Source of the DNA: a virus
Strand: one strand, 5' to 3'
Length of the DNA stretch: 64,000 nt
IMG/VR virus record: IMGVR_UViG_3300034418_011250
Location: 1 to 64,000 of that record
In this document: positions 1 to 64,000 of the stretch, piece by piece
Layout: the number at the start of each line of letters is the position of its first letter
How positions within the stretch are numbered: position 1 is the first letter of the stretch
Program-made: the position numbers and the translations under genes
The notes under the pieces: generated by a model
Database searches by the model: none
What the model was told of the DNA's origin: nothing
The model's input: only the letters and a program-made list of their open reading frames with translations

Positions 1-694
1 TGGTATTTGGTTTGAATTCAACTTCAAATAATGAAGGAACAATCATTGTTCTATTTGTAATTGCTGTATCATCAATATTTGGTGACATGTGATATCTAAA
101 TCTGTTGACTATTTGTTTAATAGCCAATGATTCTGCTTCTGTTCTTGGTATCATTTTAAAATCAAAGGTAAATGATCTTCTATCAATAGAATCAAAAATT
201 AATTCTGTTCTGTTGTTTAAAATTCTTCCAGATTGAATTTCATAAGCTCCGACCAATGATCTTGCTTCTGCTCCGCCTTGTTTTAATCTTTGTTCACCAA
301 TCTGTTTTACGAATTCACCCAATCCGCCAGCCGCACTAGATAGTTCGCCCGTGTCAGTTCTACCGAATGCCTGCATTGCTGCTATAACATTACCCATTTC
401 TACATTACCATATGCAGCATTTTGTACATTGGTTATAGAAGCTGGCATATATAAAGCAATAAAATCTGATGCCTTTTCTTCTACTGGTCTTTTTAATGTA
501 ATAGAACTTAAATTAGGTCCACCAGAACCTAAAATATAATCAAGTTGTGGTAATGTTGATGTTTTTGTTTCGTATATTTTAAATAAAGTATAATAGGAAG
601 ACTTTTCAGATCCAAGATCTAATGGAAACTGTAAATTTATACCTGCTTTAGTTTTACCTTTATTATTCAATCTTTCTAATGCTGTTGTTGCCAC
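1..694 (-). CDS. 48: gp48 baseplate tail-tube cap, partial
   Basis: An open minus-strand frame of about 231 codons starts at a GTG (692-694) and runs off the left edge, so the C-terminus is missing. The GTG has a GAGGA about 10 nt upstream. The visible part contains RSFTFDFKMIPRTEAES and then NRFRYHMSPNI, which I recognise from the T4 gp48 tail-tube cap family. In T4 this protein (about 364 aa) sits on the baseplate hub and, with gp54, starts tube polymerisation. It is divergent from gene 4 and has its own late box at 729-736. The family call rests on motif memory, and the missing third cannot be checked. Confidence 0.75.
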   Translation of the reverse strand, partial: MATTALERLNNKGKTKAGINLQFPLDLGSEKSSYYTLFKIYETKTSTLPQLDYILGSGGPNLSSITLKRPVEEKASDFIALYMPASITNVQNAAYGNVEMGNVIAAMQAFGRTDTGELSSAAGGLGEFVKQIGEQRLKQGGAEARSLVGAYEIQSGRILNNRTELIFDSIDRRSFTFDFKMIPRTEAESLAIKQIVNRFRYHMSPNIDDTAITNRTMIVPSLFEVEFKPNT

Positions 695-728
695 TTAGCT
701 AAATATCCTCATATCAAGAATTTACTAT

Positions 729-736
729 TATTTATA
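729..736 (-). promoter_or_regulatory. T4-type late promoter before gp48
   Basis: The minus strand reads TATAAATA, an exact match to the T4 late -10 box used by gp55/gp33 RNA polymerase. It lies 35 nt before the gp48 GTG, at the divergent boundary with gene 4. Confidence 0.6.
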
Positions 737-1170
737 TGGCATACAAGGGAAAATATATACCAACAAATAAGAAAAAATATGTTGGAGATCCTTATAAAAT
801 TGTTTATCGTTCTTTGTGGGAAAGAAAATTCATGGTTTATTGTGACATGAATGAATCAATTATATCTTGGGCTTCAGAAGAAATAGTAATTCCATATCGT
901 TCTCCGATTGACAATCGAATACATCGTTATTTTCCAGATTTTTTCATAAAAGTAAAGCAACAAACAGGTGAAATAAAAAACATGATTATTGAAATCAAAC
1001 CAAAAGTTCAATGTTCACCACCAAAAGTGCCAAAAAGAAAAACAACCAAATATTTAAATGAAGTAAAAACATGGGGAATAAATGAAGCAAAATGGAAAGC
1101 TGCAATGGAATGGTGCTCTGATCGTAAAATGGAATTTAAACTTATTACAGAAAATGAATTGAAAATATAG
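736..1170 (+). CDS. 4: gp4 head completion protein (TnsA-like nuclease fold)
   Basis: This 144-aa protein matches T4 gp4 (gp50) in size (about 150 aa) and in sequence pattern. The N-terminus has GKYIPTNKKKYVGDP and YRSLWERKFM, and the nuclease-like core has PDFF (about residues 75-78) followed by IIEIKP, a PD-(D/E)xK arrangement like TnsA-type endonucleases. In T4 gp4 acts late in head completion, before heads join tails. It is the first gene of the plus-strand structural block, 13 nt before the next gene, as expected near T4 genes 2-4-53. Whether it cleaves DNA here is inference. Confidence 0.85.
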   Translation: MAYKGKYIPTNKKKYVGDPYKIVYRSLWERKFMVYCDMNESIISWASEEIVIPYRSPIDNRIHRYFPDFFIKVKQQTGEIKNMIIEIKPKVQCSPPKVPKRKTTKYLNEVKTWGINEAKWKAAMEWCSDRKMEFKLITENELKI

Positions 1171-1183
1171 AATAAATAATTGT

Positions 1184-1738
1184 ATGGCAGATAACTATTT
1201 TGACCAAATTCTCAGACAAACTGGTGGACAAGAAAGATCTTATCGTTGGTTTCAACAGAAAGTTAGAGAGTTTGGCGTACCATCACAAAAACAATTATTA
1301 CAAAAAGAGTCAACAAACTATTCATTGAATGTGGGTAGCATGAACTTTTTTGTTTATGATGCGAAATACAAAAAAACATTGCCTTATTATGACAAATTTC
1401 CATTAATAATTCCCATTGATGAAACAAGTAGATATTTTTTAGGAATTAATTTTCATTATGTTTCTATTCCGTATAGAATTTCATTGATGGAAAAATTAAT
1501 GAGATTTGAAAGAACAAGAGAAAATGAAAAAAGAATATTGACAGAGTGGAGAAACATCAAAAACTTCAAAGAAATAAGACCAACCATCAAAAAATACTTA
1601 AAGAATCATGTGCGTTCTCCATTTGTAAAAATAAAACATGAAGAATTTAAATTGGCATTGATGTTACCTGTTCAAGATTTTACCAACGTGACCAGAAATA
1701 AAGTCTATTATGATTCTAGAAGGATGATTAACTCATGA
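1184..1738 (+). CDS. T4-like virion protein of the gene 2/53 region
   Basis: This 184-aa protein has the pattern of a family common in marine T4-like phages next to gene 4: YDAKYKKTLPYYDKFPLII, then FLGINFHYVSIPYR, then a basic alpha-helical second half. In T4 the neighbours of gene 4 are gene 2 (DNA end protector) and gene 53 (baseplate wedge). The sequence does not look like T4 gp53 to me, and the gp2 assignment is only from position and vague memory. It is certainly a coding gene, because it sits between two structural genes and overlaps the next one by 4 nt. Its exact role is unresolved. Confidence 0.6.
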   Translation: MADNYFDQILRQTGGQERSYRWFQQKVREFGVPSQKQLLQKESTNYSLNVGSMNFFVYDAKYKKTLPYYDKFPLIIPIDETSRYFLGINFHYVSIPYRISLMEKLMRFERTRENEKRILTEWRNIKNFKEIRPTIKKYLKNHVRSPFVKIKHEEFKLALMLPVQDFTNVTRNKVYYDSRRMINS

Positions 1739-2274
1739 GCGCAGCATTTAGTAGTAATTCTATTACATTTTTTGAATCAGTTAAAAAGTTTGGAATATCA
1801 AAACCAAATAGATTTGAAGTAAATATTAATTCTCCTGGAGCTACATCTGGAGTTGCTGATGATAATCTAGTATCACTTTGGTGCCAATCAGTCGAACTTC
1901 CTGGAAGAACAATTGAATCGCAAACAAATGATAATATTTATGGTCCAACTCATGAAATAGCTCAAGGATTAATATTAAATGATTCTATTTCAATGACATT
2001 TCTTCTTGATGAAAAATTAGATATTAAAAGATATTTTGATAATTGGCAGAAAACCATTTACAACCCAAATACATATGATATGTATTATTATTCGAATTAT
2101 GTCCGTGACATGACGATTAAACAATTATCCAAAACTGATGAAGTTGTTTTTAGTTGCAAAGTTTATGAAGCATTTCCTAAAACTGTTGAATTGATAACAC
2201 TCAGTGCAGATAGCAGAAGTGAAGCATCAAAACTAAATGTTTCTATGGCATTCAGAGATTGGATTGAAGAATAA
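1735..2274 (+). CDS. tail tube / tube initiator protein (gp19/gp54 family)
   Basis: This 179-aa protein has the features of the T4 gp19 tail-tube fold: an N-terminal FGISKPNRFEVNI strand, a WCQSVELPGRTIES turn, a central SMTFLLDEKLDIKRYFDNWQ stretch, and a C-terminal beta hairpin ending in MAFRDWIEE. T4 has two paralogues of this fold, gp19 (tube) and gp54 (tube initiator). Position next to gp26 and gp48 favours the gp54-like initiator, but the short length is closer to gp19. It starts inside the stop of the upstream gene (ATGA overlap), so the two are translationally coupled. Confidence 0.75.
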   Translation: MSAAFSSNSITFFESVKKFGISKPNRFEVNINSPGATSGVADDNLVSLWCQSVELPGRTIESQTNDNIYGPTHEIAQGLILNDSISMTFLLDEKLDIKRYFDNWQKTIYNPNTYDMYYYSNYVRDMTIKQLSKTDEVVFSCKVYEAFPKTVELITLSADSRSEASKLNVSMAFRDWIEE

Positions 2275-2290
2275 CTTATGAAAGGAAATA

Positions 2291-2989
2291 ATGGCGTTAC
2301 CATCATTAGCAGTAAACAAATATGAATTGACTGTACCATCGACAAATGAAGAAATAGAATTTAGACCATTTTTGGTCAAAGAAGAAAAAATGCTTCTCAT
2401 TGCTCAACAAACAGGTGATGAGAAAGATATTATCAAAGCTGTTGAAAATATCATTAATGAATGCACATTTAAAAAGATAGATGCAAAAAAACTTCCGATA
2501 TTCGATCTAGAATATATCTTTATTCAATTAAGAGCAAAGTCAATCGGTGAAGTATCAACTGTAACAGTTACATGTCCAGATGACGGAGAAACAAAGGTTG
2601 AAGTTGATATTAATCTTGAAGATGTTGTTTGCGAGAAATCAGATGAACATACAAACAAAATTGAATTAACAGATACTGTGGGTGTGATTATGAATTACCC
2701 AAGAGTAAACAATGTATCTGGAATGAATATGGAAGATCCAAATGCTGGATTTGAAATCATTAAAAATTGCATTGGTCAAATTTATGATGCTGATGAAGTT
2801 TATGATAAAAATGATATTACAAAAAAAGAACTAGAAGAATTTGTAAATTCTATGAGTCATCAACAATTCATGAAATTACAAAGTTTCTTTGAGGATATGC
2901 CAAAAGTTCGATATAGAACTAAAATTAAAAATCCAAAAACAGGTGTAGAAAGTGATTTAGTAATTGAAGGACTGCAAAATTTTTTCTAG
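2291..2989 (+). CDS. 26: gp26 baseplate hub subunit / tail assembly chaperone
   Basis: This 232-aa protein resembles T4 gp26 (T4_baseplate family). The N-terminus has ALPSLAVNKYELTVPSTNEE and then EFRPFLVKEEKMLL, the middle has VTCPDDGETK, and the C-terminus has MPKVRYRTKIKNP. The RBS GAAAGGAA precedes the ATG. The stop codon directly follows a perfect TTTTTTC heptamer (2980-2986) read in the T TTT TTC phase, and the -1 frame beyond it encodes gp51. A fraction of ribosomes may therefore make a gp26-gp51 fusion, as lambda G/GT does upstream of its tape measure gene. Confidence 0.8.
   Translation: MALPSLAVNKYELTVPSTNEEIEFRPFLVKEEKMLLIAQQTGDEKDIIKAVENIINECTFKKIDAKKLPIFDLEYIFIQLRAKSIGEVSTVTVTCPDDGETKVEVDINLEDVVCEKSDEHTNKIELTDTVGVIMNYPRVNNVSGMNMEDPNAGFEIIKNCIGQIYDADEVYDKNDITKKELEEFVNSMSHQQFMKLQSFFEDMPKVRYRTKIKNPKTGVESDLVIEGLQNFF
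2980..2986 (+). promoter_or_regulatory. putative -1 frameshift heptamer TTTTTTC
   Basis: The seven bases T TTT TTC are in the zero frame of gp26 and are followed at once by its TAG stop. A -1 slip continues as CTA GTA GGT and stays open for 67 codons to 3189, through the gp51-like sequence. The X XXY YYZ pattern fits the classical rule exactly. The gp51 frame has no obvious Shine-Dalgarno site of its own. Confidence 0.6.
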
Positions 2990-3042
2990 TAGGTCTCTCT
3001 CACAATAGTTTGGAAAATTATTATCGTTTGAATTTTTCATTA

Positions 3043-3189
3043 ATGCAACATCACAAATATTCATTGACAGAAATTGAACATATGTTGCCGTGGGAGAGAG
3101 AAGTTTATGTCGGATTATTGTTGCAACACATTGAAGATGAAAAAATGAAACAACGCCATGAGAAGATGAATCAACAATCAAGAGGTTAA
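3043..3189 (+). CDS. 51: gp51-like baseplate hub assembly protein, possibly by frameshift
   Basis: The first ATG gives 48 codons (3043-3189), but the frame is open from 2986. The family-like sequence starts before the ATG (YYRLNFSLMQHHKYSLTEIE) and continues with HMLPWEREVYVGLLLQHI, which I recognise from T4 gp51 and its marine relatives. Similarity upstream of the ATG and the lack of a ribosome binding site both suggest it is made as a C-terminal extension of gp26 by -1 frameshifting. In T4, gp51 is a catalytic factor for hub assembly and is not retained in the virion. Confidence 0.75.
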   Translation: MQHHKYSLTEIEHMLPWEREVYVGLLLQHIEDEKMKQRHEKMNQQSRG

Positions 3190-3191
3190 AA

Positions 3192-3506
3192 ATGCCTAAC
3201 AAAAGCATTCAAGAACTTTTTAAAAAGTATGATATAAACGGAAGTGGTGATGTTACGGAAGAAGAAATGAAAAGAGCAACAGAAATACTTGAACTTGAAT
3301 TGAGAGAAGAGAAAGCTGAAGCACAGAAACGTATGTCATGGGTTTCAATTCTTAGCATGGTTGTATTTACTGGAATATTATTTACACCTTTGGTGCCTGA
3401 ATCAAGAGTAGCTGCATTAGGTGATTTGTTGGGATTGTTTTATCTGGGGCAAGCATCAATTGTTGGTTTTTATTTCGGTGCACAAGCATACATGTCAAGG
3501 AAGTAA
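3192..3506 (+). CDS. EF-hand membrane protein
   Basis: This 104-aa protein starts 2 nt after the gp51 stop. Residues about 12-25 form a textbook calcium-binding EF-hand loop, DINGSGDVTEEE (positions 1, 3, 5, 9 and 12 all acceptable ligands). A charged helix follows (about 26-50), then two hydrophobic segments (about 52-70 and 78-98). Its position between tail assembly genes suggests a structural or injection role, but I know no function. An alternative is a holin-like protein, since it has two membrane spans. Family membership beyond the motif is not known to me. Confidence 0.6.
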   Translation: MPNKSIQELFKKYDINGSGDVTEEEMKRATEILELELREEKAEAQKRMSWVSILSMVVFTGILFTPLVPESRVAALGDLLGLFYLGQASIVGFYFGAQAYMSRK

Positions 3507-3509
3507 TAA

Positions 3510-6500
3510 ATGGCAATAGCAGACGAAGAAAAACGGTTTAAAAAACTTCTTGGTGAGTTAAGAGAAACTAATCAAGAAATAAGAAAATCAACAACAAAAA
3601 ATGAAGCAGCAACAGCTGTTGTTGATATTATAAGAAATGATTTTGATACACTGGTTGGTGATATTAAAACTCTTGGAAATGATATTGCATCTTCTGTTCC
3701 TGGATTGCGTTCTGTTGTTGGAATAGGAAAATATTTTGGTGGAAAAGCAACTAAAGGATTAGTAGATTTATTTAAATTTGAAAATAAAGAACAAAAAAAA
3801 CTTAGGGAAAGTTTAGGTTTCAATTCTAAAAAAGAATTTGAACTAGCTAAAAAACAAGCAGATAAAAACAAAGCTAAAGAAGATGCAAGCCTAAAACAAC
3901 TTGAATTAATACAAGAAAGTATTAAAATTTTAGAACCTTCATTGACACCAGATGAATTAGCTAAAAAATTAGAAGATTCAGCAAAAAAATATGGGGTTGA
4001 TAAACAATTTATTAATAAATTTTTAGGAAAAAAAGAACCAGTTGAAGCAACTTTAGCAGACAGTGTTGTAAAAGCAATTACACCAAAAGATGATAAAAAA
4101 ACATCCGCAGATCTTGAAGCAAAAAGAGATGAACAAAAACTTGCAGAGAAAAATACTAAAATCTTAGAAACAATCAATGATTCTGTTCTTGGATTAGGCA
4201 AAGGATTAGATAGTTTAAAAGAAAAAAGTGGATTTGGTCTTGGTTTAATTGCTGCCCTGATTGCTGCTCCAGTAATTGCTTTGGTAGAATTCTTCAAAAC
4301 TATAGGAAAAGATTTAAAATTTTTAACAGATTTAAAAATAGGTGATGTATTTAAACCTCTCAAAGGATTGGTTAGTTTTTTTGACAAAATAGTAGATGGT
4401 TTCAAAAAAACTAAATTAGGAGAATATTTTTTCAAAAATTTATCATTAGATTTTTTATTTGATTTGTTTGACAGTGTATCATTAGTTTTTGATGGAATCA
4501 AAAACACATTTAAAAGAATAATTAATCCTATCAAAAGGTTTGGATCTTTTATAGGCAGAATAATCAGAAGTGTGTCTGCAAGTATAAGAAGATTTATAAC
4601 TCCCATCGTAAGAATTTTTGAAAAAATAATTGATATAGCAAAGAGTGCTGCAGGGTTTTTAAATGGATTTAGTTTCATAGGAAATATAGCAAAAACAATT
4701 GGTAGAGTATTAGGAAAATTATTTCTTCCTATTACTGTTATTATGGGTGTATTTGATTTTGTTTCTGGTTTTATGAAAGGATACGAAGAAGGTGGTATAA
4801 TTGAAGGTATTAAACAAGGTGTTATAAATTTTCTAGATGAAGCTATAGGTGGTATATTAAGGATGCTAACAGGTGCAGCTGCTTGGATTCTTGAGTTTCT
4901 AGGATTTGATAAACTTGCTGCATCACTAACAGCTGAAGTAGATAACATATTAGATGCAGTATTTAGTGCTGTTTCTGGAATTGTTGATATTGTTGTTGGA
5001 ATTTTTACATTTGATGCAGGAAAAATACTTGGTGGATTGGGACAAATATGGGATTCAATTACAGGGATATTCCTTTCTGCATTTAATATTCTTGAAGCAT
5101 TTGTAAGTGATATATTCGATTTTCTTGGATTTGATATTAGTTGGAATCCATTAACTATTATCAAGAATTTCTTTAGTGGTGTTTATGATTTCTTCGCAGA
5201 TCTTTTCGGATTTGGTTCTGATAAAGAAGCCGAAGTTGAAGGAGAAGCCTCGACCAGTCCATTTGATGTTGTTAAAACTTTCTTTGGTAATGTGTTTGGT
5301 TATATAGGTGAGAAATTTACTGCATTTAAAGATATGATTTTTGGATTTCTTCCAAGCCTACCTTCAATATCCGAAATTACAGATAGTTTAATTAACTTTG
5401 GAAAAATGATCTACAATCCAGAAACTGGTGAAGTATTTGGATTTACACTACCAGAACTTCCGAGCATTTCCGATATATGGGGAATGGTGACAGGATTTGC
5501 AAGCAAAATATATGATCCTGCTACTGGTGAAGTATTTGGATTCAAGTTGCCTGAATTACCTTCTATTTCTGATATTTTTGATACAGTTGTATCCTTTGGT
5601 AAAAAGATATATGATCCTGCTACTGGTGAAGTGTTTGGATTCACAATGCCTGAATTACCTAGCATTTCTCAAATATGGGATACTGTTACAGGATATGCGA
5701 AGAAAGTGTATAATCCAGAAACTGGTGAAGTATTTGGGTTTAAACTTCCTGAATTGCCTAGTATTTCACAGATATTTACTACAGTAAAAGATTTTGCTAG
5801 CAAAATTTATGATCCAACTGCTGGAACAGTATTTGGTTATTCTCTACCAGAATTACCCTCAATAAGTCAAATTTGGGATAAAATTTCTGGATTTGCCATG
5901 AAAATTTATGATCCAACTGCTGGAACAGTATTTGGTTATACGTTGCCAGAATTACCTAGTATTTCTGACATATTAACCAAAATAACTGATTTTTCTAAAA
6001 AGATTTATGATCCAACTGCTGGAACAGTATTTGGATTCGCACTTCCAGAACTACCATCCATTGCAATGATTGTTGATAAAGCAAAAGAGTTTGCTTACAA
6101 GATATACAATCCTGAGACTGGTCAAGTATTTGGATATGCATTACCAGAATTGCCTTCAATATCTGATATAACAAATAAGATTATTGACTTTTCTAAAAAG
6201 ATTTATGATCCAGAAGCAGGAACAATATTTGGATTCTCGCTTCCAGAACTACCTTCAATTAGTCAAATTACAGACAAAATTGCAGGATTCGGAAAAAATA
6301 TTTACAATTCTGAGACTGGTGAAGTGTTTGGATTCTCAATGCCTGAGTTGCCAAGTATTTCAGATATTACATCAAAAGCTGAAGATTTTGCTAAAAACAT
6401 TTACAATTCTGAAGATGGAACAATATTCGGATTTGCATTACCAGAACTTCCAAGCATTTCTGATATACAAACCAAATTGGAAGGATTTGCAAAGAAAATA

Positions 6501-7811
6501 TATGATTCTGAAACAGGGACAATATTTGGATTTGCGATACCAGAATTGCCATCTATTAATGACATTACAACAAAATTAGAGAATTTCTCTAAAAATATAT
6601 ATGATTCAGAAACTGGCTCAGTATTTGGTTACACATTACCAACATTACCTTCAATATCAGATATTCTAACGAAGGCAACAGAATTTTCTAAGAAAATATA
6701 TGATCCAGCAACAGGTGCTGTATTTGGATTTGTTTTGACAATGCCTGCACTTCCATCAATTGATGACATTAAAAATAGCATCTTGGGTATGATTCAAGAT
6801 GTCTGGAATTACATCAAAGGATTATTCAAATTTGATACGTTCTCAGATGCACTAGCTTCTGCTATCAATATATTCTTTATGCCTTACAATTTAATTCTAG
6901 GAATGGTTGAAAGCGTTTGGAACTACATCAAAGGATTATTTGGATTTGATACTACACAAGTTAAAGAACCAGCAGAATCAACAGCTGTAGGTGGTGTAGG
7001 TGGGCTTGTTGTGAACTTCTTAAATCTGGCAATTGATAAAGTCAAGAATCTGTTCAATTTTGATTCGATATCGAAAACATTAGAAACTCTAAATCCATTA
7101 AAACTTCTTACAGATTTTGGAACTAAAGTAGGCAATTTCTTTGATGGTATATTTAATTTTGACGGGATAAAGAAAACATTAATGGATAATATTCCATTTG
7201 CAGATGTTTTGTTTGGAGATGGAGGAGATAGTCAAGAAGAAGCCAAAAAAGAAGCAGTTCCATCTATCAATATTCAACCAATTGATTCAAAAAGTGTTCT
7301 TTCTAGCATATTTGGTGAAGTAAACATACTACAAGAACTTGGAATCATCTTTGGTAATTTAATTGATAATCTTGTCACATATCTTGATACATTCCTTGGA
7401 GAAGCATTAGGAACACTTTATACATCCAGAAAAGAAAGTTATGAAGATTTACAAAGTGATCTGAAGGATGAGTTGGAAGAATCTAGTCCTGACGAAGATG
7501 ATCTTAAAAAATTAGCATTGAGGGCTAAAGAAATTGGTCTAAGTCGAGACCAATTTATAAGATTGGCAAATAACCCATCTGTTGATCTTGCTACACTCGA
7601 GGCATCTACAAATGGTGTGAACAATAGAACATTGTCAATGGAAGAAGGATCTAAAGAGATGGCTGCAAATCAACAGCCAGTAGTCATTAACAATGTCACA
7701 AATAATAATGTAACACAAGGTGGTGGAGGTGCTGCTGTAATTCCAATGCCTAAACCTGTCACCAATCCTCATTCACAACTACTGGCTGCTGTTGCAGCTA
7801 GTGTTCTTTAA
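3510..7811 (+). CDS. tape-measure-like tail protein with 33-aa repeats
   Basis: This 1433-aa protein is the longest gene in the window. It has a charged coiled-coil N-terminus (about 1-230), a hydrophobic segment near 240-262, a helical region, then about 14 tandem 33-residue repeats (about residues 634-1094) with consensus IYDPxTGxVFGFxLPELPSI plus a variable helix. An acidic helical C-terminus follows. Its place after gp26/gp51 matches the tape measure position (T4 gp29, about 590 aa), and repeats in multiples of 11 with regular aromatics are typical of tape measures. If all residues count at about 0.15 nm each, the tail would exceed 200 nm, so part of it may do something else. Confidence 0.55.
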   Translation: MAIADEEKRFKKLLGELRETNQEIRKSTTKNEAATAVVDIIRNDFDTLVGDIKTLGNDIASSVPGLRSVVGIGKYFGGKATKGLVDLFKFENKEQKKLRESLGFNSKKEFELAKKQADKNKAKEDASLKQLELIQESIKILEPSLTPDELAKKLEDSAKKYGVDKQFINKFLGKKEPVEATLADSVVKAITPKDDKKTSADLEAKRDEQKLAEKNTKILETINDSVLGLGKGLDSLKEKSGFGLGLIAALIAAPVIALVEFFKTIGKDLKFLTDLKIGDVFKPLKGLVSFFDKIVDGFKKTKLGEYFFKNLSLDFLFDLFDSVSLVFDGIKNTFKRIINPIKRFGSFIGRIIRSVSASIRRFITPIVRIFEKIIDIAKSAAGFLNGFSFIGNIAKTIGRVLGKLFLPITVIMGVFDFVSGFMKGYEEGGIIEGIKQGVINFLDEAIGGILRMLTGAAAWILEFLGFDKLAASLTAEVDNILDAVFSAVSGIVDIVVGIFTFDAGKILGGLGQIWDSITGIFLSAFNILEAFVSDIFDFLGFDISWNPLTIIKNFFSGVYDFFADLFGFGSDKEAEVEGEASTSPFDVVKTFFGNVFGYIGEKFTAFKDMIFGFLPSLPSISEITDSLINFGKMIYNPETGEVFGFTLPELPSISDIWGMVTGFASKIYDPATGEVFGFKLPELPSISDIFDTVVSFGKKIYDPATGEVFGFTMPELPSISQIWDTVTGYAKKVYNPETGEVFGFKLPELPSISQIFTTVKDFASKIYDPTAGTVFGYSLPELPSISQIWDKISGFAMKIYDPTAGTVFGYTLPELPSISDILTKITDFSKKIYDPTAGTVFGFALPELPSIAMIVDKAKEFAYKIYNPETGQVFGYALPELPSISDITNKIIDFSKKIYDPEAGTIFGFSLPELPSISQITDKIAGFGKNIYNSETGEVFGFSMPELPSISDITSKAEDFAKNIYNSEDGTIFGFALPELPSISDIQTKLEGFAKKIYDSETGTIFGFAIPELPSINDITTKLENFSKNIYDSETGSVFGYTLPTLPSISDILTKATEFSKKIYDPATGAVFGFVLTMPALPSIDDIKNSILGMIQDVWNYIKGLFKFDTFSDALASAINIFFMPYNLILGMVESVWNYIKGLFGFDTTQVKEPAESTAVGGVGGLVVNFLNLAIDKVKNLFNFDSISKTLETLNPLKLLTDFGTKVGNFFDGIFNFDGIKKTLMDNIPFADVLFGDGGDSQEEAKKEAVPSINIQPIDSKSVLSSIFGEVNILQELGIIFGNLIDNLVTYLDTFLGEALGTLYTSRKESYEDLQSDLKDELEESSPDEDDLKKLALRAKEIGLSRDQFIRLANNPSVDLATLEASTNGVNNRTLSMEEGSKEMAANQQPVVINNVTNNNVTQGGGGAAVIPMPKPVTNPHSQLLAAVAASVL
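5409..6790 (+). repeat. 99-bp coding tandem repeats (33 aa x about 14)
   Basis: About fourteen direct repeats of 99 bp lie head to tail in the tape-measure-like gene, each encoding a copy of IYDPxTGxVFGFxLPELPSI plus 13 variable residues. A degenerate half-copy (LPSLPSISEITDSL) precedes them and the last copy is altered (VFGFVLTMPALPSIDDI). Codons differ between copies while the peptide is conserved, so this is old and under selection. Adjacent copies 5-7 are the most alike. Confidence 0.9.
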
Positions 7812-7814
7812 AAC

Positions 7815-8702
7815 TTACTCGTTAGCAAGTTTCTCAAAATAACTCATTGCACTGTCTTCATCATCATCTTCAGTTACCATACTTGGGACTGGAGATGATT
7901 TGTAGGAAGGTGTATATTCTTCCTCATCATCAATCACTTCAGCAATTGGTTTACCAACAGACTGTTTGCCAGTCAAAACAGCATCCAGCCTTTTTCGAAG
8001 CTCATCATAACTCTTGAAGTTTGATTCTCCAAGAAAGTCAGAAAGAGAATGTGTTTTGGAAATCACTTTCTCAATCTTATCATCATCACCAATCTTTGAA
8101 ACTTTGTCAAATTCGCTCTTGTCATAATTCCAGTAACCATCTACCTTGCGAATCTTCAGTTTGAAATTTGCTCCTTCCCATGCATCAAATGGATTGATCG
8201 GTGTTTCATCTTCAAATTCTGGTTGCATTGCTTCCATGATTTTGTCAAAGATTTTCTTGCCATACTTGTAAAGCATGACTTTACCTTCATTATCAGGATT
8301 TGATGAATCAGAAACAACCAACACATTACTGTAGTATTGTAGCTTGCGTTTTTGTTTTCGAGCAATCTCTTTATCAGTCTCAATGCCTGAATTCCAAAGC
8401 CCAGAGTTATGCTCGCAACATGGACATTTTCCGTTAACGGATGTCAAGCAATTCTCAATAAACCACATTCCAGTTGGTCCTTGGAATGCGTGATTCCATA
8501 CACGAACCCATGGAAGTTGATCTCCTTCTGTAGCTGGAAGAAATCTTAGAACAGCAAATCCATTCCCAGATTTATCTACCTGTGGCTTCCAAAGTCGATC
8601 ATCAATGTATGATGCTTTTTCAGTTGGGGATTCTTCTTTTGCTACTTGAGCCAGAAGTTTGTCGAGTGCGTTGTTTTTGCGAAGTGAGCTAATGTTAGAC
8701 AT
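7815..8702 (-). CDS. 32: gp32 single-stranded DNA-binding protein
   Basis: This 295-aa homologue of T4 gp32 (301 aa) starts at ATG 8702 with GGAG upstream. A longer frame to 8753 lacks support. The basic N-terminus (MSNISSLRKNNALDKLL) resembles the cooperative B domain. The core has DDRLWKPQVDKSGNGFAVLRF and a zinc site NCLTSVNGKCPCCEHN near residues 80-95. The C-terminus is strongly acidic (TEDDDEDSAM), as in the A domain that contacts gp59, gp43 and other partners. It coats single strands in replication and recombination. It converges with the tape-measure gene with only 3 nt between stops. A promoter at 8765-8793 precedes it. Confidence 0.93.
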   Translation of the reverse strand: MSNISSLRKNNALDKLLAQVAKEESPTEKASYIDDRLWKPQVDKSGNGFAVLRFLPATEGDQLPWVRVWNHAFQGPTGMWFIENCLTSVNGKCPCCEHNSGLWNSGIETDKEIARKQKRKLQYYSNVLVVSDSSNPDNEGKVMLYKYGKKIFDKIMEAMQPEFEDETPINPFDAWEGANFKLKIRKVDGYWNYDKSEFDKVSKIGDDDKIEKVISKTHSLSDFLGESNFKSYDELRKRLDAVLTGKQSVGKPIAEVIDDEEEYTPSYKSSPVPSMVTEDDDEDSAMSYFEKLANE

Positions 8703-8764
8703 GGTATTCTCCGTATGTTGTCGTATGTTTAAGTATTTCACAAATTTCATCATATATCTTATTT

Positions 8765-8793
8765 ATCTTACTACAAGATAATATTATAGTCAA
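8765..8793 (-). promoter_or_regulatory. sigma-70-type promoter before gp32
   Basis: Minus strand: TTGACT (8788-8793), 17-bp spacer, TAAGAT (8765-8770). It overlaps the end of the upstream gene and leaves a leader of roughly 55 nt before the gp32 ATG, room for translational control. Confidence 0.55.
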
Positions 8794-9601
8794 GTTTTTT
8801 ATTCAACTTTTCAAAAGTAATATACTTGACATTCTCATATTCAGACCACTCTTCTACCTCATCTCCATCTGGAGTGGCTTGATAAAATTTGGTTTTGGGA
8901 TAATCTTTGAAATTAACAGCATGCTGATTTTTCCAATTGACAGATGGAACCTCATTCGCATCTTGAGGAATGTAGTTTGAAGTCCCTTTATAGACATTGT
9001 TCACCTTTCCTGTATCTGACTTCATGTCAAAACCAATCATGTAAACTTCTTTGGGTTCATAGTCAATCATCATCATTCTGACAGCAATCGATCCAGCACT
9101 CCAACCAGAATATGGTTCTGGAATGAGATATACCTCATCCTCCTCATCTACCCATGTGATCCATTGATGATGATTTCCTAGTTTCTGCCGAATATCATCA
9201 GAATCAAAAGGTTCATTTCGTTTTTCATATTGTTGTTTGATCATATGAAAGAGTCTCATGATCTGATTTGGATCTGTTCCATTCATTACAAAGTTATTAA
9301 AATGTTTCTTTTCATTTTCTGTTTTTAGACTTTCATGCCATCCTTCAAAGAAATTATCTTCAACCAGTGAATCATATGCATATTCTGGAAGTTTAGACCA
9401 GCTTCTAAAATAGCAAACATTGTTATAGATGTATCCGCTTGATGCAATCTCATGCATCATGCCTCCATCAACTGCAATCAATGCATCAGGTGTATAATCA
9501 CGATACAAAGCATTGCAACCATAAACTCCTCCACATCTTCCTAATGCTTTCAAATCTAATTGAAGTCTAGATTCACCATTTCCTAATACGAAGTATTTCA
9601 T
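8771..9601 (-). CDS. sialyltransferase-like / Rossmann protein
   Basis: This 276-aa protein starts MKYFVLGNGESRL with a CGGVYGCNALYRDY turn and AVDGGMM. Later it has YSGWSAGSIAVRMMM and PKEVYMIGFDM. These match the general layout of GT42/GT29-type sialyltransferases and related phage proteins (N-terminal GNGxS nucleotide loop, GCNA loop, T/S-G-x-x-A helix, xxIYxxGxD strand). It could modify phage DNA, a capsid glycan or a host surface sugar, or be a non-enzymatic relative. It overlaps the next gene by 4 nt. The fold guess comes from motif spacing only. Confidence 0.45.
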   Translation of the reverse strand: MKYFVLGNGESRLQLDLKALGRCGGVYGCNALYRDYTPDALIAVDGGMMHEIASSGYIYNNVCYFRSWSKLPEYAYDSLVEDNFFEGWHESLKTENEKKHFNNFVMNGTDPNQIMRLFHMIKQQYEKRNEPFDSDDIRQKLGNHHQWITWVDEEDEVYLIPEPYSGWSAGSIAVRMMMIDYEPKEVYMIGFDMKSDTGKVNNVYKGTSNYIPQDANEVPSVNWKNQHAVNFKDYPKTKFYQATPDGDEVEEWSEYENVKYITFEKLNKKLDYNIIL

Positions 9602-9804
9602 TTTACATATTCATATGGTGTTTGGTCTGATTCTACTAAATCTATTGTGCCATCAAAAACATATCCAAGACCATGTAAGAACTGTTCAAAATGTTCTAGA
9701 ACATCATTCAATGAATGATCTAATGGTATTCGATGTGTAATTTCAGATTCTTGTCCTTTATGATTGTTTACATATCTAAATTCAATGTATGAATTATACA
9801 GCAT
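9598..9804 (-). CDS. small conserved-type phage protein
   Basis: A 68-aa protein in an ATGA-type overlap chain: it starts at the ThyX stop and its own stop overlaps the next start. It contains HRIPLDHSLNDVLEHFEQFL and a short acidic tail. No motif that I can assign. Tight packing between thyX and the sialyltransferase-like gene shows it is real. It may be a small regulator or an adaptor. Confidence 0.65.
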   Translation of the reverse strand: MLYNSYIEFRYVNNHKGQESEITHRIPLDHSLNDVLEHFEQFLHGLGYVFDGTIDLVESDQTPYEYVK

Positions 9805-10475
9805 TATTTCCTCTCAAGCATCATTGGAAAAATAAATCCAAGAATATTTCCACATTGTTTTGCTATCTCAGCATGTTCCTTTTGCGTTCCATTTGAGGAT
9901 CTCAACTCCACATAATGAATCCATGAACGAAGTGTTCCATGCATCATCAATCTGGTTTTTGTCAATCCCTCTGGAAGAACTGCTCTTGCTTGTTCCTTGG
10001 CAATTCCTTGAGCAATAGCCCAATCATAGATTTGTCTTGCCTGTTCAATCAATTCAGACTGCCGTTGATCCCATTGCCAGATGAGTTTCTGATCATCGCA
10101 ATCAATAGAATTTTGTCGATTCTTTATATCCTGAATTCGACATTCTCTTTTGACAAATGTGTTTTCAATCTCATTAGGATTAGCATATCGTTGACTAAAT
10201 TCCTGAAAACTGAAACTGCGATGTCGAACAATCTGATGTGCGATGTCACGTGTTGTTTCAATTTCTAGGCAAGCACTAACCATCTCGAATGGGGACCAAT
10301 GCTTGTGTTTGATAAGGTAGCGTAGGAGCCTTTCGGACGTTTCAGTGTTGTGTTGGTTCGAGGGATTCGATACACGGGCACAATACGCAACGAGATCTTG
10401 GACATTTAAATCCTCCGATATTGATTGCAAAAACTCAGGTGATGCCTGAGTATAGCTTATTAGTTTAACACTCAT
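9804..10475 (-). CDS. thyX: ThyX flavin-dependent thymidylate synthase
   Basis: This 223-aa enzyme has the ThyX signature RHRX7S: R84-H85-R86 and S94 in RHRSFSFQEFSQRY. It methylates dUMP to dTMP with methylenetetrahydrofolate, FAD and NADPH. Other family features are CARVSNPSNQ, HKHWSPFEM and the C-terminal HGTLRSWIHYVELRSS with AEIAKQC. It feeds dTTP synthesis together with the phage RNR (20965-22911) and would supply thymine for the base-modification cluster at 41739-46005. It overlaps the genes on both sides by 1-4 nt. Confidence 0.95.
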   Translation of the reverse strand: MSVKLISYTQASPEFLQSISEDLNVQDLVAYCARVSNPSNQHNTETSERLLRYLIKHKHWSPFEMVSACLEIETTRDIAHQIVRHRSFSFQEFSQRYANPNEIENTFVKRECRIQDIKNRQNSIDCDDQKLIWQWDQRQSELIEQARQIYDWAIAQGIAKEQARAVLPEGLTKTRLMMHGTLRSWIHYVELRSSNGTQKEHAEIAKQCGNILGFIFPMMLERK

Positions 10476-10693
10476 CTGCGATTAAAATTCCTTCTTGGTG
10501 ATGGATTTTGTTGACGATGTGCAAGCACTTTCTGATAAGAAAGCTCTTTGAGACGTTGATTCAACTCACCATCACGTCTTTGTAATGTTGCACAGTCAAA
10601 CTCAAGCTCACGAACACGTGTCTCAAGTTGTTGTACTTTTAGAGCCAGATGATCACGATCACGAATTACATCTTCAATTGTTTGTTTTGCCAT
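10472..10693 (-). CDS. small coiled-coil protein
   Basis: A 73-aa protein, almost all heptad-like helix (HLALKVQQLETRVRELEFDCATLQRR), ending in a basic tail SPRRNFNRR. It overlaps thyX by 4 nt. The coiled coil and basic tail suggest a dimer that binds nucleic acid, but the function is unknown. Confidence 0.6.
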   Translation of the reverse strand: MAKQTIEDVIRDRDHLALKVQQLETRVRELEFDCATLQRRDGELNQRLKELSYQKVLAHRQQNPSPRRNFNRR

Positions 10694-10700
10694 ATTTCCT

Positions 10701-11294
10701 CTACAGCATATTGATAAGATATTGTTTGCATCTTTTTATATCAGTTTCTATAAAAGATGCATATTTAAGAATAAGATTACGTTTCTGTGGCCATACAATG
10801 TTTTCCTTTATATCACGATCAAATTGATCTAGATAACTCAGAATCTGATTGAGTATGACCATTGTTTCGAGGTGAATTTGGCCACCAAGAAATCTCTTTA
10901 ATAATAGCGGATGTTGTCCTAAAACGCAAGTGAAAAGTGTATTGAAGTTGGAAGAATCAATTGATTCTGTTCTGAGAAGTTTTTCCATATCTGTCTGAAA
11001 AACATAACCAATACTCTGTTGAGTCTTTTTCCAATCAATGTAAGTCTGCTCATCATAATCACCAATCCATGCTTTTGGATTCTTGATTATATTAGCGACA
11101 AAATAGTCAAGTGTATTATCACCATACTTACGACCAATCCGATGAAAGAAAAATCTATCGTTTCTTTTAAGAAATGAAGACTTCTTTGCATTTGTTTTGC
11201 CAGAATACTTTTTAAAATCATAATGTTCTTTGGTAAAATGTAGTTTTAAGCCAAGATAGATTTTATAGGCATCCCAACTTTCCATAGCAAACAT
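10701..11294 (-). CDS. 59: gp59 helicase loader
   Basis: The protein (197 aa from ATG 11294) aligns by eye with T4 gp59 (217 aa): AYKIYLGLKLHF, then FLKRNDRFFFHRIGRKYGD, PKAWIGDYDE in the middle, and LETMVILNQILSYLD near the end. gp59 loads gp41 helicase on gp32-coated forks and gates the polymerase. Neighbouring gp33 repeats the T4 order. ATG 11294 has AGGAG 5 nt upstream. However, a strong promoter overlaps it, and its predicted start falls one base before the next in-frame ATG (11285), so a leaderless form is possible. The longer TTG-like start at 11321 is unlikely. Confidence 0.88.
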   Translation of the reverse strand: MFAMESWDAYKIYLGLKLHFTKEHYDFKKYSGKTNAKKSSFLKRNDRFFFHRIGRKYGDNTLDYFVANIIKNPKAWIGDYDEQTYIDWKKTQQSIGYVFQTDMEKLLRTESIDSSNFNTLFTCVLGQHPLLLKRFLGGQIHLETMVILNQILSYLDQFDRDIKENIVWPQKRNLILKYASFIETDIKRCKQYLINML

Positions 11295-11321
11295 TATACT
11301 CCTTCTCAGGAAAAATGTCAA
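11293..11321 (-). promoter_or_regulatory. strong sigma-70 promoter overlapping the gp59 start
   Basis: Minus strand: TTGACA (11316-11321), exactly 17 bp, TATAAT (11293-11298). The last bases of the -10 box overlap the gp59 ATG and the expected start is near 11286. Transcripts from it would start at or inside gp59 and continue to gp32. Confidence 0.75.
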
Positions 11322-11327
11322 GTATTT

Positions 11328-11561
11328 TTATACAGGTAACTGAGAAACTTTGGGGATAAGATTGAGTTTCATAGCGTCCACTTCAATCTTTTCTTTAAGA
11401 GGTTTGGTAATAAGTGATGCCACAGTTTCTGGTTCTATTTTGTTTTCAGAACAATATTCCAGAACTGCATCAAGATATGAGATACCAGTTCGATTTACAA
11501 ATTCTTCAATCTCATATGAAAATTTTTTCGCACTCATAATTTTTAATTCTTCAAACATCAT
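11328..11561 (-). CDS. 33: gp33 late-transcription coactivator
   Basis: This 77-aa protein matches the core and C-terminal part of T4 gp33 (112 aa): IEEFVNRTGISYLDAVLEYC, then NKIEPETVASLI and KEKIEVDAMKLNLIP. gp33 bridges RNA polymerase and the gp45 clamp and is required for late transcription. All partners are in the window (gp45 at 50512, gp55 at 60332, gp44/62). It is shorter than T4 gp33 at the N-terminus. The start is set by AAGGA about 8 nt before ATG 11561. Placement next to gp59 is as in T4. Confidence 0.88.
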   Translation of the reverse strand: MMFEELKIMSAKKFSYEIEEFVNRTGISYLDAVLEYCSENKIEPETVASLITKPLKEKIEVDAMKLNLIPKVSQLPV

Positions 11562-11579
11562 TTAATTTTTCCTTTATGT

Positions 11580-11604
11580 TGGAGGTTTTTTGGCAGAACC
11601 TCCA
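11580..11604 (-). other. stem-loop before gp33
   Basis: TGGAGGTT pairs with AACCTCCA (8 bp, 9-nt loop) in the short gap before gp33. There is no T-run after it on the minus strand, so it is more likely a processing or translation-control hairpin than a terminator. Confidence 0.4.
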
Positions 11605-11612
11605 TAAACTGC

Positions 11613-11879
11613 TTATTTAGATTTTTCTCTGGCTTCAATTTCTAATGGATTATTCCAATATCCATGTTTAATTGTGTACCAAAAATAAAGAATTATAAAA
11701 ACAAACCAACCATGCCTTTCATACTGCATCATATGAACTTCTTCATGTCTCCGAATACTTTCATCATCAAGTGTCTTGAGATCACGATACCATGCAGTAT
11801 TTTTAGAAATGGTTATAGCAGTAAATTTTTTTGGAAAAAATCCTCTCAACCATTTAGGCATTAATTCATGTTTTTTCAT
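11613..11879 (-). CDS. small HExxH membrane metalloprotease-like protein
   Basis: An 88-aa protein with one zinc-protease motif, HEEVH (about residues 45-49, in RRHEEVHMMQYERHGW). A hydrophobic helix follows (FVFIILYFWYTI), then EIEAREKS, where the glutamate may be the third ligand. Similar short HExxH proteins occur in phages and could act on peptidoglycan peptides or a membrane protein, but the substrate is unknown. Start codon ATG 11879 overlaps the previous stop by 4 nt. Confidence 0.6.
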   Translation of the reverse strand: MKKHELMPKWLRGFFPKKFTAITISKNTAWYRDLKTLDDESIRRHEEVHMMQYERHGWFVFIILYFWYTIKHGYWNNPLEIEAREKSK

Positions 11880-12157
11880 TTCTTGTCTTTATTATCCACA
11901 AACTCTTGAAATTGTTTTGCAACTCCTAAAATTTGTTCAACTCCTGGATAATTCTTATAGAATTTTTCAGTGGAATTCATTGCTTCTTGATACAATTTCA
12001 TTCCTTCCTCTGAATTTTTTTTCATCATTTCTTCAGCTAAATAGAACTGGCGGTCAAAATAGGTTTGCTGCAATTCATACATGGATACCATGTATTCTTT
12101 TGCAGTGCTCAATAATTCTTGCCGAATTTGGAATGGATTCTTGTTTACTTCTGCCAT
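11876..12157 (-). CDS. helical protein of unknown function
   Basis: This 93-aa protein has no recognised domain. It is amphipathic helix throughout (TAKEYMVSMYELQQTYFDRQ, LAEEMMKKNSEEGMKLYQEA), a little like phasin or structural coiled-coil proteins. GGAG precedes the ATG, located at the end of the preceding 58-aa gene. Tight operon position supports it. Confidence 0.6.
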   Translation of the reverse strand: MAEVNKNPFQIRQELLSTAKEYMVSMYELQQTYFDRQFYLAEEMMKKNSEEGMKLYQEAMNSTEKFYKNYPGVEQILGVAKQFQEFVDNKDKK

Positions 12158-12160
12158 GTC

Positions 12161-12337
12161 TTATTCTCCTTTGTGTGTGTGAAAAAGTGTTGCCATAATT
12201 GTTTTGAAAATGTTTTTTCTTTTGCTTCTTTTCTCTTCCAGAAAATCAGCATATGCATATTCCCAATCATTTTTGTATTCTGCCTTAAAATATGATTTTA
12301 ATTCAGAATTGTCATGATGTAAGCATGAAAGATCCAT
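12161..12337 (-). CDS. 58-aa small protein downstream of the tmRNA
   Basis: A short frame from ATG 12337 (AAGGA 7 nt upstream) to TAA 12161: it starts MDLSCLHHDNSELKSYFKAE and ends TIMATLFHTHKGE. The last codons also hold the GGAG ribosome site of the next gene. No family recognised. It is the first coding frame after the tmRNA, so the RNA must be cut out of the same transcript or made separately. Confidence 0.55.
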   Translation of the reverse strand: MDLSCLHHDNSELKSYFKAEYKNDWEYAYADFLEEKRSKRKNIFKTIMATLFHTHKGE

Positions 12338-12361
12338 GTTACTTTTCCTTATGTGTGTGAT

Positions 12362-12605
12362 GTGAATGTGGCAATTCTGTTTCTAGGTTTGCCACAAACC
12401 CACCTGCATCAAGCAGCCAAAGCTACTTGCGCAGAAGAATAATCAGAGTTGTTTGCCTCTAATTGAATTAGTGTTGGTCACTACCCTATTTGCTCTCTTT
12501 GCTATTTTCTTTTCTAGTCGAATGCCTTTACACCCCCATGTGTTGAAAAGAATATGGTGGAGGTGGCAGGAATCGAACCTGCGTGCTAAAAAATATCTTC
12601 ACATG
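12362..12605 (-). ncRNA. ssrA: permuted two-piece tmRNA (ssrA)
   Basis: On the minus strand the acceptor piece comes first (about 12605-12555), ending in a T-arm GCAGG-TTCGATT-CCTGC and CACCTCC-A-CCA. A 17-nt intervening loop (12538-12554) follows, then the coding piece starts at 12537 with GGGGGTG. GGGGGTG pairs all seven bases with CACCTCC, including a G3-U70 wobble, the alanine identity pair. CTAGAAAA of the coding piece can pair with TTTTTTAG of the acceptor piece (P2). The coding piece carries an in-frame tag ending ALAA plus stop, and a hairpin of TAGTG with CACTA before it. This gene order is that of alphaproteobacterial and cyanobacterial permuted tmRNAs, which rescue stalled ribosomes. 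The outer 5' and 3' ends are estimates. Confidence 0.93.
12409..12456 (-). other. tmRNA proteolysis tag ANNSDYSSAQVALAA
   Basis: From resume codon GCA at 12456 the frame reads ANNSDYSSAQVALAA and stops at TGA 12409-12411. The AN start and ALAA end are typical of SsrA tags recognised by ClpXP. The middle differs from tags I remember. Confidence 0.92.
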
Positions 12606-12764
12606 TCAACAAGCAAATTCTTTTAGCTGTTCCTTTGCAGATTGTTCTCGTTTCTGAGTATTGATGTTCCATCGACCTTCATTATTACCCAGCCATCGAT
12701 GTGTGGTGCAAATGGTGCAGCGTACTGTCCTTTTTGATGCTTTTCTGCCTTTTCTTTTTTTCAT
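12606..12764 (-). CDS. 52-aa basic, cysteine-containing small protein
   Basis: A frame from ATG 12764 to TGA 12606. It begins MKKRKGRKASKRTVRCTICT, then HRWLGNNEGRWN, and ends KEQLKEFAC. A basic leader, CTIC pair and TTHRW suggest a half zinc finger, as in small phage zinc-ribbon proteins. The ATG overlaps the TGA of the upstream gene (ATGA), which supports it. Its stop lies directly at the estimated tmRNA 5' end. Confidence 0.6.
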   Translation of the reverse strand: MKKRKGRKASKRTVRCTICTTHRWLGNNEGRWNINTQKREQSAKEQLKEFAC

Positions 12765-13147
12765 AATGCCATACTGTTATCTGGATCAATCGGAATACCT
12801 TTAAACGGATCTGTCGAATTATCATTCGGCACCATACCACCATCAGGAGGCATAATTGTTAATTTAGTTCCTATTGCTAAAACACATGCCCAGTTTGTGT
12901 TATATACTTCGATGATTGAATATGTTTTTGTTTGGAAATTGTGAGCAATGATAACCTTTGCAGACATTGTTCCTTGTTGTGCTTGCAAAGTAGTGTCACC
13001 ATACATTACAGGATAATCACCTCTTTGCTCCGCAATTGCTACAACATTCTGTAATGGTGCACAAAAGATTGGCTTGTTTGCCATTTGTTGAGCATAAAGT
13101 GTACTGGTTGCAAATAGTCCACTAAGCAGTAGCAGAAATTTCTTCAT
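12761..13147 (-). CDS. secreted / periplasmic small protein
   Basis: I place the start at ATG 13147, with GGGAG upstream. The frame can be read from 13180, but the extra residues are not signal-like. The first 20 residues form a signal peptide (MKKFLLLLSGLFATSTLYA, cut before QQ). The mature part has two cysteines and ends with a proline- and aspartate-rich tail (MPPDGGMVPNDNSTDPFKG). It overlaps the upstream nuclease by 26 nt in another frame. Export to the periplasm is likely, but the role is unknown. Confidence 0.6.
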   Translation of the reverse strand: MKKFLLLLSGLFATSTLYAQQMANKPIFCAPLQNVVAIAEQRGDYPVMYGDTTLQAQQGTMSAKVIIAHNFQTKTYSIIEVYNTNWACVLAIGTKLTIMPPDGGMVPNDNSTDPFKGIPIDPDNSMAL

Positions 13148-13817
13148 TTTCTTTCTCCCATTGAGTTGTAAATTCATCAATGGTTTCTACAAGAGGTTGA
13201 AGATAAGGTTTCTTTTCTTTCACAAACTCTTGAACAGTTCCATCCTCAGTTGTTGTTAGAATCACAACCTGATTGATTGGTGTTCCAGTCATTTCTTCAT
13301 ACATCTCTGTATAGGCAGAACCTTGAATGTAATAGTCTGTATTATATTCATCGTTTCGTTCTGACTTGGACGTCTTGAAATCAATGACAGAAAGTACACC
13401 TTTCCATTCACCAATACAATCAACACGTCCTGCCACACGGTATTTTTCGCTCCACATTGCCTGTTCTTGTAGATGAATATTATTCAGATTCTCATCCAGA
13501 ACAGGCTTTAGTTGTGTGAACATACACCATGGTAGAAACTTTTGTTTATGATGTTCTATGTCACTATTATTTATATAGTCTTCACAAATCTTATGAAAAG
13601 CTGTTCCTCTTGATGCAGATGTTCTTGAAATATAATTGGCAACATCATAACCAACAGAAGCTCTCCATTCTTTCAACCATTTTTTCTTTCTTTCTGTTGC
13701 TCCTAGGACTGTGGTGATTGAAGGAAATACACCACCAGATTCAGTGAAATAGAATCGTTTTCCATCTACTGTTTTAGCAGTGGCTTCTGGTAATGAAATG
13801 TTCAGATGCTTAAACAT
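13122..13817 (-). CDS. RecB-like PD-(D/E)xK exonuclease
   Basis: The 231-aa protein shows the RecB/Cas4-type nuclease core. It has H in RGTAFHKICEDY (about 75-86), GRVDCIGEWKG (the acidic D after GR), VIDFKTSK (D...K), and YYIQGSAYTEMYEE (the QxxxY motif). Related enzymes in marine T4-like phages are annotated as exonucleases and probably process host or phage DNA ends. It is followed by a secreted protein gene that starts inside it. It lies downstream of the strong promoter at 13991-14019. Confidence 0.8.
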   Translation of the reverse strand: MFKHLNISLPEATAKTVDGKRFYFTESGGVFPSITTVLGATERKKKWLKEWRASVGYDVANYISRTSASRGTAFHKICEDYINNSDIEHHKQKFLPWCMFTQLKPVLDENLNNIHLQEQAMWSEKYRVAGRVDCIGEWKGVLSVIDFKTSKSERNDEYNTDYYIQGSAYTEMYEEMTGTPINQVVILTTTEDGTVQEFVKEKKPYLQPLVETIDEFTTQWEKENEEISATA

Positions 13818-13822
13818 GATAA

Positions 13823-13990
13823 TTAATAGCCTCTCATTCCGTAGTAATAATGTATGAAATAATCTCTTTGATCAGGTACATCACGAAAGAGACATTGTGT
13901 TTTTCTCCGATCTAGATCTTCTTCAATCGGAGCATATAGTATAGTAGTATTCACAACAAGTGCAATGAGCACAATCATTATTATTTTCAT
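13823..13990 (-). CDS. 55-aa signal-peptide protein
   Basis: A frame from ATG 13990 to TAA 13823. It has a hydrophobic N-terminus (MKIIMIVLIALVVNTTILYA) then a charged and tyrosine-rich tail (FIHYYYGMRGY). The ATG lies inside the TATAAT of a strong promoter, so from that promoter the mRNA would start about 6 nt before the next in-frame ATG (13978). The start is ambiguous between these two. A secreted or membrane peptide of unknown role. Confidence 0.5.
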   Translation of the reverse strand: MKIIMIVLIALVVNTTILYAPIEEDLDRRKTQCLFRDVPDQRDYFIHYYYGMRGY

Positions 13991-14019
13991 ATTATACTAA
14001 ATGCTAATAAAAATGTCAA
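13991..14019 (-). promoter_or_regulatory. consensus sigma-70 promoter
   Basis: Minus strand: TTGACA (14014-14019), 17 bp, TATAAT (13991-13996), a perfect consensus. It would drive the 55-aa gene, the exonuclease, the tmRNA region and beyond to gp33. Confidence 0.8.
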
Positions 14020-14022
14020 GGT

Positions 14023-14229
14023 TTATTCTTTGACAAACTTTATCTTCGTTTTAATATTCAGATATTTTTCTTCATCAGTATTCTCTGGCCATTCCTCTCG
14101 AAATTTCCTCATTCCTTCACGTTGAGCAGCAATCATTCCTATTGTTGTATGCTCTTGAATAATTTTTGAATATGTTGTTTTTTGGTTTTCATAAAAGTTT
14201 TTAATTTCGACATCAAATCGGAATGGCAT
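14023..14229 (-). CDS. helical protein, perhaps the -1 frame product of 14315
   Basis: From ATG 14229 (GGGAAAG upstream) this gives 68 aa, MPFRFDVEIKNFYENQ through TKIKFVKE. No family is recognised. The frame continues upstream in the -1 register of the gene that starts at 14315, and the join is at a GGGAAAG heptamer (14235-14241). The two could be one protein made by frameshifting, two overlapping genes, or a frame error. The upstream part KVYAWDSTTFWALGK flows naturally into this frame. Confidence 0.55.
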   Translation of the reverse strand: MPFRFDVEIKNFYENQKTTYSKIIQEHTTIGMIAAQREGMRKFREEWPENTDEEKYLNIKTKIKFVKE

Positions 14230-14315
14230 TCTTTCTTTCCCAAAGCCCAAAAGGTTGTTGAGTCCCAAGCATATACTTTAATATTTTTGTTTTGTTCTTC
14301 TATTTCTGCGCTCAT
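14139..14315 (-). CDS. zero-frame product upstream of the GGGAAAG site
   Basis: A 58-codon frame from ATG 14315, which overlaps the endolysin stop (ATGA), to TAG 14139. The first 27 residues (MSAEIEEQNKNIKVYAWDST onward) look like protein. The rest looks like the shadow of the other frame. I think the coding sequence switches frame near 14238. Confidence 0.5.
   Translation of the reverse strand: MSAEIEEQNKNIKVYAWDSTTFWALGKKECHSDLMSKLKTFMKTKKQHIQKLFKSIQQ
14235..14241 (-). promoter_or_regulatory. putative -1 frameshift heptamer GGGAAAG
   Basis: G GGA AAG is in the zero frame of the 14315 gene, and the -1 frame is the open 68-aa frame that follows. This is the same heptamer used by lambda G-GT. 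It may also work simply as the ribosome site of ATG 14229. Confidence 0.4.
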
Positions 14316-14764
14316 GACAATTCAAAGTGTGGTGCATCGATGAATGGTCTTTTACCTTGACTTCTTCTTTCATCGATATAGTTATTCATGGCTTCTTCAG
14401 CTGTTCCTTCCCAAAGCGCAAGATCATCAATATTCCAAGCTGCTCCCCAACGAATCTTTACATCAAGCTCATAAGCTGCCTCTTTCATTGCATCAGCAAT
14501 GTCATCATATACGTTTAATTCCCAGCATCCTCTTCCATTGACATATGCCATCAAATCAACAGCATGTCCATGTAAATGCTTAGACTTCATTGTTTGAGAA
14601 GCACCAGCTGCAACTAGCTCTTTTTGTTTTTCTTCAGTTCTTAGTCCTTCAATGACACCAAAGTCAACCTTTGTCAATGTGATTGCCTTCTCAACCACTT
14701 CTACCAACTGAGGTTCAACACCTTCTAATTTGCTTTGTGATCTTCCCGATAATTTGAACATCAA
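14312..14764 (-). CDS. endolysin, M15-type L-Ala-D-Glu/VanY-like peptidase
   Basis: The 150-aa protein has the zinc-peptidase M15 motifs: SKHLHGHAVDL (H..H...D, about residues 83-93) and DAPHFEL at the C-terminus. A catalytic acid lies in between. Such enzymes cut the peptide bridges of murein and serve as endolysins in many phages. It lacks a signal peptide, so it needs a holin. It overlaps phoH by 4 nt, both behind the late box at 15490, which fits a late lysis unit. Spanin genes lie apart at 26621-27353. Confidence 0.85.
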   Translation of the reverse strand: MMFKLSGRSQSKLEGVEPQLVEVVEKAITLTKVDFGVIEGLRTEEKQKELVAAGASQTMKSKHLHGHAVDLMAYVNGRGCWELNVYDDIADAMKEAAYELDVKIRWGAAWNIDDLALWEGTAEEAMNNYIDERRSQGKRPFIDAPHFELS

Positions 14765-15462
14765 TCTACTCCTTGTTTAATTTTTGATATTAGATAACTT
14801 CTTACTAATCCTGAACGAACAATATCACCAATAGTATATTCAATCATTTCAAATTCTGACATATTATCCAAGATATTCATGAATACTTGAAGACCTTCTT
14901 TCTCATAATTCTTTTGTAAATCTGTTTGAAAAAAATCTCCACAAAATATAATCTTTGAATCTTGACCAACTCTTGTAATGATTGTATCAAGTTCATGAAA
15001 ATTCAGATTCTGAGATTCATCAACAATGATTATAGCATTGTCAAGAGTAATACCACGAAGAAAGCTGGTTGTCATGAACATCAAAGAACCTTGATTCTTT
15101 AGACGATCATACAACATATTGAATGCTTGTTCATTTGGTTGTTCGAACATAAATTGTACCATGTTTTGATATGGTACTTGAAACAATGCTGTCTTGTCTT
15201 CTTCATCTCCAGGAAGAAATCCGATTTCTCGAGTCGGAACAGCTGAACGAACCAAATAAACACATTCTTGAGTTGTTTCTGGGTTTAGGGCATCTTTTAA
15301 GGCAAGATAAAGAGAAATGAATGTTTTACCAGTTCCTGCTGCACCATAAAGAAATAGATTTTTCTTATCCTTGTAGGCATTGAATGCTGCCTTTTGATTT
15401 TCAGTTACTGGTTTGATTTGTAAAAGATTATGGAATCTTACATCTTTGTTTTTGTTACTCAT
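14761..15462 (-). CDS. phoH: PhoH-like ATPase
   Basis: A P-loop protein with LYGAAGTGKTFISLYL (Walker A, about residues 40-47) and IIVDESQNLN (Walker B). It has KPVTENQKAAFNAY before the P-loop and ITRVGQDSKIIFCGDFFQTDL after it, typical for PhoH/RNase-helicase relatives. I place the start at ATG 15462. The upstream TTG start would add three residues. PhoH is common in marine phages but its role is not settled (RNA metabolism or phosphate stress). Behind a late TATAAATA box and overlapping the endolysin. Confidence 0.9.
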   Translation of the reverse strand: MSNKNKDVRFHNLLQIKPVTENQKAAFNAYKDKKNLFLYGAAGTGKTFISLYLALKDALNPETTQECVYLVRSAVPTREIGFLPGDEEDKTALFQVPYQNMVQFMFEQPNEQAFNMLYDRLKNQGSLMFMTTSFLRGITLDNAIIIVDESQNLNFHELDTIITRVGQDSKIIFCGDFFQTDLQKNYEKEGLQVFMNILDNMSEFEMIEYTIGDIVRSGLVRSYLISKIKQGVD

Positions 15463-15489
15463 TATAAACAACCATGTTGAGTTTATGAA

Positions 15490-15497
15490 TATTTATA
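15490..15497 (-). promoter_or_regulatory. T4-type late promoter before phoH and endolysin
   Basis: TATAAATA on the minus strand, 28 nt before the phoH ATG, between gene ends. Confidence 0.55.
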
Positions 15498-15500
15498 TGA

Positions 15501-15797
15501 CTAAACATTCTTCCATTTTTTCACAGCTTCTGCCACCTTGACTTCTCGAGTCGAACGTCTACCGTACCGTTCGGCAAGAGGAGAATTTGGATTTGCTTCG
15601 GATATACGGGACATGACTTCTCGGAAACCTTGATCATTTTTACTGTCAATAGACCCAACAGAGGAAACAATAGCAAATCCATTAGGAACCTGTTTAATGT
15701 GAGGATTGATTTCAAGCAATCTTTCTTTCTCAACAATTGAAAGAAAGTCTTCAAATGTTTCATGTGTTTCATTATTTAGGAATTTAAATGTGGGCAT
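15501..15797 (-). CDS. FmdB-like N-terminus small protein
   Basis: The true start is probably ATG 15797, just inside the end of the upstream gene. A longer frame to 15884 lies wholly within that gene. The 98-aa protein starts MPTFKFLNNETHETFEDFLS and goes on with IVEKERLLEINPHIKQV, a layout like marine phage proteins with an FmdB-type start. The zinc cysteines typical of FmdB are absent. SSVGSIDSKNDQGFREVMSR follows. Function unknown. Confidence 0.6.
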   Translation of the reverse strand: MPTFKFLNNETHETFEDFLSIVEKERLLEINPHIKQVPNGFAIVSSVGSIDSKNDQGFREVMSRISEANPNSPLAERYGRRSTREVKVAEAVKKWKNV

Positions 15798-16323
15798 AAT
15801 ACCATTCTGGAATATCTCGTTTTGTCCATTTGGCAAAACTCTTTTCTTTGTTATAATAATTTCTATAAGACTCAACCACATCATCTAATTTGCAATAATC
15901 TGGCATTGCTGGTGGTGGATCACTAAATGGTCCATTCGCAATATTGATTGGAGTCTTTTCTAATAAACTGTATAGCTTTTGTTCTGTTAAATGTATTCTT
16001 TCATATCTAACTGTGTATTCATTGCAGAGACTTCTCCAGAGTTTATATAACCATTCATAGTTGTTACGATTACTCCGAGTCCAAATAGCACTAGGATGAT
16101 TAATATGAGAAGCCTTATATAGAACTGATTCGTATCCATCCCTCTCCATTCTCCATCTTTTGATTCTTCTTCCATTCTGAACCTCAATATATTGTTTACC
16201 GTCTAAAATTCTATGTGCTGTAGACATCAATTGAGCATACTCAATGATCATCTTAACTGTATGCTTATCACAATGCATTTGAGCACATTCAGAAGCATTC
16301 TTAGATAAATAGAAAACATTCAT
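15784..16323 (-). CDS. conserved marine T4-like phage protein (CDKH family)
   Basis: This 179-aa protein (ATG 16323, GGGGG upstream) starts MNVFYLSKNASECAQMHCDK with HTVKMIIEYAQLMSTAHR. Later motifs are SHINHPSAIW and AMPDYCKLDDVVESYRNYY. I have seen this family in many T4-like marine phages, without known function. The conserved Cys/His/Asp residues suggest a metal site or enzyme. A promoter at 16343-16370 lies upstream. Confidence 0.65.
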   Translation of the reverse strand: MNVFYLSKNASECAQMHCDKHTVKMIIEYAQLMSTAHRILDGKQYIEVQNGRRIKRWRMERDGYESVLYKASHINHPSAIWTRSNRNNYEWLYKLWRSLCNEYTVRYERIHLTEQKLYSLLEKTPINIANGPFSDPPPAMPDYCKLDDVVESYRNYYNKEKSFAKWTKRDIPEWYYAHI

Positions 16324-16342
16324 ATCAACCCCCAACACAACT

Positions 16343-16370
16343 ATTCTACTTTGTTAATGATAAAAGTCAA
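16343..16370 (-). promoter_or_regulatory. sigma-70-type promoter
   Basis: Minus strand: TTGACT (16365-16370), 16 bp, TAGAAT (16343-16348), about 20 nt before the CDKH-family gene. Confidence 0.55.
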
Positions 16371-16648
16371 GTTTTTTCTTGATACACTATGAATCTAAAT
16401 CTTTCTCCTGCATCTTTGTTATAACAACATTGGCAGGGAAATCTAGAGAAGTCAAGTTCTTTTCCTGCATTATACAATCTTGCAGAATCTCCAAAAATTT
16501 CCATGAGTCGAACCATTCCAGATTGACATTGTTCTGCACGTTGATCTGCCATTTCTGGCTCATATGTTCCATCAAAGTATGTCAAATCACCAGTTTCCAA
16601 TAATTGATGACAATCAATGCATGTAAAAAGTTCATCAATTTTTGTCAT
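16367..16648 (-). CDS. cysteine-rich small protein
   Basis: A 93-aa protein with CIDCHQLLETGDLTYFDG near the start and FPCQCCYNKDAGERF near the end, i.e. two CxxC-like pairs that could bind zinc. The middle is ADQRAEQCQSGMVRLMEI. It overlaps the SprT-like gene by 4 nt. Function not known. Confidence 0.6.
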   Translation of the reverse strand: MTKIDELFTCIDCHQLLETGDLTYFDGTYEPEMADQRAEQCQSGMVRLMEIFGDSARLYNAGKELDFSRFPCQCCYNKDAGERFRFIVYQEKT

Positions 16649-17082
16649 AAAACTCCTGTCATTTCTAGAAACTTTTTTGCGTATATGAATTCATACTCAT
16701 ATGCTTCTTTTTCCCATGGAAACTTATTATAATTCTCAGGTTCAATTGAATATCTTTCATTTTTCCATAGCACACTCATCTCTTTGTAATCATAGTTTTT
16801 AAGTTCTCTTCTGGCATGTTGTTTGACGTGAATCATCTCATGACAAATGGTTTCAATCATTGCATAAGCATCAATTTTTTTGTCAATCTCAATTAAAAAT
16901 TCACGAGGAGTGAATGCGTTACAGAATCCACAGACTCCGGATTCCAGCATTAGGTCGGAAAGAGAAATTTCGATTTGGAGAGTTCGATGTCGAGGAAGCA
17001 ATTCCTCAACCATAAAATATGTGACAGATTCAGCGAGGAGTCTTTTTTTCTTGGTAGAACCAGATACGGTTATGATATTCAT
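16645..17082 (-). CDS. SprT-like zinc metalloprotease
   Basis: The 145-aa protein contains HEMIHVKQH (HExxH, about residues 86-90) in ETICHEMIHVKQHARRELKN, with the preceding FLIEIDKK and the downstream WEKEAYEYE, where a glutamate could be the third ligand. This matches small SprT/WSS1-like proteases, which in other systems remove DNA-protein crosslinks. In the phage it may clear proteins from host or phage DNA. RBS GGAAATGT before ATG 17082. A promoter lies upstream (17129-17156). Confidence 0.7.
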   Translation of the reverse strand: MNIITVSGSTKKKRLLAESVTYFMVEELLPRHRTLQIEISLSDLMLESGVCGFCNAFTPREFLIEIDKKIDAYAMIETICHEMIHVKQHARRELKNYDYKEMSVLWKNERYSIEPENYNKFPWEKEAYEYEFIYAKKFLEMTGVL

Positions 17083-17128
17083 ACATTTCCAGATGTAGAT
17101 TTACAGGAATGTCGAAAAATATTTATTA

Positions 17129-17156
17129 GTTTACCGTATCTGGTAAAAATGTCAAG
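17129..17156 (-). promoter_or_regulatory. sigma-70-type promoter before the SprT-like gene
   Basis: Minus strand: TTGACA (17151-17156), 16 bp, TAAACT (17129-17134). It leaves a leader of about 40 nt to ATG 17082. Confidence 0.55.
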
Positions 17157-17173
17157 GAATTTTTTAAACCCTA

Positions 17174-17626
17174 TTACGATTTGTTAAAGTTGTCATTCCA
17201 GCCGAATGCCTCCTTGACAGCAGCTGCAGACAATCCCTTGTAAACCTGATGGAGCCTTTTATCCTTTGCATTGATCAAAAGTTGAGCCTCTGATTCATGG
17301 AGACCTTCTAGCATTTGAATGAACATGTCTTCACGTTTGAATTGAGCTAGCTTATCATTTCCACCCTTAATAAAATGATAGAGTCTCTTTGCTTCTAATC
17401 TCAAAGTTGTATGTTCAGTACCTTCTGGCGATTCATTCTTTTGATAAGGAACCTCACCTTTTGGAAGCAACCATACAATATTTGGATCAAAAGATGATTT
17501 GAGCACCATTCTTAATGGATCGCAATCATGTTCCTTTAGTATGGCAACTTTCTTTGGTTTTGTATTTGCATTATTAACTTTTGTTAATATTTCAGAAAAT
17601 AATGGTGTGTATGTTTCATTTGACAT
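17174..17626 (-). CDS. conserved phage protein, DUF6433-like
   Basis: This 150-aa protein resembles a family I remember as DUF6433 from T4-like cyanophages. Elements are KPKKVAILKEHDCDPLRMVL, FDPNIVWLLPKGEVPY, and a helix region with AQLLINAKDKRLHQVYKGLS. No catalytic motif is clear. It lies directly before the RNase H gene. The role is not known, and the family name is from memory. Confidence 0.6.
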   Translation of the reverse strand: MSNETYTPLFSEILTKVNNANTKPKKVAILKEHDCDPLRMVLKSSFDPNIVWLLPKGEVPYQKNESPEGTEHTTLRLEAKRLYHFIKGGNDKLAQFKREDMFIQMLEGLHESEAQLLINAKDKRLHQVYKGLSAAAVKEAFGWNDNFNKS

Positions 17627-17635
17627 CTTTCTCCT

Positions 17636-18493
17636 TTAAAATTCAGATAATGATTCTGTTAAATTTTTCAATCTATTTTTAATAAAGTAATTTAGCAATC
17701 CTGCTCTATTACCACATTTGACTTCTTTAAACTGTTGAATAATTTTTTCTTGTAGATCGGAAGGAACAAAACTTAAATCAATAAGTTTTTGGTTTCTTTG
17801 ATAGTTACGTAACATCTCTTCATTGCAAAAATCTTTAGGATCTTGTTCAATTAATTTATCAATCTTTTTTGCACCTAGAGGTTTTTGTCTAAAGTTATGA
17901 ACAAAAGTATCATCAGGAGACAAAAAATTAGGTATACCGTCACTACGATCTCCTTTAAGAATATGTACTTTGATATATTCTTTTGGATCTGATCCAGAAA
18001 CAAACTTTTTAAGTATTGGACTATATTGTTTTACAAATGAATGAGATTGTAATTGAAAGAAATCCTTGTCACTGGAAATAATAAGAATACTCTCTGGCAA
18101 AGGATTTTTTGCCATGTCAAATACTATTGAAGCAATAATATCATCTGCTTCAGCATTTTCCATCTCAAGAACTTTATATGGAAATACTTCTTTAATTTCA
18201 TCTTTAATTTTATTTAAAGTCTTAAAGATTATATCCCAATCAAGATCTGATGATTCTCGACTCTTTTTTCTATTCTGTTTGTAATATGGGAATATGTCTC
18301 TTCGCCAATAATTTCTGCCATCATAGCAAATTACTAATTCACCATATTCTTCATAAAATTTTGAACGATAAGAACGAAGCGCATTCAAGACCATGTGTCT
18401 TACCATGTCTTCATTTACTTCATTATCTTTTTGATTGACCACTTGCATCATTAGATTAGAAATGGTCACCTGATTCATATCAACAAGTATCAT
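17636..18493 (-). CDS. rnh: RNase H / 5'-3' exonuclease (T4 Rnh-like)
   Basis: This 285-aa protein matches T4 RNase H (305 aa) of the FEN-1/PIN family. It has DMNQV at the start, YDGRNYWRRDIFPYYKQNR, NAEADDIIASIV, SSDKDFFQL and KGDRSDGIPNF, the acidic cluster that binds two metal ions. It removes RNA primers on the lagging strand together with gp32 and gp45. The C-terminal region, including NYFIKNRLKNL, is helical. The gene follows a 185-aa conserved protein by 6 nt. Confidence 0.9.
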   Translation of the reverse strand: MILVDMNQVTISNLMMQVVNQKDNEVNEDMVRHMVLNALRSYRSKFYEEYGELVICYDGRNYWRRDIFPYYKQNRKKSRESSDLDWDIIFKTLNKIKDEIKEVFPYKVLEMENAEADDIIASIVFDMAKNPLPESILIISSDKDFFQLQSHSFVKQYSPILKKFVSGSDPKEYIKVHILKGDRSDGIPNFLSPDDTFVHNFRQKPLGAKKIDKLIEQDPKDFCNEEMLRNYQRNQKLIDLSFVPSDLQEKIIQQFKEVKCGNRAGLLNYFIKNRLKNLTESLSEF

Positions 18494-18499
18494 AAAAAC

Positions 18500-19057
18500 T
18501 CAATTTAAAAAATTACGATGCTCCTCATCCATTTCTCTAGTCCAAACTTCACCAATTTCCGGATAAAAAACACCAACAGTTCTTTTTGGAGTTCCATCTG
18601 AATGATATGCTTGTGCCACACAGTGAGTTTTCACAAACTGGTCTTCGTTTTCACCACAAAACACACCATACCAATCCCCTGTTCTCAGAAAGTTCTCCAT
18701 TATACTTATATAATTCTGTATATTAGAAGCAGCAACACTTGCTCCTTTCTCACCCTTTCTTTCTTTTGCTCTTGTTTCTTTTAATTTCTCTCTATTAATT
18801 GCTATCCAATCTTTCACATTTTGTAAATTCAAAGGATCTTTTTCTCCTCTGGTTAATACTGAAGGATGAACATTTTTATATGCTGGTGGGTTTTCTTTTA
18901 ATCTTTTTTCTCTAGCCTTTTTCAGTCTTTCTGCAGCTGCTTTTTTCTGCTCTTCTGTCATAGGCTTTCTTGTTCGTTTTGGCTTTTCTTTTGGTTTCTC
19001 CTCTTGAATTTGGTTTCTAAAAAAGTTTATTAAATCTGACTTTTTCTGCCTTGGCAT
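18500..19057 (-). CDS. basic N-terminal conserved phage protein
   Basis: A 185-aa protein. Residues about 15-60 are lysine-rich (EEKPKEKPKRTRKP, AAAERLKKAREKRLKEN). The rest has GEKDPLNLQNVKDWI and NFLRTGDWYGVFCGENED, then TKRTVGVFYPEIGEVW-like sequence. It resembles conserved marine T4-like proteins of unknown function. The basic tail suggests DNA or RNA binding. Confidence 0.6.
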   Translation of the reverse strand: MPRQKKSDLINFFRNQIQEEKPKEKPKRTRKPMTEEQKKAAAERLKKAREKRLKENPPAYKNVHPSVLTRGEKDPLNLQNVKDWIAINREKLKETRAKERKGEKGASVAASNIQNYISIMENFLRTGDWYGVFCGENEDQFVKTHCVAQAYHSDGTPKRTVGVFYPEIGEVWTREMDEEHRNFLN

Positions 19058-19063
19058 AATGTC

Positions 19064-19288
19064 TCACTTATTCATAAGTTTTCTGGTTTCTCTTCTTAAT
19101 CTACGAAGAGTTGCCTCTTTGGCAAGTTTTCTCTTCTGACCTTTCGTCAAATGATATCTTCTTGCTCTTAGTTCTTTAATCAATCCAGACTTCTGAACTT
19201 TCTTTTTAAAAACTTTAATTGCTGTATTTACATCATCACCTCTTACATTAACTGTTAATCCTAATGGTTCTTGTTGATATTTTCTCAT
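19064..19288 (-). CDS. rpsU: ribosomal protein bS21 homologue
   Basis: The 74-aa protein has the bS21 layout: LTVNVRGDDVNTAIKVFKKK, a GLIKELRARRYHLTKGQKRK stretch, and a basic C-terminal helix (LRRLRRETRKLMNK). In bacteria bS21 sits on the 30S platform near the anti-SD, is loosely bound and helps select mRNAs. A phage copy could replace the host one and favour phage mRNAs. bS21 genes are known in pelagiphages. It overlaps the next upstream gene by 4 nt. Confidence 0.9.
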   Translation of the reverse strand: MRKYQQEPLGLTVNVRGDDVNTAIKVFKKKVQKSGLIKELRARRYHLTKGQKRKLAKEATLRRLRRETRKLMNK

Positions 19289-19509
19289 TTAGCCTTTTCT
19301 AGTGTTGTTACCCAATCTGGAATAGAAACCAAATATTTCTCACCATCTTCTCTCTCTTCAACCATAACAAATTGATTGTCTGCAAGAGATTCAATTGTGT
19401 TGATGATTACACCTTCAATGATTTCTTTCTTGGTTAGATACTTCCCCCAAAAATATGAGAAACACATTCCCACAGTGGCAAGGATTGCTTGCCAATATTC
19501 TATTTCCAT
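19285..19509 (-). CDS. small membrane protein
   Basis: Start chosen at ATG 19509 with AAGGA about 8 nt upstream. The longer frame to 19533 reads through the -10 box of a promoter and is unlikely. The 74-aa protein has one N-terminal transmembrane segment (EYWQAILATVGMCFSYFWGK) and a cytoplasmic part with FVMVEEREDGEKYLVSIPDW. Function unknown. Confidence 0.6.
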   Translation of the reverse strand: MEIEYWQAILATVGMCFSYFWGKYLTKKEIIEGVIINTIESLADNQFVMVEEREDGEKYLVSIPDWVTTLEKAK

Positions 19510-19521
19510 TAGTATTCCTTT

Positions 19522-19549
19522 ATTATACCTCATAAATTTAAGTTGTCAA
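19522..19549 (-). promoter_or_regulatory. sigma-70 promoter before the membrane protein and bS21
   Basis: Minus strand: TTGACA (19544-19549), 16 bp, TATAAT (19522-19527). The downstream operon contains bS21 and RNase H. Confidence 0.7.
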
Positions 19550-19881
19550 GTTTTTTTATGTAGCTTTACAAAATATTCAGCATCAATCACCACTAGTGGC
19601 TTCTTCCCGTTTTTCTTCATAACCACGATGGGTTCATAATCTTTCGAGTTGACTTTTGCTTGATCATATGCATCCCAGACGTTCAACTTCTCTACATTCT
19701 TGCATTCAACCGAATAACTAAATTTCTCTCTGGCAGATCTTGACATGATCAAGTCTTCTCCACCTGCACCCATACTCCGAGACTCGATGTCTTCAGGATG
19801 TATATCCAAATCCTCGATCAAGATATCTCTCATCCACTGCTGGAGTCTTCTTCCTTTTGCTTTCGCTGATTGTGTTTTCAT
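19546..19881 (-). CDS. small PD-(D/E)xK nuclease
   Basis: The 111-aa protein (ATG 19881) begins KTQSAKAKGRRLQQWMRD and has SRSMGAGGEDLIMSRSA then YSVECKNVEKLNVWDAYDQA, i.e. E...GxD...ExK with the glutamine-containing helix of VRR/Holliday-resolvase-like nucleases. Similar proteins are common in T4-like marine phages. A role in junction or structure-specific DNA cleavage is likely. It overlaps the preceding small gene by 89 nt in another frame. Confidence 0.7.
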   Translation of the reverse strand: MKTQSAKAKGRRLQQWMRDILIEDLDIHPEDIESRSMGAGGEDLIMSRSAREKFSYSVECKNVEKLNVWDAYDQAKVNSKDYEPIVVMKKNGKKPLVVIDAEYFVKLHKKT

Positions 19882-19981
19882 TATGTTCACCAAATATCAA
19901 ATCCCAATTTTCATCAAATTGTTTTTGATTATTTAGTTTACGAAAACAAGATCCCTTTCCACCTTCCCATTCACCATGCAT
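19793..19981 (-). CDS. small phage protein with GGKGS...NWDxIFG motif
   Basis: A 62-aa protein from ATG 19981 (GGAG upstream). It starts MHGEWEGGKGSCFRKLNNQK, then FDENWDLIFGEHN, a motif pair seen in many short phage proteins of unknown function. The last 30 residues overlap the nuclease start in another frame, which is unusual in length. The longer TTG frame to 19999 is not supported. Confidence 0.6.
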   Translation of the reverse strand: MHGEWEGGKGSCFRKLNNQKQFDENWDLIFGEHNENTISESKRKKTPAVDERYLDRGFGYTS

Positions 19982-20135
19982 TAATCTTTCTCCGCTCAAG
20001 TTTCATTTTAATTTCATTTCTTTTTTCATCAGTATATTCACGCCATTGTTCAATTTCAAGCAAACTTCTTTTGCAACCAATACAATGTGTTTGCTCCATG
20101 TTCATTTTACAAACGCCAATACAAACAATTACCAT
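19971..20135 (-). CDS. DUF1289-like Cys-rich small protein
   Basis: A 54-aa frame: MVIVCIGVCKMNMEQTHCIG, then CKRSLLEIEQWREYTDEKRN. The CxGVCxMN...CxGCxRxxxEIxxW pattern is that of DUF1289, a family with four cysteines in alphaproteobacteria and their phages. The start overlaps the stop of the upstream zinc-ribbon gene. The role is unknown, with a metal or Fe-S site likely. Confidence 0.75.
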   Translation of the reverse strand: MVIVCIGVCKMNMEQTHCIGCKRSLLEIEQWREYTDEKRNEIKMKLERRKINAW

Positions 20136-20278
20136 TCCTCTTCGTTTCCATCTTCTTCAATCAATATATCTTCTCCGCAAAATGGACAAAAACTTGGAAT
20201 ATAAGTTTCTTCCATCATATCATGTTTAATAGTGAATTCTGCATTACATGATTCGCATGCAATAACTTTTTGATACAT
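20129..20278 (-). CDS. 49-aa zinc-ribbon protein
   Basis: Frame from ATG 20278 to TAA 20129. The ribbon is CESCNAEFTI (CxxC) and SFCPFCGEDI (CxxC), and the tail is acidic (EEDGNEEEW). Likely a zinc-binding transcription or adaptor protein. Coupled to the DUF1289-like gene by overlap. Confidence 0.65.
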   Translation of the reverse strand: MYQKVIACESCNAEFTIKHDMMEETYIPSFCPFCGEDILIEEDGNEEEW

Positions 20279-20301
20279 AGACTCTCCTCTAAGTTGCCAG
20301 A

Positions 20302-20964
20302 TCATTTCTTTTTTGTTTTAAAATCATAAACCTCTTCAATCTCATAAAAATACCGATCCTGATTTCCTGCACTCCACTTTGGATTTTGCTCAACAGAAAA
20401 ATATTTTGTAGAAACTTTGAAATCAGGATTTTTGGTTTCATGCGCAATCAAACTTTGTTCAAACCATTTAATTCTATTATTTGGTTGCGCAGCAAATTGT
20501 CCGTTGTCAAGTTTTATGATATTAAAAGATTTGTGTTCATTTGGTGTTTCGGATAAAGTTGTATTTAGCATATTTGGATCATCATGACAGCTATCAATTG
20601 TGAACATATATTCGCCATGATAAAACTCTTTATCCTTGGCATACATTGCACATCTCAATCCTTTCAACGTTGCCTTTTCGATCACAGCAATATGATATGA
20701 AAAAGAATCCCATATTTCAAGATAATCTAATGGCAATTCATAACCAAGAGATGTTCTCCAGACATAGGCTGAAAGAGGAAGTTTATCGTATAGTGCACCA
20801 TATTCTGTGAGCAGGGATTCAAAATACAGTGCTCTTCCTCTTATGCTTTTGACTGACACCCAGATGGCAGGTGTGAATTCCCCCTCACCTCTGCCATCTA
20901 GATCATACAAATATTCCTTTCGAACAAAGCATTCAACTGGCGGAAGATTTGCAACAAGAAACAT
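20302..20964 (-). CDS. unknown protein next to the RNR
   Basis: A 220-aa protein starting 1 nt after the RNR stop on the same strand. It contains PPVECFVRKEYLYDL, FTPAIWVSVKSIRGRALYFE and a conserved-looking KWSAGNQDRYFYEIEEVYDF. I know similar genes near phage nrd genes but no function. The tight spacing suggests co-expression with the reductase. It could be an accessory factor. Confidence 0.6.
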   Translation of the reverse strand: MFLVANLPPVECFVRKEYLYDLDGRGEGEFTPAIWVSVKSIRGRALYFESLLTEYGALYDKLPLSAYVWRTSLGYELPLDYLEIWDSFSYHIAVIEKATLKGLRCAMYAKDKEFYHGEYMFTIDSCHDDPNMLNTTLSETPNEHKSFNIIKLDNGQFAAQPNNRIKWFEQSLIAHETKNPDFKVSTKYFSVEQNPKWSAGNQDRYFYEIEEVYDFKTKKK

Positions 20965-22911
20965 TTATGCCACCAAATCCACAACTTCACATACTCCAGC
21001 GGTGCATGCGAGTTCTTGTGCTCCGGATGTGTAATCTTCAGCCTCATACTCAGAAAGTTTAGACCAATCTACATTTTCAGGCATCTTTGTTAAGAATTCT
21101 TCATACTCTTCTTTTGAACAATCTTGATATGGTGCTTGTCGATAAGTATGTTCGCTGAATGGCAAAAAGCTGATTCCAGAAATGTTATCAAAATTTTCAT
21201 ACACCCATGCTCCAACTTCCATCCATTCATGTTCCTTGACAGAAATCGTCACAGATGGTTTATGTTCGCACCAATGAATTTGATAAATTTTCCAAAGTTC
21301 CATTTGCTCGATTGCTGTCATGTCATAGCGAAATATAGCATCCTCTGGACTTTTCATTGGAAACGAAAAGACTGTTGTATGTTGTGGTTTCATAACATCT
21401 GGCTCATTCGGAAATCCAGCATCGATCATAAATCTACACAATGGATCTTTGTTGTCAGCACGCACAGTTCGAATGTAATATGGATTGTGTCTTGCATGAA
21501 TTCCTGAAGCAGAATCTACAAGCTGAGAAACTGTTCCAGATGGTTTGACACATGTAATGGCAGCGGATTGATTGATTCCCAATGCTTCAGCCCATTGCTT
21601 GTTTGTTTCAACAGCAACCTTCTTCAACTCCTCAAGAGTCGCAGCAAGAACATCTTTCCCTCGAGAACCATTCATAATCGGATTATCCATGATGCCTGTG
21701 AGAGAAACACCCAAAAGTCTTTCTTCTTCACAGTTCATCTTCCATTCCTTCGATAGGTACTTATAATTCGTTAGAGTGCTCTGGAGAGTCCCTAGGATCG
21801 TCGCTACGGTCACTTTCTCTTTAAGAGACTCCAATATATCATCTTTTCTCACTACTACTTCGGATAAATTACAAGTCTCCCGACTTCTCAAAATAATCTC
21901 AGAACAAGGATTGGTTCCGAAATCATCTCGTGGTGCTCTTCTGATTTGATCGCCAACATTTAATTTTTCAACTTGTCTTTTCGCAGATGCTGAATTATAC
22001 ATTCCACGCTCACCTGACTTTGAATCATACAGAGCCAACCATTCACGCATAAATGTTCCTACATCTGGCTTCTCTTTGTAGTTGACAGAATTATTCGCAA
22101 GTGCTCTTTGAGCATTGTTTTCCCACCATTGTCCTGACTTTGCATGTCTCATTTGCTCATCAGTCAGATTGGAAAGAGAAATCAATGCACTCCTTCGGAC
22201 TCCACCGACTACGACTATTTCGGCAATTTTACATACAATATCATGACATTCTACGGATTTCAGTTTTCTGCCCTTTGCATCTTTGAAAATGTCAACACAA
22301 AATCTGAATAGATCCTCTAGAGGTTCTGGACCAGATGCCCTTCCACCGAATGTTTTCAATGGCGCACCAGCAGGTCGAATCTTAGATGTATCCCATGAAG
22401 GAATTAATCCTTGATACAATAGTGAAATCAATTCTCGTAATGATTTTGCCCAGCCAAGTTTAGAATCAGCAACAACAATACATGTATCAGTCGGATAAAA
22501 CTCTTCTGCAATGGTTGGTAATTTGCTTACATAATCACGTTCAACTGAAAATCCGACTCCAGTTCCATTCATGAGTACATAAAGAATTTCGTCAAAACTT
22601 TTTGGTGAATCTACTTTAACATATGAACAGTTGTATCCTGCCATGTTTTCTTTCTTCAATGCTTCACCAGCTGTCATCAAACAACGCATTGAAGGCATAA
22701 CTCTTAATTCTTTTACAGCATTTTCTAGATATTGTTTTGTTTGAGGTTCAAGATCATAATTATTATTTTCTTTTAAATACTCTTCAAAAAAATTGAAATA
22801 TCGTTCTACAGTTTCTTCACAAGTCTCTCTTCTTTGTTTATTGTAATCCCATCTTCCATATCTGCTCAAATGTATAAATTGCTGGTATTCGCTCATTTTA
22901 ATATCTGTCAT
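20965..22911 (-). CDS. nrdJ: class II (adenosylcobalamin) ribonucleotide reductase
   Basis: This 648-aa single-chain enzyme has the class II pattern: NCSYVKVDSPKSFDEILY near residue 95, NGTGVGFSVERDY, GGVRRSALISLSN, FGTNPCSEIILRSRETCNLS with the thiyl loop, and a C-terminal redox pair CTAGVC. It reduces ribonucleotides with B12 as radical source, so it does not need oxygen or metal cofactor assembly. The start at ATG 22911 has AAAGGAA upstream. Its natural N-terminus seems to have been interrupted by the GIY-YIG gene: the true start MPLPTEYQSF survives at 23731. The current start MTDIKMSEYQQFIHLSRYGR would be a repaired one. Confidence 0.93.
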   Translation of the reverse strand: MTDIKMSEYQQFIHLSRYGRWDYNKQRRETCEETVERYFNFFEEYLKENNNYDLEPQTKQYLENAVKELRVMPSMRCLMTAGEALKKENMAGYNCSYVKVDSPKSFDEILYVLMNGTGVGFSVERDYVSKLPTIAEEFYPTDTCIVVADSKLGWAKSLRELISLLYQGLIPSWDTSKIRPAGAPLKTFGGRASGPEPLEDLFRFCVDIFKDAKGRKLKSVECHDIVCKIAEIVVVGGVRRSALISLSNLTDEQMRHAKSGQWWENNAQRALANNSVNYKEKPDVGTFMREWLALYDSKSGERGMYNSASAKRQVEKLNVGDQIRRAPRDDFGTNPCSEIILRSRETCNLSEVVVRKDDILESLKEKVTVATILGTLQSTLTNYKYLSKEWKMNCEEERLLGVSLTGIMDNPIMNGSRGKDVLAATLEELKKVAVETNKQWAEALGINQSAAITCVKPSGTVSQLVDSASGIHARHNPYYIRTVRADNKDPLCRFMIDAGFPNEPDVMKPQHTTVFSFPMKSPEDAIFRYDMTAIEQMELWKIYQIHWCEHKPSVTISVKEHEWMEVGAWVYENFDNISGISFLPFSEHTYRQAPYQDCSKEEYEEFLTKMPENVDWSKLSEYEAEDYTSGAQELACTAGVCEVVDLVA

Positions 22912-23639
22912 TTACTTTCCTTTAATAATTTGTTTAATTTCCATTTTGAAAGATTCAATTTTCTCATGGCGTCTGTTTTTGATTCATATATTACACCATC
23001 TATTTCTAAAGATATAGATTTTGGATTGTTGTGAATGAAACAATTATTTTTAGTGCTTTTTTGAAAAGGTAGTCTACCTTTAACCCATTCAATTCCAGGT
23101 GATTCTTTTGACCTTTTATTTTTAACACCATCATTCCACCAAATTGAATCTTTTACTATTCCTTTTGATTCTTGTCTTGTTTTCATTTTTTCAGATAATA
23201 TCTGTTTACATTCTTTTCCTTCTTTAGAATCATAAAATCTTTGTATTCCTTTTTTTATATTTTCAATTTGTTCTATTGTTCTTGTTTTGCCATAATTAGG
23301 ATTTCCTTCTCCAATTCTTTCTTTTTTCCATCGTTCACTAACTCCTGTATCACCGCCAAGACCTCCTACAGCCAAATTTAATAATGAACCTGTCTGATTT
23401 GATTTTCTTCCATATTGTTCAATTAAATCAATTTCTTTATGAAAGGCATCAAATTCATTTTCTGTATAATATACAATTTTAACAATTTCGTCAAGGGAAT
23501 ATTTTTTTAATAAATTATTAAAATATGTTTTATGATGTTGACTTCTGCCATTAACATCATATGCTCTCCTATTTTTTCCCTTTCCTACATAAAAAGGAAT
23601 TCCTGTTTCTGGATTAACATGTAAATAAACATAAAACAT
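22908..23639 (-). CDS. free-standing GIY-YIG homing endonuclease
   Basis: The 243-aa protein begins MFYVYLHVNPETGIPFYVGK, the YxY...FYVGKG version of GIY-YIG, with the arginines and glutamate of that fold. It contains a NUMOD3-like GNPNYGKTRTIEQIENIKKG and ends with an IENR1/NUMOD1-type helix-turn (ESKTDAMRKLNLSKWKLNKL). It overlaps the nrdJ start by 4 nt and sits behind a late box at 23670, as T4 homing genes do. It probably cuts nrdJ alleles lacking the insert. Confidence 0.9.
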   Translation of the reverse strand: MFYVYLHVNPETGIPFYVGKGKNRRAYDVNGRSQHHKTYFNNLLKKYSLDEIVKIVYYTENEFDAFHKEIDLIEQYGRKSNQTGSLLNLAVGGLGGDTGVSERWKKERIGEGNPNYGKTRTIEQIENIKKGIQRFYDSKEGKECKQILSEKMKTRQESKGIVKDSIWWNDGVKNKRSKESPGIEWVKGRLPFQKSTKNNCFIHNNPKSISLEIDGVIYESKTDAMRKLNLSKWKLNKLLKESK

Positions 23640-23669
23640 CTTTATAACTCCAACAATTGTTTATATGTT

Positions 23670-23677
23670 TATTTATA
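23670..23677 (-). promoter_or_regulatory. T4-type late promoter before the homing endonuclease
   Basis: TATAAATA on the minus strand, about 31 nt before ATG 23639. T4 homing endonucleases are also late-controlled. Confidence 0.55.
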
Positions 23678-23692
23678 CAATATCAACCTTTT

Positions 23693-23731
23693 TTATATAA
23701 AAAAACTTTGATATTCCGTAGGTAATGGCAT
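23693..23731 (-). pseudogene. remnant of the original nrdJ 5' end
   Basis: ATG 23731 has a good RBS (GGAG, 5 nt gap) but the frame stops after 12 codons, MPLPTEYQSFFI. This resembles the normal start of NrdJ (xxxPTEYQxFIHLSRY), and the EYQSF here corresponds to EYQQF of the intact gene at 22890. The homing gene lies between the two, so this is probably the severed start. Confidence 0.55.
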
Positions 23732-23740
23732 GTGTATCTC

Positions 23741-24736
23741 CTATATTTTCTTCCAAGTTGAAAAGACTGCCAATCCTTCCAATCCTGAATAAGTGTTTGT
23801 ATTTATTATTTGTTGTATTTCATCTGTTGACATTCCAGAAAGAATCATTTGATTGATGTCCTTTGACTCAATCTCCTTTGGCCACAATACGACCTTGTAA
23901 TCTTGTTTAAGGTATTTCTCTATATTCTTACATATTTCTTTATTTCTAGGTTCATTGTCTGGAATAAGAATCGAATTGCTTTTGTATTTTGGTATTCTTA
24001 AATCACCCTGCGCAACAGCAATTCCATTTTGAATGAATAAACTATCTATCGGACCCTCTACAACGTGTAGAGGTTTATTGAAATTGGCACGATTCAATCC
24101 GAAGATTTTCTTAATCTTCTTGTTTAATATGGTAGTTATGTATTTAGGTTGCTCTGCACCGAATGCTCTACCCTGAAAAGCAAACAATTCACCATCTTCA
24201 TCATAAAATGGTATCACCATTCTAGGATGATCATTTATAATTTTTGACACAGTTTGTGTCATTCTTTGACAAAATTTAAAGAACATTGGAGCAAAATATA
24301 ATTCTCTCCAGTGTTCTTTTGGTATCATTCTTTTTTTGAATAAACTTTTTGCTGGATGTTCATCATCCAATTCAGCAAAAGATTTCAGACTAATTGATTT
24401 TTTTGGAAGAATGCTCTTTGGTGTTGGAACGCAAGTCTTTGGCCTAAATCCAGATGCAGTTTCACCTTCTTTGTATTTCTCTAGAAGATATTCTTCATAT
24501 AAATTAGAATCAATATGCTTGAGAAGATTAGAAAATGTTGCACCAAAACTACAATTGTGACACTTATAAAAAAGATCTTGTTTTACCTGATAAATGAATC
24601 CTCTAGCTTTATTCTTATTCTTCTGAGAATCTCCGCAAATAGGGCATCGGAAGTTCCACAACGTGGAACTTTTCCGAGTGAATTTATCAAGTCTAGGTGA
24701 AAGAAGAGAAACAAACTTATGATCAATATAACTCAT
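23741..24736 (-). CDS. 61: gp61 DNA primase
   Basis: The 331-aa protein is the size of T4 gp61 (342 aa). The N-terminal zinc ribbon is FRCPICGDSQKNKNKA with CHNCSFGATFSNLL, and the toprim part has PRMVIPFYDEDGE, YITTILNKK and HVVEGPIDSLFI, then ILIPDNEPRNKEI. It makes RNA primers with gp41 helicase (37417-38796). The start at 24736 has TGGAG about 10 nt upstream, and a promoter lies at 24765-24793. Confidence 0.92.
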   Translation of the reverse strand: MSYIDHKFVSLLSPRLDKFTRKSSTLWNFRCPICGDSQKNKNKARGFIYQVKQDLFYKCHNCSFGATFSNLLKHIDSNLYEEYLLEKYKEGETASGFRPKTCVPTPKSILPKKSISLKSFAELDDEHPAKSLFKKRMIPKEHWRELYFAPMFFKFCQRMTQTVSKIINDHPRMVIPFYDEDGELFAFQGRAFGAEQPKYITTILNKKIKKIFGLNRANFNKPLHVVEGPIDSLFIQNGIAVAQGDLRIPKYKSNSILIPDNEPRNKEICKNIEKYLKQDYKVVLWPKEIESKDINQMILSGMSTDEIQQIINTNTYSGLEGLAVFSTWKKI

Positions 24737-24764
24737 GACAAAAACTCCAGAGAAAAAGACTTTT

Positions 24765-24793
24765 ATTATACTAATTCTGAATCAAAATGTCAA
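24765..24793 (-). promoter_or_regulatory. sigma-70 promoter before gp61
   Basis: Minus strand: TTGACA (24788-24793), 17 bp, TATAAT (24765-24770), perfect match, leader about 22 nt to ATG 24736. Confidence 0.8.
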
Positions 24794-24802
24794 GTAAAAT
24801 TT

Positions 24803-26191
24803 CTAATCAAGATCATCTATGTCATCAAAGAGTCCCTTGAAGCTAATTACATGTTCCTTGGTTGGAACTAGCCTCATCAAAAATCTATCTTTGAATTTCA
24901 TTAAGAATGCTGCGCCACTAAGATCCTGATATGTGAATACATAATCTTTTGAATCATTATCAAGTTTCCAACCATCAGGCACATAAACAATTCCACCTTT
25001 CTGATTTATTTCCAGCATCTTTCGATTACCATCTGTTGTATAAAAATGTATTTTTGATTTAACAGGTGTTTCTGAATGATAATCCTGATAATTAGGATCT
25101 GTCATCATATCTAGTTCTTTGGTATTTTTTAGATATATTGTATTTTCTTTGATTAAACACCGATCAGCCACATTTTTCAACATATTTGCTAATATAACAG
25201 ACTTCATTCCATAGGAACCATGAACTCCAAGATAGTTTGACATGATTTCCATGACTTCTTTACTATTACTTGTTAAAGAATATTCGGATGGAAATTTATC
25301 TGAACCAAATTTTGTTATTTTATAATTTTTATTATATCCACCATCAATCACCTTGATGAATGATGCATTGAAGAATACTGCTTGTGTTGGTTCTGAACGA
25401 TGTATGATTCCTGCATCGTTTTTATCAGCAATACCATGATACCCCAGATCCCTAAAAATTTTATTCCAAAGATTTGTTGGTGAACCTCTCCTGATGTTTT
25501 CATACACTTCAATTCTAATTTTTTTGTCTGAAAAATTAGCACGTTTCTTAGGATCAAGCATTGCTTCTTGAACTTCTTCTTCATATTCTTTCATCAATCT
25601 TGTGCTAATTTGGCCTGTCATTATAAAAAATGTATATCTTGTCATGTTCCAAAATTGACCACCAATGGATCTATTCTTAGAATTCTGTGTTGCTGCTTCT
25701 AGAGTTGCTTTCGCCACTTCCCAACTGAACCATTGATTCATCTTATTCTTCTTCATGAAAAAATTGATAATCATTTTGGCAAGTTTATCATAATCTTTAT
25801 CATAACTAGCAGAACTGTATTTTTTCAGATCAACAATCTTGTCTGTAGCTTTTGGTTTGAAAATATAAACAAATGGTTGTTCACCAGCAAATGGAACATC
25901 CAAAGTTTTATCAACAGGATTTTTGTGTTTCTTCCAGATTTCTTTCAGAGGATATGAATAAATACCATTTGGTGTATTATATTCTGAATTTGGATTTATT
26001 CCAATCTTATAACCTTCTGCACTTTTACTCATTGAACCTACATCAGCAACATATGTAATATAAACATCACTATCATTGGCTAATGGTTCCAATTTGTCAT
26101 AAAGAGGAATTTTGGGATTTAATTCTTTTCCTGTTTTCTTTGAAATAGGATTTCTTCTTGCTTCATCTAAAAAGTTGCGAAATGTTTTCAT
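24803..26191 (-). CDS. capsid-targeted, possible ADP-ribosyltransferase-like (Alt-like) protein
   Basis: The ATG at 26191 gives 462 aa. The start MKTFRNFLDEARR matches the T4 capsid-targeting peptide (MKTYQEFIAEA), including an LDE-A site for the gp21 prohead protease. The body has NSEYNTPNGIYSYPL, FAGEQPFVYIFKP, and AGIIHRSEPTQAVFF, resembling phage polyvalent and ADP-ribosyltransferase-like proteins. In T4 the Alt enzyme is packaged with this peptide, injected and modifies host RNA polymerase. The targeting peptide is seen directly, but the enzyme call is a weak inference. The longer start at 26269 is unlikely. Confidence 0.5.
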   Translation of the reverse strand: MKTFRNFLDEARRNPISKKTGKELNPKIPLYDKLEPLANDSDVYITYVADVGSMSKSAEGYKIGINPNSEYNTPNGIYSYPLKEIWKKHKNPVDKTLDVPFAGEQPFVYIFKPKATDKIVDLKKYSSASYDKDYDKLAKMIINFFMKKNKMNQWFSWEVAKATLEAATQNSKNRSIGGQFWNMTRYTFFIMTGQISTRLMKEYEEEVQEAMLDPKKRANFSDKKIRIEVYENIRRGSPTNLWNKIFRDLGYHGIADKNDAGIIHRSEPTQAVFFNASFIKVIDGGYNKNYKITKFGSDKFPSEYSLTSNSKEVMEIMSNYLGVHGSYGMKSVILANMLKNVADRCLIKENTIYLKNTKELDMMTDPNYQDYHSETPVKSKIHFYTTDGNRKMLEINQKGGIVYVPDGWKLDNDSKDYVFTYQDLSGAAFLMKFKDRFLMRLVPTKEHVISFKGLFDDIDDLD

Positions 26192-26193
26192 CT

Positions 26194-26637
26194 TTACGAT
26201 CCCCAAATAGGTAGTTTTTGTATAATGAATCCTAGAACAATGGAACCTCCAATGATTAGCCATCTCCATTTTTCTAGAATTCCTATGCGATTTGATATTT
26301 CATTATGTAGCTTTTTAAATTCTTCAGTTGTTCGTTTGTTATGTTCATCCATTACTGTGGTCAGTCTTCGTTCTGTTTCAGCAATATGAAGGAATGTTTC
26401 TTTAGAATTGGTTGTAATTCGTGAGTGCAGTTCTTGTATGTTATCGTGCAATTTCTTTTCCTGACTAATAATGTTATCTTCTTGTCTTGTTAGTTTTTCC
26501 TCATGAACTGCCATAATTGTATGCAATGATTGCGATACTTCGGCAATCTTTTCAATTGCGGAATCTAAACGTAAATGAATTTGTTTTAAATCGGCTATAT
26601 CTTTTTTAAGAATAGCAACATCAGTCTCGATTGTCAT
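26194..26637 (-). CDS. coiled-coil protein with C-terminal membrane anchor
   Basis: Start at ATG 26637 (GAGGA upstream) gives 147 aa. It is helical and heptad-rich (VAILKKDIADLKQIHLRLD, EEKLTRQEDNIISQEKKL) and ends in one transmembrane segment (WRWLIIGGSIVLGFIIQKLP). The design recalls phage lysis-associated or envelope proteins. It lies between the Alt-like gene and the spanin pair and overlaps the o-spanin by 17 nt. Confidence 0.6.
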   Translation of the reverse strand: MTIETDVAILKKDIADLKQIHLRLDSAIEKIAEVSQSLHTIMAVHEEKLTRQEDNIISQEKKLHDNIQELHSRITTNSKETFLHIAETERRLTTVMDEHNKRTTEEFKKLHNEISNRIGILEKWRWLIIGGSIVLGFIIQKLPIWGS

Positions 26638-27028
26638 TTGGGATGTTTCCTCTAATTGCTTCTTCATAGTACTCTATGATTTCTTTTTGTTGTATTATGT
26701 ATCTGCGAATGTCTGATACATTTAAAGATAAGTTTTCATAATCTTTGGGTGTCAAAGCAAAGAATACAATCACACCATTTTGTTCTTTTTTTAATTCATC
26801 AAAAAAAGAATCAATGGTTTCGTCAGTGACAACATACCATTCAAGACCATTCATCTTCAGTGGTTTAGGTCTTGCCTGAATAGGAATTTTTTTATCAATA
26901 TATTTAGTTTCTACAATAATCTTGGGTGGGAGAGGTTCAGAGGATGAAAAGAATGAACAACTACTAAGGAGTGGTAGGGACAGCAGTAATATCTTCCAGT
27001 TCTTTGAAAATTTTAGTTGTGGCATCAT
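26621..27028 (-). CDS. o-spanin-like outer membrane lipoprotein
   Basis: The 135-aa protein has a lipoprotein signal (LLLSLPLLSSC, cut before the cysteine) and a proline-rich linker. Then come GLEWYVVTDETIDSFFDELK and FFALTPKDYENLSLNVSDIR, and a C-terminal helix, familiar from Rz1-like proteins of T4-like marine phages. It would fuse the outer to the inner membrane in the last lysis step together with the i-spanin encoded in an overlapping frame (65 nt overlap). Confidence 0.7.
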   Translation of the reverse strand: MMPQLKFSKNWKILLLSLPLLSSCSFFSSSEPLPPKIIVETKYIDKKIPIQARPKPLKMNGLEWYVVTDETIDSFFDELKKEQNGVIVFFALTPKDYENLSLNVSDIRRYIIQQKEIIEYYEEAIRGNIPNDNRD

Positions 27029-27353
27029 TCACTCTTTTTTCTATAAGACCTGGTTTTGCTGTTGACAGTTTTGTTAGATTATGTTCATTAAGTTTCTTTT
27101 GAAGGTCATCTTGATATTTTTCAGCTTCTTGTAATTCAGTTTGTAACTTTTCTTGAAGAAGCTGCATTTGTACAGATTCTTCTCTCATTCTGTCAATAGC
27201 TTCATTTGTTACTTTAACAGCATTCTCGTATGCTGTGATGTTCTTTTGTAATTGTATTATGGTTTCTTGTGAATCTTTGAAATAAGAATAACCACCATAC
27301 AATACTGTTCCAAGTATACCTAATACAATCACTGTTGCATAAAGTTTAATCAT
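26964..27353 (-). CDS. i-spanin-like (Rz) inner membrane protein
   Basis: A 129-aa protein with one N-terminal membrane helix (LYATVIVLGILGTVLYGGYSY) and a long periplasmic coiled coil (IIQLQKNITAYENAVKVTN to DDLQKKLNEHNL). The C-terminus overlaps the start of the lipoprotein gene. This is the layout of Rz/Rz1. Together they complete lysis with the M15 endolysin, but the holin is not clear in this window. The ATG overlaps the end of the 57-aa gene upstream. Confidence 0.7.
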   Translation of the reverse strand: MIKLYATVIVLGILGTVLYGGYSYFKDSQETIIQLQKNITAYENAVKVTNEAIDRMREESVQMQLLQEKLQTELQEAEKYQDDLQKKLNEHNLTKLSTAKPGLIEKRVNDATTKIFKELEDITAVPTTP

Positions 27354-27519
27354 ATTTCTTTTTGTGATTCTTTACAATATTCAATACTCTTCTTGGTTGT
27401 GTTTCTTCTATTTCTTTCTTTTTGTTCTTCTTTTGAACAATAACTGTATCTACAGGTTCATCGTCATTTAATGATGCAATTGGTTTATATGTATCTACTG
27501 GGACGTATGATGATGCCAT
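27346..27519 (-). CDS. 57-aa basic protein
   Basis: Frame from ATG 27519, overlapping the stop of the structural gene, to TAA 27346: MASSYVPVDTYKPIASLNDD, then a basic C-terminus KKNKKKEIEETQPRRVLN. It overlaps the i-spanin start. Function unknown, perhaps a virion accessory protein. Confidence 0.5.
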   Translation of the reverse strand: MASSYVPVDTYKPIASLNDDEPVDTVIVQKKNKKKEIEETQPRRVLNIVKNHKKKYD

Positions 27520-28355
27520 TATTCGTTATCCACTAAAATGATGTCAAATGTTGTTGATATTTCTGAACCTGTTGAACATAATGCTCTTGCTTCTATATCT
27601 GTCTTTTCTAAAAATTTAAGAGGAATATTATAATCTCTTGTAAAATGTCCTCCTGGAACACACATTACATCTAGTGTTCTAAAAGCACCACCACCAAAAG
27701 GTTTAAACACTAACCATGCTGTACATTGGTCATTATATGCTCCAACACCAACATTCCATTGTGTCATGTATCCTGTTTTTCCTGCTGGTATGGTATAAAA
27801 TCCAGAGAAAGATTGACCTGTTCCATATACTGTTCCGCCACCCAAAGTATCAATAGTAGTAAGAACTTTTCCTAAACTGGCAGCATCTGATATTGATAGA
27901 GTTCCTACATTCGTACCAGTTGAACCAGATGTAACAACAAATGCACGAAACACTCTTAAAAATTGTACAGCACTTGGTGCACCACCTACAACAATGGTAT
28001 CTTCTACAGCAGTATAATTTGCATCTAATCCTTGAACGGTAACAGTTCTTGCACCAATTGCTGCTGCACCATCGCTTCCACTTGAACTATAACAATAAAC
28101 AATGGAAGGAGAAGAAAGATAAGAATAAACTCCACCACCTCCCCAAATGGTTTCTGGAGCACCACCAATTGAAGGATTTCTTCCAAATTTATGAATAACA
28201 GAATATCCTTCTAAATTTCCAGCTGCAATCACAACATTTGATGCTGCACCAAATGTGTTGATAATGTTTCCATCTTCATCGCTAATCATCACCACTTCAT
28301 GATTTGTGGTTTGTTGCGGAAGATAAGCCTGTGAGTATTTACTCCATTGTGCCAT
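27519..28355 (-). CDS. virion structural protein (fibre/decoration-like)
   Basis: The 278-aa protein starts at ATG 28355 (the frame upstream to 28391 is not supported). It starts AQWSKYSQAYLPQQTTNHEV, and then has beta-rich glycine- and serine-rich sequence (GGGGVYSYLSS, TVQGLDANYTAVEDTI, FYTIPAGKTGYMTQWNVGVG). Proteins with an IPAGKTGYL-type motif are common virion proteins in T4-like marine phages. Probably fibre or decoration. No enzyme motif. Confidence 0.6.
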   Translation of the reverse strand: MAQWSKYSQAYLPQQTTNHEVVMISDEDGNIINTFGAASNVVIAAGNLEGYSVIHKFGRNPSIGGAPETIWGGGGVYSYLSSPSIVYCYSSSGSDGAAAIGARTVTVQGLDANYTAVEDTIVVGGAPSAVQFLRVFRAFVVTSGSTGTNVGTLSISDAASLGKVLTTIDTLGGGTVYGTGQSFSGFYTIPAGKTGYMTQWNVGVGAYNDQCTAWLVFKPFGGGAFRTLDVMCVPGGHFTRDYNIPLKFLEKTDIEARALCSTGSEISTTFDIILVDNE

Positions 28356-28356
28356 A

Positions 28357-28590
28357 TTATTCTTTCTTTGATGCTCGCTTCTCTCTTGCAAGCATGATTC
28401 GTTTTACTAACTCTTTTACAATTTTTGTACGACCATCATATGTCATGTCTTTCTTTTTCTTTTTGTCAATCAATGGTCTATCCGGATTAGCAATTGCTGG
28501 ACCAGTTGAGTTGGTTGGTGCCTCTTCATTACGAATTCCTGATTTAGGATCACTGTAATATTTTTGCATTAGTTCTTGAAAAGAAATCAT
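28357..28590 (-). CDS. small protein of the virion block
   Basis: A 77-aa protein: MISFQELMQKYYSDPKSGIR, a lysine run (DKKKKKD), then DGRTKIVKELVKRIMLAREK. The start is faintly like the capsid-targeting peptide but lacks a cleavage site. It overlaps the next gene by 4 nt. Probably virion-associated, function unknown. Confidence 0.55.
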   Translation of the reverse strand: MISFQELMQKYYSDPKSGIRNEEAPTNSTGPAIANPDRPLIDKKKKKDMTYDGRTKIVKELVKRIMLAREKRASKKE

Positions 28591-29165
28591 TTCTTAATCC
28601 TTATGTCATCTACTGAAACATATATTGGCTGATTTGTTCTTTTATGTATTGCTTCATAAATGTCAATTCCCAAAACATTATCAACAGGGCTGGCATCATT
28701 CTCAAAAATAATTCTATCACCAAATTTTGCTAATGTCTCAAAATCCGGAAGCATCATTTCTGATCTCAATTTATACTCACCAGAAGGAATGCTTCCGAAA
28801 TAATCTTCAGATATTTCAGAACTGAGATTATTATCTTTCATTATTTCTTCTAATAACATTTTCTGTATTTGATCAAAATCTTCTATTTGTTCTTTGAATG
28901 TGTCTTTTAAAAGAAATAATGCTGCTGCATATGTTCCAAGTCTTGTCCCCAATCCTGGAACCTTTCCCATCAATCTTTTGATATTAAAAATCAATTTATG
29001 AAGAATAGTGTAAGATGCTTTTTCTTCAGGTGTTTCTATTTCTTTTTCAGTTCTATAACCTTTATCATCAATAATACCATAGGTAAAAGCATCTTGTTTA
29101 TTAAATGGTTTTACTAATAATTTTATGAATCTGTATGTGACAAATAAATCTACTAATCTTCCCAT
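28587..29165 (-). CDS. conserved T4-like marine phage structural protein
   Basis: This 192-aa protein resembles a family near head genes in cyanophages: LFVTYRFIKLLVKPFNKQDA, YGIIDDKGYR, TPEEKASYTILHKLIFNIKR and GTRLGTYAAALFLLKD. The C-terminus has NVLGIDIYEAIHKRTN. No role is known to me. It may be an internal head or neck protein. Confidence 0.6.
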   Translation of the reverse strand: MGRLVDLFVTYRFIKLLVKPFNKQDAFTYGIIDDKGYRTEKEIETPEEKASYTILHKLIFNIKRLMGKVPGLGTRLGTYAAALFLLKDTFKEQIEDFDQIQKMLLEEIMKDNNLSSEISEDYFGSIPSGEYKLRSEMMLPDFETLAKFGDRIIFENDASPVDNVLGIDIYEAIHKRTNQPIYVSVDDIRIKK

Positions 29166-29528
29166 TTAAATTTTCTCTAATATGCTTTTTATTTTTTGAT
29201 TTATTGGTATTTCTTTTAGTTCGAATTCGTTTAACATGTTTAAATATAAAAGAAATGTTTTTAAATAGGACCAATATTTTTGTTCTATTCTAAAAAACAA
29301 AAGTGTTGTTCCTGCATCTACCCCAAAAAGATTGGTGATAATTATAATATGATTTAAAATCAGTCTTTCTTTTAAAATGCCTGATTCATCATATTTTGAA
29401 AATAATTTTTTGATGTAGGTGAAGCGTTTCATGTCATCATAAAACTCTTCTTCACCTACACACTGAGGATTATCGTAATGTTTTATTGCGAATAAAAGAA
29501 AATTTTCATTCGTTATCTTCTGAAACAT
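29166..29528 (-). CDS. conserved phage protein, helical
   Basis: A 120-aa protein with MFQKITNENFLLFAIKHYDN, FTYIKKLFSKYDESGILKER, and a hydrophobic helix LILNHIIIITNLFGVDAGTT. It is a familiar family in marine T4-like phages, without known function. The start overlaps the end of the 55-aa gene by 23 nt. Confidence 0.6.
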   Translation of the reverse strand: MFQKITNENFLLFAIKHYDNPQCVGEEEFYDDMKRFTYIKKLFSKYDESGILKERLILNHIIIITNLFGVDAGTTLLFFRIEQKYWSYLKTFLLYLNMLNEFELKEIPINQKIKSILEKI

Positions 29529-29673
29529 TACCTTCTTCTACATCATCGTTTAAAATCTTCACATTTTCTTCTTTTGGTTGCTCAACTGCTGGCTTGGGCG
29601 CTTCATCAACTACTGGTTTGGGCACTTTCTTTTCAACCATTGGCATACCATTTGCTGCATATCTTATTGCCAT
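29506..29673 (-). CDS. 55-aa proline-rich acidic protein
   Basis: Frame from ATG 29673 to TGA 29506: MAIRYAANGMPMVEKKVPKP, then a proline-rich, acidic tail. Low-complexity. It fills the gap between two structural genes and overlaps the next start. Real but unassigned. Confidence 0.55.
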   Translation of the reverse strand: MAIRYAANGMPMVEKKVPKPVVDEAPKPAVEQPKEENVKILNDDVEEGNVSEDNE

Positions 29674-29684
29674 GTATTTATTCC

Positions 29685-30143
29685 TTATGGATTAATTGTT
29701 GTTCCATAATTACTAATAACAATCCAATTTGAATTAGTAAATAAAAGAACAATAGTTTGTCCAACAGCAGTAAATGTAAATGAGGTTCCATTAGCAAAAT
29801 TTGTTGGTGTCACTTGCGCATCATCATCATGTCCTGTCATAGTAATAATTTTAATTTGGCCACGAGAGCCATCTGCAAGTGTATGAGTAGATGCAGAACC
29901 AGTCGACAATGAAGATGTATCAATTTCTGTTATAGATGTTATAAGATTAACTGGATCATTTGTTTGTATAATTGGTTGTGGAACCCCATCCAATCCAATC
30001 CATGTTGGAATGTTATTAAAAACATTGGCAACTGTCACTTTTTTGTTTACTGGGCTTCCACCCATGTCAATAACATGCAATAAATCTATACCTTCAATTC
30101 CATCTTGCAAATCTTCTAAAGCAGTAATTTTTTTATCAGCCAT
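29685..30143 (-). CDS. virion protein, fibre-like
   Basis: This 152-aa protein starts with ADKKITALEDLQDGIEGIDL, an N-terminal pattern used by phage tail fibre and decoration proteins (MADxKITALxxL). It then has small-residue-rich beta strands (TEIDTSSLSTGSASTHTLA, GQTIVLLFTNSNWIVISNYG). Probably a trimeric fibre or capsid decoration. No enzymatic motif. Confidence 0.6.
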   Translation of the reverse strand: MADKKITALEDLQDGIEGIDLLHVIDMGGSPVNKKVTVANVFNNIPTWIGLDGVPQPIIQTNDPVNLITSITEIDTSSLSTGSASTHTLADGSRGQIKIITMTGHDDDAQVTPTNFANGTSFTFTAVGQTIVLLFTNSNWIVISNYGTTINP

Positions 30144-30174
30144 TTATGTTATTCCTTTTAAATTATTTAAACCT

Positions 30175-30417
30175 TCAACTCAGTACTGCACTTACAGCAC
30201 TATTGTCTTGCGAAGGGATGCTACTTGCGGGACTCGCATCAAACATTTCTAAAAACACCTCGCATTGTTGTATTGCTCCAGAAAGAGCATAACTTTTAAT
30301 TGACAATTGAGTTTTTATTTTTTCAACATTTTCTAACTCTTTCTGGAGAGCTTCTTTTCTCTCTTCAATTTGCTCAATTGTCAATCCATTTTCCATAAAT
30401 TTACCATTCTTTTTCAT
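30175..30417 (-). CDS. coiled-coil small protein
   Basis: An 80-aa protein. The possible starts are ATG 30417 or ATG 30396 (MENGLTIEQIEERKEALQ). The middle is a heptad helix, and the tail is serine/alanine-rich (PASSIPSQDNSAVSAVLS). Function unknown. Confidence 0.5.
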   Translation of the reverse strand: MKKNGKFMENGLTIEQIEERKEALQKELENVEKIKTQLSIKSYALSGAIQQCEVFLEMFDASPASSIPSQDNSAVSAVLS

Positions 30418-30424
30418 TCATACC

Positions 30425-30976
30425 TTATGCAGAAACTGTCAATGTCGAAGCAGAAGCAGCATGTGTTAGAATAGATGGCAATGTTGTTTGATAATCATAG
30501 ATTGTTCCACTATTCAATGCTACTGCATTTGTTCCAATACTCAATACATCATTTTCTGCTACAGGCAATGTTCCATTTCCACCTGTGGCAGTAAATGTTA
30601 CTCTATTTCTTGTATGTGATGCATAATCAAGAGTAAATGTAGATGTAGCGCCTGTGCTATTGACAGTGACTTGCGGTGTTCCAGTAATATCAACTCTTTC
30701 ATTGAATGTTACAACCACAGATACAGTTCCACCATTTAATTCACTGTAAGCAGAAGCTGCTGAAAATTCAATAGCAGAAATATTTGCTGCACCCAATCCA
30801 GCAGTTGCACTGGTTCCACCAGCCAATCCACCGATTGCTACAATTACTTCTTCCAATCCCTTTCCATTCAATTGTACCCAACCACGATCAGTTGCATACA
30901 CATTTTTCTTTTGCTCATCTGTCAACCATTTAGGCTTTGCCTCGTCGACATTTGCCGTTGTTCCCCATAGTGCCAT
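30425..30976 (-). CDS. virion protein with Ig-like beta domain
   Basis: A 183-aa protein. The start ALWGTTANVDEAKPKWLTDE followed by NVYATDRGWVQ is a hallmark of a structural family in T4-like cyanophages. The rest is a beta-sandwich (GGTVSVVVTFNERVDITGTP, FTLDYASHTRNRVTFTATGG). Probably decoration or neck. RBS AAGGAG before ATG 30976. Confidence 0.65.
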   Translation of the reverse strand: MALWGTTANVDEAKPKWLTDEQKKNVYATDRGWVQLNGKGLEEVIVAIGGLAGGTSATAGLGAANISAIEFSAASAYSELNGGTVSVVVTFNERVDITGTPQVTVNSTGATSTFTLDYASHTRNRVTFTATGGNGTLPVAENDVLSIGTNAVALNSGTIYDYQTTLPSILTHAASASTLTVSA

Positions 30977-31012
30977 TTTAATTTCTCCTTAAGAAATATG
31001 CTTTGGTTATAT

Positions 31013-32053
31013 TTATTTGTTTTCAACTCTTATCTGAGACCATGGTTTGCCTGTCATGGTTTTTTGTCCAGATTCTTCCGTTTTGACTCCATACTTTTTC
31101 ATATATTTTTTAACAACTTTTTCCATATCAGGAGTGCCAACACCTCTAAAGGAATCAACATTCTTTCCTTTGTAATAAACATCACCCAAATTACTTTTAT
31201 CATTATATGTAACATACATATCATCACTTACATGATACATAGTCTTTTGGAAACCAGATGCACCAGATGTTGAAGTTTTGACATCCATTCCCATAATCTT
31301 TTTCATTGCTGATTTCATATCACCTTCTTGAATAGATTTATTTTTTGATTCAGCCACCACACCTTTATTTGAGGATTTACATTTCGGACAAAATCCTTTA
31401 TTTTTTTTCCAAGCAGCTTCAGTTGAAACTTCATCACATTCAACACATGCGATTTTTTTAACTGCTTCACTAACCATTTCGTTTTTAGCCTTATAATTGG
31501 CATCAACATAATTGAAAAACTTCTTTCTCAATTCATCAGTTTTCAACTCAGATGGAGAACTAATATTAAATTTTTTCATTGCAGCGTCAAATACTTTTCT
31601 GTATGCAGCAACATTTGTTGATGTATCGGTAGTTTTTGGATTACTGCTTGTTGAATAAGCCTCTTCAACTGATTCTTTTTTTGATTGTTCTGCTTTACGA
31701 ATCATAAGTTTAAGTGATTGTGAAGAAGTTCCACTAGGCGCTTTTTTACCAGTTAATTTTTCATACTTATCTACTAGATCTTGATGTCTTACCTTTTCAT
31801 CAATCATATTCTCTTCTTTTTTCATTGGTAGTCCTTTGTGTTTTGTTTTTGCAAAATCTTCTAAATCCTTTTCACTCATATTCATCATTTCCTTTGCTGG
31901 ACCTTCCAATTTAGAAGGATCAATTTCACCTCGTTTTGCAGCAAGTGCAATCCCAGCAGCTTTCTGTTGTGCAACAGAAACTGATTTTTCTTGAATGTTT
32001 TTTACGATGGAGTCTTCAAGACTGCCTTCTATGATTTCAAAATACCGTGACAT
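31013..32053 (-). CDS. DUF3008-like virion protein with zinc ribbon
   Basis: A 346-aa protein. Start MSRYFEIIEGSLED fits a capsid-targeting peptide with IIE-G cleavage. Residues 23-75 (SVAQQKAAGIALAAKRGEID, then DLEDFAKTKHKGLP) match DUF3008. The middle has a zinc ribbon CVECDEVS and CPKC. Several VxE-A/S or IxE-G sites occur, which may be gp21 cuts. Probably an internal head protein, possibly delivered with DNA. Confidence 0.55.
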   Translation of the reverse strand: MSRYFEIIEGSLEDSIVKNIQEKSVSVAQQKAAGIALAAKRGEIDPSKLEGPAKEMMNMSEKDLEDFAKTKHKGLPMKKEENMIDEKVRHQDLVDKYEKLTGKKAPSGTSSQSLKLMIRKAEQSKKESVEEAYSTSSNPKTTDTSTNVAAYRKVFDAAMKKFNISSPSELKTDELRKKFFNYVDANYKAKNEMVSEAVKKIACVECDEVSTEAAWKKNKGFCPKCKSSNKGVVAESKNKSIQEGDMKSAMKKIMGMDVKTSTSGASGFQKTMYHVSDDMYVTYNDKSNLGDVYYKGKNVDSFRGVGTPDMEKVVKKYMKKYGVKTEESGQKTMTGKPWSQIRVENK

Positions 32054-32054
32054 T

Positions 32055-32462
32055 TTATGCTCCTTGTTTTCTATCTTGTAAAGTGTCTAAGGTTTGTTGT
32101 AACGCAGCAATTCTTGACTTGACTTGTGCAATTTGTTTGTCTAATTGCACTGCTCTATTATCTGCCTTTGGATCTTCTTGTTCTGTCACAGTTCCTTCTG
32201 ACTCCATATAGTCTCTTACACTATCCAAATAGTCAACACTTTTTGTGATCTTGGATTGAACCCACTCTGGAAGATTGGTATCATCCTTAATAATATTCAT
32301 GAGAGAGTCGATGGCGCTCTGTGCAGTTTTCAGTTGACTGATTGCCATTGAACCTTCTCCATCATACTCGTCTTTTTTAGAAGGGTCAAGTTTTTCTTTG
32401 ATGCTTATTTCGTTTTCATGAACTTGTTTCATGAGTTCGTACATCGATGTATATTTCACCAT
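32055..32462 (-). CDS. conserved helical virion-block protein
   Basis: A 135-aa protein with acidic coiled-coil character: YTSMYELMKQVHENEISIKE, SQLKTAQSAIDSLMNIIKDD, and a C-terminal heptad helix. In T4-like marine phages similar proteins are adjacent to head genes. It overlaps the next gene by 7 nt. Function unknown. Confidence 0.6.
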   Translation of the reverse strand: MVKYTSMYELMKQVHENEISIKEKLDPSKKDEYDGEGSMAISQLKTAQSAIDSLMNIIKDDTNLPEWVQSKITKSVDYLDSVRDYMESEGTVTEQEDPKADNRAVQLDKQIAQVKSRIAALQQTLDTLQDRKQGA

Positions 32463-32752
32463 TCTTGTTTTTCCTCTATGTCTAGAATGAGTTCACCTTG
32501 TCCTTTGATGATGCGATGATAATCCATCTTTTTTATAATATAAGTTTTACCTTTGACCAATTCTTCTGGCAATTTATTATCCATCTGCAACTTCCAACCT
32601 TCTCCCTTGACAACAGAAACCACTCTATCTTGTTTATCTCTATGCCATACTAATTCTTCTTCTTTAATATCACCAGAAAATACTCTTAAAAAATGATCTT
32701 GATTAAACCGATCAATGTGTATTTCTGTATATTGATTCATGTTCATAACCAA
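32456..32752 (-). CDS. small cupin-like protein
   Basis: A 98-aa protein with LVWHRDKQDRVVSVVKGEGW, KLPEELVKGKTYIIKK and DYHRIIKGQGELILDI. This looks like the HxD...H strands of a small cupin barrel, as seen in several T4-like phages. A metal site is plausible but the substrate is unknown. The start could be any of the first Met codons (MVMNMNQY). Overlap with 32743 is 10 nt. Confidence 0.6.
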   Translation of the reverse strand: MVMNMNQYTEIHIDRFNQDHFLRVFSGDIKEEELVWHRDKQDRVVSVVKGEGWKLQMDNKLPEELVKGKTYIIKKMDYHRIIKGQGELILDIEEKQEW

Positions 32753-33933
32753 TCTTTAACATTAACAAACACATTAGTTTTTCCTTGCGCAGCCTTTCCT
32801 CCAGTATCAGTAAATGTTATGGTCGCCTTTAATAATGTCTCACCATTAATTGCTGTAAACATAATATTACCATTATTTGTATTTCCATTTCTTTCAATAT
32901 TAATAACAAATCCTTTATTCAATTCATTTATTATTTTTTTAAATTCTGCGCTTCTCCTTGAGGATAATAATTTTTGATTTTTTCCCTTTCCAATTGAAGC
33001 GTAAAAATCATCAGAACTATCTAAACCAAGAAGAAATAACATTCTTTTATTCAATCTTTCTTTATTTTTTGAATAATGTTGTTTAAATATTTTTGACATT
33101 AATTCAATAACATCACCATGAGTGGCCTTTGCTTCTTTTCTAGCTGCAGCTTTATCCATTCCAGATTGCATTTTATTGCCAATAATATTTTGAAAATCAA
33201 GTATTTTATCAATATCAGATTTAGATCCAAAATCTTTTACAAATTTTTCAACAAACTCAGAAGTGCTTGTTGGCAATGATTTTGGGTCTTCATAAAATAA
33301 TGTTTTAAATAATGAAATATATGTACTATTAGCTAAATTAATATTAGTAGATTGATATGCTTTAAGAGAAGCAACAATCGAATCAACTACATTTTTTGGA
33401 CTTTCTTTATATACATGAAGAATTAAATCTGCCTTTGTTGTACCCTTTCCAGAGTCTCCCGTCATTTCAATATCAAATGTGAGAAACATTGGATCTTCAC
33501 CATTAAAACTTATATCACCAACAATTCCCTTTGCAAGAGTTTGTCCCGCAAAATCCATTCTTTCCAACTCCTTTGTTGGTGCACCTAATCGGTTTAACTC
33601 ATTTCTCATTTTATCATATACAGCTGTTGTAACTGATGATTTAGAACGATTAGTTAAATTGTATCCATTTCCTTCCATCAAATCAGACATATATTTGGCA
33701 GTAGAATATTCTGACAAATATCCTAATCTGGATTTCAAATCAATCGTTTCATTAGCAGCTTCAAAAACTTTTTTGGGAATTTGTTTACTAATATTAATGC
33801 TAATCTTTTTTCCAAATTTTAATTTTGAAAATGCACGTTTAATTAAATTACTAACTGCTCTTCCAATTTTTTTAAAAAAATCAAAAAAACCTTCATCTAT
33901 TTGATTTTGATTATATTGCTTGAATGTTAACAT
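32743..33933 (-). CDS. possible capsid-targeted basic protein with PD-(D/E)xK-like core
   Basis: The 396-aa protein starts MLTFKQYNQNQIDEGFFDFF. The IDE-G could be a gp21 site (capsid-targeting). A basic region follows (RAFSKLKFGKKISINISK). The middle has GKGTTKADLILHVYKE then DSIVASLKAYQSTNINLANS, a layout that recalls restriction-type nuclease cores (D...K-containing strand, SLK). This is weak. It is lysine-rich and overlaps the cupin gene. Function open. Confidence 0.4.
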   Translation of the reverse strand: MLTFKQYNQNQIDEGFFDFFKKIGRAVSNLIKRAFSKLKFGKKISINISKQIPKKVFEAANETIDLKSRLGYLSEYSTAKYMSDLMEGNGYNLTNRSKSSVTTAVYDKMRNELNRLGAPTKELERMDFAGQTLAKGIVGDISFNGEDPMFLTFDIEMTGDSGKGTTKADLILHVYKESPKNVVDSIVASLKAYQSTNINLANSTYISLFKTLFYEDPKSLPTSTSEFVEKFVKDFGSKSDIDKILDFQNIIGNKMQSGMDKAAARKEAKATHGDVIELMSKIFKQHYSKNKERLNKRMLFLLGLDSSDDFYASIGKGKNQKLLSSRRSAEFKKIINELNKGFVINIERNGNTNNGNIMFTAINGETLLKATITFTDTGGKAAQGKTNVFVNVKDWL

Positions 33934-33939
33934 ATATTT

Positions 33940-34461
33940 TTACCAGAAAAAATTTCCGCCTCCTGAAAGTCCTAGTTGTTTAGCATATCGAGGAAGATTG
34001 CATGCCCAATAAGCAGCTGTTGTTCTATCTTTTTGTTGATCACATTTATGCCTTGCAGCAAAACTCTTTCTTGCTTCTGGATCATCAATTTTTACTTTTA
34101 ATCCAGTCGTGTCACCCCACGTGACTTTTTTCACATTTCCAGTTTTTGGATCCTTAACATATACATAATATTTTTTTGGACCACCTTTTTTGGGTTTATT
34201 CAATTCAACATCCTTTTCTTCCTCAATCATTGGACAATCTAATGGAACATGATTACCTTCATAAACTGCAAATTTACCAATATCTGTTTCTAAAATTTGT
34301 TTATCAATACTAGATACATCATGTAACATATTATTTTCATACAATTTTCTATATGCATTAAATACTTCAAAATATTTTTCAGATCCTACACGGTAAATAT
34401 TTGATTCTATAATTGATGATTGGAACTCATCATTTTCTATGAATTCTTTGAATTCAAACAT
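33940..34461 (-). CDS. conserved phage protein with RKSFAARHxC domain
   Basis: The 173-aa protein has KKYYVYVKDPKTGNVKKVTW and then ARKSFAARHKCDQQKDRTTA, AYWACNLPRYAKQLGL. This C-terminal domain is widespread in T4-like marine phages. The cysteines/histidine suggest a zinc site. The N-terminus (MFEFKEFIENDEF) has a weak capsid-targeting look. Function unknown. Confidence 0.6.
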   Translation of the reverse strand: MFEFKEFIENDEFQSSIIESNIYRVGSEKYFEVFNAYRKLYENNMLHDVSSIDKQILETDIGKFAVYEGNHVPLDCPMIEEEKDVELNKPKKGGPKKYYVYVKDPKTGNVKKVTWGDTTGLKVKIDDPEARKSFAARHKCDQQKDRTTAAYWACNLPRYAKQLGLSGGGNFFW

Positions 34462-34463
34462 TT

Positions 34464-35744
34464 TTATCCTTTATGTTGTTTCCAAAGATCAGCATCAGCT
34501 GTTGTTCTTGTTTTTCCACCTGTAATAAAACTATTTACACGAGCATGTCCCCATTGTTCGGGAGTTGTTCCTGGACGATGCCCTGTTCTCCATGCGGCAA
34601 CACCACGTTTAAATACTTTTGTAAGAATTCCAACAGCAATCCCAGATGCCTTTGCTTTCTTTTCTAATGATGAATCTGCAGATTCATCATATAGTTCTGG
34701 ATACTTTTTCTTGACTGCTTGAGTATATTTGGATGGTTTCGTTTCCGCAGTCTTATCTCCAGGAGCAGGTTTATAAGCAGATGGATCATTGTCATCTTTT
34801 TCTGCACCTTTCTCAAAATGTCTGGCTCTTGCTGCCTTTGTTGACTTAGACATCTCATCACCATCAGCATCTTTTGCATAATATTTTGCTGGTTGAGATC
34901 CTTCTCGATCCTTAATATCAGAATCTTGTTTTACTTCTCTTAATTCAAACAACCAATTCTTATGAATGGTTCCATCAGCTTCAGCAAATACCAAATAATT
35001 TGTGCCTCTTCTTACAACTTTACCATATGCTCCAGTATTAATATCTTCAACAATATCTCCGATATTAAAAATCTTTCCATTCACATATGCATCTCTTAGT
35101 TTATGATCATCAGTTGTTTCTGCTACTCTGTTAATAAATGATTCTTTTACTCCCATTGCCATTCTTACATCATCAAACAATTTCTTTCCATCACCAAATC
35201 CTTTTGGCAATCCTTTAGAAAAAGAATTAAAGTCGTTTGATGCTGCAGCTGCTCGCATCTTAGATGCTGACATTCCTGTTACACCTTCAGAATCAGGATC
35301 TCTTTCACCAGCTGAAACGATTTCTAGTTTATTGAATTTGTAATAACCATGTCTTGCTTCAACGCCATTGTATTTAGACAAAAGTTCTGTGAATTGTTTA
35401 ACACGATCACCACCAACTACCATGATGCAACTGGTGTAACCTTTTTTATGTAAGGATACAGCAACATCAATTGGTGTTTTATCAGTGGCAGAAGCTATAA
35501 TGTTAGAAGAGTATTTTGGAAACATCTTCTTCATATATGCTATCTTCTTAGCATATGGTAGTGGATCTTTTGTTGGCGATTCAGAGTGGGAAGCGTAGAT
35601 GAAAAAGTCAGCATTGTTTTTACTTGCAACAGATGCTACTTTTTTTAATAACTTTTCATGCCCGATAGTCGGTGGGTTAAATCTGCCAAAAGTGAAGAGT
35701 GCTGTCTTCTCACTTGCTTCCATGAAATCAAAAAACTTTTGCAT
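34464..35744 (-). CDS. cytidylyltransferase-like domain fused to DUF5824-like domain
   Basis: A 426-aa two-domain protein. Residues 1-11 (MQKFFDFMEAS) look like a capsid-targeting start. Residues 14-200 form a nucleotidyltransferase domain: FTFGRFNPPTIGHEKLL (NPxxxGH), MVVGGDRVKQF, GMSASKMRAAA (SxxxMR). This is like NMN adenylyltransferase relatives. A charged linker precedes a C-terminal domain (VFKRGVAAWRTGHRPGTTP, then EQWGHARVNSFITGG), which I remember as DUF5824. It may act on NAD or on a nucleotide in the new host cell. Uncertain. Confidence 0.6.
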   Translation of the reverse strand: MQKFFDFMEASEKTALFTFGRFNPPTIGHEKLLKKVASVASKNNADFFIYASHSESPTKDPLPYAKKIAYMKKMFPKYSSNIIASATDKTPIDVAVSLHKKGYTSCIMVVGGDRVKQFTELLSKYNGVEARHGYYKFNKLEIVSAGERDPDSEGVTGMSASKMRAAAASNDFNSFSKGLPKGFGDGKKLFDDVRMAMGVKESFINRVAETTDDHKLRDAYVNGKIFNIGDIVEDINTGAYGKVVRRGTNYLVFAEADGTIHKNWLFELREVKQDSDIKDREGSQPAKYYAKDADGDEMSKSTKAARARHFEKGAEKDDNDPSAYKPAPGDKTAETKPSKYTQAVKKKYPELYDESADSSLEKKAKASGIAVGILTKVFKRGVAAWRTGHRPGTTPEQWGHARVNSFITGGKTRTTADADLWKQHKG

Positions 35745-35747
35745 GTT

Positions 35748-36134
35748 TTATTCCTTGCTGGATTTCTTTTGACTAATTCTTTCCATTTCTTGTTTTTTCA
35801 AAACAGGAATCATTTTCAATGCCATCTTTTTAATAGCAGCAGATTTACTTTCAATTTTTTTGTCAATTGCTACCTTTTCTTGTGGTGATTTTGCCAAGTA
35901 ATCAGATTTACTTAATCCTGTTAATTTTTCAATAACTTTTATCTTAGCTATTTTCATGGCACGTTTCAACAAATCTTCTTTTGAAGATATTTTTGCCATC
36001 TTCTTTTCTCTTTTCTTTTGAAAAGCTGATGTTTTAGCCATTTTAGCCATTCGTATTGCTGCTTTTTTCCTCTGAGCAACACTCATGGTTTTCTTTTCAT
36101 TAAGTTCTTCTAATAATTCTTTAAATTTTTTCAT
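35748..36134 (-). CDS. lysine-rich internal-head-like protein
   Basis: Start at ATG 36134 (the first Met of MKKFKELLEELNEKKT) rather than 36143. The 128-aa protein is strongly basic (KKAAIRMAKMAKTSAFQKKREKKM etc. in parts) with the start resembling a targeting peptide. Basic small proteins with this leader are T4 internal proteins, packed with DNA. Inferred role only. Confidence 0.5.
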   Translation of the reverse strand: MKKFKELLEELNEKKTMSVAQRKKAAIRMAKMAKTSAFQKKREKKMAKISSKEDLLKRAMKIAKIKVIEKLTGLSKSDYLAKSPQEKVAIDKKIESKSAAIKKMALKMIPVLKKQEMERISQKKSSKE

Positions 36135-37387
36135 TTGTCCCAACTTTTTATAGCAGTAAAGTTATTAAAGGAAAATTCCATTCTATCTACAATCTTAACT
36201 GCTTCACCAGTAATTCTATCAATAGCTACATATCCCTCTGGAGTAGTAACTTTAAATCCATTAGCAGTCTTTATAAATGTGTCAGTCAACTGTTTAATAC
36301 TATTTAGTTTTTTGAGAATTTCTAGTTTTGCAAACACCAAATAATTCTGAAAAGTAATCAACTGTTCTATGTTATTAATATGTTTTTTCAACTCACGAAT
36401 CGTTTCGTCTTTTTTATTTTGTAGAACTTGTTTATTTTTTTCTGTTTTTAATTTGTCAATGTTTTTCTGAAACGCATTATCTACCCATTCCAAATATCCT
36501 TGAGCATGTGCTCTAGGATTCGAGATTGTCTCTCCTGCTCTTACCTTTGAATTATTATAAGTCTTCAATGATGCTCCGACCATATTTCCTGTAAATGAAT
36601 TCTGCATGTCCAGAAAACTTCTAAACAATGGAGCATTTATTTTATGAAAAGTTTTTCCAGCATTCGAAACATGTCCTGTCAATACATCAGTTTCTGCTTT
36701 TGTCATTACAGCTGAACCAGAAACATCTTTATATGTTGCATCATCCATCCAAACTGATGATATTTTATTTAGTTTCGAAATATTTGCGCCAAAACTGGCA
36801 GACATATCTTGTAATGCATTTCCTGTGTAAGTTGTATGCCATACAACTCCAATTTTGGAAATGGCAATTTTCTTTCCTAACTCAGAATTAATCGGAACCG
36901 CATATACAATAGTATTAGGCTGAAAAGTATAATACTTGACACCATCAATAGTTTCTCGTTTGATGTCGTCAGTAAACATCAAGTCTCCCTGAAGAACACC
37001 TTTGATTCCAAGTTTTGGAAATTCCTCAAGTGCAACTTTAAATTTTTTGTTCAGAGAACCTTTTATATCATCATCAATTTCTTGATTTGTTTTATAAAGT
37101 TTTGGAGTTGCATTGAAAACAGATTTCTTGGCTACAAAAAATTTGCCATCAGAAGGATCGATGCCTGCAAAAATAGCAGGAGCACCATCCCATTTGACAG
37201 TCATATTAATAGAAGATCTTGATCCACCTGCAAGCATATCACGCAGTGATCTTAAGAAATTAATTGCAGCACGACCACCATCAATACCAAAATTGATTAT
37301 TTGATCTTCGATGTGTTCCAAATGCAGATTTTTATTTTCTTTTCCTTCAGCCAGAAAATCATTAAAATTTATCAAATCTATCTCCAA
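36131..37387 (-). CDS. DUF6267-like protein with ligase-type KxDG motif
   Basis: The 418-aa protein starts with LINFNDFLAEGKEN (targeting-like, LAE-G) and NLHLEHIEDQIINFGIDGG. Then SINMTVKWDGAPAIFAG shows the KxDG motif I of ATP-dependent ligases and mRNA cappers, followed by FFVAKKSVFN and VLQGDLMF, like motifs III and IV. In marine T4-like phages the family is named DUF6267. A ligase or nucleotidyltransferase activity is plausible, but not proven. First gene behind a late box at 37405. Confidence 0.6.
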   Translation of the reverse strand: MEIDLINFNDFLAEGKENKNLHLEHIEDQIINFGIDGGRAAINFLRSLRDMLAGGSRSSINMTVKWDGAPAIFAGIDPSDGKFFVAKKSVFNATPKLYKTNQEIDDDIKGSLNKKFKVALEEFPKLGIKGVLQGDLMFTDDIKRETIDGVKYYTFQPNTIVYAVPINSELGKKIAISKIGVVWHTTYTGNALQDMSASFGANISKLNKISSVWMDDATYKDVSGSAVMTKAETDVLTGHVSNAGKTFHKINAPLFRSFLDMQNSFTGNMVGASLKTYNNSKVRAGETISNPRAHAQGYLEWVDNAFQKNIDKLKTEKNKQVLQNKKDETIRELKKHINNIEQLITFQNYLVFAKLEILKKLNSIKQLTDTFIKTANGFKVTTPEGYVAIDRITGEAVKIVDRMEFSFNNFTAIKSWDK

Positions 37388-37404
37388 ATTCTCTTATATC
37401 AAAA

Positions 37405-37412
37405 TATTTATA
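37405..37412 (-). promoter_or_regulatory. T4-type late promoter heading the capsid-protein block
   Basis: TATAAATA on the minus strand between gp41 and the DUF6267-like gene, about 18 nt before its ATG. It would drive the late block leading to 24803. Confidence 0.6.
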
Positions 37413-37416
37413 ATGA

Positions 37417-38796
37417 TTACATTTTAAAGTCTGAGAACTTTTCATAATTAGATTGAATTCCAATATCCAAATCAACTCCTGAATCTTGTATATCATTTTG
37501 GGCATTCTGTTCACAATCATACAACTTCATTCTACTACGATCAACGCCAATCACAAATCTTTTATTAATTGCTGGATCATTATATCGATTCTTCAATTGC
37601 TTGACCATAATCTGATTTAATTTTTCAAGTTCTTCTGTTACAATCAGAGCAATCATTAAATCTGCAGTTGCAGGAAGTCCAAATGATTCTGAAGTATCTG
37701 TCAAATCAACATCTGAGTTTGAATATCCTCCTCTGGTTGTTTGAGTTGCACTGACAATGGGAACATCATTCTCTACAGCCAATCCTCTTAATTCCTCAGC
37801 AATTGCCTTTACATACATGTATGATCCAACATTTGCATTTGTTTTGAATCTAGAGGAAGCACAAATGTTCAAATAATCAATAAAGATTATATCTGGTTTG
37901 AAAGATTTCTTCAATGCCAATTCATTGATCAACGCACGAAAATGCCCAGAATGTGCTGCAGCAGTCGGATACTCTTTTATTATAAGTTTACCCTGTGTTT
38001 TTTTCTGAATCTTATCTAGTCTGTCTGTAAACATCTTTTTGGAAATTGTTTCCAAATCTGTAATAGGAATATTCATCAAATTAGCATCGATTCTTTCTGC
38101 AATCTTTTCCTCAGCCATCTCGAGAGTAATATACAAAACATTTCTATTCTGAGAAAGACAGCTGGCAGCATAATGACACATGAACAATGATTTACCAACA
38201 CCAGTTCCAGCAAGTGCAATGTTCAATGTTTTGGGTGATAATCCACCTTTTGTAATTTTGTTTAAAAACTCAAGATCGAATTCAATTTTTTCTTCTTTAC
38301 GATGATAAAACTCAAATCTAGATTCACCATCCTCAATATAGTCATGTCCAACATGATTATCAAATCCAACAGAAAGTGCTTCAGTTAGAATATTAGGAAG
38401 TGCTTCAGGAGAAAGTTTTTTATCTTTTCCTTGAATAATTCCAATGCCTTTAAGAATTGCATTATAGACAGCTTTGTCTTTACAAAATTTTTCTGTAGTT
38501 TGTACTAACCATTCTTGATCTACATCAGTTTTGTCAAGATTTTTTATTTCTGACAGAATAGTTTTATATTCTTCATCGGAGAGATCTCTTCTATTGTCAA
38601 GATCAATTTCTAGAGATTGTTTGGAAGGAAGATTTTTGTATTTAAGAATAAATTTTTGAATTTCTTCAAATAATGTTTTATCCTTTCTTTCGTGAAAATA
38701 TTCTGATTTTAAAAATGGAAGTATTTTTCTGGCATACGGCTCATTGTAAATTAACTGAGATAGTATCGTCTTCTCTATCGTTATTTGTTCCGACAT
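37417..38796 (-). CDS. 41: gp41 replicative DNA helicase
   Basis: The 459-aa protein has the DnaB/gp41 layout: an N-terminal helical domain (EKTILSQLIYNEPYARKILP), Walker A AGTGVGKSLF (about residue 195-204), VLYITLEMAEEKIAERID, FIDYLNICA (Walker B), and the Q-T-x-R loop ATQTTRGGYS. It unwinds the fork 5' to 3' and binds gp61 primase and gp59. A C-terminal extension (IGIQSNYEKFSDFKM) replaces that of T4 (475 aa). It starts inside the 3' end of the gene before it by 56 nt. Confidence 0.93.
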   Translation of the reverse strand: MSEQITIEKTILSQLIYNEPYARKILPFLKSEYFHERKDKTLFEEIQKFILKYKNLPSKQSLEIDLDNRRDLSDEEYKTILSEIKNLDKTDVDQEWLVQTTEKFCKDKAVYNAILKGIGIIQGKDKKLSPEALPNILTEALSVGFDNHVGHDYIEDGESRFEFYHRKEEKIEFDLEFLNKITKGGLSPKTLNIALAGTGVGKSLFMCHYAASCLSQNRNVLYITLEMAEEKIAERIDANLMNIPITDLETISKKMFTDRLDKIQKKTQGKLIIKEYPTAAAHSGHFRALINELALKKSFKPDIIFIDYLNICASSRFKTNANVGSYMYVKAIAEELRGLAVENDVPIVSATQTTRGGYSNSDVDLTDTSESFGLPATADLMIALIVTEELEKLNQIMVKQLKNRYNDPAINKRFVIGVDRSRMKLYDCEQNAQNDIQDSGVDLDIGIQSNYEKFSDFKM

Positions 38797-39091
38797 GAAA
38801 TCCTTCTTTTTTATTTAATGCTAGTTCTAATAATTCTTCAATAATCACGCATATAATATCTGCCAATTCCTCTTTGTTTAGTTCATTTTCTGGAATATCA
38901 TTATATTTCAATATATCCCAATCAAATGATAATGTATAAGTTCCATCATCATTTTCTTTATTAGCAAATTTTATTTGTCCATAACGATATACAATTCCTG
39001 CATATTTTCCTGCATCTTCTAACAATTCTATCGACGCTAATTGATTTAAATTGTTGTCCATTTCCAATATTTTATACAATTTCTTTTTCAT
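38741..39091 (-). CDS. unknown protein overlapping gp41
   Basis: Start at ATG 39091 (MKKKLYKILEMDNNLNQLAS), 116 aa. It has VYRYGQIKFANKENDDGTYT and a helix ELADIICVIIEELLELALNK. Unusual is the 56-nt overlap of its C-terminus with gp41 in another frame. No function known. Confidence 0.55.
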   Translation of the reverse strand: MKKKLYKILEMDNNLNQLASIELLEDAGKYAGIVYRYGQIKFANKENDDGTYTLSFDWDILKYNDIPENELNKEELADIICVIIEELLELALNKKEGFHVGTNNDREDDTISVNLQ

Positions 39092-39101
39092 TCCTTTTCC
39101 T

Positions 39102-39647
39102 TTAAATGTAGTGCAAATAGCTTCCAACTATATATTTTGGTTTTTTGATAGGTTTTAATCCAGCATGATAATGAGTCCATAATGGTGGAAACATTAACAC
39201 CTTTCCAATCTTCGGTTTTATTTTTATATTAAAGTCTGGGAATACGGTATCACCACCTTTATTATTATTTAAATATATGAAAAAAACCAAAAATCTTTTT
39301 GCTGATGCATAATCTGTAACATCTACATGAGTTCTAAATTGATCTCCATTATCTGGTAAATATCTCTTCATTCTAAAAATTTCAAATCCATATTTTTCTG
39401 GAAATCTATGTAATTCTATCTTTAAATCACTAACATATCTGTATACTAAATTTTTTAAAACATTTTCTAAAATGTCAGAAAAATATTCCCATTCTTTATG
39501 TAATTGCAATTTAACTTGAGTAAATGAATAAAAACTATCTATACATTCTCTTTCATGATGCTCTGTTTTCTTTTCAAAGAAATCTATAATTTCTTTACAA
39601 AAATCTTCAGAAACAACGTTGTTATAACATTTAATATAATTATCCAT
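39102..39647 (-). CDS. 2OG-Fe(II) oxygenase, prolyl-hydroxylase type
   Basis: This 181-aa protein has the double-stranded beta-helix motifs of P4H-type enzymes: [20 protein letters not shown] (HxD), [11 protein letters not shown], and [20 protein letters not shown] with the distal His and Lys/Arg for 2-oxoglutarate. These are frequent in T4-like marine phages, with unknown substrate (protein or DNA). It overlaps uvsX by 8 nt. Confidence 0.8.
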
Positions 39648-40698
39648 TCAATAACTCAATTTCTGTAGATTCTTCAGTCTCCTCTATTTTCTGCTGTCCA
39701 TATTTAAATTCTTTTTTGGCAAAATCATCAAGTTGTTTCATAATTTCTTCTGTAAAGAATTTCTCAGGATCATTGTTAATTGTTTTTCCAAATGTTTTTG
39801 ATCCATCTGGCAATTCAATTCTTGTTGATACTGCTTTGAATATTCCATGCTTCAATGCAAGTTCCAGCAATCCATAATAGCGATCCAATCCACTGTCATA
39901 CATCAATCTAACATCAACTTGTTTATTCTCAACAGTCAATCTAGATTTAGCATTTTTACAATGAATTATATTTCCTACAACTTCAGTCCCATCCTTTTCT
40001 TTCTTCTTTGAAAGATACACAATAGAACTAGCAGCATATTTTAATCCTGAACCACCACCCATTTCTTTGGCAGGAAACATCGAACCAACAACATCATAGG
40101 TATGATTTGTGACTACCATAGGTATTTTAGCACGTCCAAGTTTAAGTGTCAAGACTCTAAATGCAGCTTTGATCACCTGAGCTCGAGTCATATCTCTTGT
40201 TTCTTTACCATCAGATGTATCTTCGACTTCTTTGGTTGTTGAAAGCATGCCAAGAGAATCCAGACAAATCATCATTGGTTTTTTATTATCAGATTCAATA
40301 TATTTGTCAAGAACTTTTATTGCTTGCGTTCTAAATTCCTGAACTGTGGTGACTGGAAGTATCACCATGCGACTCGGATCAATTCCTCTGTCAATAATCA
40401 TCTGCTTTGTAATAGCAGATTCTGATTCAAAATACAAAACTCCTGCCTCTGGATTAGAATCTAGAAAACTCTTAACCATTCCCAAAACAAAAAATGTTTT
40501 GCCTGTTGCCGACTCACCTGCAATGGCAGTAATCTTATTTGATGGTAATCCTCCGAAAATAGAGCCAGAAAGAAGTGCATTGAATATATATGATCCAGTA
40601 TCAATGAATGAATCAACATCTCCTGCCTCAACACCATCCGATACCAATGCAGCGTATTCATTTCCAGCAATCTTTGCTATTTCTTGAAAAAAATCCAT
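39640..40698 (-). CDS. uvsX: UvsX RecA-like recombinase
   Basis: The 352-aa protein is the RecA paralogue of T4 (391 aa): Walker [41 protein letters not shown] (Walker B), [20 protein letters not shown] with the L2-like loop. The C-terminus is acidic ([10 protein letters not shown]). It does strand exchange in recombination-dependent replication with gp32, gp46/47 and UvsW, all in the window. It overlaps MazG by 1 nt. Confidence 0.95.
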
Positions 40699-41102
40699 TA
40701 TACATCCTTCTGCGCTCTTTTCTCAGAGCGAATCTTTTCAAATCCATTAGGATATCGTTGTTCTAACTTTTTAATATTTGCTTGTAATATGTCCTCAATA
40801 GTAACACCCAATGACATGCAGCCTTGTGCCACATACCACATGACATCACCAAGTTCTTTCACCATATGCTCTTTGACTTCAGCATTCAAATCTTTTCCTT
40901 GAAACAAACATTTTTTGACTAGATCACCAAATTCACCTGCTTCAGCTGATAATCCAAGTGCAGCTGTGATCAATCTTTGAGGTGGAACTGCATGCTGGTT
41001 TTCCATTTTTGAAAGTGATGCGTCAAACGGAAACTTTAGTCTTGACTCCTCACTTGTCACACTATTCACAAATGCAACATAATCTTCTGTAAATTTACTC
41101 AT
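40698..41102 (-). CDS. mazG: MazG-like nucleotide pyrophosphohydrolase
   Basis: The 134-aa protein has the MazG/all-alpha NTP-PPase motifs: [18 protein letters not shown] (the GExxE-like acidic set, about residues 50-66) and [13 protein letters not shown] (E...D). Such phage MazG proteins hydrolyse dNTPs or (p)ppGpp. It lies between uvsX and a GIY-YIG-like gene with an 8-nt overlap. RBS is weak. Confidence 0.88.
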
Positions 41103-41679
41103 CTATAGATTCTCCATTCATTTTTAGTTGATTCATACACCATCTGATGTGCTCTTTCATCTGAGAAACTGTAAGAGCCTTGGCATGCTCTCGTATCATG
41201 ACTTCTGGACCTTGTCTTCCATCAACAGGAGGTAATGATCCATAAACACTTTTATATTCAGAAATCAATTCTGATTCTTTTCCATGAGCTTTCAGTTTAA
41301 TCTCTGGACCATATCCCATTGGAAAGTATGCTACATACAAATGTCTTTTGTTTTCTTCTCCGTAGATTGCTCGGAAATACATTCCGTTCTCGTATGGATT
41401 CTTTTGACTCAATCCACGAATGACTGTTCCTGAGAAATCTAATGTTCTTGAGCAGATTCCTCTTGCAGTCGAGCTACCAGCTGTTCCAATATAAATCACA
41501 CGCTCATCTAAATGATCAGGTGTTTCATTTACAATCTCACCTGTTGGATCGTATGCATAAAGATAACAACCACCCATGTTAAATCCACGATCATCTTTTT
41601 TCGCAAAACCAACATAATCGTTGTCAAACTTGGCTCGTTGATCATTGGGGAAGATTGACAACCACTTTGTAGCTTTCAT
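41095..41679 (-). CDS. GIY-YIG-like protein
   Basis: The 194-aa protein has GGCYLYAYDPTG and ERVIYIGTAGSSTARGIC, i.e. a YxY...YIGxA spacing like GIY-YIG nucleases, with SRTLDFSGTV (arginine) and a later glutamate in KESELISEYKSVYGSLPP. It lacks the DNA-binding modules of homing enzymes. It may be a repair or modification-dependent nuclease. Next to a base-modification cluster this is suggestive. Tentative. Confidence 0.5.
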   Translation of the reverse strand: MKATKWLSIFPNDQRAKFDNDYVGFAKKDDRGFNMGGCYLYAYDPTGEIVNETPDHLDERVIYIGTAGSSTARGICSRTLDFSGTVIRGLSQKNPYENGMYFRAIYGEENKRHLYVAYFPMGYGPEIKLKAHGKESELISEYKSVYGSLPPVDGRQGPEVMIREHAKALTVSQMKEHIRWCMNQLKMNGESIDE

Positions 41680-41723
41680 AACAAATCCTGCATTAAATTA
41701 ACATTCACTAACAATCTGGATTT

Positions 41724-41752
41724 ATTATCTTCTTTCCCTTAGGAAATGTCAA
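41724..41752 (-). promoter_or_regulatory. sigma-70-type promoter before the GIY-YIG-like gene
   Basis: Minus strand: TTGACA (41747-41752), 17 bp, GATAAT (41724-41729), about 40 nt before ATG 41679, located in the gap after the kinase gene. Confidence 0.6.
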
Positions 41753-42305
41753 GCATTTTTTTCATGAATTCTACAATTTTTTCTGTATCATCTGGAGTCT
41801 CGTGAACAAACGTCTTCACGCAGCCTTCTTCCTCTCCGAAAAGAGTAGCTCGTGGTCCAAAATGCTCAAGAATATTTTGAACCTTTGTCTTGGTAGTCTG
41901 AATGAATTTTTCAGATTGATCAGATCCTCTTTCTTTGTATCTTCGTTGTCTTTCTTCATCTGAAACTGTCAAGTGAATAATTGTCAACGAATCACCACAT
42001 GATTCAAAAAACTTCTTGTTGTTGAGACGATCTCCTTCGCCCACAATCATCTCATTTGTTCTCAAAACATTTGAAATCCAATCAATTGCTTTCGGAGCCA
42101 CTGCCATCGAAAGTCGATCTGTTCCTCCAAAAACTTCTTCATCATTATATTTTCCAAGCACTCTCAATTTTTTTTCTTTAATATATTGAGTATCAAGTAA
42201 ATCAGCTGGACGATCATCCTTCCAACCTTCAAATCCACTCATAAAGTTTCGCATCACAGTGGTCTTTCCAGTTCCTGGAATACCAATCAAATAAACTATC
42301 TTCAT
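41739..42305 (-). CDS. P-loop kinase, candidate 5-hydroxymethyl-dU kinase
   Basis: The 188-aa protein starts MKIVYLIGIPGTGKTTVMRN (Walker A GIPGTGKT, residues about 8-15), with NEMIVGEGDRLNNKKFF and IIHLTVSDEERQRRYKERGS, like adenylate or polynucleotide-type kinases. P-loop kinases in phage base-hypermodification clusters phosphorylate 5-hydroxymethyluracil in DNA. Its stop lies near the following promoter and its start overlaps the TET/JBP-like gene by 4 nt. The substrate is inferred from context. Confidence 0.6.
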   Translation of the reverse strand: MKIVYLIGIPGTGKTTVMRNFMSGFEGWKDDRPADLLDTQYIKEKKLRVLGKYNDEEVFGGTDRLSMAVAPKAIDWISNVLRTNEMIVGEGDRLNNKKFFESCGDSLTIIHLTVSDEERQRRYKERGSDQSEKFIQTTKTKVQNILEHFGPRATLFGEEEGCVKTFVHETPDDTEKIVEFMKKMLDIS

Positions 42306-43726
42306 TGAAAAAATCCTTCTAATGTAGGTTTTTGAGCATATGCTTCTGGATGATATTCTTGCACCATATCCCTTCCACCTTTGTCCTCTAGAAAATCATA
42401 CCATTCTTTCTCATTGAACATATTCGGTGAAACACCATTCCAATATTGTTTCCAAAGTCTATGACCTTTATTCAATCTCCTTGTGTCAACAAAGTTTTTA
42501 CGAATAGCTTCATATTCCCATGATCCAAGATTATCCATATCTTCACGGAAATAGAATACTAATGACATTCTCATCATGTTTTCTTCACCAGAATCTGGAG
42601 CAGTAATCGGTGTATTCCCATGAATAACACGCATGTTGTCAATTAGCAAAAGATCTCCAGGTCTGACATTGACAGCCATCCGAACTTCTGGAACAACCAA
42701 ATATCCACCTTTCCAGTCTTTGTTATCCTTTGTGATTACTGTTAGATTGCTATATCCAGCATTCAAAGAACCTGCATCTCGATGACATGCCATTCTGGCA
42801 TTTCTTTCCTTTGTTGTTGTATTGACAGTAATCGTGGTGAATGTAGTATCTTCGCCAATGAGAAATTTATTGTCGAGTCTATCAGCAAATTCTTGTTGTG
42901 CCAAATGTCGATTTGGCATTAGTCTTTTGAATTCTTTCTCCAGTTTTCTAGCAAACGGATAACATTTTGCAAACTGCTCAAGATTATTATCAGTATATGC
43001 TGTTGCTCTTCCATATGGAATTCTTGGATATCTTCCATAGTAACCAGCAATACCTGACCAAAGACCAGCAGCATATGCTGTATTTGAAATCCATTTTTCT
43101 CTTACAAGTTTTGAAAACTTTGTTGCCTCTTCAATTGGCATTGCTTTTATTCTACTCACCAGCTTAGGAAAAAATCCATCATATTCAGGATAATCTTGTT
43201 CTACAACATCTCGCAACCAACAGAATCCTCTGGTATTCTTGACATATTTTCCAAGATGTTCTTCCATAATAGTCTGTAATGGATCTGTTCCATCAAGACT
43301 TTTTGGTTGTCCTGCCATAAAATACTCAAGCACATCATATTGATATGGTGTTACCCATTCTCTTCCTGCTAGCTTTTCTGTTTTTGGACCAGCTGCGAGT
43401 CCTCGATTATGAGATTCAGCTGCAGCATCAAACAATCCTTCAAATGCACCTTGTTGTTCCTCAGCAGTAAAAACATTTTTTCTAAATTTAAAAGCAATTT
43501 TGCTTTCATCCGCAAGATCTGTATGATACTCTTTTTTATCATAATTGTATTCAGGTGGAAAGTATAAATCTGTATCACTATCAATCAGAATATCATATGA
43601 TTCATCATTAACATATGTTCCCAAAACTTTTTCTTCATCAAGAACCTGCATGGCAACATAAACATCTTGTCCTTCATCCCCTTTATATTTCTGCCACTTA
43701 TTTCCATTTATTTCTAAAATTTCCAT
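42302..43726 (-). CDS. TET/JBP-like 2OG-Fe(II) dioxygenase
   Basis: The 474-aa protein has a TET/JBP-like core: CHRDAGSLNAGYSNLTV (H315, D317), GGYLVVPEVRMAVNVRPGDL, and IDNMRVIHGNTP (H369), then an arginine near 386 for 2-oxoglutarate. It has a long N-terminal region of unknown role. In trypanosomes JBP hydroxylates thymine, and phage relatives hydroxylate 5mC or thymine. Here, next to a kinase and an aGPT-PPlase-like gene, thymine to 5-hydroxymethyluracil in DNA is the simplest guess. No methyltransferase gene for 5mC is in the cluster. Confidence 0.7.
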   Translation of the reverse strand: MEILEINGNKWQKYKGDEGQDVYVAMQVLDEEKVLGTYVNDESYDILIDSDTDLYFPPEYNYDKKEYHTDLADESKIAFKFRKNVFTAEEQQGAFEGLFDAAAESHNRGLAAGPKTEKLAGREWVTPYQYDVLEYFMAGQPKSLDGTDPLQTIMEEHLGKYVKNTRGFCWLRDVVEQDYPEYDGFFPKLVSRIKAMPIEEATKFSKLVREKWISNTAYAAGLWSGIAGYYGRYPRIPYGRATAYTDNNLEQFAKCYPFARKLEKEFKRLMPNRHLAQQEFADRLDNKFLIGEDTTFTTITVNTTTKERNARMACHRDAGSLNAGYSNLTVITKDNKDWKGGYLVVPEVRMAVNVRPGDLLLIDNMRVIHGNTPITAPDSGEENMMRMSLVFYFREDMDNLGSWEYEAIRKNFVDTRRLNKGHRLWKQYWNGVSPNMFNEKEWYDFLEDKGGRDMVQEYHPEAYAQKPTLEGFFQ

Positions 43727-44724
43727 CAGAATGCCTCCAGTCCCATTAATTGTTTTGTAAATGTATTGTTGTAATCTATAACACCTGTATTTAGAAAAAT
43801 TTCCATCTTTGTTTTGTTTATTTTGTTTATCAAGTATTCTCTTCGTATTGACTCATCTCTACATTGCCATAATGGTGTCCAGTCAATTCCATCCCAACCA
43901 TCACGCTCTACTTGTTTAATTTCTTCAGCTTGTCGATCTAGATAATAACCAAGATATCTGCCATTTCTTTTACGGAATAGTTTTTTGAATGAACAAAGAC
44001 ATGTTTCCATTGCAAAATAATCAGCCTTGTTTGCTTGTTCTGGAAACAATGCTTTAACCTCTTTAAGAATCTCAGATCCTTGACTTTCCATCCAATCAAT
44101 TTGATCTTGATCTAGAACCTTGTCAACCCAATCATCTTTTCCAAGAGCAAAGCATAATCCATTTCGATGTGATCTAGATCCTGAATAATCTTTCAACCAA
44201 AGATTATCAATATCAATATTTAATCCGCATGTTTGTTTTAAAGTTTGAATATAGAACCATGACATGTATCTTCCATACTTGTGCCATGTGTTTACTTCTT
44301 TCCAAAGATTATAAAAATTGGTAAATGGATCTTCTGTGAACAAACTTTGGAATGCTTCAAGTTGACTTCTGCCACCTACCCATTCTTTGTATGAAAGAAA
44401 TTGAGCAGGAAGATGTCCTTTATTCCATTTTGTGTCTGTTTGGTATCTGAGTCTTTTGTAATTTTCAGTATTCCATTGCTCAAGTCGATCGACTCCAACA
44501 AGTTCCATGTCAGGAAATTCATTCCAGATTACGTATGCAGTCGGAAAATGATAAGTTGTGCCATATATCCATGTGATCCAAAGTCTTTGTTCGATATTGA
44601 ATTCAAATCTGTCATAAAAATAATTCAACATGTAAAGAGCAGGATCGCAATCATCTATAATCAGCGACCATCCAAACCAATCAATGAATGCTCTTTTTCT
44701 ATTTTCCAGCAAACGATAATCCAT
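43726..44724 (-). CDS. aGPT-PPlase-like thymine-modifying transferase
   Basis: The 332-aa protein starts at ATG 44724 (the frame could begin at a TTG 3 nt earlier). Characteristic parts are QRLWITWIYGTTYHFPTAYV, RLRYQTDTKWNKGHLPAQFL, YGRYMSWFYIQTLKQTCGLN, and NGLCFALGKDDWVD. I recall such sequences as alpha-glutamyl/putrescinyl thymine pyrophosphorylase, a helix-hairpin-helix glycosylase-like family that attaches an amine to activated hydroxymethyluracil. The TGATG junction with the GNAT gene and 1-nt overlap with the dioxygenase support one operon. Confidence 0.55.
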   Translation of the reverse strand: MDYRLLENRKRAFIDWFGWSLIIDDCDPALYMLNYFYDRFEFNIEQRLWITWIYGTTYHFPTAYVIWNEFPDMELVGVDRLEQWNTENYKRLRYQTDTKWNKGHLPAQFLSYKEWVGGRSQLEAFQSLFTEDPFTNFYNLWKEVNTWHKYGRYMSWFYIQTLKQTCGLNIDIDNLWLKDYSGSRSHRNGLCFALGKDDWVDKVLDQDQIDWMESQGSEILKEVKALFPEQANKADYFAMETCLCSFKKLFRKRNGRYLGYYLDRQAEEIKQVERDGWDGIDWTPLWQCRDESIRREYLINKINKTKMEIFLNTGVIDYNNTFTKQLMGLEAF

Positions 44725-45368
44725 CAAAACTTCTCTAATGAAGGTACATCAAAAAGATAATTTCTTAGCCAATATTTTCCGACCTTTGTTATGGAGTCCT
44801 CAACTTTTTGTCGCTTCACCTTTCCGAACTTATGATAATCTATACTCTCTTTTCTCAAAAGATCAAGAACTTTTTTGTCTGTAGGAATCGCAATAGAGGG
44901 ATTATTTATAGCTTCTTCTCGAAAGCTCAATTGTTCTTCTTTCGTGGAAAACAATGGTTGATCTGATCTCAGAGATCCGGATGAGTCAACAGCCCAGAAT
45001 ACCAATCCATTTCGAATATGCCAGCTAATAGAAGTTGGTGTGCAAGATATTTTCAATCTTCTCATTTGATTTTTATATGCATCATTCATCACATATTCCC
45101 AGATTAAAGAGGCATATCCTTTTCCTTCATATCCTTGGAAAGTCACAATCTCGTAAAGATTGATATAAGAAGTTCTTTTACTATATGTAGCGAATACAGC
45201 AGAGACTGGTTGATCATTGTCATACATTACTATTGGAGGATTTTTGTCATAGTTTTTAAAACGAATCCACAAACTATGAGCAGAATTTAAAAACTTGGTA
45301 TTGGTGCCATTTTCTGAATTCTCAATAATGTTATTAATATTTTCATGGTTGTTGGTCTTGAATATCAT
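44724..45368 (-). CDS. GNAT-type acetyltransferase
   Basis: The 214-aa protein has the GNAT acetyl-CoA site in LYEIVTFQGYEGKGYASLIWEYVM: beta 4, then GYEGKGYA (Q/RxxGxG/A), with the later SWHIRNGLVFWAVD similar to the N-terminal strand motif B. It could acetylate a base-linked amine or transfer another acyl group. In the middle of the modification cluster, a role in decorating the modified base is inferred. It overlaps the GATase by 26 nt. Confidence 0.7.
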   Translation of the reverse strand: MIFKTNNHENINNIIENSENGTNTKFLNSAHSLWIRFKNYDKNPPIVMYDNDQPVSAVFATYSKRTSYINLYEIVTFQGYEGKGYASLIWEYVMNDAYKNQMRRLKISCTPTSISWHIRNGLVFWAVDSSGSLRSDQPLFSTKEEQLSFREEAINNPSIAIPTDKKVLDLLRKESIDYHKFGKVKRQKVEDSITKVGKYWLRNYLFDVPSLEKF

Positions 45369-46005
45369 GAGGGTTCTTTACTTTTCTTTCTCCTTGATTT
45401 GTGTATTTTACATACATCTCACATCTTTGTGGATTTTGCAATCCACTTCGAATGGCAATATCTTTTGTTGATGTGAATATAATTCCTCTTTGCAATTTTG
45501 TATACCATAATGGTCTTGATTCATTTCTAAATCCTGTAATACCATTATCAACATCTAACATCACGACTGCCATGCTAGATGGAACAAAGTCTGTCAATGG
45601 ATTTTTATTATTCTCAAGTGATTGTAGAATCAATTCACTATCATTTGCAGTCTCCGTTTCGTACTTCCATGTACTTTGATCTTCCTGAGAAATCACCCCA
45701 TTATGAACAATGCTATATTTATCTGAAGAAAATGGTTGAGGATATCTTAGATCAGATGTTGAATAACGAATATGTCCCAGCAAACAGATCGAACCATCTT
45801 CATCGATACATCTTTCAAAATTTATTTTTTCAAGAAATTTGTCTGCTGGAATATTTTCTTTTTTGGTTAGTATTTCAGAATGCTTTCGATATGAAATACC
45901 AGTAGCATGTTTTCCTCGAATCATTGTCTGTTTGAATATTTTTCTTATCAAAGAAATATCTTGATCATTGACATCCGTTAATTCGATTCCTATAACTCCA
46001 CACAT
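45343..46005 (-). CDS. class II glutamine amidotransferase domain protein
   Basis: The 220-aa protein starts MCGVIGIELTDVND; Cys2 would be the nucleophile after Met removal. It has RGKHATGISYRKHSE, GHIRYSTSD, YSIVHNGVI and ANDSELILQSLENN, all typical of class II GATases (PurF/GlmS/AsnB N-domains). There is no synthase domain, so ammonia must go to a partner. In this cluster it could provide NH3 for base modification. Alternatives: DNA-linked sugar or cell wall chemistry. Confidence 0.8.
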   Translation of the reverse strand: MCGVIGIELTDVNDQDISLIRKIFKQTMIRGKHATGISYRKHSEILTKKENIPADKFLEKINFERCIDEDGSICLLGHIRYSTSDLRYPQPFSSDKYSIVHNGVISQEDQSTWKYETETANDSELILQSLENNKNPLTDFVPSSMAVVMLDVDNGITGFRNESRPLWYTKLQRGIIFTSTKDIAIRSGLQNPQRCEMYVKYTNQGERKVKNPHDIQDQQP

Positions 46006-46205
46006 TATGCTACCAGCCAGAATTGTTTATTTAAAATGGATTCTAATCGTACTGAAGTAATTACTCCATATCCTTTTTCTTTCTCAGGAAGAACTACTGG
46101 ACTACCATTTTTCCAATGTATGTAGACCATACTACCTTTAGGAAGAGCATTTGTCAAGTTCTTTGCTTGTTTAAATATTAATTTCTGTGCATCAATTCTA
46201 GTCAT
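46005..46205 (-). CDS. small protein between GATase and polymerase
   Basis: A 66-aa protein. ATG 46205 (GGGTG upstream) is preferred to a GTG 9 nt earlier. It is MTRIDAQKLIFKQAKNLTNA and then GSMVYIHWKNGSPVVLP, looks like a small beta fold (WKNG strand), and begins 5 nt after the gp43 stop. Function unknown. Confidence 0.55.
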   Translation of the reverse strand: MTRIDAQKLIFKQAKNLTNALPKGSMVYIHWKNGSPVVLPEKEKGYGVITSVRLESILNKQFWLVA

Positions 46206-46210
46206 ACTAT

Positions 46211-48718
46211 TCACCCAAAGAAATTGTCAAGTGTTGGCTGTGTTCCATATGTACGATCAATATCCCAGCCGATTTGGCGAACAATGAACATCAATGGTTC
46301 CACAAAAGCCTTTTCGAATTGAACTTCATAATCAACATATGAAGCCACATCTAGTTCTTTTGGCAGTTTACTAATAAAAGAAATTACATTTGACTGTAAT
46401 GGATTGGGCTTTCTTAGATTGAGAAATTTGATCTTTTCACCTTCTTGAATCAAAGGAAATTTAGAGATCAATTTATTACGTTTGAGAAGATAATTATAAA
46501 TCAATGCTCCTTTGCAATGCATTGGAGTTGATTTACGGTAAATAGAGGATGAATCACTCCACTTGTCAAGTCCATTGACGGATCTTGGAAATGCGATATC
46601 CTCTGCAGGAAGTTTCATGAATTCATTTCTAAAGTTCTGAATGAATTTATTAATCTGTGTTTCATCACCAGACATGATAACCTTGAGAGCCTCCTTAATC
46701 TTTTCTCTGCAAGGATATGGAGTTGATGATTTGACAGCCTCAATGCCCATAATTTTCAATTGAGGATCAGCATATCTGACACCTTCGATATCCCACGCAT
46801 TCAGAATATATCTTTTCTTTGCAACCCAGATGCCTTTGTCAGCAATCACCTCTCGTTTCATCTGCATCTTCTGAGAAAATGCATTCATGTATTGTTTGAG
46901 TTCTTCATAGCATTCATCGATGTATGGTTCTACCTTCTCTTTGGCAACTGTATCAAGAAAAGAAACTACTTTCTCAATAGAAAGATCTTCACCGAATACT
47001 TTGTCAATAAGTTTATCAAAACAAATATAAACTGAATCTGTATCAGATGCAATCACATAATCTTCATTTTTAGTTTTAAGAAGATTGTTGAGATATTCAT
47101 TTAGCTTTCGTTCAATCCAGCGAATCGAAAGCTGACCAGCAGTGGTTACACCTTCAGCAATCGCAAGATCAAAGTATCGGAACCATTCATTACCAATAGC
47201 ACCATAGGCTGAGTTCAATGAGATCTTTCTTGCCATCTGAATGTTATTATAACGTGACACATCATTCAGATATTGAGGATTCTTAGTATTCTCATATTGT
47301 TGTTTCGCATGAAGCATCTTTTTCTTGTATGTTGTTCGATCATCATACAGCTGCTGCATCATGGCAGGAAGAAATCCTTGTTTGGAAATTCTGAATTTGG
47401 TTCCATTTGGTGTCATCGTCAAATTCTTTTCCTTCAGGAATTCTGTATCATACTCCTTGGATACAAACTCACCAATCTTAGTATCACCAAAGTTTACACC
47501 ATCATCAGCCAGAGTTTCTGGAGAGATATTGTATTGAATTATCAAGTGTGGATACAATGAATTCAAGTCAAACGAAAGAACCCATTTATGTTGTCCAACT
47601 GCTGGATCCTTGACATATGCTCCGGAGAATTGTCCAGACTTCGAGGATGAGCTCTTTTGTGGAATCACAATGTTTTGTGTTCGCAGATGATTGTAAATTA
47701 GCACATCCCAATATTTTACTGAAGTAAATGCATCTTGGAAGTTGACTTTTGCTTCATATGCCATAGTCATCAACAAATCCATTAGCTTCATTTTAGCATC
47801 TAGACGTTCTACCAGAAGAACATCTTGAATATTGTAATCAATGAAACTTTGATAATCTGATGTGTACCATTCCTTAAATGTTTCATAAGGATTCTCATCT
47901 TTCCTTTCTCCTAGTTCTACAAATGCAATATGGTCAAGTTTATATGATTCCTGATTTGTATAGGTAAACTTTTGATACAATTGTTGATAATCAAGATTAG
48001 AAATGCCTAGAATCTCATAAACAGTATTGGTCTTTCCGAATTTACCATTTATCTTTTTCTCATTGACAATCTTCCAAGGAGAAAGTCTTTTCAGTGCATC
48101 ATTACCAAATATACGTTTGATTCGATTGCAGATGTAAGGAATATCAAAGAATTCAGTATTCCAGCCTGTGATTGCATCTGGATGAATTGATTCCCACCAG
48201 TCAATGAATCTGTTTAGAAGTTCGACTTCATTCTGGCACTGATTGTATTGAACAAATTCATTATCTGTTTTGTATTCACCAATACCCCAAACAATGATGT
48301 CATCAAATCCATATCTTTTGACAGTGATTGAAAGAAGTTCTTCAGCAGCAATTTCTTGATTGGGAAATCCATTTTCGCATTGAACTTCGATGTCAATCGT
48401 ATAGACTTGCATCAAAGATCGATCGAATCGAATATCTTGATAATTGTCCGCAATATAAGTATAGACAAATTGATTCAATCCATAAACCAATTCAGGTTGA
48501 TTCTCATAATGAGAAACAAATTCTTTGGCTTCTTTGATTGTTTCGAATTTTATGGGTGAGACTGAGGAACCTTCCAAAGTTTTGAATTTGGAAGGTTTCT
48601 GAGAAGGAACATAGAGAGTAGGCTTGTATCGAATAGCCTTGTTGAATCTTTCACCATTCTTTACACCACGCAGGAAAATATTGTTTCCCCACTGAGCCAC
48701 GTGCGTATAGAAATTCAT
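46211..48718 (-). CDS. 43: gp43 DNA polymerase, family B
   Basis: The 835-aa protein starts at ATG 48718 (MNFYTHVAQWGNNIFLRG). The exonuclease motifs are YTIDIEVQ and NTEFFDIPYI. The polymerase motifs are FDLNSLYPHLI (A), RKISLNSAYGAIGNEWFRYF (B), and IASDTDSVYI (C). The C-terminus QPTLDNFFG is a likely gp45 clamp-binding tail. It is 7% shorter than T4 gp43 (898 aa). It is upstream of the RegA-gp62-gp44-gp45 set in T4 order. Confidence 0.96.
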   Translation of the reverse strand: MNFYTHVAQWGNNIFLRGVKNGERFNKAIRYKPTLYVPSQKPSKFKTLEGSSVSPIKFETIKEAKEFVSHYENQPELVYGLNQFVYTYIADNYQDIRFDRSLMQVYTIDIEVQCENGFPNQEIAAEELLSITVKRYGFDDIIVWGIGEYKTDNEFVQYNQCQNEVELLNRFIDWWESIHPDAITGWNTEFFDIPYICNRIKRIFGNDALKRLSPWKIVNEKKINGKFGKTNTVYEILGISNLDYQQLYQKFTYTNQESYKLDHIAFVELGERKDENPYETFKEWYTSDYQSFIDYNIQDVLLVERLDAKMKLMDLLMTMAYEAKVNFQDAFTSVKYWDVLIYNHLRTQNIVIPQKSSSSKSGQFSGAYVKDPAVGQHKWVLSFDLNSLYPHLIIQYNISPETLADDGVNFGDTKIGEFVSKEYDTEFLKEKNLTMTPNGTKFRISKQGFLPAMMQQLYDDRTTYKKKMLHAKQQYENTKNPQYLNDVSRYNNIQMARKISLNSAYGAIGNEWFRYFDLAIAEGVTTAGQLSIRWIERKLNEYLNNLLKTKNEDYVIASDTDSVYICFDKLIDKVFGEDLSIEKVVSFLDTVAKEKVEPYIDECYEELKQYMNAFSQKMQMKREVIADKGIWVAKKRYILNAWDIEGVRYADPQLKIMGIEAVKSSTPYPCREKIKEALKVIMSGDETQINKFIQNFRNEFMKLPAEDIAFPRSVNGLDKWSDSSSIYRKSTPMHCKGALIYNYLLKRNKLISKFPLIQEGEKIKFLNLRKPNPLQSNVISFISKLPKELDVASYVDYEVQFEKAFVEPLMFIVRQIGWDIDRTYGTQPTLDNFFG

Positions 48719-48748
48719 AGCAAACACCTGTTAGCATTATAAAAGAAC

Positions 48749-48777
48749 AGTATACCATATTGAATAAAAAATGTCAA
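48749..48777 (-). promoter_or_regulatory. sigma-70 promoter before gp43
   Basis: Minus strand: TTGACA (48772-48777), 17 bp, TATACT (48749-48754), about 30 nt upstream of ATG 48718. It uncouples gp43 from the regA operon. Confidence 0.7.
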
Positions 48778-49169
48778 GCTATTTGTTCCTGCCTCTTTTT
48801 TCCAATATTGTATTTTGTCTCAAGAACCCATTCATCCTTCTCCTTGAATCCGATGATCTTGATTTGTGAGAGAGGAGCCTTTGGCTCTGCCTCCCCATGA
48901 ACTGTGACAAGATCCCAGTCCTGAAGAAGCCCAGCAATGGTATTCCTTCGAGAAATATCATTTTCATTTATGTTGGTTTCTTTTCCATCAAGAGCAAATA
49001 ATTCCTTGAAATGAACAATATAATATTTGCCTTGTTTGTGAAGAATATGGCAGGATTGAAATAGTTTCTTTTCTTTACGAGATGCAACACCTATTCTAGA
49101 AAGTGTTTCACGAACCTTAAGAAAATCATCAGGTTCTTTGATTGTTACTTCTAACATGTTATTAATCAT
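48774..49169 (-). CDS. regA: RegA translational repressor
   Basis: A 131-aa protein matching T4 RegA (122 aa): EVTIKEPDDFLKVRETLSRI, GVASRKEKKLFQSCHIL, YYIVHFKELFALDG and FKEKDEWVLETKYNIG. RegA binds the start region of many phage mRNAs and also represses itself. The ATG may be 49169 (GTGGAAG upstream) or the T4-like ATG 49157 (MLEVTIKEP); the first overlaps the gp62 stop. Confidence 0.95.
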   Translation of the reverse strand: MINNMLEVTIKEPDDFLKVRETLSRIGVASRKEKKLFQSCHILHKQGKYYIVHFKELFALDGKETNINENDISRRNTIAGLLQDWDLVTVHGEAEPKAPLSQIKIIGFKEKDEWVLETKYNIGKKRQEQIA

Positions 49170-49555
49170 TTTCTTCCACCTTTGTTCAAGCTATCTTTGA
49201 TAGTAGTAATTTGTTCATCAGATAGTAGTTCAAGAGCAGCTTTAGCTTTATCATTACTATAACCATAATACTCTTTCACATACTCCAGATCCTTAATCTT
49301 ATTTGCTTTCAACCATGGTGCAAATCTTTTCTTGGGTCTAATTGTATTTATAAAAAAGTCAAATTTGAGTTTATTATCAATTTGATGATGAACATTCATC
49401 TCATTTGCAAACATTATGGTGTCTTGAAATGAAGATAAGATATGATTGACAACATATGCTGGATACTTCTTTTCCCACATTGGATCATCAGAATCCATCA
49501 AGTTTTCTTTTGTGAAGTTTATTGCATTCAAATACTCCTTTAGTTCATAACTCAT
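49166..49555 (-). CDS. 62: gp62 clamp loader small subunit
   Basis: A 129-aa protein, shorter than T4 gp62 (187 aa). Its sequence has SYELKEYLNAINFTKENLMD, DDPMWEKKYPAYVVNHILSS, NTIRPKKRFAPWLKA and SDEQITTIKDSLNKGGRK. It forms the clamp loader with gp44 and loads gp45. The YPAYVVNxxLS and KRFAxW patterns are the family signature. Overlaps on both sides (4 nt). Confidence 0.92.
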   Translation of the reverse strand: MSYELKEYLNAINFTKENLMDSDDPMWEKKYPAYVVNHILSSFQDTIMFANEMNVHHQIDNKLKFDFFINTIRPKKRFAPWLKANKIKDLEYVKEYYGYSNDKAKAALELLSDEQITTIKDSLNKGGRK

Positions 49556-50487
49556 TTAAACCTCACATTTGACATGATTTCTGTCATACAAGCTAACAGA
49601 TTGATCTCTTGGTCACTGACAAATGCAGACTTATATTGGTAATCTGCAATAATTAAAACCAACTGTGGAACACTAGCAGGTTCCAATCGTTCATATAGAG
49701 TATCGTAAATTTTACGATAGATTCTAGTAGGATCATTATCAAGATTATTTGCAACCCATTTCCTCAAATTACCAAATTCTTTTTCTTTAAGAAAACTTGT
49801 CATTTCTTTCAAGTTCTCGTCTGAAATATTTACAAGAATACCAGCATCGATTTCACCTGATGCTGAATATCTTTGTAACTCATTTAAACACCTTCTCCAA
49901 TCAGGAAAAAATTTCTCAATTATCCCTGCAACAGCCTTTGGATTAAACTTGACATTTTCTTCTTCTAATATCTCAGTGATACGTTTAAAGAATTGTGCTG
50001 CAAGTTTGGGTTTCTCTTCATTTGGTATTCTAAATTCAACGACAGAACATCGTGAATGTAGTGGTTCAATGATGCGATTCTTAAAATTACAAGTTAAAAT
50101 GAATCCGCAATTTTTATGAAACTCCTCAATGAATCCACGAAGAGCAGGTTGAGTTGATTGGGGATTTAGATAATCTGCCTCATCAAGAATTACAAACTTT
50201 CTGTTTGTATCAAATGAAACAGTAGATGCAAAGTTTTTAATCTTGTTTCTGAGAACATCAATACCTGATTCCTCAGAACCATTGATCATCATGTATGTGG
50301 CATCAATTTGTTGCAACATAGCCTTTGCAACAGTAGTTTTACCTACTCCTGGACCGCCTGAAAGCAAAAGATTAGGAATATGTTCATCATCTACAAATTG
50401 TTGAAATGTATTCTTCAATTGTACTGGAAGAATACAATTCTCAATAGAGTCTGGGCGATATTTTTCTACCCACAAATAATTTTTCAT
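49552..50487 (-). CDS. 44: gp44 clamp loader large subunit
   Basis: The 311-aa AAA+ protein (T4: 319 aa) has WVEKYRPDSIENCILP, Walker A SGGPGVGKTTVAKAML, VILDEADYLNPQSTQPALRG (Walker B DEAD) and LHSRCSVVEF (SRC arginine finger). As a tetramer with gp62 it opens the gp45 clamp with ATP, and it links replication with late transcription. RBS is weak. It overlaps gp62 by 4 nt. Confidence 0.96.
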   Translation of the reverse strand: MKNYLWVEKYRPDSIENCILPVQLKNTFQQFVDDEHIPNLLLSGGPGVGKTTVAKAMLQQIDATYMMINGSEESGIDVLRNKIKNFASTVSFDTNRKFVILDEADYLNPQSTQPALRGFIEEFHKNCGFILTCNFKNRIIEPLHSRCSVVEFRIPNEEKPKLAAQFFKRITEILEEENVKFNPKAVAGIIEKFFPDWRRCLNELQRYSASGEIDAGILVNISDENLKEMTSFLKEKEFGNLRKWVANNLDNDPTRIYRKIYDTLYERLEPASVPQLVLIIADYQYKSAFVSDQEINLLACMTEIMSNVRFK

Positions 50488-50511
50488 AACAAAAACTCCA
50501 AAAGGATATTA

Positions 50512-51171
50512 TCAATTAGACTCAAGCGCAACATAATACTCTAGATCTTGCCCTTTCTTTTTAAAATGCGAAATACCAACACTAGCAATTCCTACCTCAT
50601 AATCTCCAGGAAGAACTTTTAGATTTTCAGTCTTAAAACATGATGTAAGATTGGTTGTTGAAGAATCACCAACTACAAGTGAAAATGTATTTGATGTATC
50701 ATTCTTTCGATCAGTAACAGTCATTTGAACTTCACCTGATTCATATGAATTCACAACAAGATCTGGTGTTCCAAGAATTGCAGCTGATCTTTGAATTTGA
50801 GAAAACTCTTCTTGAGTCAATGTAAATTGAACATCAATAACTGGCATTTGAATGTCTGTTTTTGGTTCCTTCACCATGTCAGTAGGTGTGTAAAAATATT
50901 TACTAGAAGTTTTGCTTCCTTCTTCCTGAATAAGAATATATTTTTCTTCAAAATTCAAGATTGGTGTTTTGAACAGAGAAAGTGTTGAAAGAAATTCGTT
51001 CAAATCATAAATAGCACACTCCTGCTCAAAGTCTTCTGTAATATTTGCGATTGCTACAATGTTTTTCATTGCACTCATTGTCGCAACTTTATTTCCTGGT
51101 TTGATTAACAAGTTTGAATTGATTGTTGAAAAGTTCTTCAAAATTTCACGAGTTTCATTACTCAGTTTCAT
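50512..51171 (-). CDS. 45: gp45 sliding clamp
   Basis: The 219-aa clamp (T4: 228 aa) starts at ATG 51171 with GGAG 7 nt upstream. It has KLSNETREILKNFSTINSNL, IKPGNKVATMSAMKNIVAIA, YDLNEFLSTLSLFKTP and LEYYVALESN. As a trimeric ring it holds gp43 and also activates late promoters with gp33 and gp55. Overlap with the DUF3310 gene upstream is 14 nt. Confidence 0.95.
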   Translation of the reverse strand: MKLSNETREILKNFSTINSNLLIKPGNKVATMSAMKNIVAIANITEDFEQECAIYDLNEFLSTLSLFKTPILNFEEKYILIQEEGSKTSSKYFYTPTDMVKEPKTDIQMPVIDVQFTLTQEEFSQIQRSAAILGTPDLVVNSYESGEVQMTVTDRKNDTSNTFSLVVGDSSTTNLTSCFKTENLKVLPGDYEVGIASVGISHFKKKGQDLEYYVALESN

Positions 51172-51448
51172 TAGTTTCTCCATAGTTTAAATCATGAACA
51201 TGTAGTGCCATTATGGCATAGTGAACAACCTTCAGTAGATCCTTTCGGTTGTAACCATCTTTCTTACCGTATCTCTGCGCATACTTCAAGATATTTCCAA
51301 TACAAAATCCTTCACCATGTCCAGAGTCTATAATGAATTCTGTTGCTTGAAAATTGTTTTGTGAATAATGCTGAGCGTAGGTCTTGTTAATATAATCGAC
51401 AATCTCAAGAATAAGATTATCTTCATTATATTTGTATTGAATACTCAC
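51158..51448 (-). CDS. DUF3310-like protein
   Basis: A 96-aa protein with AQHYSQNNFQATEFIIDSGH and FCIGNILKYAQRYGKKDGYN and RKDLLKVVHYAIMALHVH, the signature of DUF3310 (SaV-like) found in many phages. Function not known, though it often lies near nucleotide or replication genes. It starts before gp45 and overlaps it by 14 nt. Confidence 0.8.
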   Translation of the reverse strand: MSIQYKYNEDNLILEIVDYINKTYAQHYSQNNFQATEFIIDSGHGEGFCIGNILKYAQRYGKKDGYNRKDLLKVVHYAIMALHVHDLNYGETNETE

Positions 51449-51469
51449 AAGTACATCCTAAAAGTCTGT

Positions 51470-51487
51470 GGCACTCCGAAGAGTGCC
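51470..51487 (-). terminator. UUCG hairpin between Hsp20 and DUF3310
   Basis: Minus strand: GGCACTC-TTCG-GAGTGCC, a 7-bp perfect stem with the stable TTCG loop, about 11 nt after the Hsp20 stop, followed by ACAGACTTTTAG. T4 terminators use such loops. The T-run is short, so it may only partly stop transcription. Confidence 0.65.
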
Positions 51488-51498
51488 GTCATGTTATA

Positions 51499-51939
51499 TT
51501 AGTTGATATTGATCACTCTTGGACGTTTCTCATCCGGAATGATTCTTTCCAACTCGATTTTCAATAGACCATCTACCATGGTAGCATCCTTGACGAATAC
51601 ATCTGATGACAAGGTAAATACTCTGTTGAATTGTCGCTTCGAAATGCCTCTGTGATAATACACAGGAGCATTTTCAGCTTCCTCTACAGTTTTAGCATAA
51701 TTTGATCGAATAGTCAACTTATTTTCTTTGGTTTCCACCTCGATGTCTTCTTTTTTGAATCCTGCGACTGCAAGCTCAATAGTGAAGTGCTCATCGTCAT
51801 GCTTGAGAATATTGTATGGTGGATAATTAGAAGTTGTTGAAACATTATCAAAAAAGTGATCAAAGATGTTATCAAATCCGACACTGAATGTTCGAAGTTG
51901 ATGTGGATCAAATGTAGAGAGTGCGGTTGTGCTTGTCAT
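51499..51939 (-). CDS. Hsp20 small heat-shock protein
   Basis: The 146-aa protein contains the alpha-crystallin domain: YPPYNILKHDDEHFTIELAV, GFKKEDIEVETKENKLTIRS, YYHRGISKRQFNRVFTLSSD, and DGLLKIELERIIPDEKRPRV ending INI-like. This is the IbpA-type of T4-like marine phages, known to be virion-associated or late-expressed. Its own late box (52020) and leader hairpin come before it. RBS AAGGAG is before the ATG. Confidence 0.92.
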   Translation of the reverse strand: MTSTTALSTFDPHQLRTFSVGFDNIFDHFFDNVSTTSNYPPYNILKHDDEHFTIELAVAGFKKEDIEVETKENKLTIRSNYAKTVEEAENAPVYYHRGISKRQFNRVFTLSSDVFVKDATMVDGLLKIELERIIPDEKRPRVININ

Positions 51940-51982
51940 ATCTATCTCCTTGAATAAGCAAGATTATTTGTTAATATTAGAA

Positions 51983-52013
51983 TGTTGAAGAGAACCCGAA
52001 GCATTCTCTTCAA
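51983..52013 (-). other. 11-bp stem-loop in the Hsp20 leader
   Basis: Minus strand: GTTGAAGAGAA pairs perfectly with TTCTCTTCAAC, with a CTTCGG-containing loop. It starts about 10 nt after the late promoter box at 52020, so it would be the 5' end of the late mRNA. It may stabilise the mRNA, or terminate the upstream DUF932 transcript. Confidence 0.6.
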
Positions 52014-52019
52014 CAATTC

Positions 52020-52027
52020 TATTTATA
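52020..52027 (-). promoter_or_regulatory. T4-type late promoter before Hsp20
   Basis: TATAAATA on the minus strand, 81 nt before the Hsp20 ATG, with an 11-bp leader hairpin after it. Confidence 0.65.
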
Positions 52028-52053
52028 CAAAAGTCAACAAAAATTTGAAAAAA

Positions 52054-53019
52054 TTATGCTGCTTCTGCATATTCTAGTGCCATGTCAAGTGCATTCAACT
52101 TGACTTTACGATTCTTCCCATACCATGCAGATTCCAACCGACCATCAGCTGATCTGCCCTGTACATGGTCAGACATGTAGGTAACAGCATTAAATGCTTG
52201 CCACCATGAACCTTCAGCATACTCTGCTCCAGGTTGTGTATGAACAAGCTCAAGTGCCTTTGTTGACAATCTTGAATTTGCCTGCTCAGCTTCGTATTCC
52301 TTTTCAGTAGATTCATTTCCGAAGACTTTGTTCATATATGCAACCAAATCCTTCTTTGTGTATCTTTTCTTTCCAAGGAATTCTGCCATACTCTTGTACT
52401 GATCCATTTTCATTCTTGCAATTCCTAACTGCTCCTTGACAGAATCTGGATCCCATTCCTTTCGATGATTCAATGTGACCATATGTTCACTATTAGTGCT
52501 CAAAGAAAGTGTCAAGGTATTTTGGCAAACAACACGAATTGGTGTCATCCGAATATTAATTGTTCGCCCATACTGATGAGGATTAGTGAATAAGAAATAA
52601 TTTTCTGTCACATCACCACTGAACAATTCGAAGGACTCATTGGTTTTAGCCAAAGCCCAAACCAATTCTCCTCCACGCAATGATCCAGCAGTGTGCATTT
52701 CCATATCACCTGCCTTCACATATTCATCAAAAAGTTCAAATGCTTGATGGTTTTGAACTGGATTCCAGCCTTTACCGATATTGGTCAAAACTTTCCCATC
52801 AAGATCCCGAACCAATGCTTGTTTGCCTGTTGGGATTTTTCTTCCATTGAATTCTACAAATCCATCCAACTTAAGAACTTTCCAGTCCAATCCTGCCATC
52901 ACCATAAATTCTTGTGGTGATAAATCTGGCTGAACCTGAAATCCAAGACCATGCCATGGCACTTCTCCAACGTAGGCCATCTGCGCTTCACCATTGATCA
53001 CTTCTATTGCATGACTCAT
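52054..53019 (-). CDS. DUF932 phage/plasmid-like protein
   Basis: A 321-aa protein of the DUF932 family (TIGR03299-like): GEAQMAYVGEVPWHGLGFQV, GWNPVQNHQAFELFDEYVKA, RTINIRMTPIRVVCQNTLTL and KRYTKKDLVAYMNK near 225. It is present in many phages and plasmids and may be a recombination- or transcription-associated protein; no firm role. RBS GGAG before ATG 53019, and a promoter lies upstream (53079-53107). Confidence 0.8.
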   Translation of the reverse strand: MSHAIEVINGEAQMAYVGEVPWHGLGFQVQPDLSPQEFMVMAGLDWKVLKLDGFVEFNGRKIPTGKQALVRDLDGKVLTNIGKGWNPVQNHQAFELFDEYVKAGDMEMHTAGSLRGGELVWALAKTNESFELFSGDVTENYFLFTNPHQYGRTINIRMTPIRVVCQNTLTLSLSTNSEHMVTLNHRKEWDPDSVKEQLGIARMKMDQYKSMAEFLGKKRYTKKDLVAYMNKVFGNESTEKEYEAEQANSRLSTKALELVHTQPGAEYAEGSWWQAFNAVTYMSDHVQGRSADGRLESAWYGKNRKVKLNALDMALEYAEAA

Positions 53020-53078
53020 GCTATTCTCCTAAAAAAGTTATCAAAACAGATCGAGAGATTCGATCATTACTATATATT

Positions 53079-53107
53079 ATTTTATAATAACTTTTAGAAA
53101 AAGTCAA
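53079..53107 (-). promoter_or_regulatory. sigma-70-type promoter before DUF932
   Basis: Minus strand: TTGACT (53102-53107), 17 bp, TAAAAT (53079-53084), with a leader of about 55 nt. Confidence 0.55.
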
Positions 53108-53124
53108 GCACTTTTTTTAAAAAA

Positions 53125-53469
53125 TTATGAAAAAATTTCAGGTGGGTGATAAAGATCTCGAATATGTCGATGGACAGCCTCAACCAGAAGTTCCTCGTTA
53201 TATATCTTTTTGCTCTGAATGCCCATCGCCATGGAGATAGCATCAGCAGGTTTATCAATCCATGAAGAATGCCAATACATCTTTCCACTCTCACCCTTTC
53301 TATAATTTAAATGAATAACTCCAACAAAAACTTTGTCGTTGGCATATGATTGAAAAAGATGTTTTATTCCCATACTTGGCATATATTTAAATGCTACATC
53401 TTTATATAAAGAATGTCTAAAATTCATTTCACACATGTATCGAACTTGTTCTAATTCTTTTTTGTCCAT
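53125..53469 (-). CDS. unknown protein next to the deformylase
   Basis: A 114-aa protein: DKKELEQVRYMCEMNFRHSL, then MGIKHLFQSYANDKVFVGVI and EELLVEAVHRHIRDLYHPPE. It overlaps the deformylase by 19 nt. No family recognised. Confidence 0.55.
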   Translation of the reverse strand: MDKKELEQVRYMCEMNFRHSLYKDVAFKYMPSMGIKHLFQSYANDKVFVGVIHLNYRKGESGKMYWHSSWIDKPADAISMAMGIQSKKIYNEELLVEAVHRHIRDLYHPPEIFS

Positions 53470-53987
53470 TTTTGTTTCTTGATCATTTTTGCTGCTTTTC
53501 TTTTAGCTATGTCAAGTTTTAATGGTGAAACCAACTGTGTGAAATTTTTTCCTTCCATATGATCATATTCATGTTGAAAAACTCTTGATGTTATTCCTCT
53601 GAATTTTCCAGTCTTTTCCTCACCTTTTACATTCTGATATGTAAATTCAACAATGTCAGGACGTTTAATGCTTAAAAACAAATACGGATATGTCAAACAT
53701 CCTTCATCATAAAATTCTGTTTCTTCAGACTCCCAAATAATTCTAGGATTAAAATAAATCTCATGTTCCTTTTTATCCCAATCAGTGTACATCACAAAGG
53801 CACGAATCATCAATCCGCATTGATTTGCAGATAAACCAATACCTCCATGTTTTTGCATTGATTCTAATAAGTTGTCGTATAATTCTTGTGGAGTTAGATG
53901 AAACATTTCTTCAAAATTATCAAAAGAAATGTCAGACAATGGAACTTTTAAAATTGGACTTTCTGGGTGAATTAATTCATATATCAT
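53451..53987 (-). CDS. def: peptide deformylase
   Basis: A 178-aa enzyme with all three PDF motifs: GIGLSANQCG (49-58, normally GxGLAAxQ), EGCLTYPY (95-102, Cys97 metal ligand) and QHEYDHMEGK (138-147, HExxH with both His). It removes the formyl group of new proteins. Marine phages carry PDF to help make phage proteins, such as photosystem proteins in cyanophages. Here it goes with the phage bS21 and tmRNA. It overlaps gp46 by 4 nt. Confidence 0.95.
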   Translation of the reverse strand: MIYELIHPESPILKVPLSDISFDNFEEMFHLTPQELYDNLLESMQKHGGIGLSANQCGLMIRAFVMYTDWDKKEHEIYFNPRIIWESEETEFYDEGCLTYPYLFLSIKRPDIVEFTYQNVKGEEKTGKFRGITSRVFQHEYDHMEGKNFTQLVSPLKLDIAKRKAAKMIKKQKWTKKN

Positions 53988-55693
53988 GCGGCAATCCTGC
54001 TAAAGTTTTTCTCTTTTTTAAATTGAATGACTGATCTAAATTTGTCAAACAATATATCTTGTTTGTGGCTAATTACAAACACATTTTGATTTGTAAATGT
54101 ATTTAGAATTTTTAGGAAATCGTCAGTTCCTGCACCATCTAATGAAGAATCAAATATTTCATCAAGAATCAAAAGATTTGTATTTGTAGAATTTTTTATT
54201 TTGGCAATTGCTCTCCATGTAAAAAGAAGAGCCAGATCTATTCTCATTTTTTCACCTTCTGAAAAAGAAGGATATTTGAAATCATCTCGGTGTCTGGAAA
54301 GTATTGTTTCATTAAATGAAGAATCTAGATTAAAAGAAACATAAAAATCCATTTGTGACAAATAAGCATTGATCAGCTTATTCATAATCGGCAAATACTT
54401 TTTAATAATCTTTGTTTTGATACCTGCATCTTGAAGAAGATTCTTTGCAACATCAAGGTATGTTCTTTCTTCATTTAATCTTAACTTGTTATTATTGTAT
54501 ATCTCTAATTGAGTTTCTAATTTTATTAATTCTTCTTTGTCTTGATCATTAACCTCATTGTTTGTTATCTGTTCAATTTCTTTTATGCTCTTTTTAATAA
54601 TATCTTCAAGCATTTTGATTGAAGAATCAATTGTTGCGACTTTAATTGAAATATTCGAAATCTCCTCCTCTAGTATTTCAAACTCTTTCAATCTATCTTC
54701 TTCAATGTTTTCTAAACTTTTTAATTCATTTAGAGCATCACCAATCTCATGAACCTTTTCATGCTTTTCTTTTATTTTTGTTTTTCGAATATCTTCATCA
54801 ATATCCTGCGTGCATGTAGGACAAACTTTGTTGTCATCAAAGAAAGCAAGAATCTTATTTTCCTCTCTCCATTTGTTCTCGAGAGCAGCATGAGTCTTTC
54901 TGAGTTTTGTAAGTTTCTTGGTAGCTTCTTTTTTGCTTTCCAATGCTTCTCTGAGCTCTTCTAGCTTCCGTAGTAAGGTCTTTTTACTTTCTGCCTTGTT
55001 TTGTATTATCTCTTTATTGTCTTGTATCTTTTGTTGACGTTCATCAATAATGTTTTCTTTGTTCTCGAGAACTGACTTGATATATTTCTTTTGCATTTGA
55101 ATCTTCTCTTCAGCAAGCTGTATCTGATATTCATTTTCTTGAATATTATCAAGAAGAGATTTGTTTTTACCTTTCAGAATAGCATTCATCAACGTGAATA
55201 TCCGAATATCAAGAATATCCTCAACAACTTCTCTACGATCTCTTGCAGAAAGCTGCATGAATGGAACAAAAGTAGATGATCCTAAAATTACAACCTGAGT
55301 AAACGAACGATAGTTTAATTTGAGAATCTGTTGTTCTAGGAATTGTTGATAATCTTTCAGCGCAGCATCTTGTGTCACTAATTTATTTTGAACATAAATC
55401 TCAAATTTGTTTGGCTTGATTCCTCTACAGACTTTGACATGTTTTCCAGAAACAGCAAATTCAACCTCAACTTCTAATTCACGTTGATTCACACTATTAA
55501 TCAGTTGTGGTTTATTAATGCTTCTGAATGGTTTGCCATAAAGTCCAAAGCAAAGTGCATCAAGAATTGTTGATTTACCAGAACCATTCTCACCAATAAT
55601 TAGAGTTGAAGATTCATTATCAAGTTTAATTTCTGTAAATGAATTTCCTGTAGAAAGGAAATTCTTCCATTTTACTGTTTTGAATATAATCAT
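53984..55693 (-). CDS. 46: gp46 recombination endonuclease subunit (SbcC/Rad50-like)
   Basis: The 569-aa ATPase (T4: 560 aa) has Walker A IIGENGSGKSTILDALCF at 32-49, a long coiled coil split by a zinc hook CPTC (about 290-293), the ABC signature PSFSEGEKMRIDLALLF, and LLILDEIFDSSLDG. With gp47 it resects double-strand ends for recombination-dependent replication. gp47 lies at 59274-60335, separated here by five accessory genes, unlike in T4. Confidence 0.95.
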   Translation of the reverse strand: MIIFKTVKWKNFLSTGNSFTEIKLDNESSTLIIGENGSGKSTILDALCFGLYGKPFRSINKPQLINSVNQRELEVEVEFAVSGKHVKVCRGIKPNKFEIYVQNKLVTQDAALKDYQQFLEQQILKLNYRSFTQVVILGSSTFVPFMQLSARDRREVVEDILDIRIFTLMNAILKGKNKSLLDNIQENEYQIQLAEEKIQMQKKYIKSVLENKENIIDERQQKIQDNKEIIQNKAESKKTLLRKLEELREALESKKEATKKLTKLRKTHAALENKWREENKILAFFDDNKVCPTCTQDIDEDIRKTKIKEKHEKVHEIGDALNELKSLENIEEDRLKEFEILEEEISNISIKVATIDSSIKMLEDIIKKSIKEIEQITNNEVNDQDKEELIKLETQLEIYNNNKLRLNEERTYLDVAKNLLQDAGIKTKIIKKYLPIMNKLINAYLSQMDFYVSFNLDSSFNETILSRHRDDFKYPSFSEGEKMRIDLALLFTWRAIAKIKNSTNTNLLILDEIFDSSLDGAGTDDFLKILNTFTNQNVFVISHKQDILFDKFRSVIQFKKEKNFSRIAA

Positions 55694-55929
55694 TTGGTTA
55701 TTTCTATTGTAATTCCTGCTCTGCCTTTTGAAATTTCATAACCATTTTTTCTGTTATCAAATTTCATACCATATTTTTTAAAATCAAAAACAACACGCAT
55801 TTCATCTTCAACAACTCCTTCTAGCAAATTTGTTGCATAATCTAATCCAAGATTGTATAATCCCTCAACTAAAGTTGGATTATCTTTAAAGTTCGATTCT
55901 AAATCTGAAATAGGTATATGTATAATCAT
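55690..55929 (-). CDS. small protein upstream of gp46
   Basis: Start at ATG 55929 (MIIHIPISDLESNFKDNPTL) preferred to 55962. 79 aa: a helix FVEGLYNLGLDYATNLLEGV-like part, then EDEMRVVFDFKKYGMKFDNR. Overlap with gp46 is 4 nt. Position resembles small genes between 46 and 47 in T4. Unknown role. Confidence 0.55.
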   Translation of the reverse strand: MIIHIPISDLESNFKDNPTLVEGLYNLGLDYATNLLEGVVEDEMRVVFDFKKYGMKFDNRKNGYEISKGRAGITIEITK

Positions 55930-55937
55930 ATTTTCCT

Positions 55938-56777
55938 TTAATAACTTTGATTTAAACGCCAAACGAGATATTCTTTTGCTCCAATGGTATCATATTTTTG
56001 TTCACCTATCAGACTATCAACCTTAACATCATCTCTTGGATGAACAAAATATGGAAAACTGAAACGACTGATATTCAGATGCTCATTTACGACACGATGC
56101 GGAGTTGAGACATAAATATCATTAGTCCAGCGTTGAAGCAAATCTCCAACATTTACAATACAAGTATTTGTAATGTAAGGAGCATCAATCCATTCATCTG
56201 TTCCTCTTGGCTTTATTTGTAATCCAGGATTTTCATCCGTGAATAAAATTGTAATTGTTCCATAATCCGTATGTTCTCCTCCACGCATTTGATTTTCTTG
56301 TATTCTACCATTCCAAGCAGGATAATGTAGCATTCTTGCTGTAGTAGATGAAGATTCTCTATGTTTATCAATCAAAAATAATTCTGGCAAATCTAATGCT
56401 TTTTCAATCAACCATAAAATACGTTTACTAATAAGATCTAATACAAGATTCCATTCTAGACATATATCTTCAAATCCTCTATCTGGCCATTTATTGTCAT
56501 CACCATACTTACACCAATTGAATGCCTCTTTTAAATCAGGAGGTGTTCCTGGAGTCAAACTTTCTATCATCCCTTGATATCCAGTGTTTGATTCTGTTGA
56601 TGTGTACTTGTATTTGTTTTTTTCATCAATTGGTAAAGCAAAAAATTTCTTAGCATGATTCAATATTTTTGGCCATGTTGTTTGCGTTTCAAAATAAGCA
56701 AACCCGATGGTCTTGAATGCTTCATCTAATTTAATATGAGCATCATCATCTAAATGATTTATAATTGGTATTTTCAT
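55938..56777 (-). CDS. IPNS-type 2OG-Fe(II) oxygenase
   Basis: The 279-aa protein resembles isopenicillin-N-synthase/gibberellin-oxidase types: IPIINHLDDDAHIKLDEAFK with TIGFAYFE, NTGYQGMIESLTPGTPPDLK, GGEHTDYGTITILF (HxD), STPHRVVNEHLNISRFSFPY (H and RxS). Host origins are likely as a metabolic gene. Possible substrates are small molecules. It follows the BMP gene, separated by a hairpin. Third 2OG oxygenase in the window. Confidence 0.85.
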   Translation of the reverse strand: MKIPIINHLDDDAHIKLDEAFKTIGFAYFETQTTWPKILNHAKKFFALPIDEKNKYKYTSTESNTGYQGMIESLTPGTPPDLKEAFNWCKYGDDNKWPDRGFEDICLEWNLVLDLISKRILWLIEKALDLPELFLIDKHRESSSTTARMLHYPAWNGRIQENQMRGGEHTDYGTITILFTDENPGLQIKPRGTDEWIDAPYITNTCIVNVGDLLQRWTNDIYVSTPHRVVNEHLNISRFSFPYFVHPRDDVKVDSLIGEQKYDTIGAKEYLVWRLNQSY

Positions 56778-56786
56778 AAGAATATA

Positions 56787-56805
56787 TGGGGGATTTACTC
56801 CCCCA
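56787..56805 (-). terminator. 7-bp GC stem-loop after the BMP gene
   Basis: TGGGGGA pairs with TCCCCCA (5-nt loop) 8 nt after the BMP stop. No clear T-run, so it may be a weak terminator or 3' mRNA stabiliser. Confidence 0.5.
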
Positions 56806-56812
56806 ATAAATG

Positions 56813-57871
56813 TTATTGCATCTGAGTAGTTACACCATCAACATAATGATCCATTGAATCAATTTCTGATCTTCCTGATCCTGGAGGAACAATTCTTCCA
56901 TCCTGTCTCATATATCCTCTTGAAAAAGGAAATGAAGCATCATATTCTCCTGACACAAATTTAGCTTTCTCAACTTCTACAAAAGACTTGACACTTTCTG
57001 GAACATTTGGACCCCATGGGCTAAGATCAACACATCCCCTTTCCATACCCCAGAATGGTGTGTCTACTTCCCATGTTCCATCTTCAACTGTTTTCATCAC
57101 ATGCTTGTAATAGACATCCCAGTTGAACATTGGACCAGTTGCGTATCGATCAGGACCAAATGAATTCATTGGTGCATCATTACCCATTCCCCAAAGTGGA
57201 TTTTCAGGTGTTGACTTTTTCTGAGCTAGCATAACAACCGATGGTGAATCAGTAGTTGTGAAGAAAACATCTACTCCACTTGTATGAAGCGCATCTGCTG
57301 CAGCTGCATCTTTACTTGGATCAAACCATGAATTAATCCAAACAATTGAAACTTCAACATCTGGATTTACTGATTTTGCTCCAAGAGTTGCTGCATTGAT
57401 GTTTGAAATAATTTCTGGAATTGGATGTGAACCAACAAATCCAATCTTGTTTGTTTTTGTAAGCAATCCTGCAGCAACACCAGCTAGGTATCGTGCTTGG
57501 AATAATCTACAATTGTAGTTATTCATGTTTTCTGCAGTTTTGAATCCTGTAGCATGCATGAACTTGACATCTGGAAATTTCTTGGCGACATTAAGCATGG
57601 ATTCCATATATCCAAATGATGTGCCAAAAACTACATCATGCTTTCTTGCCAAATTTCGAAATACTCTTTCTGATTCTGTTTCTGCCACTGCTTCAACTAC
57701 ATCAAATTCATATCCTGATTCTTTCATCCCTTGATAATGCCTCATACTCCAACCACCATCACTTTTCGGACCAACTAAAACTAATCCTGCAGTCGGTTTC
57801 TCTGCAGCAAATACAATGGTTGTAAATGCTACAAACGTAATCATCATCAATACACTAAAGAATTTTTTCAT
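56813..57871 (-). CDS. BMP-family nucleoside-binding lipoprotein-like periplasmic protein
   Basis: The 352-aa protein has a signal peptide (MKKFFSVLMMITFVAFTTIV, FA cut) and the BMP/Med fold: GLVLVGPKSDGGWSMRHYQG, DVVFGTSFGYMESMLNVA, KIGFVGSHPIPEIISNINAA and WGMGNDAPMNSFGPDRYATG. In bacteria these bind purine nucleosides or similar for an ABC importer. No permease genes are here, so it must work with the host ABC transporter. It has a good RBS AAAGGAG and stands between two hairpins, like an acquired single gene (moron). A rare item in phages, as far as I know. Confidence 0.88.
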   Translation of the reverse strand: MKKFFSVLMMITFVAFTTIVFAAEKPTAGLVLVGPKSDGGWSMRHYQGMKESGYEFDVVEAVAETESERVFRNLARKHDVVFGTSFGYMESMLNVAKKFPDVKFMHATGFKTAENMNNYNCRLFQARYLAGVAAGLLTKTNKIGFVGSHPIPEIISNINAATLGAKSVNPDVEVSIVWINSWFDPSKDAAAADALHTSGVDVFFTTTDSPSVVMLAQKKSTPENPLWGMGNDAPMNSFGPDRYATGPMFNWDVYYKHVMKTVEDGTWEVDTPFWGMERGCVDLSPWGPNVPESVKSFVEVEKAKFVSGEYDASFPFSRGYMRQDGRIVPPGSGRSEIDSMDHYVDGVTTQMQ

Positions 57872-57910
57872 TGTTCTCCTTTGAGATTAAGTTTAAAACA
57901 TAACAAAATC

Positions 57911-57926
57911 GGTGCGTACATGCACC
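57911..57926 (-). terminator. stem-loop before the BMP gene
   Basis: GGTGC pairs with GCACC (6-nt loop), followed on the minus strand by GATTTTGTT. It may stop transcription from the NTF2-like gene. It forms a pair with the palindrome at 57929-57950. Confidence 0.5.
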
Positions 57927-57928
57927 AT

Positions 57929-57950
57929 ATTAATGCGAATTCGCATTAAT
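57929..57950. repeat. 22-bp perfect palindrome
   Basis: ATTAATGCGAATTCGCATTAAT reads the same on both strands (ATTAATGCGAA + TTCGCATTAAT). It lies between the BMP gene and the NTF2-like gene, next to another hairpin. It could be a terminator part, an operator for a dimeric protein, or a scar of insertion. Confidence 0.7.
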
Positions 57951-57954
57951 TTCT

Positions 57955-58284
57955 TTATTGTCGATATCTCATTAATCTGGTGATTTTTCCATTATCATCA
58001 TAATTAATGACATAAACTTGATTATATCCTTTTTGATTATCCATCATTACAGTTAATTGAGCAAACACGACATTTCCATTTGTTGCCATATTATCAATAT
58101 GGTTCACAAGCATAACTGATGACGAAAAATAATTTGTGTAATGCTCATAAATCTTAGGTTTTGTTGTAATAATGTTATTCCAATCATAAAAAACACATAT
58201 GTCACTAAAGCATTCTAAAACACATGTGGAATCTTTTTTATTCAAACATTGAAAGAAAGTTGCAGCTTGTTTTATAAAATTCAT
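57955..58284 (-). CDS. NTF2/SnoaL-like small protein
   Basis: A 109-aa protein: NFIKQAATFFQCLNKKDSTC, CFSDICVFYDWNNIITTKPK, then IYEHYTNYFSSSVMLVN and QLTVMMDNQKGYNQVYVINY with DDNGKITRLMRYRQ. This is the cone-shaped NTF2-like fold seen in SnoaL and steroid isomerases. The ligand is unknown. It overlaps the SbmA-like gene by 1 nt. Confidence 0.7.
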   Translation of the reverse strand: MNFIKQAATFFQCLNKKDSTCVLECFSDICVFYDWNNIITTKPKIYEHYTNYFSSSVMLVNHIDNMATNGNVVFAQLTVMMDNQKGYNQVYVINYDDNGKITRLMRYRQ

Positions 58285-59255
58285 TATGCCTTGAATTGTT
58301 TTTCAAATTCACGAAGTCTTTTGTATACACTCATAAGTTCTACAATTTGCAACCAACTACGAATAATAAATTGCAAACTTTCTGCAACTTTACCGAATGC
58401 TCTTGTTGTTTGACTCACGATTCCTAATGTGATTCCACCAGCAATGATGCTTGGTCCAAGCGCAACATAAGGAACAATCACCATACCTTGCAAATAACTC
58501 CATTTTGCAATATTGAAATAAAAGTAATGCAAATAAGAATGAAAATGAATTGCTTTTACATTATCGAATAATTCTTCTACAGTTGACAACTTTGCTCTTG
58601 TTTTTTTATCTTCGCCATGAACCAATTCTTTTCTGTAAGCAGCTTCTTCTTTTTGAATATCGTATTCAATTCCTGGAAGTTTAGAACCAATTGCGCTTAA
58701 AACAGCTGTTCCACCCAATGCTGTAACAATCACAGCCCAAACAAGTCCATGATCTACTTGCCCAAAAATAGGAAATTCTGTAACTGCTTTACTCAGTCCA
58801 TATAGAATAGGAACAAATGCAATCAACATCAAAACTGATTCAAGTAATCCAACACCAAGATTCTCAGTTAATCTAGCAAATTTTAATGTGTCTTCTTGAA
58901 CACGTTGACTTGCACCTTCAATGTGTCTAACCTTTTGCCAGTTCTCATGATAATAATCTGCCATACTTTGTCGCCATCGAAATGTCCAATGATTAACTAA
59001 GAATCCATTGAAGATCACATTCACTATAATGTAAATACCTGCAATGCTGAAAAAATCAAACATGTATCCATAATATTCATCATAACTTACAGATCCAGGT
59101 TCAGACAATGCCTTCTGAAGTGCATCGTAAAATCTTCCAAACCATTCATTAATTTGAACATCTAATTGAACACTATACCAAATTGCTGCAATAATGGTTA
59201 ATGTTCCAAGTCTACTCCATAGTCTCCATCTTTTATCAGTAAAAAATCTAAACAT
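58284..59255 (-). CDS. SbmA/BacA-like inner-membrane transporter
   Basis: The 323-aa protein is of the SbmA/BacA family. Landmarks are RWRLWSRLGTLTIIAAIWYS, INEWFGRFYDALQKALSEPG, HWTFRWRQSMADYYHENWQK, IEGASQRVQEDTLKFARLTE, LPGIEYDIQKEEAAYRKELV, and the C-terminal IIRSWLQIVELMSVYKRLRE. It has several membrane helices. Bacterial members import peptide antibiotics, and related proteins import cobalamin. No ATPase domain. It is likely a host-derived accessory gene. Placed between gp47 and the NTF2-like gene. Confidence 0.85.
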   Translation of the reverse strand: MFRFFTDKRWRLWSRLGTLTIIAAIWYSVQLDVQINEWFGRFYDALQKALSEPGSVSYDEYYGYMFDFFSIAGIYIIVNVIFNGFLVNHWTFRWRQSMADYYHENWQKVRHIEGASQRVQEDTLKFARLTENLGVGLLESVLMLIAFVPILYGLSKAVTEFPIFGQVDHGLVWAVIVTALGGTAVLSAIGSKLPGIEYDIQKEEAAYRKELVHGEDKKTRAKLSTVEELFDNVKAIHFHSYLHYFYFNIAKWSYLQGMVIVPYVALGPSIIAGGITLGIVSQTTRAFGKVAESLQFIIRSWLQIVELMSVYKRLREFEKQFKA

Positions 59256-59273
59256 ATATTCCTTTATAAATTA

Positions 59274-60335
59274 TTAAATTTCCAATTCACTTGCTTCTAA
59301 ATATAATGACTTCATCATTCCAGACAATCTTTGCTTGTCAAGAGATATTTCAAGTTCATCAATATAATTTTCTAATAACGAAACAGTATCTTCAGATTTC
59401 TCAACAATATCATCTGAAACATTATCAGCATCTAAATCTGAAAAATCCTCAATAATCTTTACTTCATGTGCTGTGCTTTTTAGAAGTTTATCAATGAACA
59501 AATCAAATCCATAAAGATCTGTTTTGTTTACAACTACAACCTTGGTGTATTTCTCATGTACAGTATTAAAATCAAAATTAGAATAATCATAATTTCTATC
59601 GTCATAATATAACTTGTAGAAGATGGTGTGAGGATTAACGATTCTTTCTAATTCACGAGTCTTGACATCAAACACATGAAATCCTCTTGGGCATTTATAA
59701 TCAGCCCATGTTATTTCATATGTATTTCCAAGATAATATATTTGTCCATCATCTGACTTCTTATGAAAATGACCAGAAAATACTAAATCAAATTTATTAA
59801 ACAAATCTTTATCATAACCTCCTTGAGCATAATTACCTGAATGCATTTCAAATCCATTGATTTCCAAATGCCCCATGGCAATCTGAGCTTTTGTTGCTTT
59901 AATCTTTTCCATGGTGTCAGCATAGTTTTCACTATTGATCCATGGAATCATTAAAATAGGAGTATGATTAAATTTAATCTCAGAGCATTCTTGATAAATG
60001 TGAACATTTGGAAATTTGCCTGTAATCAATTCTGTCAATGAATTTACTTCATTGGTGTTTCGATAAAATATATCATGATTACCCACCAACATATGAAGCT
60101 CTATCTTCATATCAAAGAAAGGTTGTAAAAATCTTTCACGAAAATCTTTGGCAATTCTATATGAAACAAATTTTCTTCGATCCATAACATCACCAAGATG
60201 AAGAACATGCTTTATATTGTTCTCTTTCAAATATGGAAAAAATGTTTCTTCCCAAAATTTGTAAAAGAAATCATTAAAAATGATACTGTCCGACCTAGCT
60301 CCGAAGTGACTGTCGGTAATTAATGCTACTTTCAT
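59274..60335 (-). CDS. 47: gp47 recombination nuclease subunit (Mre11/SbcD-like)
   Basis: The 353-aa phosphoesterase has ALITDSHFGARSDSI (DxH), HLGDVMDRRKFVS (GD), MLVGNHDIFYRNTN (GNH), and SGHFHKKSDDGQ (GHxH), the metal ligands of the Mre11 family. It works with gp46 to process double-strand ends. It overlaps gp55 by 4 nt. T4 gp47 is 339 aa. Confidence 0.95.
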   Translation of the reverse strand: MKVALITDSHFGARSDSIIFNDFFYKFWEETFFPYLKENNIKHVLHLGDVMDRRKFVSYRIAKDFRERFLQPFFDMKIELHMLVGNHDIFYRNTNEVNSLTELITGKFPNVHIYQECSEIKFNHTPILMIPWINSENYADTMEKIKATKAQIAMGHLEINGFEMHSGNYAQGGYDKDLFNKFDLVFSGHFHKKSDDGQIYYLGNTYEITWADYKCPRGFHVFDVKTRELERIVNPHTIFYKLYYDDRNYDYSNFDFNTVHEKYTKVVVVNKTDLYGFDLFIDKLLKSTAHEVKIIEDFSDLDADNVSDDIVEKSEDTVSLLENYIDELEISLDKQRLSGMMKSLYLEASELEI

Positions 60336-60859
60336 GCTTTACAAAATTTCTCAAGTCCTTTTGGTTTGTCAACTTTTTTCTTTTTAGTTTTATAAACTTC
60401 TTCATCTGGCAGGTAATTCTTTTGAAGATAATCAGTATAATAATTGGTTAGATCTTCATTGTCTTCTATTCCAATAATGGATGGATCAAAATTAATGTTT
60501 TCAATTATTTTGTGTTTGATATGTTGTTGTTTCTTTTCCTTTTGAATTCTTCGCACAAAAGCATAGAATACTATTTGTGTGAAATAACCGAATGGATTGT
60601 TGTATTTTTCGTGATCAAAATTGTGGGCATATTGTATACAATTCTCGATTCCATCAAGAATCATTTCATCTTTGTAAGTATAGTTGATGAAGTTTGGGCG
60701 ATAAGAAAGGTGAGTTGCAATCTTTAAAAAACACTCTCCAAGATATTCTGGAATTGGTGGTGTTTCTTCTCCTAAATCCTCAGCTTCAATATAACTTTCC
60801 CTCCACTTTTTAATAGCTTCATAAAATTCATCATTATTGATGTAATGTTTTTTCTTCAT
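60332..60859 (-). CDS. 55: gp55 late sigma factor
   Basis: The 175-aa protein (start ATG 60859, with TGGAG upstream) matches T4 gp55 (185 aa): YINNDEFYEAIKKWRESYIE, MILDGIENCIQYAHNFDHEK, YNNPFGYFTQIVFYAFVRRI and QKEKKQQHIKHKIIE (region 2-like helix), with the acidic to basic tail ending LEKFCKA that would contact the clamp. It directs RNA polymerase to TATAAATA promoters, six of which precede genes here or nearby. The start at 60916 is wrong as it would include the promoter. Confidence 0.92.
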   Translation of the reverse strand: MKKKHYINNDEFYEAIKKWRESYIEAEDLGEETPPIPEYLGECFLKIATHLSYRPNFINYTYKDEMILDGIENCIQYAHNFDHEKYNNPFGYFTQIVFYAFVRRIQKEKKQQHIKHKIIENINFDPSIIGIEDNEDLTNYYTDYLQKNYLPDEEVYKTKKKKVDKPKGLEKFCKA

Positions 60860-60883
60860 AATACTCCATGAAAAATAAAAACC

Positions 60884-60912
60884 ATTATACCTCAGAAAAA
60901 AATAATTGTCAA
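60884..60912 (-). promoter_or_regulatory. sigma-70 promoter before gp55
   Basis: Minus strand: TTGACA (60907-60912), 17 bp, TATAAT (60884-60889), a perfect consensus, leader about 18 nt to ATG 60859. Confidence 0.8.
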
Positions 60913-60973
60913 GCAAAAAAAATAACTTGACATTTGCTCTCAGAAAATGTAGAGTAGATGTGTTGGCTGGTGA

Positions 60974-62449
60974 TCAGGAGATTCGAATCCTATGAATCTC
61001 ATAATTAAACTGTTCGCTGTTATAAATATTGATTCTCTCTTGAAAATGATTTAAAGTGTAATTACTCTTCTTTCCAGATGAAAGATCATCCGCAATATCA
61101 AATAGTGTAGCATATGTTTTTTGTTCGTTCGTTCTTAATCCTCTTCCTATTGATTGTAATGTTCGAATTCTTGACTTACTTGGGCTCGCAAATATAATGT
61201 TATGTAGATTTTTAATGTTGATTCCTGTTGAGAAGGTTCCATAAGAAGCAACAATAATACAATCATTTTTTTCTTCAGATAGTTTTCTTATATCTTCTCT
61301 GACTTCAGTATCTGTAGCTCCATAAACATAATAAACTGGTCTTTCTGTTGATGATTTTATTTGATCATACAGAATAGCTCCATGTTTTTCTACATATTGA
61401 AATAAAAGTAATGTGTTGTTTTTTAATCTAAGTGCAAGATCGCAGATGAACTGATTTCTTTTTGAATGAGAAGTGATAAAATCCATTTCTTGAGGATATG
61501 ACATTTTCTTGACGAGTTTACATTCTTCATCACTATAGGTAAGAACTAATGCTTGGATGTTTAGCGTTGCAAGTGTCTTCTTTTCCATTAGTTCTTTGGT
61601 CGAGACTACTTTTTTTACTGGACCAAACAATCCTTCTAAAACAAGTCGATGTGTTTGCGTTCCATCAAGCGTACCAGTCAAACCAAATCTATATTTAGTC
61701 ATATGCAGCTTATGCATGATATTTGAAAGTGATTTTGCTTTAAATAAATGGCATTCATCACCAATCACTGCACCAAATGTTTCAAAATATTTTGTTGGAA
61801 ATTTATAAATAGATTGCCATGTAGAAATAACAACAGGATGTGTTACATTTCTATCATGTCCAGAATATATTTTTTGAATGTTTGATTCCTGCCAACCATA
61901 ATCAACAAAATCAGAAGCAAGTTGTTCAACAAGAGATGTGGTTGGAACAAGAATCAAAATATTCTGTTGATCTGTTTCTTCTAAAATGTTTAGATAGAAT
62001 CGAACCAAACAGTAGATAATAAGAGATTTGCCTGAAGCAGTAGGACTGATAAGTAATGTCCGATTGTTTCGAATTGCGTGTGCCAAGGCATCAATTTGAT
62101 AGTCACGTGGTTTGACATTTTTTCCAGCTGATTTTAGCTTGAGATATTTTGTGAATGATTCAACATCTTTTGTTGAAATAGAAACAGCATCATTTAACAA
62201 CTCCTCAGAAAGTGTATAATTTATTTCTTGTTGTTGCAGATACTCAGCAAGGTAAGAAAGTAGACCAATATATAATTCTCCTGTCATTACATTAAACAGT
62301 CGAATTTTTCCATCCCAAATTCTGTTCCTTACAGCAGGCATAAATTTTGCCCCTGGAACTTCAAATGTAAAATATGATGAAATTTGTCGTGCTTCGGATG
62401 GTTCGCAATCTATTTTAAGATAAACTTCATTTTTCTTTTTAATTTCCAT
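60974..62449 (-). CDS. uvsW: UvsW helicase
   Basis: The 491-aa SF2 helicase (T4: 503 aa) starts at ATG 62449 (MEIKKKNEVYLKIDCEPSEA). Motifs: RTLLISPTASGKSLIIYCLV (I), VISTWQSIYKFP (Ia), VIGDECHLFKAK (II, DECH), FGLTGTLDGTQ (III), and FASPSKSRIRTLQSIGRGLR (VI). It unwinds branched DNA and R-loops and controls the change from origin- to recombination-dependent replication. It is followed by gp55 with a 58-nt gap containing an AT-rich spacer. Confidence 0.95.
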   Translation of the reverse strand: MEIKKKNEVYLKIDCEPSEARQISSYFTFEVPGAKFMPAVRNRIWDGKIRLFNVMTGELYIGLLSYLAEYLQQQEINYTLSEELLNDAVSISTKDVESFTKYLKLKSAGKNVKPRDYQIDALAHAIRNNRTLLISPTASGKSLIIYCLVRFYLNILEETDQQNILILVPTTSLVEQLASDFVDYGWQESNIQKIYSGHDRNVTHPVVISTWQSIYKFPTKYFETFGAVIGDECHLFKAKSLSNIMHKLHMTKYRFGLTGTLDGTQTHRLVLEGLFGPVKKVVSTKELMEKKTLATLNIQALVLTYSDEECKLVKKMSYPQEMDFITSHSKRNQFICDLALRLKNNTLLLFQYVEKHGAILYDQIKSSTERPVYYVYGATDTEVREDIRKLSEEKNDCIIVASYGTFSTGINIKNLHNIIFASPSKSRIRTLQSIGRGLRTNEQKTYATLFDIADDLSSGKKSNYTLNHFQERINIYNSEQFNYEIHRIRIS

Positions 62450-62918
62450 CTTTGTCTGGCAGATAGTGTGGCACATCTAATTCATGAAATATTAAATCAG
62501 ACCCATCATTGTTATTTCTTTCTTTTTTCTTTTCTTCGCTTTGGTCTTCACCATCTTTAAACTCACCTTCGAATTCTGCACCTTCATTCATCTGCTGAGA
62601 CATGTTCTGTAACTTTTTATGCATGTCAGGGCTGTAAGGCAAAAAGATTGCTTTTGGTTGTTCTTCGTTTTCTAAAAGAATCCAGAAATATATCTTTTTT
62701 TGTTCCTCATTAACATCAAATGCAATTAATCTAAATTTAGTTTCATCAGTTTTCGGAACAGGATAGCCAAACAATTTATCAAGATAAAAGTATGATCCTG
62801 ATACAAAAAATAAAGAAAGAGGAATCACATAGATTAAATGTATGCTTTTTTTAAGTTCTATCAATAAATAAAGAAAAATACTGAGAAGAACTAATCCTGT
62901 TAAAATTATATATATCAT
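62439..62918 (-). CDS. membrane protein of the TolQ/R-like cluster
   Basis: A 159-aa protein with two N-terminal membrane helices (IYIILTGLVLLSIFLYLLIE and LIYVIPLSLFFVSGSYFYLD) and an acidic tail (NEGAEFEGEFKDGEDQSEEK). The middle contains TKFRLIAFDVNEEQKKIYFW. It overlaps uvsW and the TolR-like gene by 11 and 4 nt. Unknown role, probably the third part of the complex. Confidence 0.6.
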   Translation of the reverse strand: MIYIILTGLVLLSIFLYLLIELKKSIHLIYVIPLSLFFVSGSYFYLDKLFGYPVPKTDETKFRLIAFDVNEEQKKIYFWILLENEEQPKAIFLPYSPDMHKKLQNMSQQMNEGAEFEGEFKDGEDQSEEKKKERNNNDGSDLIFHELDVPHYLPDKDGN

Positions 62919-63544
62919 GGTCCTCTGTTTATTATTTCAGGATTTTCTGTTGAAATTATTCTTTGGCTTTTAACTATTTCACGCCTTAATTGATTTATAT
63001 TTTCAACAGTTCCATCTGATTTCATTGTAAATCTGACAAATGTTTCTTCTTGTCCTCTCCGCTCAAACCTTTTTGTTCCTTGATATATTTGCTTATATGG
63101 ATTAAGTTTGACAACCTCAACACTTACATGTGTTGTCAAATCGTCATCTGAATTCTGATAATAAAAAGCATTTACAATATATTCTCCAGGAACAATACCT
63201 CGAATATTTACAACTTCACGATTTATGTGGACAACTTTTCTTACATTATTCTCAAAATAAGAATCATTTCTATGTCCAAGATCATCACGATCTAGAAACA
63301 TATTTCCTTGTTCAAGAGAAGTAAATCCAACTTTACCAGTTGGACCTTCCATCCATAAATCTATGTCTTTATTATGATCCGCATCCCAATTCATAATAAC
63401 CATAAATTCTGCTTTTGTTTCTATTCCTTCTTTTTTTGTGGGTTCATTGATTAGAATAAAACTAACAATGAAAAGAAAAACAAATCCAAGAATCAGATTA
63501 AAAAGTAAATCAATAAATGCAAGATTACTATTATAAGATTTCAT
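62915..63544 (-). CDS. ExbD/TolR-like N-terminus with C-terminal beta domain
   Basis: A 209-aa protein: one N-terminal helix (AFIDLLFNLILGFVFLFIVS), with the pattern and the charged Asp near its start like ExbD/MotB-type stators, then MNWDADHNKDIDLWMEGPTG, FLDRDDLGHRNDSYFENN and VVNIRGIVPGEYIVNAFYYQ. The extracytoplasmic domain resembles the YfaP/DUF2135-like beta fold with WxxDxDxDLW. It pairs with the MotA/TolQ-like product of the next gene by 14-nt overlap. Confidence 0.65.
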   Translation of the reverse strand: MKSYNSNLAFIDLLFNLILGFVFLFIVSFILINEPTKKEGIETKAEFMVIMNWDADHNKDIDLWMEGPTGKVGFTSLEQGNMFLDRDDLGHRNDSYFENNVRKVVHINREVVNIRGIVPGEYIVNAFYYQNSDDDLTTHVSVEVVKLNPYKQIYQGTKRFERRGQEETFVRFTMKSDGTVENINQLRREIVKSQRIISTENPEIINRGP

Positions 63545-63968
63545 CTTTTGCTATGATTAGTTGCCACTTTATGAGAACACTAGACACTAGACCTACTAAT
63601 GTAGTTAAAAGTGCTGTTCCCATTCCTTGTGCCATCATCATCATACTCTGCTGAAGTTTTATTGTATCTGCTATATTTAATTCTGCAAATGCAGAATAAA
63701 GCATAAAGATAAATCCTACAACTGTTCCGATCATTCCAAGACTAATGACTGTCTCAGATGTAAACCATTCCATTTCAAAATCATAATTTTCTTTGTAATA
63801 CTTGTACCCAATGTTTAGTGTTGTAAAAGCAAAAATAGCAAGTATTACAAAACTTAGTCTTGTGAAATCATTATAGTATAAAAATTCTACAAATGAAAAA
63901 TACCAGCTTATTGAAGATGCTATGATTATTAGAACAAATAATAACCACCATTTTAAAAATATTGACAT
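63531..63968 (-). CDS. MotA/TolQ/ExbB-like proton channel protein
   Basis: A 145-aa protein with membrane helices (FLKWWLLFVLIIIASSISWY, FTRLSFVILAIFAFTTLNIG, TVISLGMIGTVVGFIFMLYS, GMGTALLTTLVGLVSSVLIK). The ETVISLGMIGTVVGFIFML and MAQGMGTALLTTLVGLVSSV pair is the conserved MotA/ExbB proton-channel motif. It should form a stator-like complex with the TolR-like protein and use the proton motive force. It starts 32 nt from the window's right end. Confidence 0.75.
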   Translation of the reverse strand: MSIFLKWWLLFVLIIIASSISWYFSFVEFLYYNDFTRLSFVILAIFAFTTLNIGYKYYKENYDFEMEWFTSETVISLGMIGTVVGFIFMLYSAFAELNIADTIKLQQSMMMMAQGMGTALLTTLVGLVSSVLIKWQLIIAKDEIL

Positions 63969-63969
63969 G

Positions 63970-64000
63970 TTAATTTAATCCTTCACTAAATTTTTTCCAA
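63970..64000 (-). CDS. C-terminal end of a gene, cut by the right edge
   Basis: The last 31 bases on the minus strand read WKKFSEGLN then TAA (63970-63972), consistent with the end of a gene that continues past the right edge. Too short to identify. Confidence 0.35.
   Translation of the reverse strand, partial: WKKFSEGLN

Follow-up and report, generated by a model that had tools for sequence, protein, structure and literature searches.

A circularly permuted tmRNA gene in a marine T4-like phage: fold, tag, genomic slot and probable function

Is the tmRNA gene carried by this phage a working gene, and if so, what would it do for the phage? We tested for selection on both the RNA and its tag, and the outcome speaks against a captured relic. 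The locus lies in a 64,000-nucleotide stretch of DNA (positions 1 to 64,000 of the IMG/VR record IMGVR_UViG_3300034418_011250, hereafter the window), which comes from an uncultured marine T4-like phage that is related to the methylophage Melnitz and whose full record, at 88,934 bp, is probably incomplete. Our answer is that the gene very probably encodes a working, phage-borne, permuted two-piece tmRNA (ssrA), which would provide ribosome rescue with its own tag during infection. It is a real example of an already known kind of phage tmRNA, and the conservation of the tag and the fixed slot in the genome are the new parts.

The gene and its parts

The original prediction held that the phage encodes a circularly permuted tmRNA, and two search methods agree with it. 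Namely, ARAGORN calls a complete permuted gene on the minus strand at 12318-12647, with the tag ANNSDYSSAQVALAA, and the Rfam model RF04321 (tmRNA_permuted) matches the minus strand at 12409-12617 from end to end (model positions 1-213), scoring 86.4 bits (E 3.5e-15 for the window and 1.2e-18 for the full record) against a curated gathering cut-off of 47 bits. This is the sole RNA family over its threshold within the window. The covariance-model check that had been proposed gave a divided outcome: the older, clade-specific Rfam models, including the two that had been named for it, miss their thresholds, whereas the merged RF04321 passes. In particular, neither the alpha (RF01849) nor the beta (RF01850) tmRNA model reaches its gathering score anywhere in the window, beta_tmRNA attaining 55.7 bits where 84 are required and the remaining overlapping clan models scoring less. 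According to ARAGORN, the whole virus record holds no tRNA genes. The parts of the gene are the following.

12318-12647, minus: permuted tmRNA gene, precursor with assumed flanks (ARAGORN tmRNA*; RF04321 at 12409-12617)
12611-12618, minus: H5 strand of the acceptor piece, pairing with 12488-12495 (8 pairs, one of which varies with pairing kept)
12586-12593, minus: H2 strand of the acceptor piece, pairing with 12510-12517 (8 pairs, 4 double-changed, every cell paired)
12566-12582, minus: T-arm, GCAGG-UUCGAUU-CCUGC (a compensatory change to GCCGG/CCGGC in relatives L043 and L069 preserves the stem)
12555-12565, minus: acceptor 3' strand CACCUCC, discriminator A and encoded CCA (from the sequence; 7/7 pairs with 12531-12537)
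12538-12554, minus: intervening segment of 17 nt between the CCA and the acceptor 5' strand, presumed to be processed out
12531-12537, minus: acceptor 5' strand GGGGGUG, start of the coding piece (from the sequence and the alignment of relatives)
12510-12517, minus: H2 strand of the coding piece (alignment of relatives)
12488-12495, minus: H5 strand of the coding piece (alignment of relatives)
12469-12483, minus: PK1 stem 1 (UAGUG/CACUA), upstream of the tag (two double-changed pairs in relatives, every cell paired)
12409-12456, minus: tag reading frame ANNSDYSSAQVALAA with stop UGA (ARAGORN; codon comparison with L043)
12367-12396, minus: 8-bp hairpin near the 3' end of the coding piece (5/8 pairs double-changed)

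The predicted layout is exact in its positions: the acceptor half, with the T-arm and the CCA ending at 12555, precedes the coding half, which starts with GGGGGUG at 12537. Read along the minus strand, CACCUCC occupies 12565-12559, the discriminator A 12558 and the encoded CCA 12557-12555, and the two 7-nt strands pair completely, as had been claimed, with 7/7 pairs between 12559-12565 and 12531-12537, including G3-U70. The D-region lies between the acceptor 5' strand and the H2 strand of the coding piece. The tag frame and its stop, which ARAGORN gives in the same form, begin with a GCA alanine resume codon and encode a 15-aa tag with an ALAA end, followed by UGA. For PK1, a candidate pseudoknot upstream of the tag, stem 1 covaries among relatives. 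When the two pieces were co-folded (-79 kcal/mol), the acceptor stem was retained, as was the 3' hairpin, whereas H2 and H5, whose strands are AU-rich, and a portion of the T-arm were given other partners; because the energy model paired them otherwise, the assignment of H2 and H5 rests on the comparison of relatives. No sigma-70-like promoter was found directly upstream of the tmRNA, and the promoter scan showed no excess over shuffles.

Selection on the fold and on the tag

The fold of this tmRNA is under selection. We aligned seven distinct sequences, namely the window and the related loci L413, L415, L417, L418, L043 and L069 (our numbering); a caveat is that the helices scored had been named from the window sequence. 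Across the six helices, 99.7% of the 287 cells are standard pairs, and 13 of the 41 pairs carry changes on both sides. The number of double-changed cells is 26 compared with 7.8 in shuffles, a value reached by 0/500 shuffles, which, since the relatives share ancestry, is not a probability when taken alone, but the controls concur: if the helix partners are slid by one to three columns, pairing drops to 44-51%. The helices differ in how much they vary, H5 being nearly invariant and H2 showing four double-changed pairs. In the acceptor stem, the U-G pair is invariant in the seven relatives while a nearby pair covaries, as in the compensated pair of L415 (CAUCUCC/GGGGAUG). What is more, acceptor pairs 5-7 covary across phages, the 5' strand taking the forms GGGGGUG, GGGGGCG, GGGGUGG, GGGGCUG and GGGGUAG, each with a matching 3' strand, and pairs 1-4, G3-U70 included, are preserved except at two loci, both of which were poorly placed by the script.

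Is the encoded peptide conserved as well, or the RNA alone? The tmRNA of L043, a distant relative, is approximately 76% identical to that of the window over the matched part, and 10 of the 16 codons of the tag frame differ between the two. Nine of these differences are synonymous (the stop codon counted) and one is nonsynonymous, from Ser to Pro. In other words, the 12 nucleotide changes in 45 sense positions produce 1 residue change, compared with 7.5 expected, and 0/20,000 simulations, in which all changes were weighted equally, gave a number as low. L043 and L069 share the tag ANNSDYSPAQVALAA, which is nearly that of the window. It appears, then, that the tag peptide is maintained by purifying selection, beyond any constraint on the RNA alone.

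Across the related phages there are many distinct tags, and some of them are 24-29 aa long (L010, L035, L036 and L037). In a second phage group (L009, L005, L015, L048, L059 and others), we observed a permuted tmRNA that is 83-86% like that of the window from the T-arm to the D region, with a 26-aa frame, ANENFVPGAFTSLDMSMASEGELLAA, which ARAGORN missed.

How does the window tag compare with that of the host? The check proposed with the original prediction turned to pelagiphages and SAR11, which as a host is a guess; the nearest isolate, Melnitz, infects OM43. The permuted tmRNAs of 23 SAR11 genomes carry 9-aa tags (ANESYALAA, ANESYAIAA, ANDKFALAA, ANNKFALAA and ANQKFALAA), and ANNSDYSSAQVALAA is absent among them; the search for this tag that had been suggested thus found it in none of the 23 genomes, and the pelagiphages Mosig and HTVC008M have other tags. 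The suggestion that the phage tag may differ from the host tag is therefore upheld to the extent that it is unlike every SAR11 tag compared, and we consider such a difference likely, but the comparison covers SAR11 only, which may not be the host's group. It rests on SAR11 because, in the search for OM43/Methylophilaceae hosts, the permuted model matched the small genomes of the order sampled no more than weakly.

The slot in the genome and the origin of this copy

The tmRNA is surrounded by genes of a T4-like myophage (gp32, gp59, gp33, a T4-type DNA polymerase, a DnaB-like helicase, PhoH and gp23), and the nearest isolate is Methylophilales phage Melnitz, with 66% identity in the DNA polymerase and 60% in the exonuclease. 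It sits between the exonuclease and gp33, on the same strand, with small ORFs on both sides.

13122-13817, minus: PD-(D/E)XK exonuclease, upstream border of the slot (phrog_298, 231 bits; PF12705; 60% identical in Melnitz)
12606-12764, minus: small basic ORF that runs at its end into the 5' end of the acceptor piece (88-100% identity in those relatives that cover it)
12161-12337, minus: 58-aa ORF directly downstream of the tmRNA (63-98% identical in relatives)
11328-11561, minus: gp33, late-transcription coactivator, downstream border of the slot (PF16805, 83.4 bits)
10701-11321, minus: gp59-like helicase loader (phrog_269)
7815-8753, minus: gp32-like single-strand DNA-binding protein (phrog_224, 366 bits)

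The ORF at 12606-12764 encodes 52 aa, is basic, contains a CxxC motif and has no protein family match. The ORF is conserved in relatives and ends, with its stop codon, immediately past the H5 strand of the acceptor piece, so that its translation and the processing of the tmRNA may interfere. Elsewhere in the window we noted a 323-aa protein of the SbmA/BacA peptide-importer family (58284-59255, minus; PF05992, 442 bits), which seems unusual for a phage, a 474-aa protein with a Tet_JBP oxygenase domain (42302-43726, minus; PF12851), which may act in DNA base modification, a further 2OG-Fe oxygenase at 55938-56777, and a 1433-aa protein (3510-7811, plus) in which a repeat of the type LPELPSISDI...KIYDPETGEVFGF recurs about twelve times.

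In the isolates Melnitz, Mosig and HTVC008M, a permuted tmRNA occupies this same slot, on the same strand. To see how widely this extends, we took loci from IMG/VR by similarity to the exonuclease and to gp32, the tmRNA not being a criterion. Of the 91 loci that have both exonuclease and gp33, 48 contain a permuted tmRNA between the two according to ARAGORN, its strand matching that of the neighbors, and Rfam models applied to 19 ARAGORN-negative loci reveal one in 9 more. With six contigs that had been fetched twice removed, a slot tmRNA is present in 53 or more of the 85 related contigs from IMG/VR, a fraction that is valid for near relatives only, as the query alignments came from tmRNA-bearing phages. 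Note that the ARAGORN counts are lower bounds, the program having missed these nine as well as every tmRNA of the L009/L015 group with its 26-aa tag. In 17 loci the exonuclease and gp33 are at most 53 bases apart, which leaves no space for a tmRNA, and in Synechococcus phage S-PM2 the two genes overlap and there is no tmRNA there. As many relatives are without the gene, it is not essential to this phage group. Where it is present, the distances between tmRNAs track those between exonucleases (Mantel r 0.66, p 1e-4, 50 loci), and this correlation points to a slot tmRNA that has resided for long with the descent of the phages, as opposed to a fresh capture from each host.

Where, then, did this particular copy come from? 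By its exonuclease the window is nearest to the Melnitz clade (58-66%), but by its tmRNA it is only 40-52% like that clade and 73-77% like L043 and L069, in which the tmRNA has other neighbors, namely ribonucleotide reductase and tail-fibre genes (the L043 phage is without the slot genes), and nearly the same tag. In addition, the T-loop of the window is UUCGAUU rather than the alpha-type GCAGUA. Both observations favor the view, which we hold to be somewhat more probable than its opposite and which is compatible with our best explanation of the gene, that the slot is old and that in this lineage a tmRNA from another phage was swapped in, replacing a Melnitz-type one. That said, the slot phages include T-loops that are intermediate between the alpha and canonical types, and these leave a gradual change possible. 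When the DNA of 12300-12650 was compared with 50,697 phage records, only tRNA-like matches of 31-38 bases were obtained. A stricter pattern with the D-region motif of the window had zero matches in 84,980 bacterial and archaeal genomes, and for this reason no cellular donor is identified. Phage-to-phage replacement would be the simplest reading of the origin of this copy.

Function and known systems

Following established tmRNA biology, the gene would work as follows. Host tRNA-processing enzymes probably cut the transcript, such that the acceptor piece ends at 12555 and the coding piece starts at 12537, and the acceptor stem, H2 and H5 would join the two pieces. Host alanyl-tRNA synthetase would charge the tmRNA via G3-U70, and host SmpB would bring it to ribosomes stalled on broken messages, where the nascent chain would gain an alanine and then ANNSDYSSAQVALAA; a host protease such as ClpXP would read the -LAA end and destroy the tagged chain. 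The benefit to the phage would be extra ribosome rescue, with its own tag, at a time of message degradation and host transcription shutdown. Neither SmpB nor SspB is encoded in the 88,934-bp record, probably incomplete as it is, and SmpB is absent from 26 related viral records, so the phage tmRNA would depend on the host, whose SmpB and AlaRS are here taken to be compatible with it. The position of the gene next to gp33 and replication genes suggests expression with the early or middle genes.

What of the rival accounts? One could argue that this is a host gene captured by chance, for example through imprecise excision of a prophage at ssrA, and now functionless, as tmRNA genes are common integration sites and such an origin has been raised for Melnitz (PMC9004378). 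However, a relic would decay, while here both the fold, through compensatory base changes, and the peptide tag, through nearly synonymous-only drift, are maintained; the same slot is occupied in many lineages, and a tyrosine integrase was not found in the record. We have rejected the prophage-relic idea on the evidence of fold and tag selection, and consider chance retention highly improbable. Somewhat less remote, though still unlikely in our opinion, is the idea that the main effect of the phage tmRNA is to compete with that of the host or to block it, be it at SmpB and ribosome sites or through a tag that adaptors read differently, with host quality control redirected or weakened as a result. 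A tag-less phage form does inhibit E. coli tmRNA (PMC11915505), and the window tag has 15 aa against 9 in SAR11, among relatives with many tags, some of which are still longer. Yet pure competition would need neither a complete tag nor its ALAA end nor a conserved peptide, all of which are found here. What is more, L294, a relative with its tmRNA in the same slot, has exactly the SAR11 tag ANESYALAA, so divergence of the tag is not universal.

Working ribosome rescue remains our preferred reading, and a further reading can be put forward tentatively. Namely, marine T4-like phages may run a lineage-specific tagging system, in which a slot-inherited tmRNA beside gp33, with selected tags of its own, would mark the proteins of stalled ribosomes distinctly from the host tag, such that they are handled differently. 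We regard this as possible, but less probable than not.

The original prediction knew of no described phage example, though it allowed that one may exist, and such examples are in fact described. Buchholz et al. (2022) reported a two-piece tmRNA in the OM43 phage Melnitz and counted 53 RNAs of the two-piece form among phage genomes, 50 being marine or aquatic. Of 47 contigs related to Melnitz, 17 had it, and the roles proposed, close to those considered here, were maintenance of the translation machinery or the tagging of proteins of the host (PMC9004378); GenBank annotates SsrA in both Melnitz and Mosig, and the tmRNA database lists 79 bacteriophage tmRNAs (PMC11915505). In a literature search that left most subscription papers and all preprints outside, we did not find the fixed slot across phages, the compensatory evolution or the purifying selection on the tag.

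The two-piece ssrA of Melnitz EXVC044M (MZ577097, PMC9004378) resembles that of the window in being permuted and in occupying the exonuclease/gp33 slot of a T4-like phage with the same strand order. It differs in its tag, ANDNYVPVDYALAA, in being alpha-type (RF01849, 106.7 bits), whereas the alpha and beta models stay below cut-off for the window, in its spacer of 142 nt compared with 17 nt, and in the glutamine riboswitch directly behind it; RF01739 is absent from the window and from the 88,934-bp record, although the same models detect the riboswitch of Melnitz. The SAR11 tmRNAs share with the window the permuted form, G3-U70 and a tag with an alanine-alanine end, but have 9-aa tags and the alpha-type T-loop GCAGUA, and the phage RNA is not close to them in sequence. 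Pelagibacter phage Mosig EXVC030M (MT647606) likewise carries its permuted SsrA between a PD-(D/E)XK nuclease and gp33, with the tag GEDNFALAA and of alpha-type (RF01849, 67.6 bits); in its locus, L437, we also noted a manA RNA motif at 665-872 (RF01745, 64 bits), with a rubrerythrin gene downstream of it. Pelagibacter phage HTVC008M (KC465899) has its tmRNA in the same slot (RF04321, 90.6 bits), with the tag ANFNEYALAA and again of alpha-type (RF01849, 83.8 bits); it lies at 1621-1962 of L438, and the annotation of KC465899 as displayed lists none. Through the fixed slot, three cultured phages (Melnitz, Mosig and HTVC008M) come into view as systems for testing why phages carry a tmRNA. In particular, HTVC008M infects the cultured SAR11 strain HTCC1062, in which tagged peptides and the two RNA pieces could be searched for directly.
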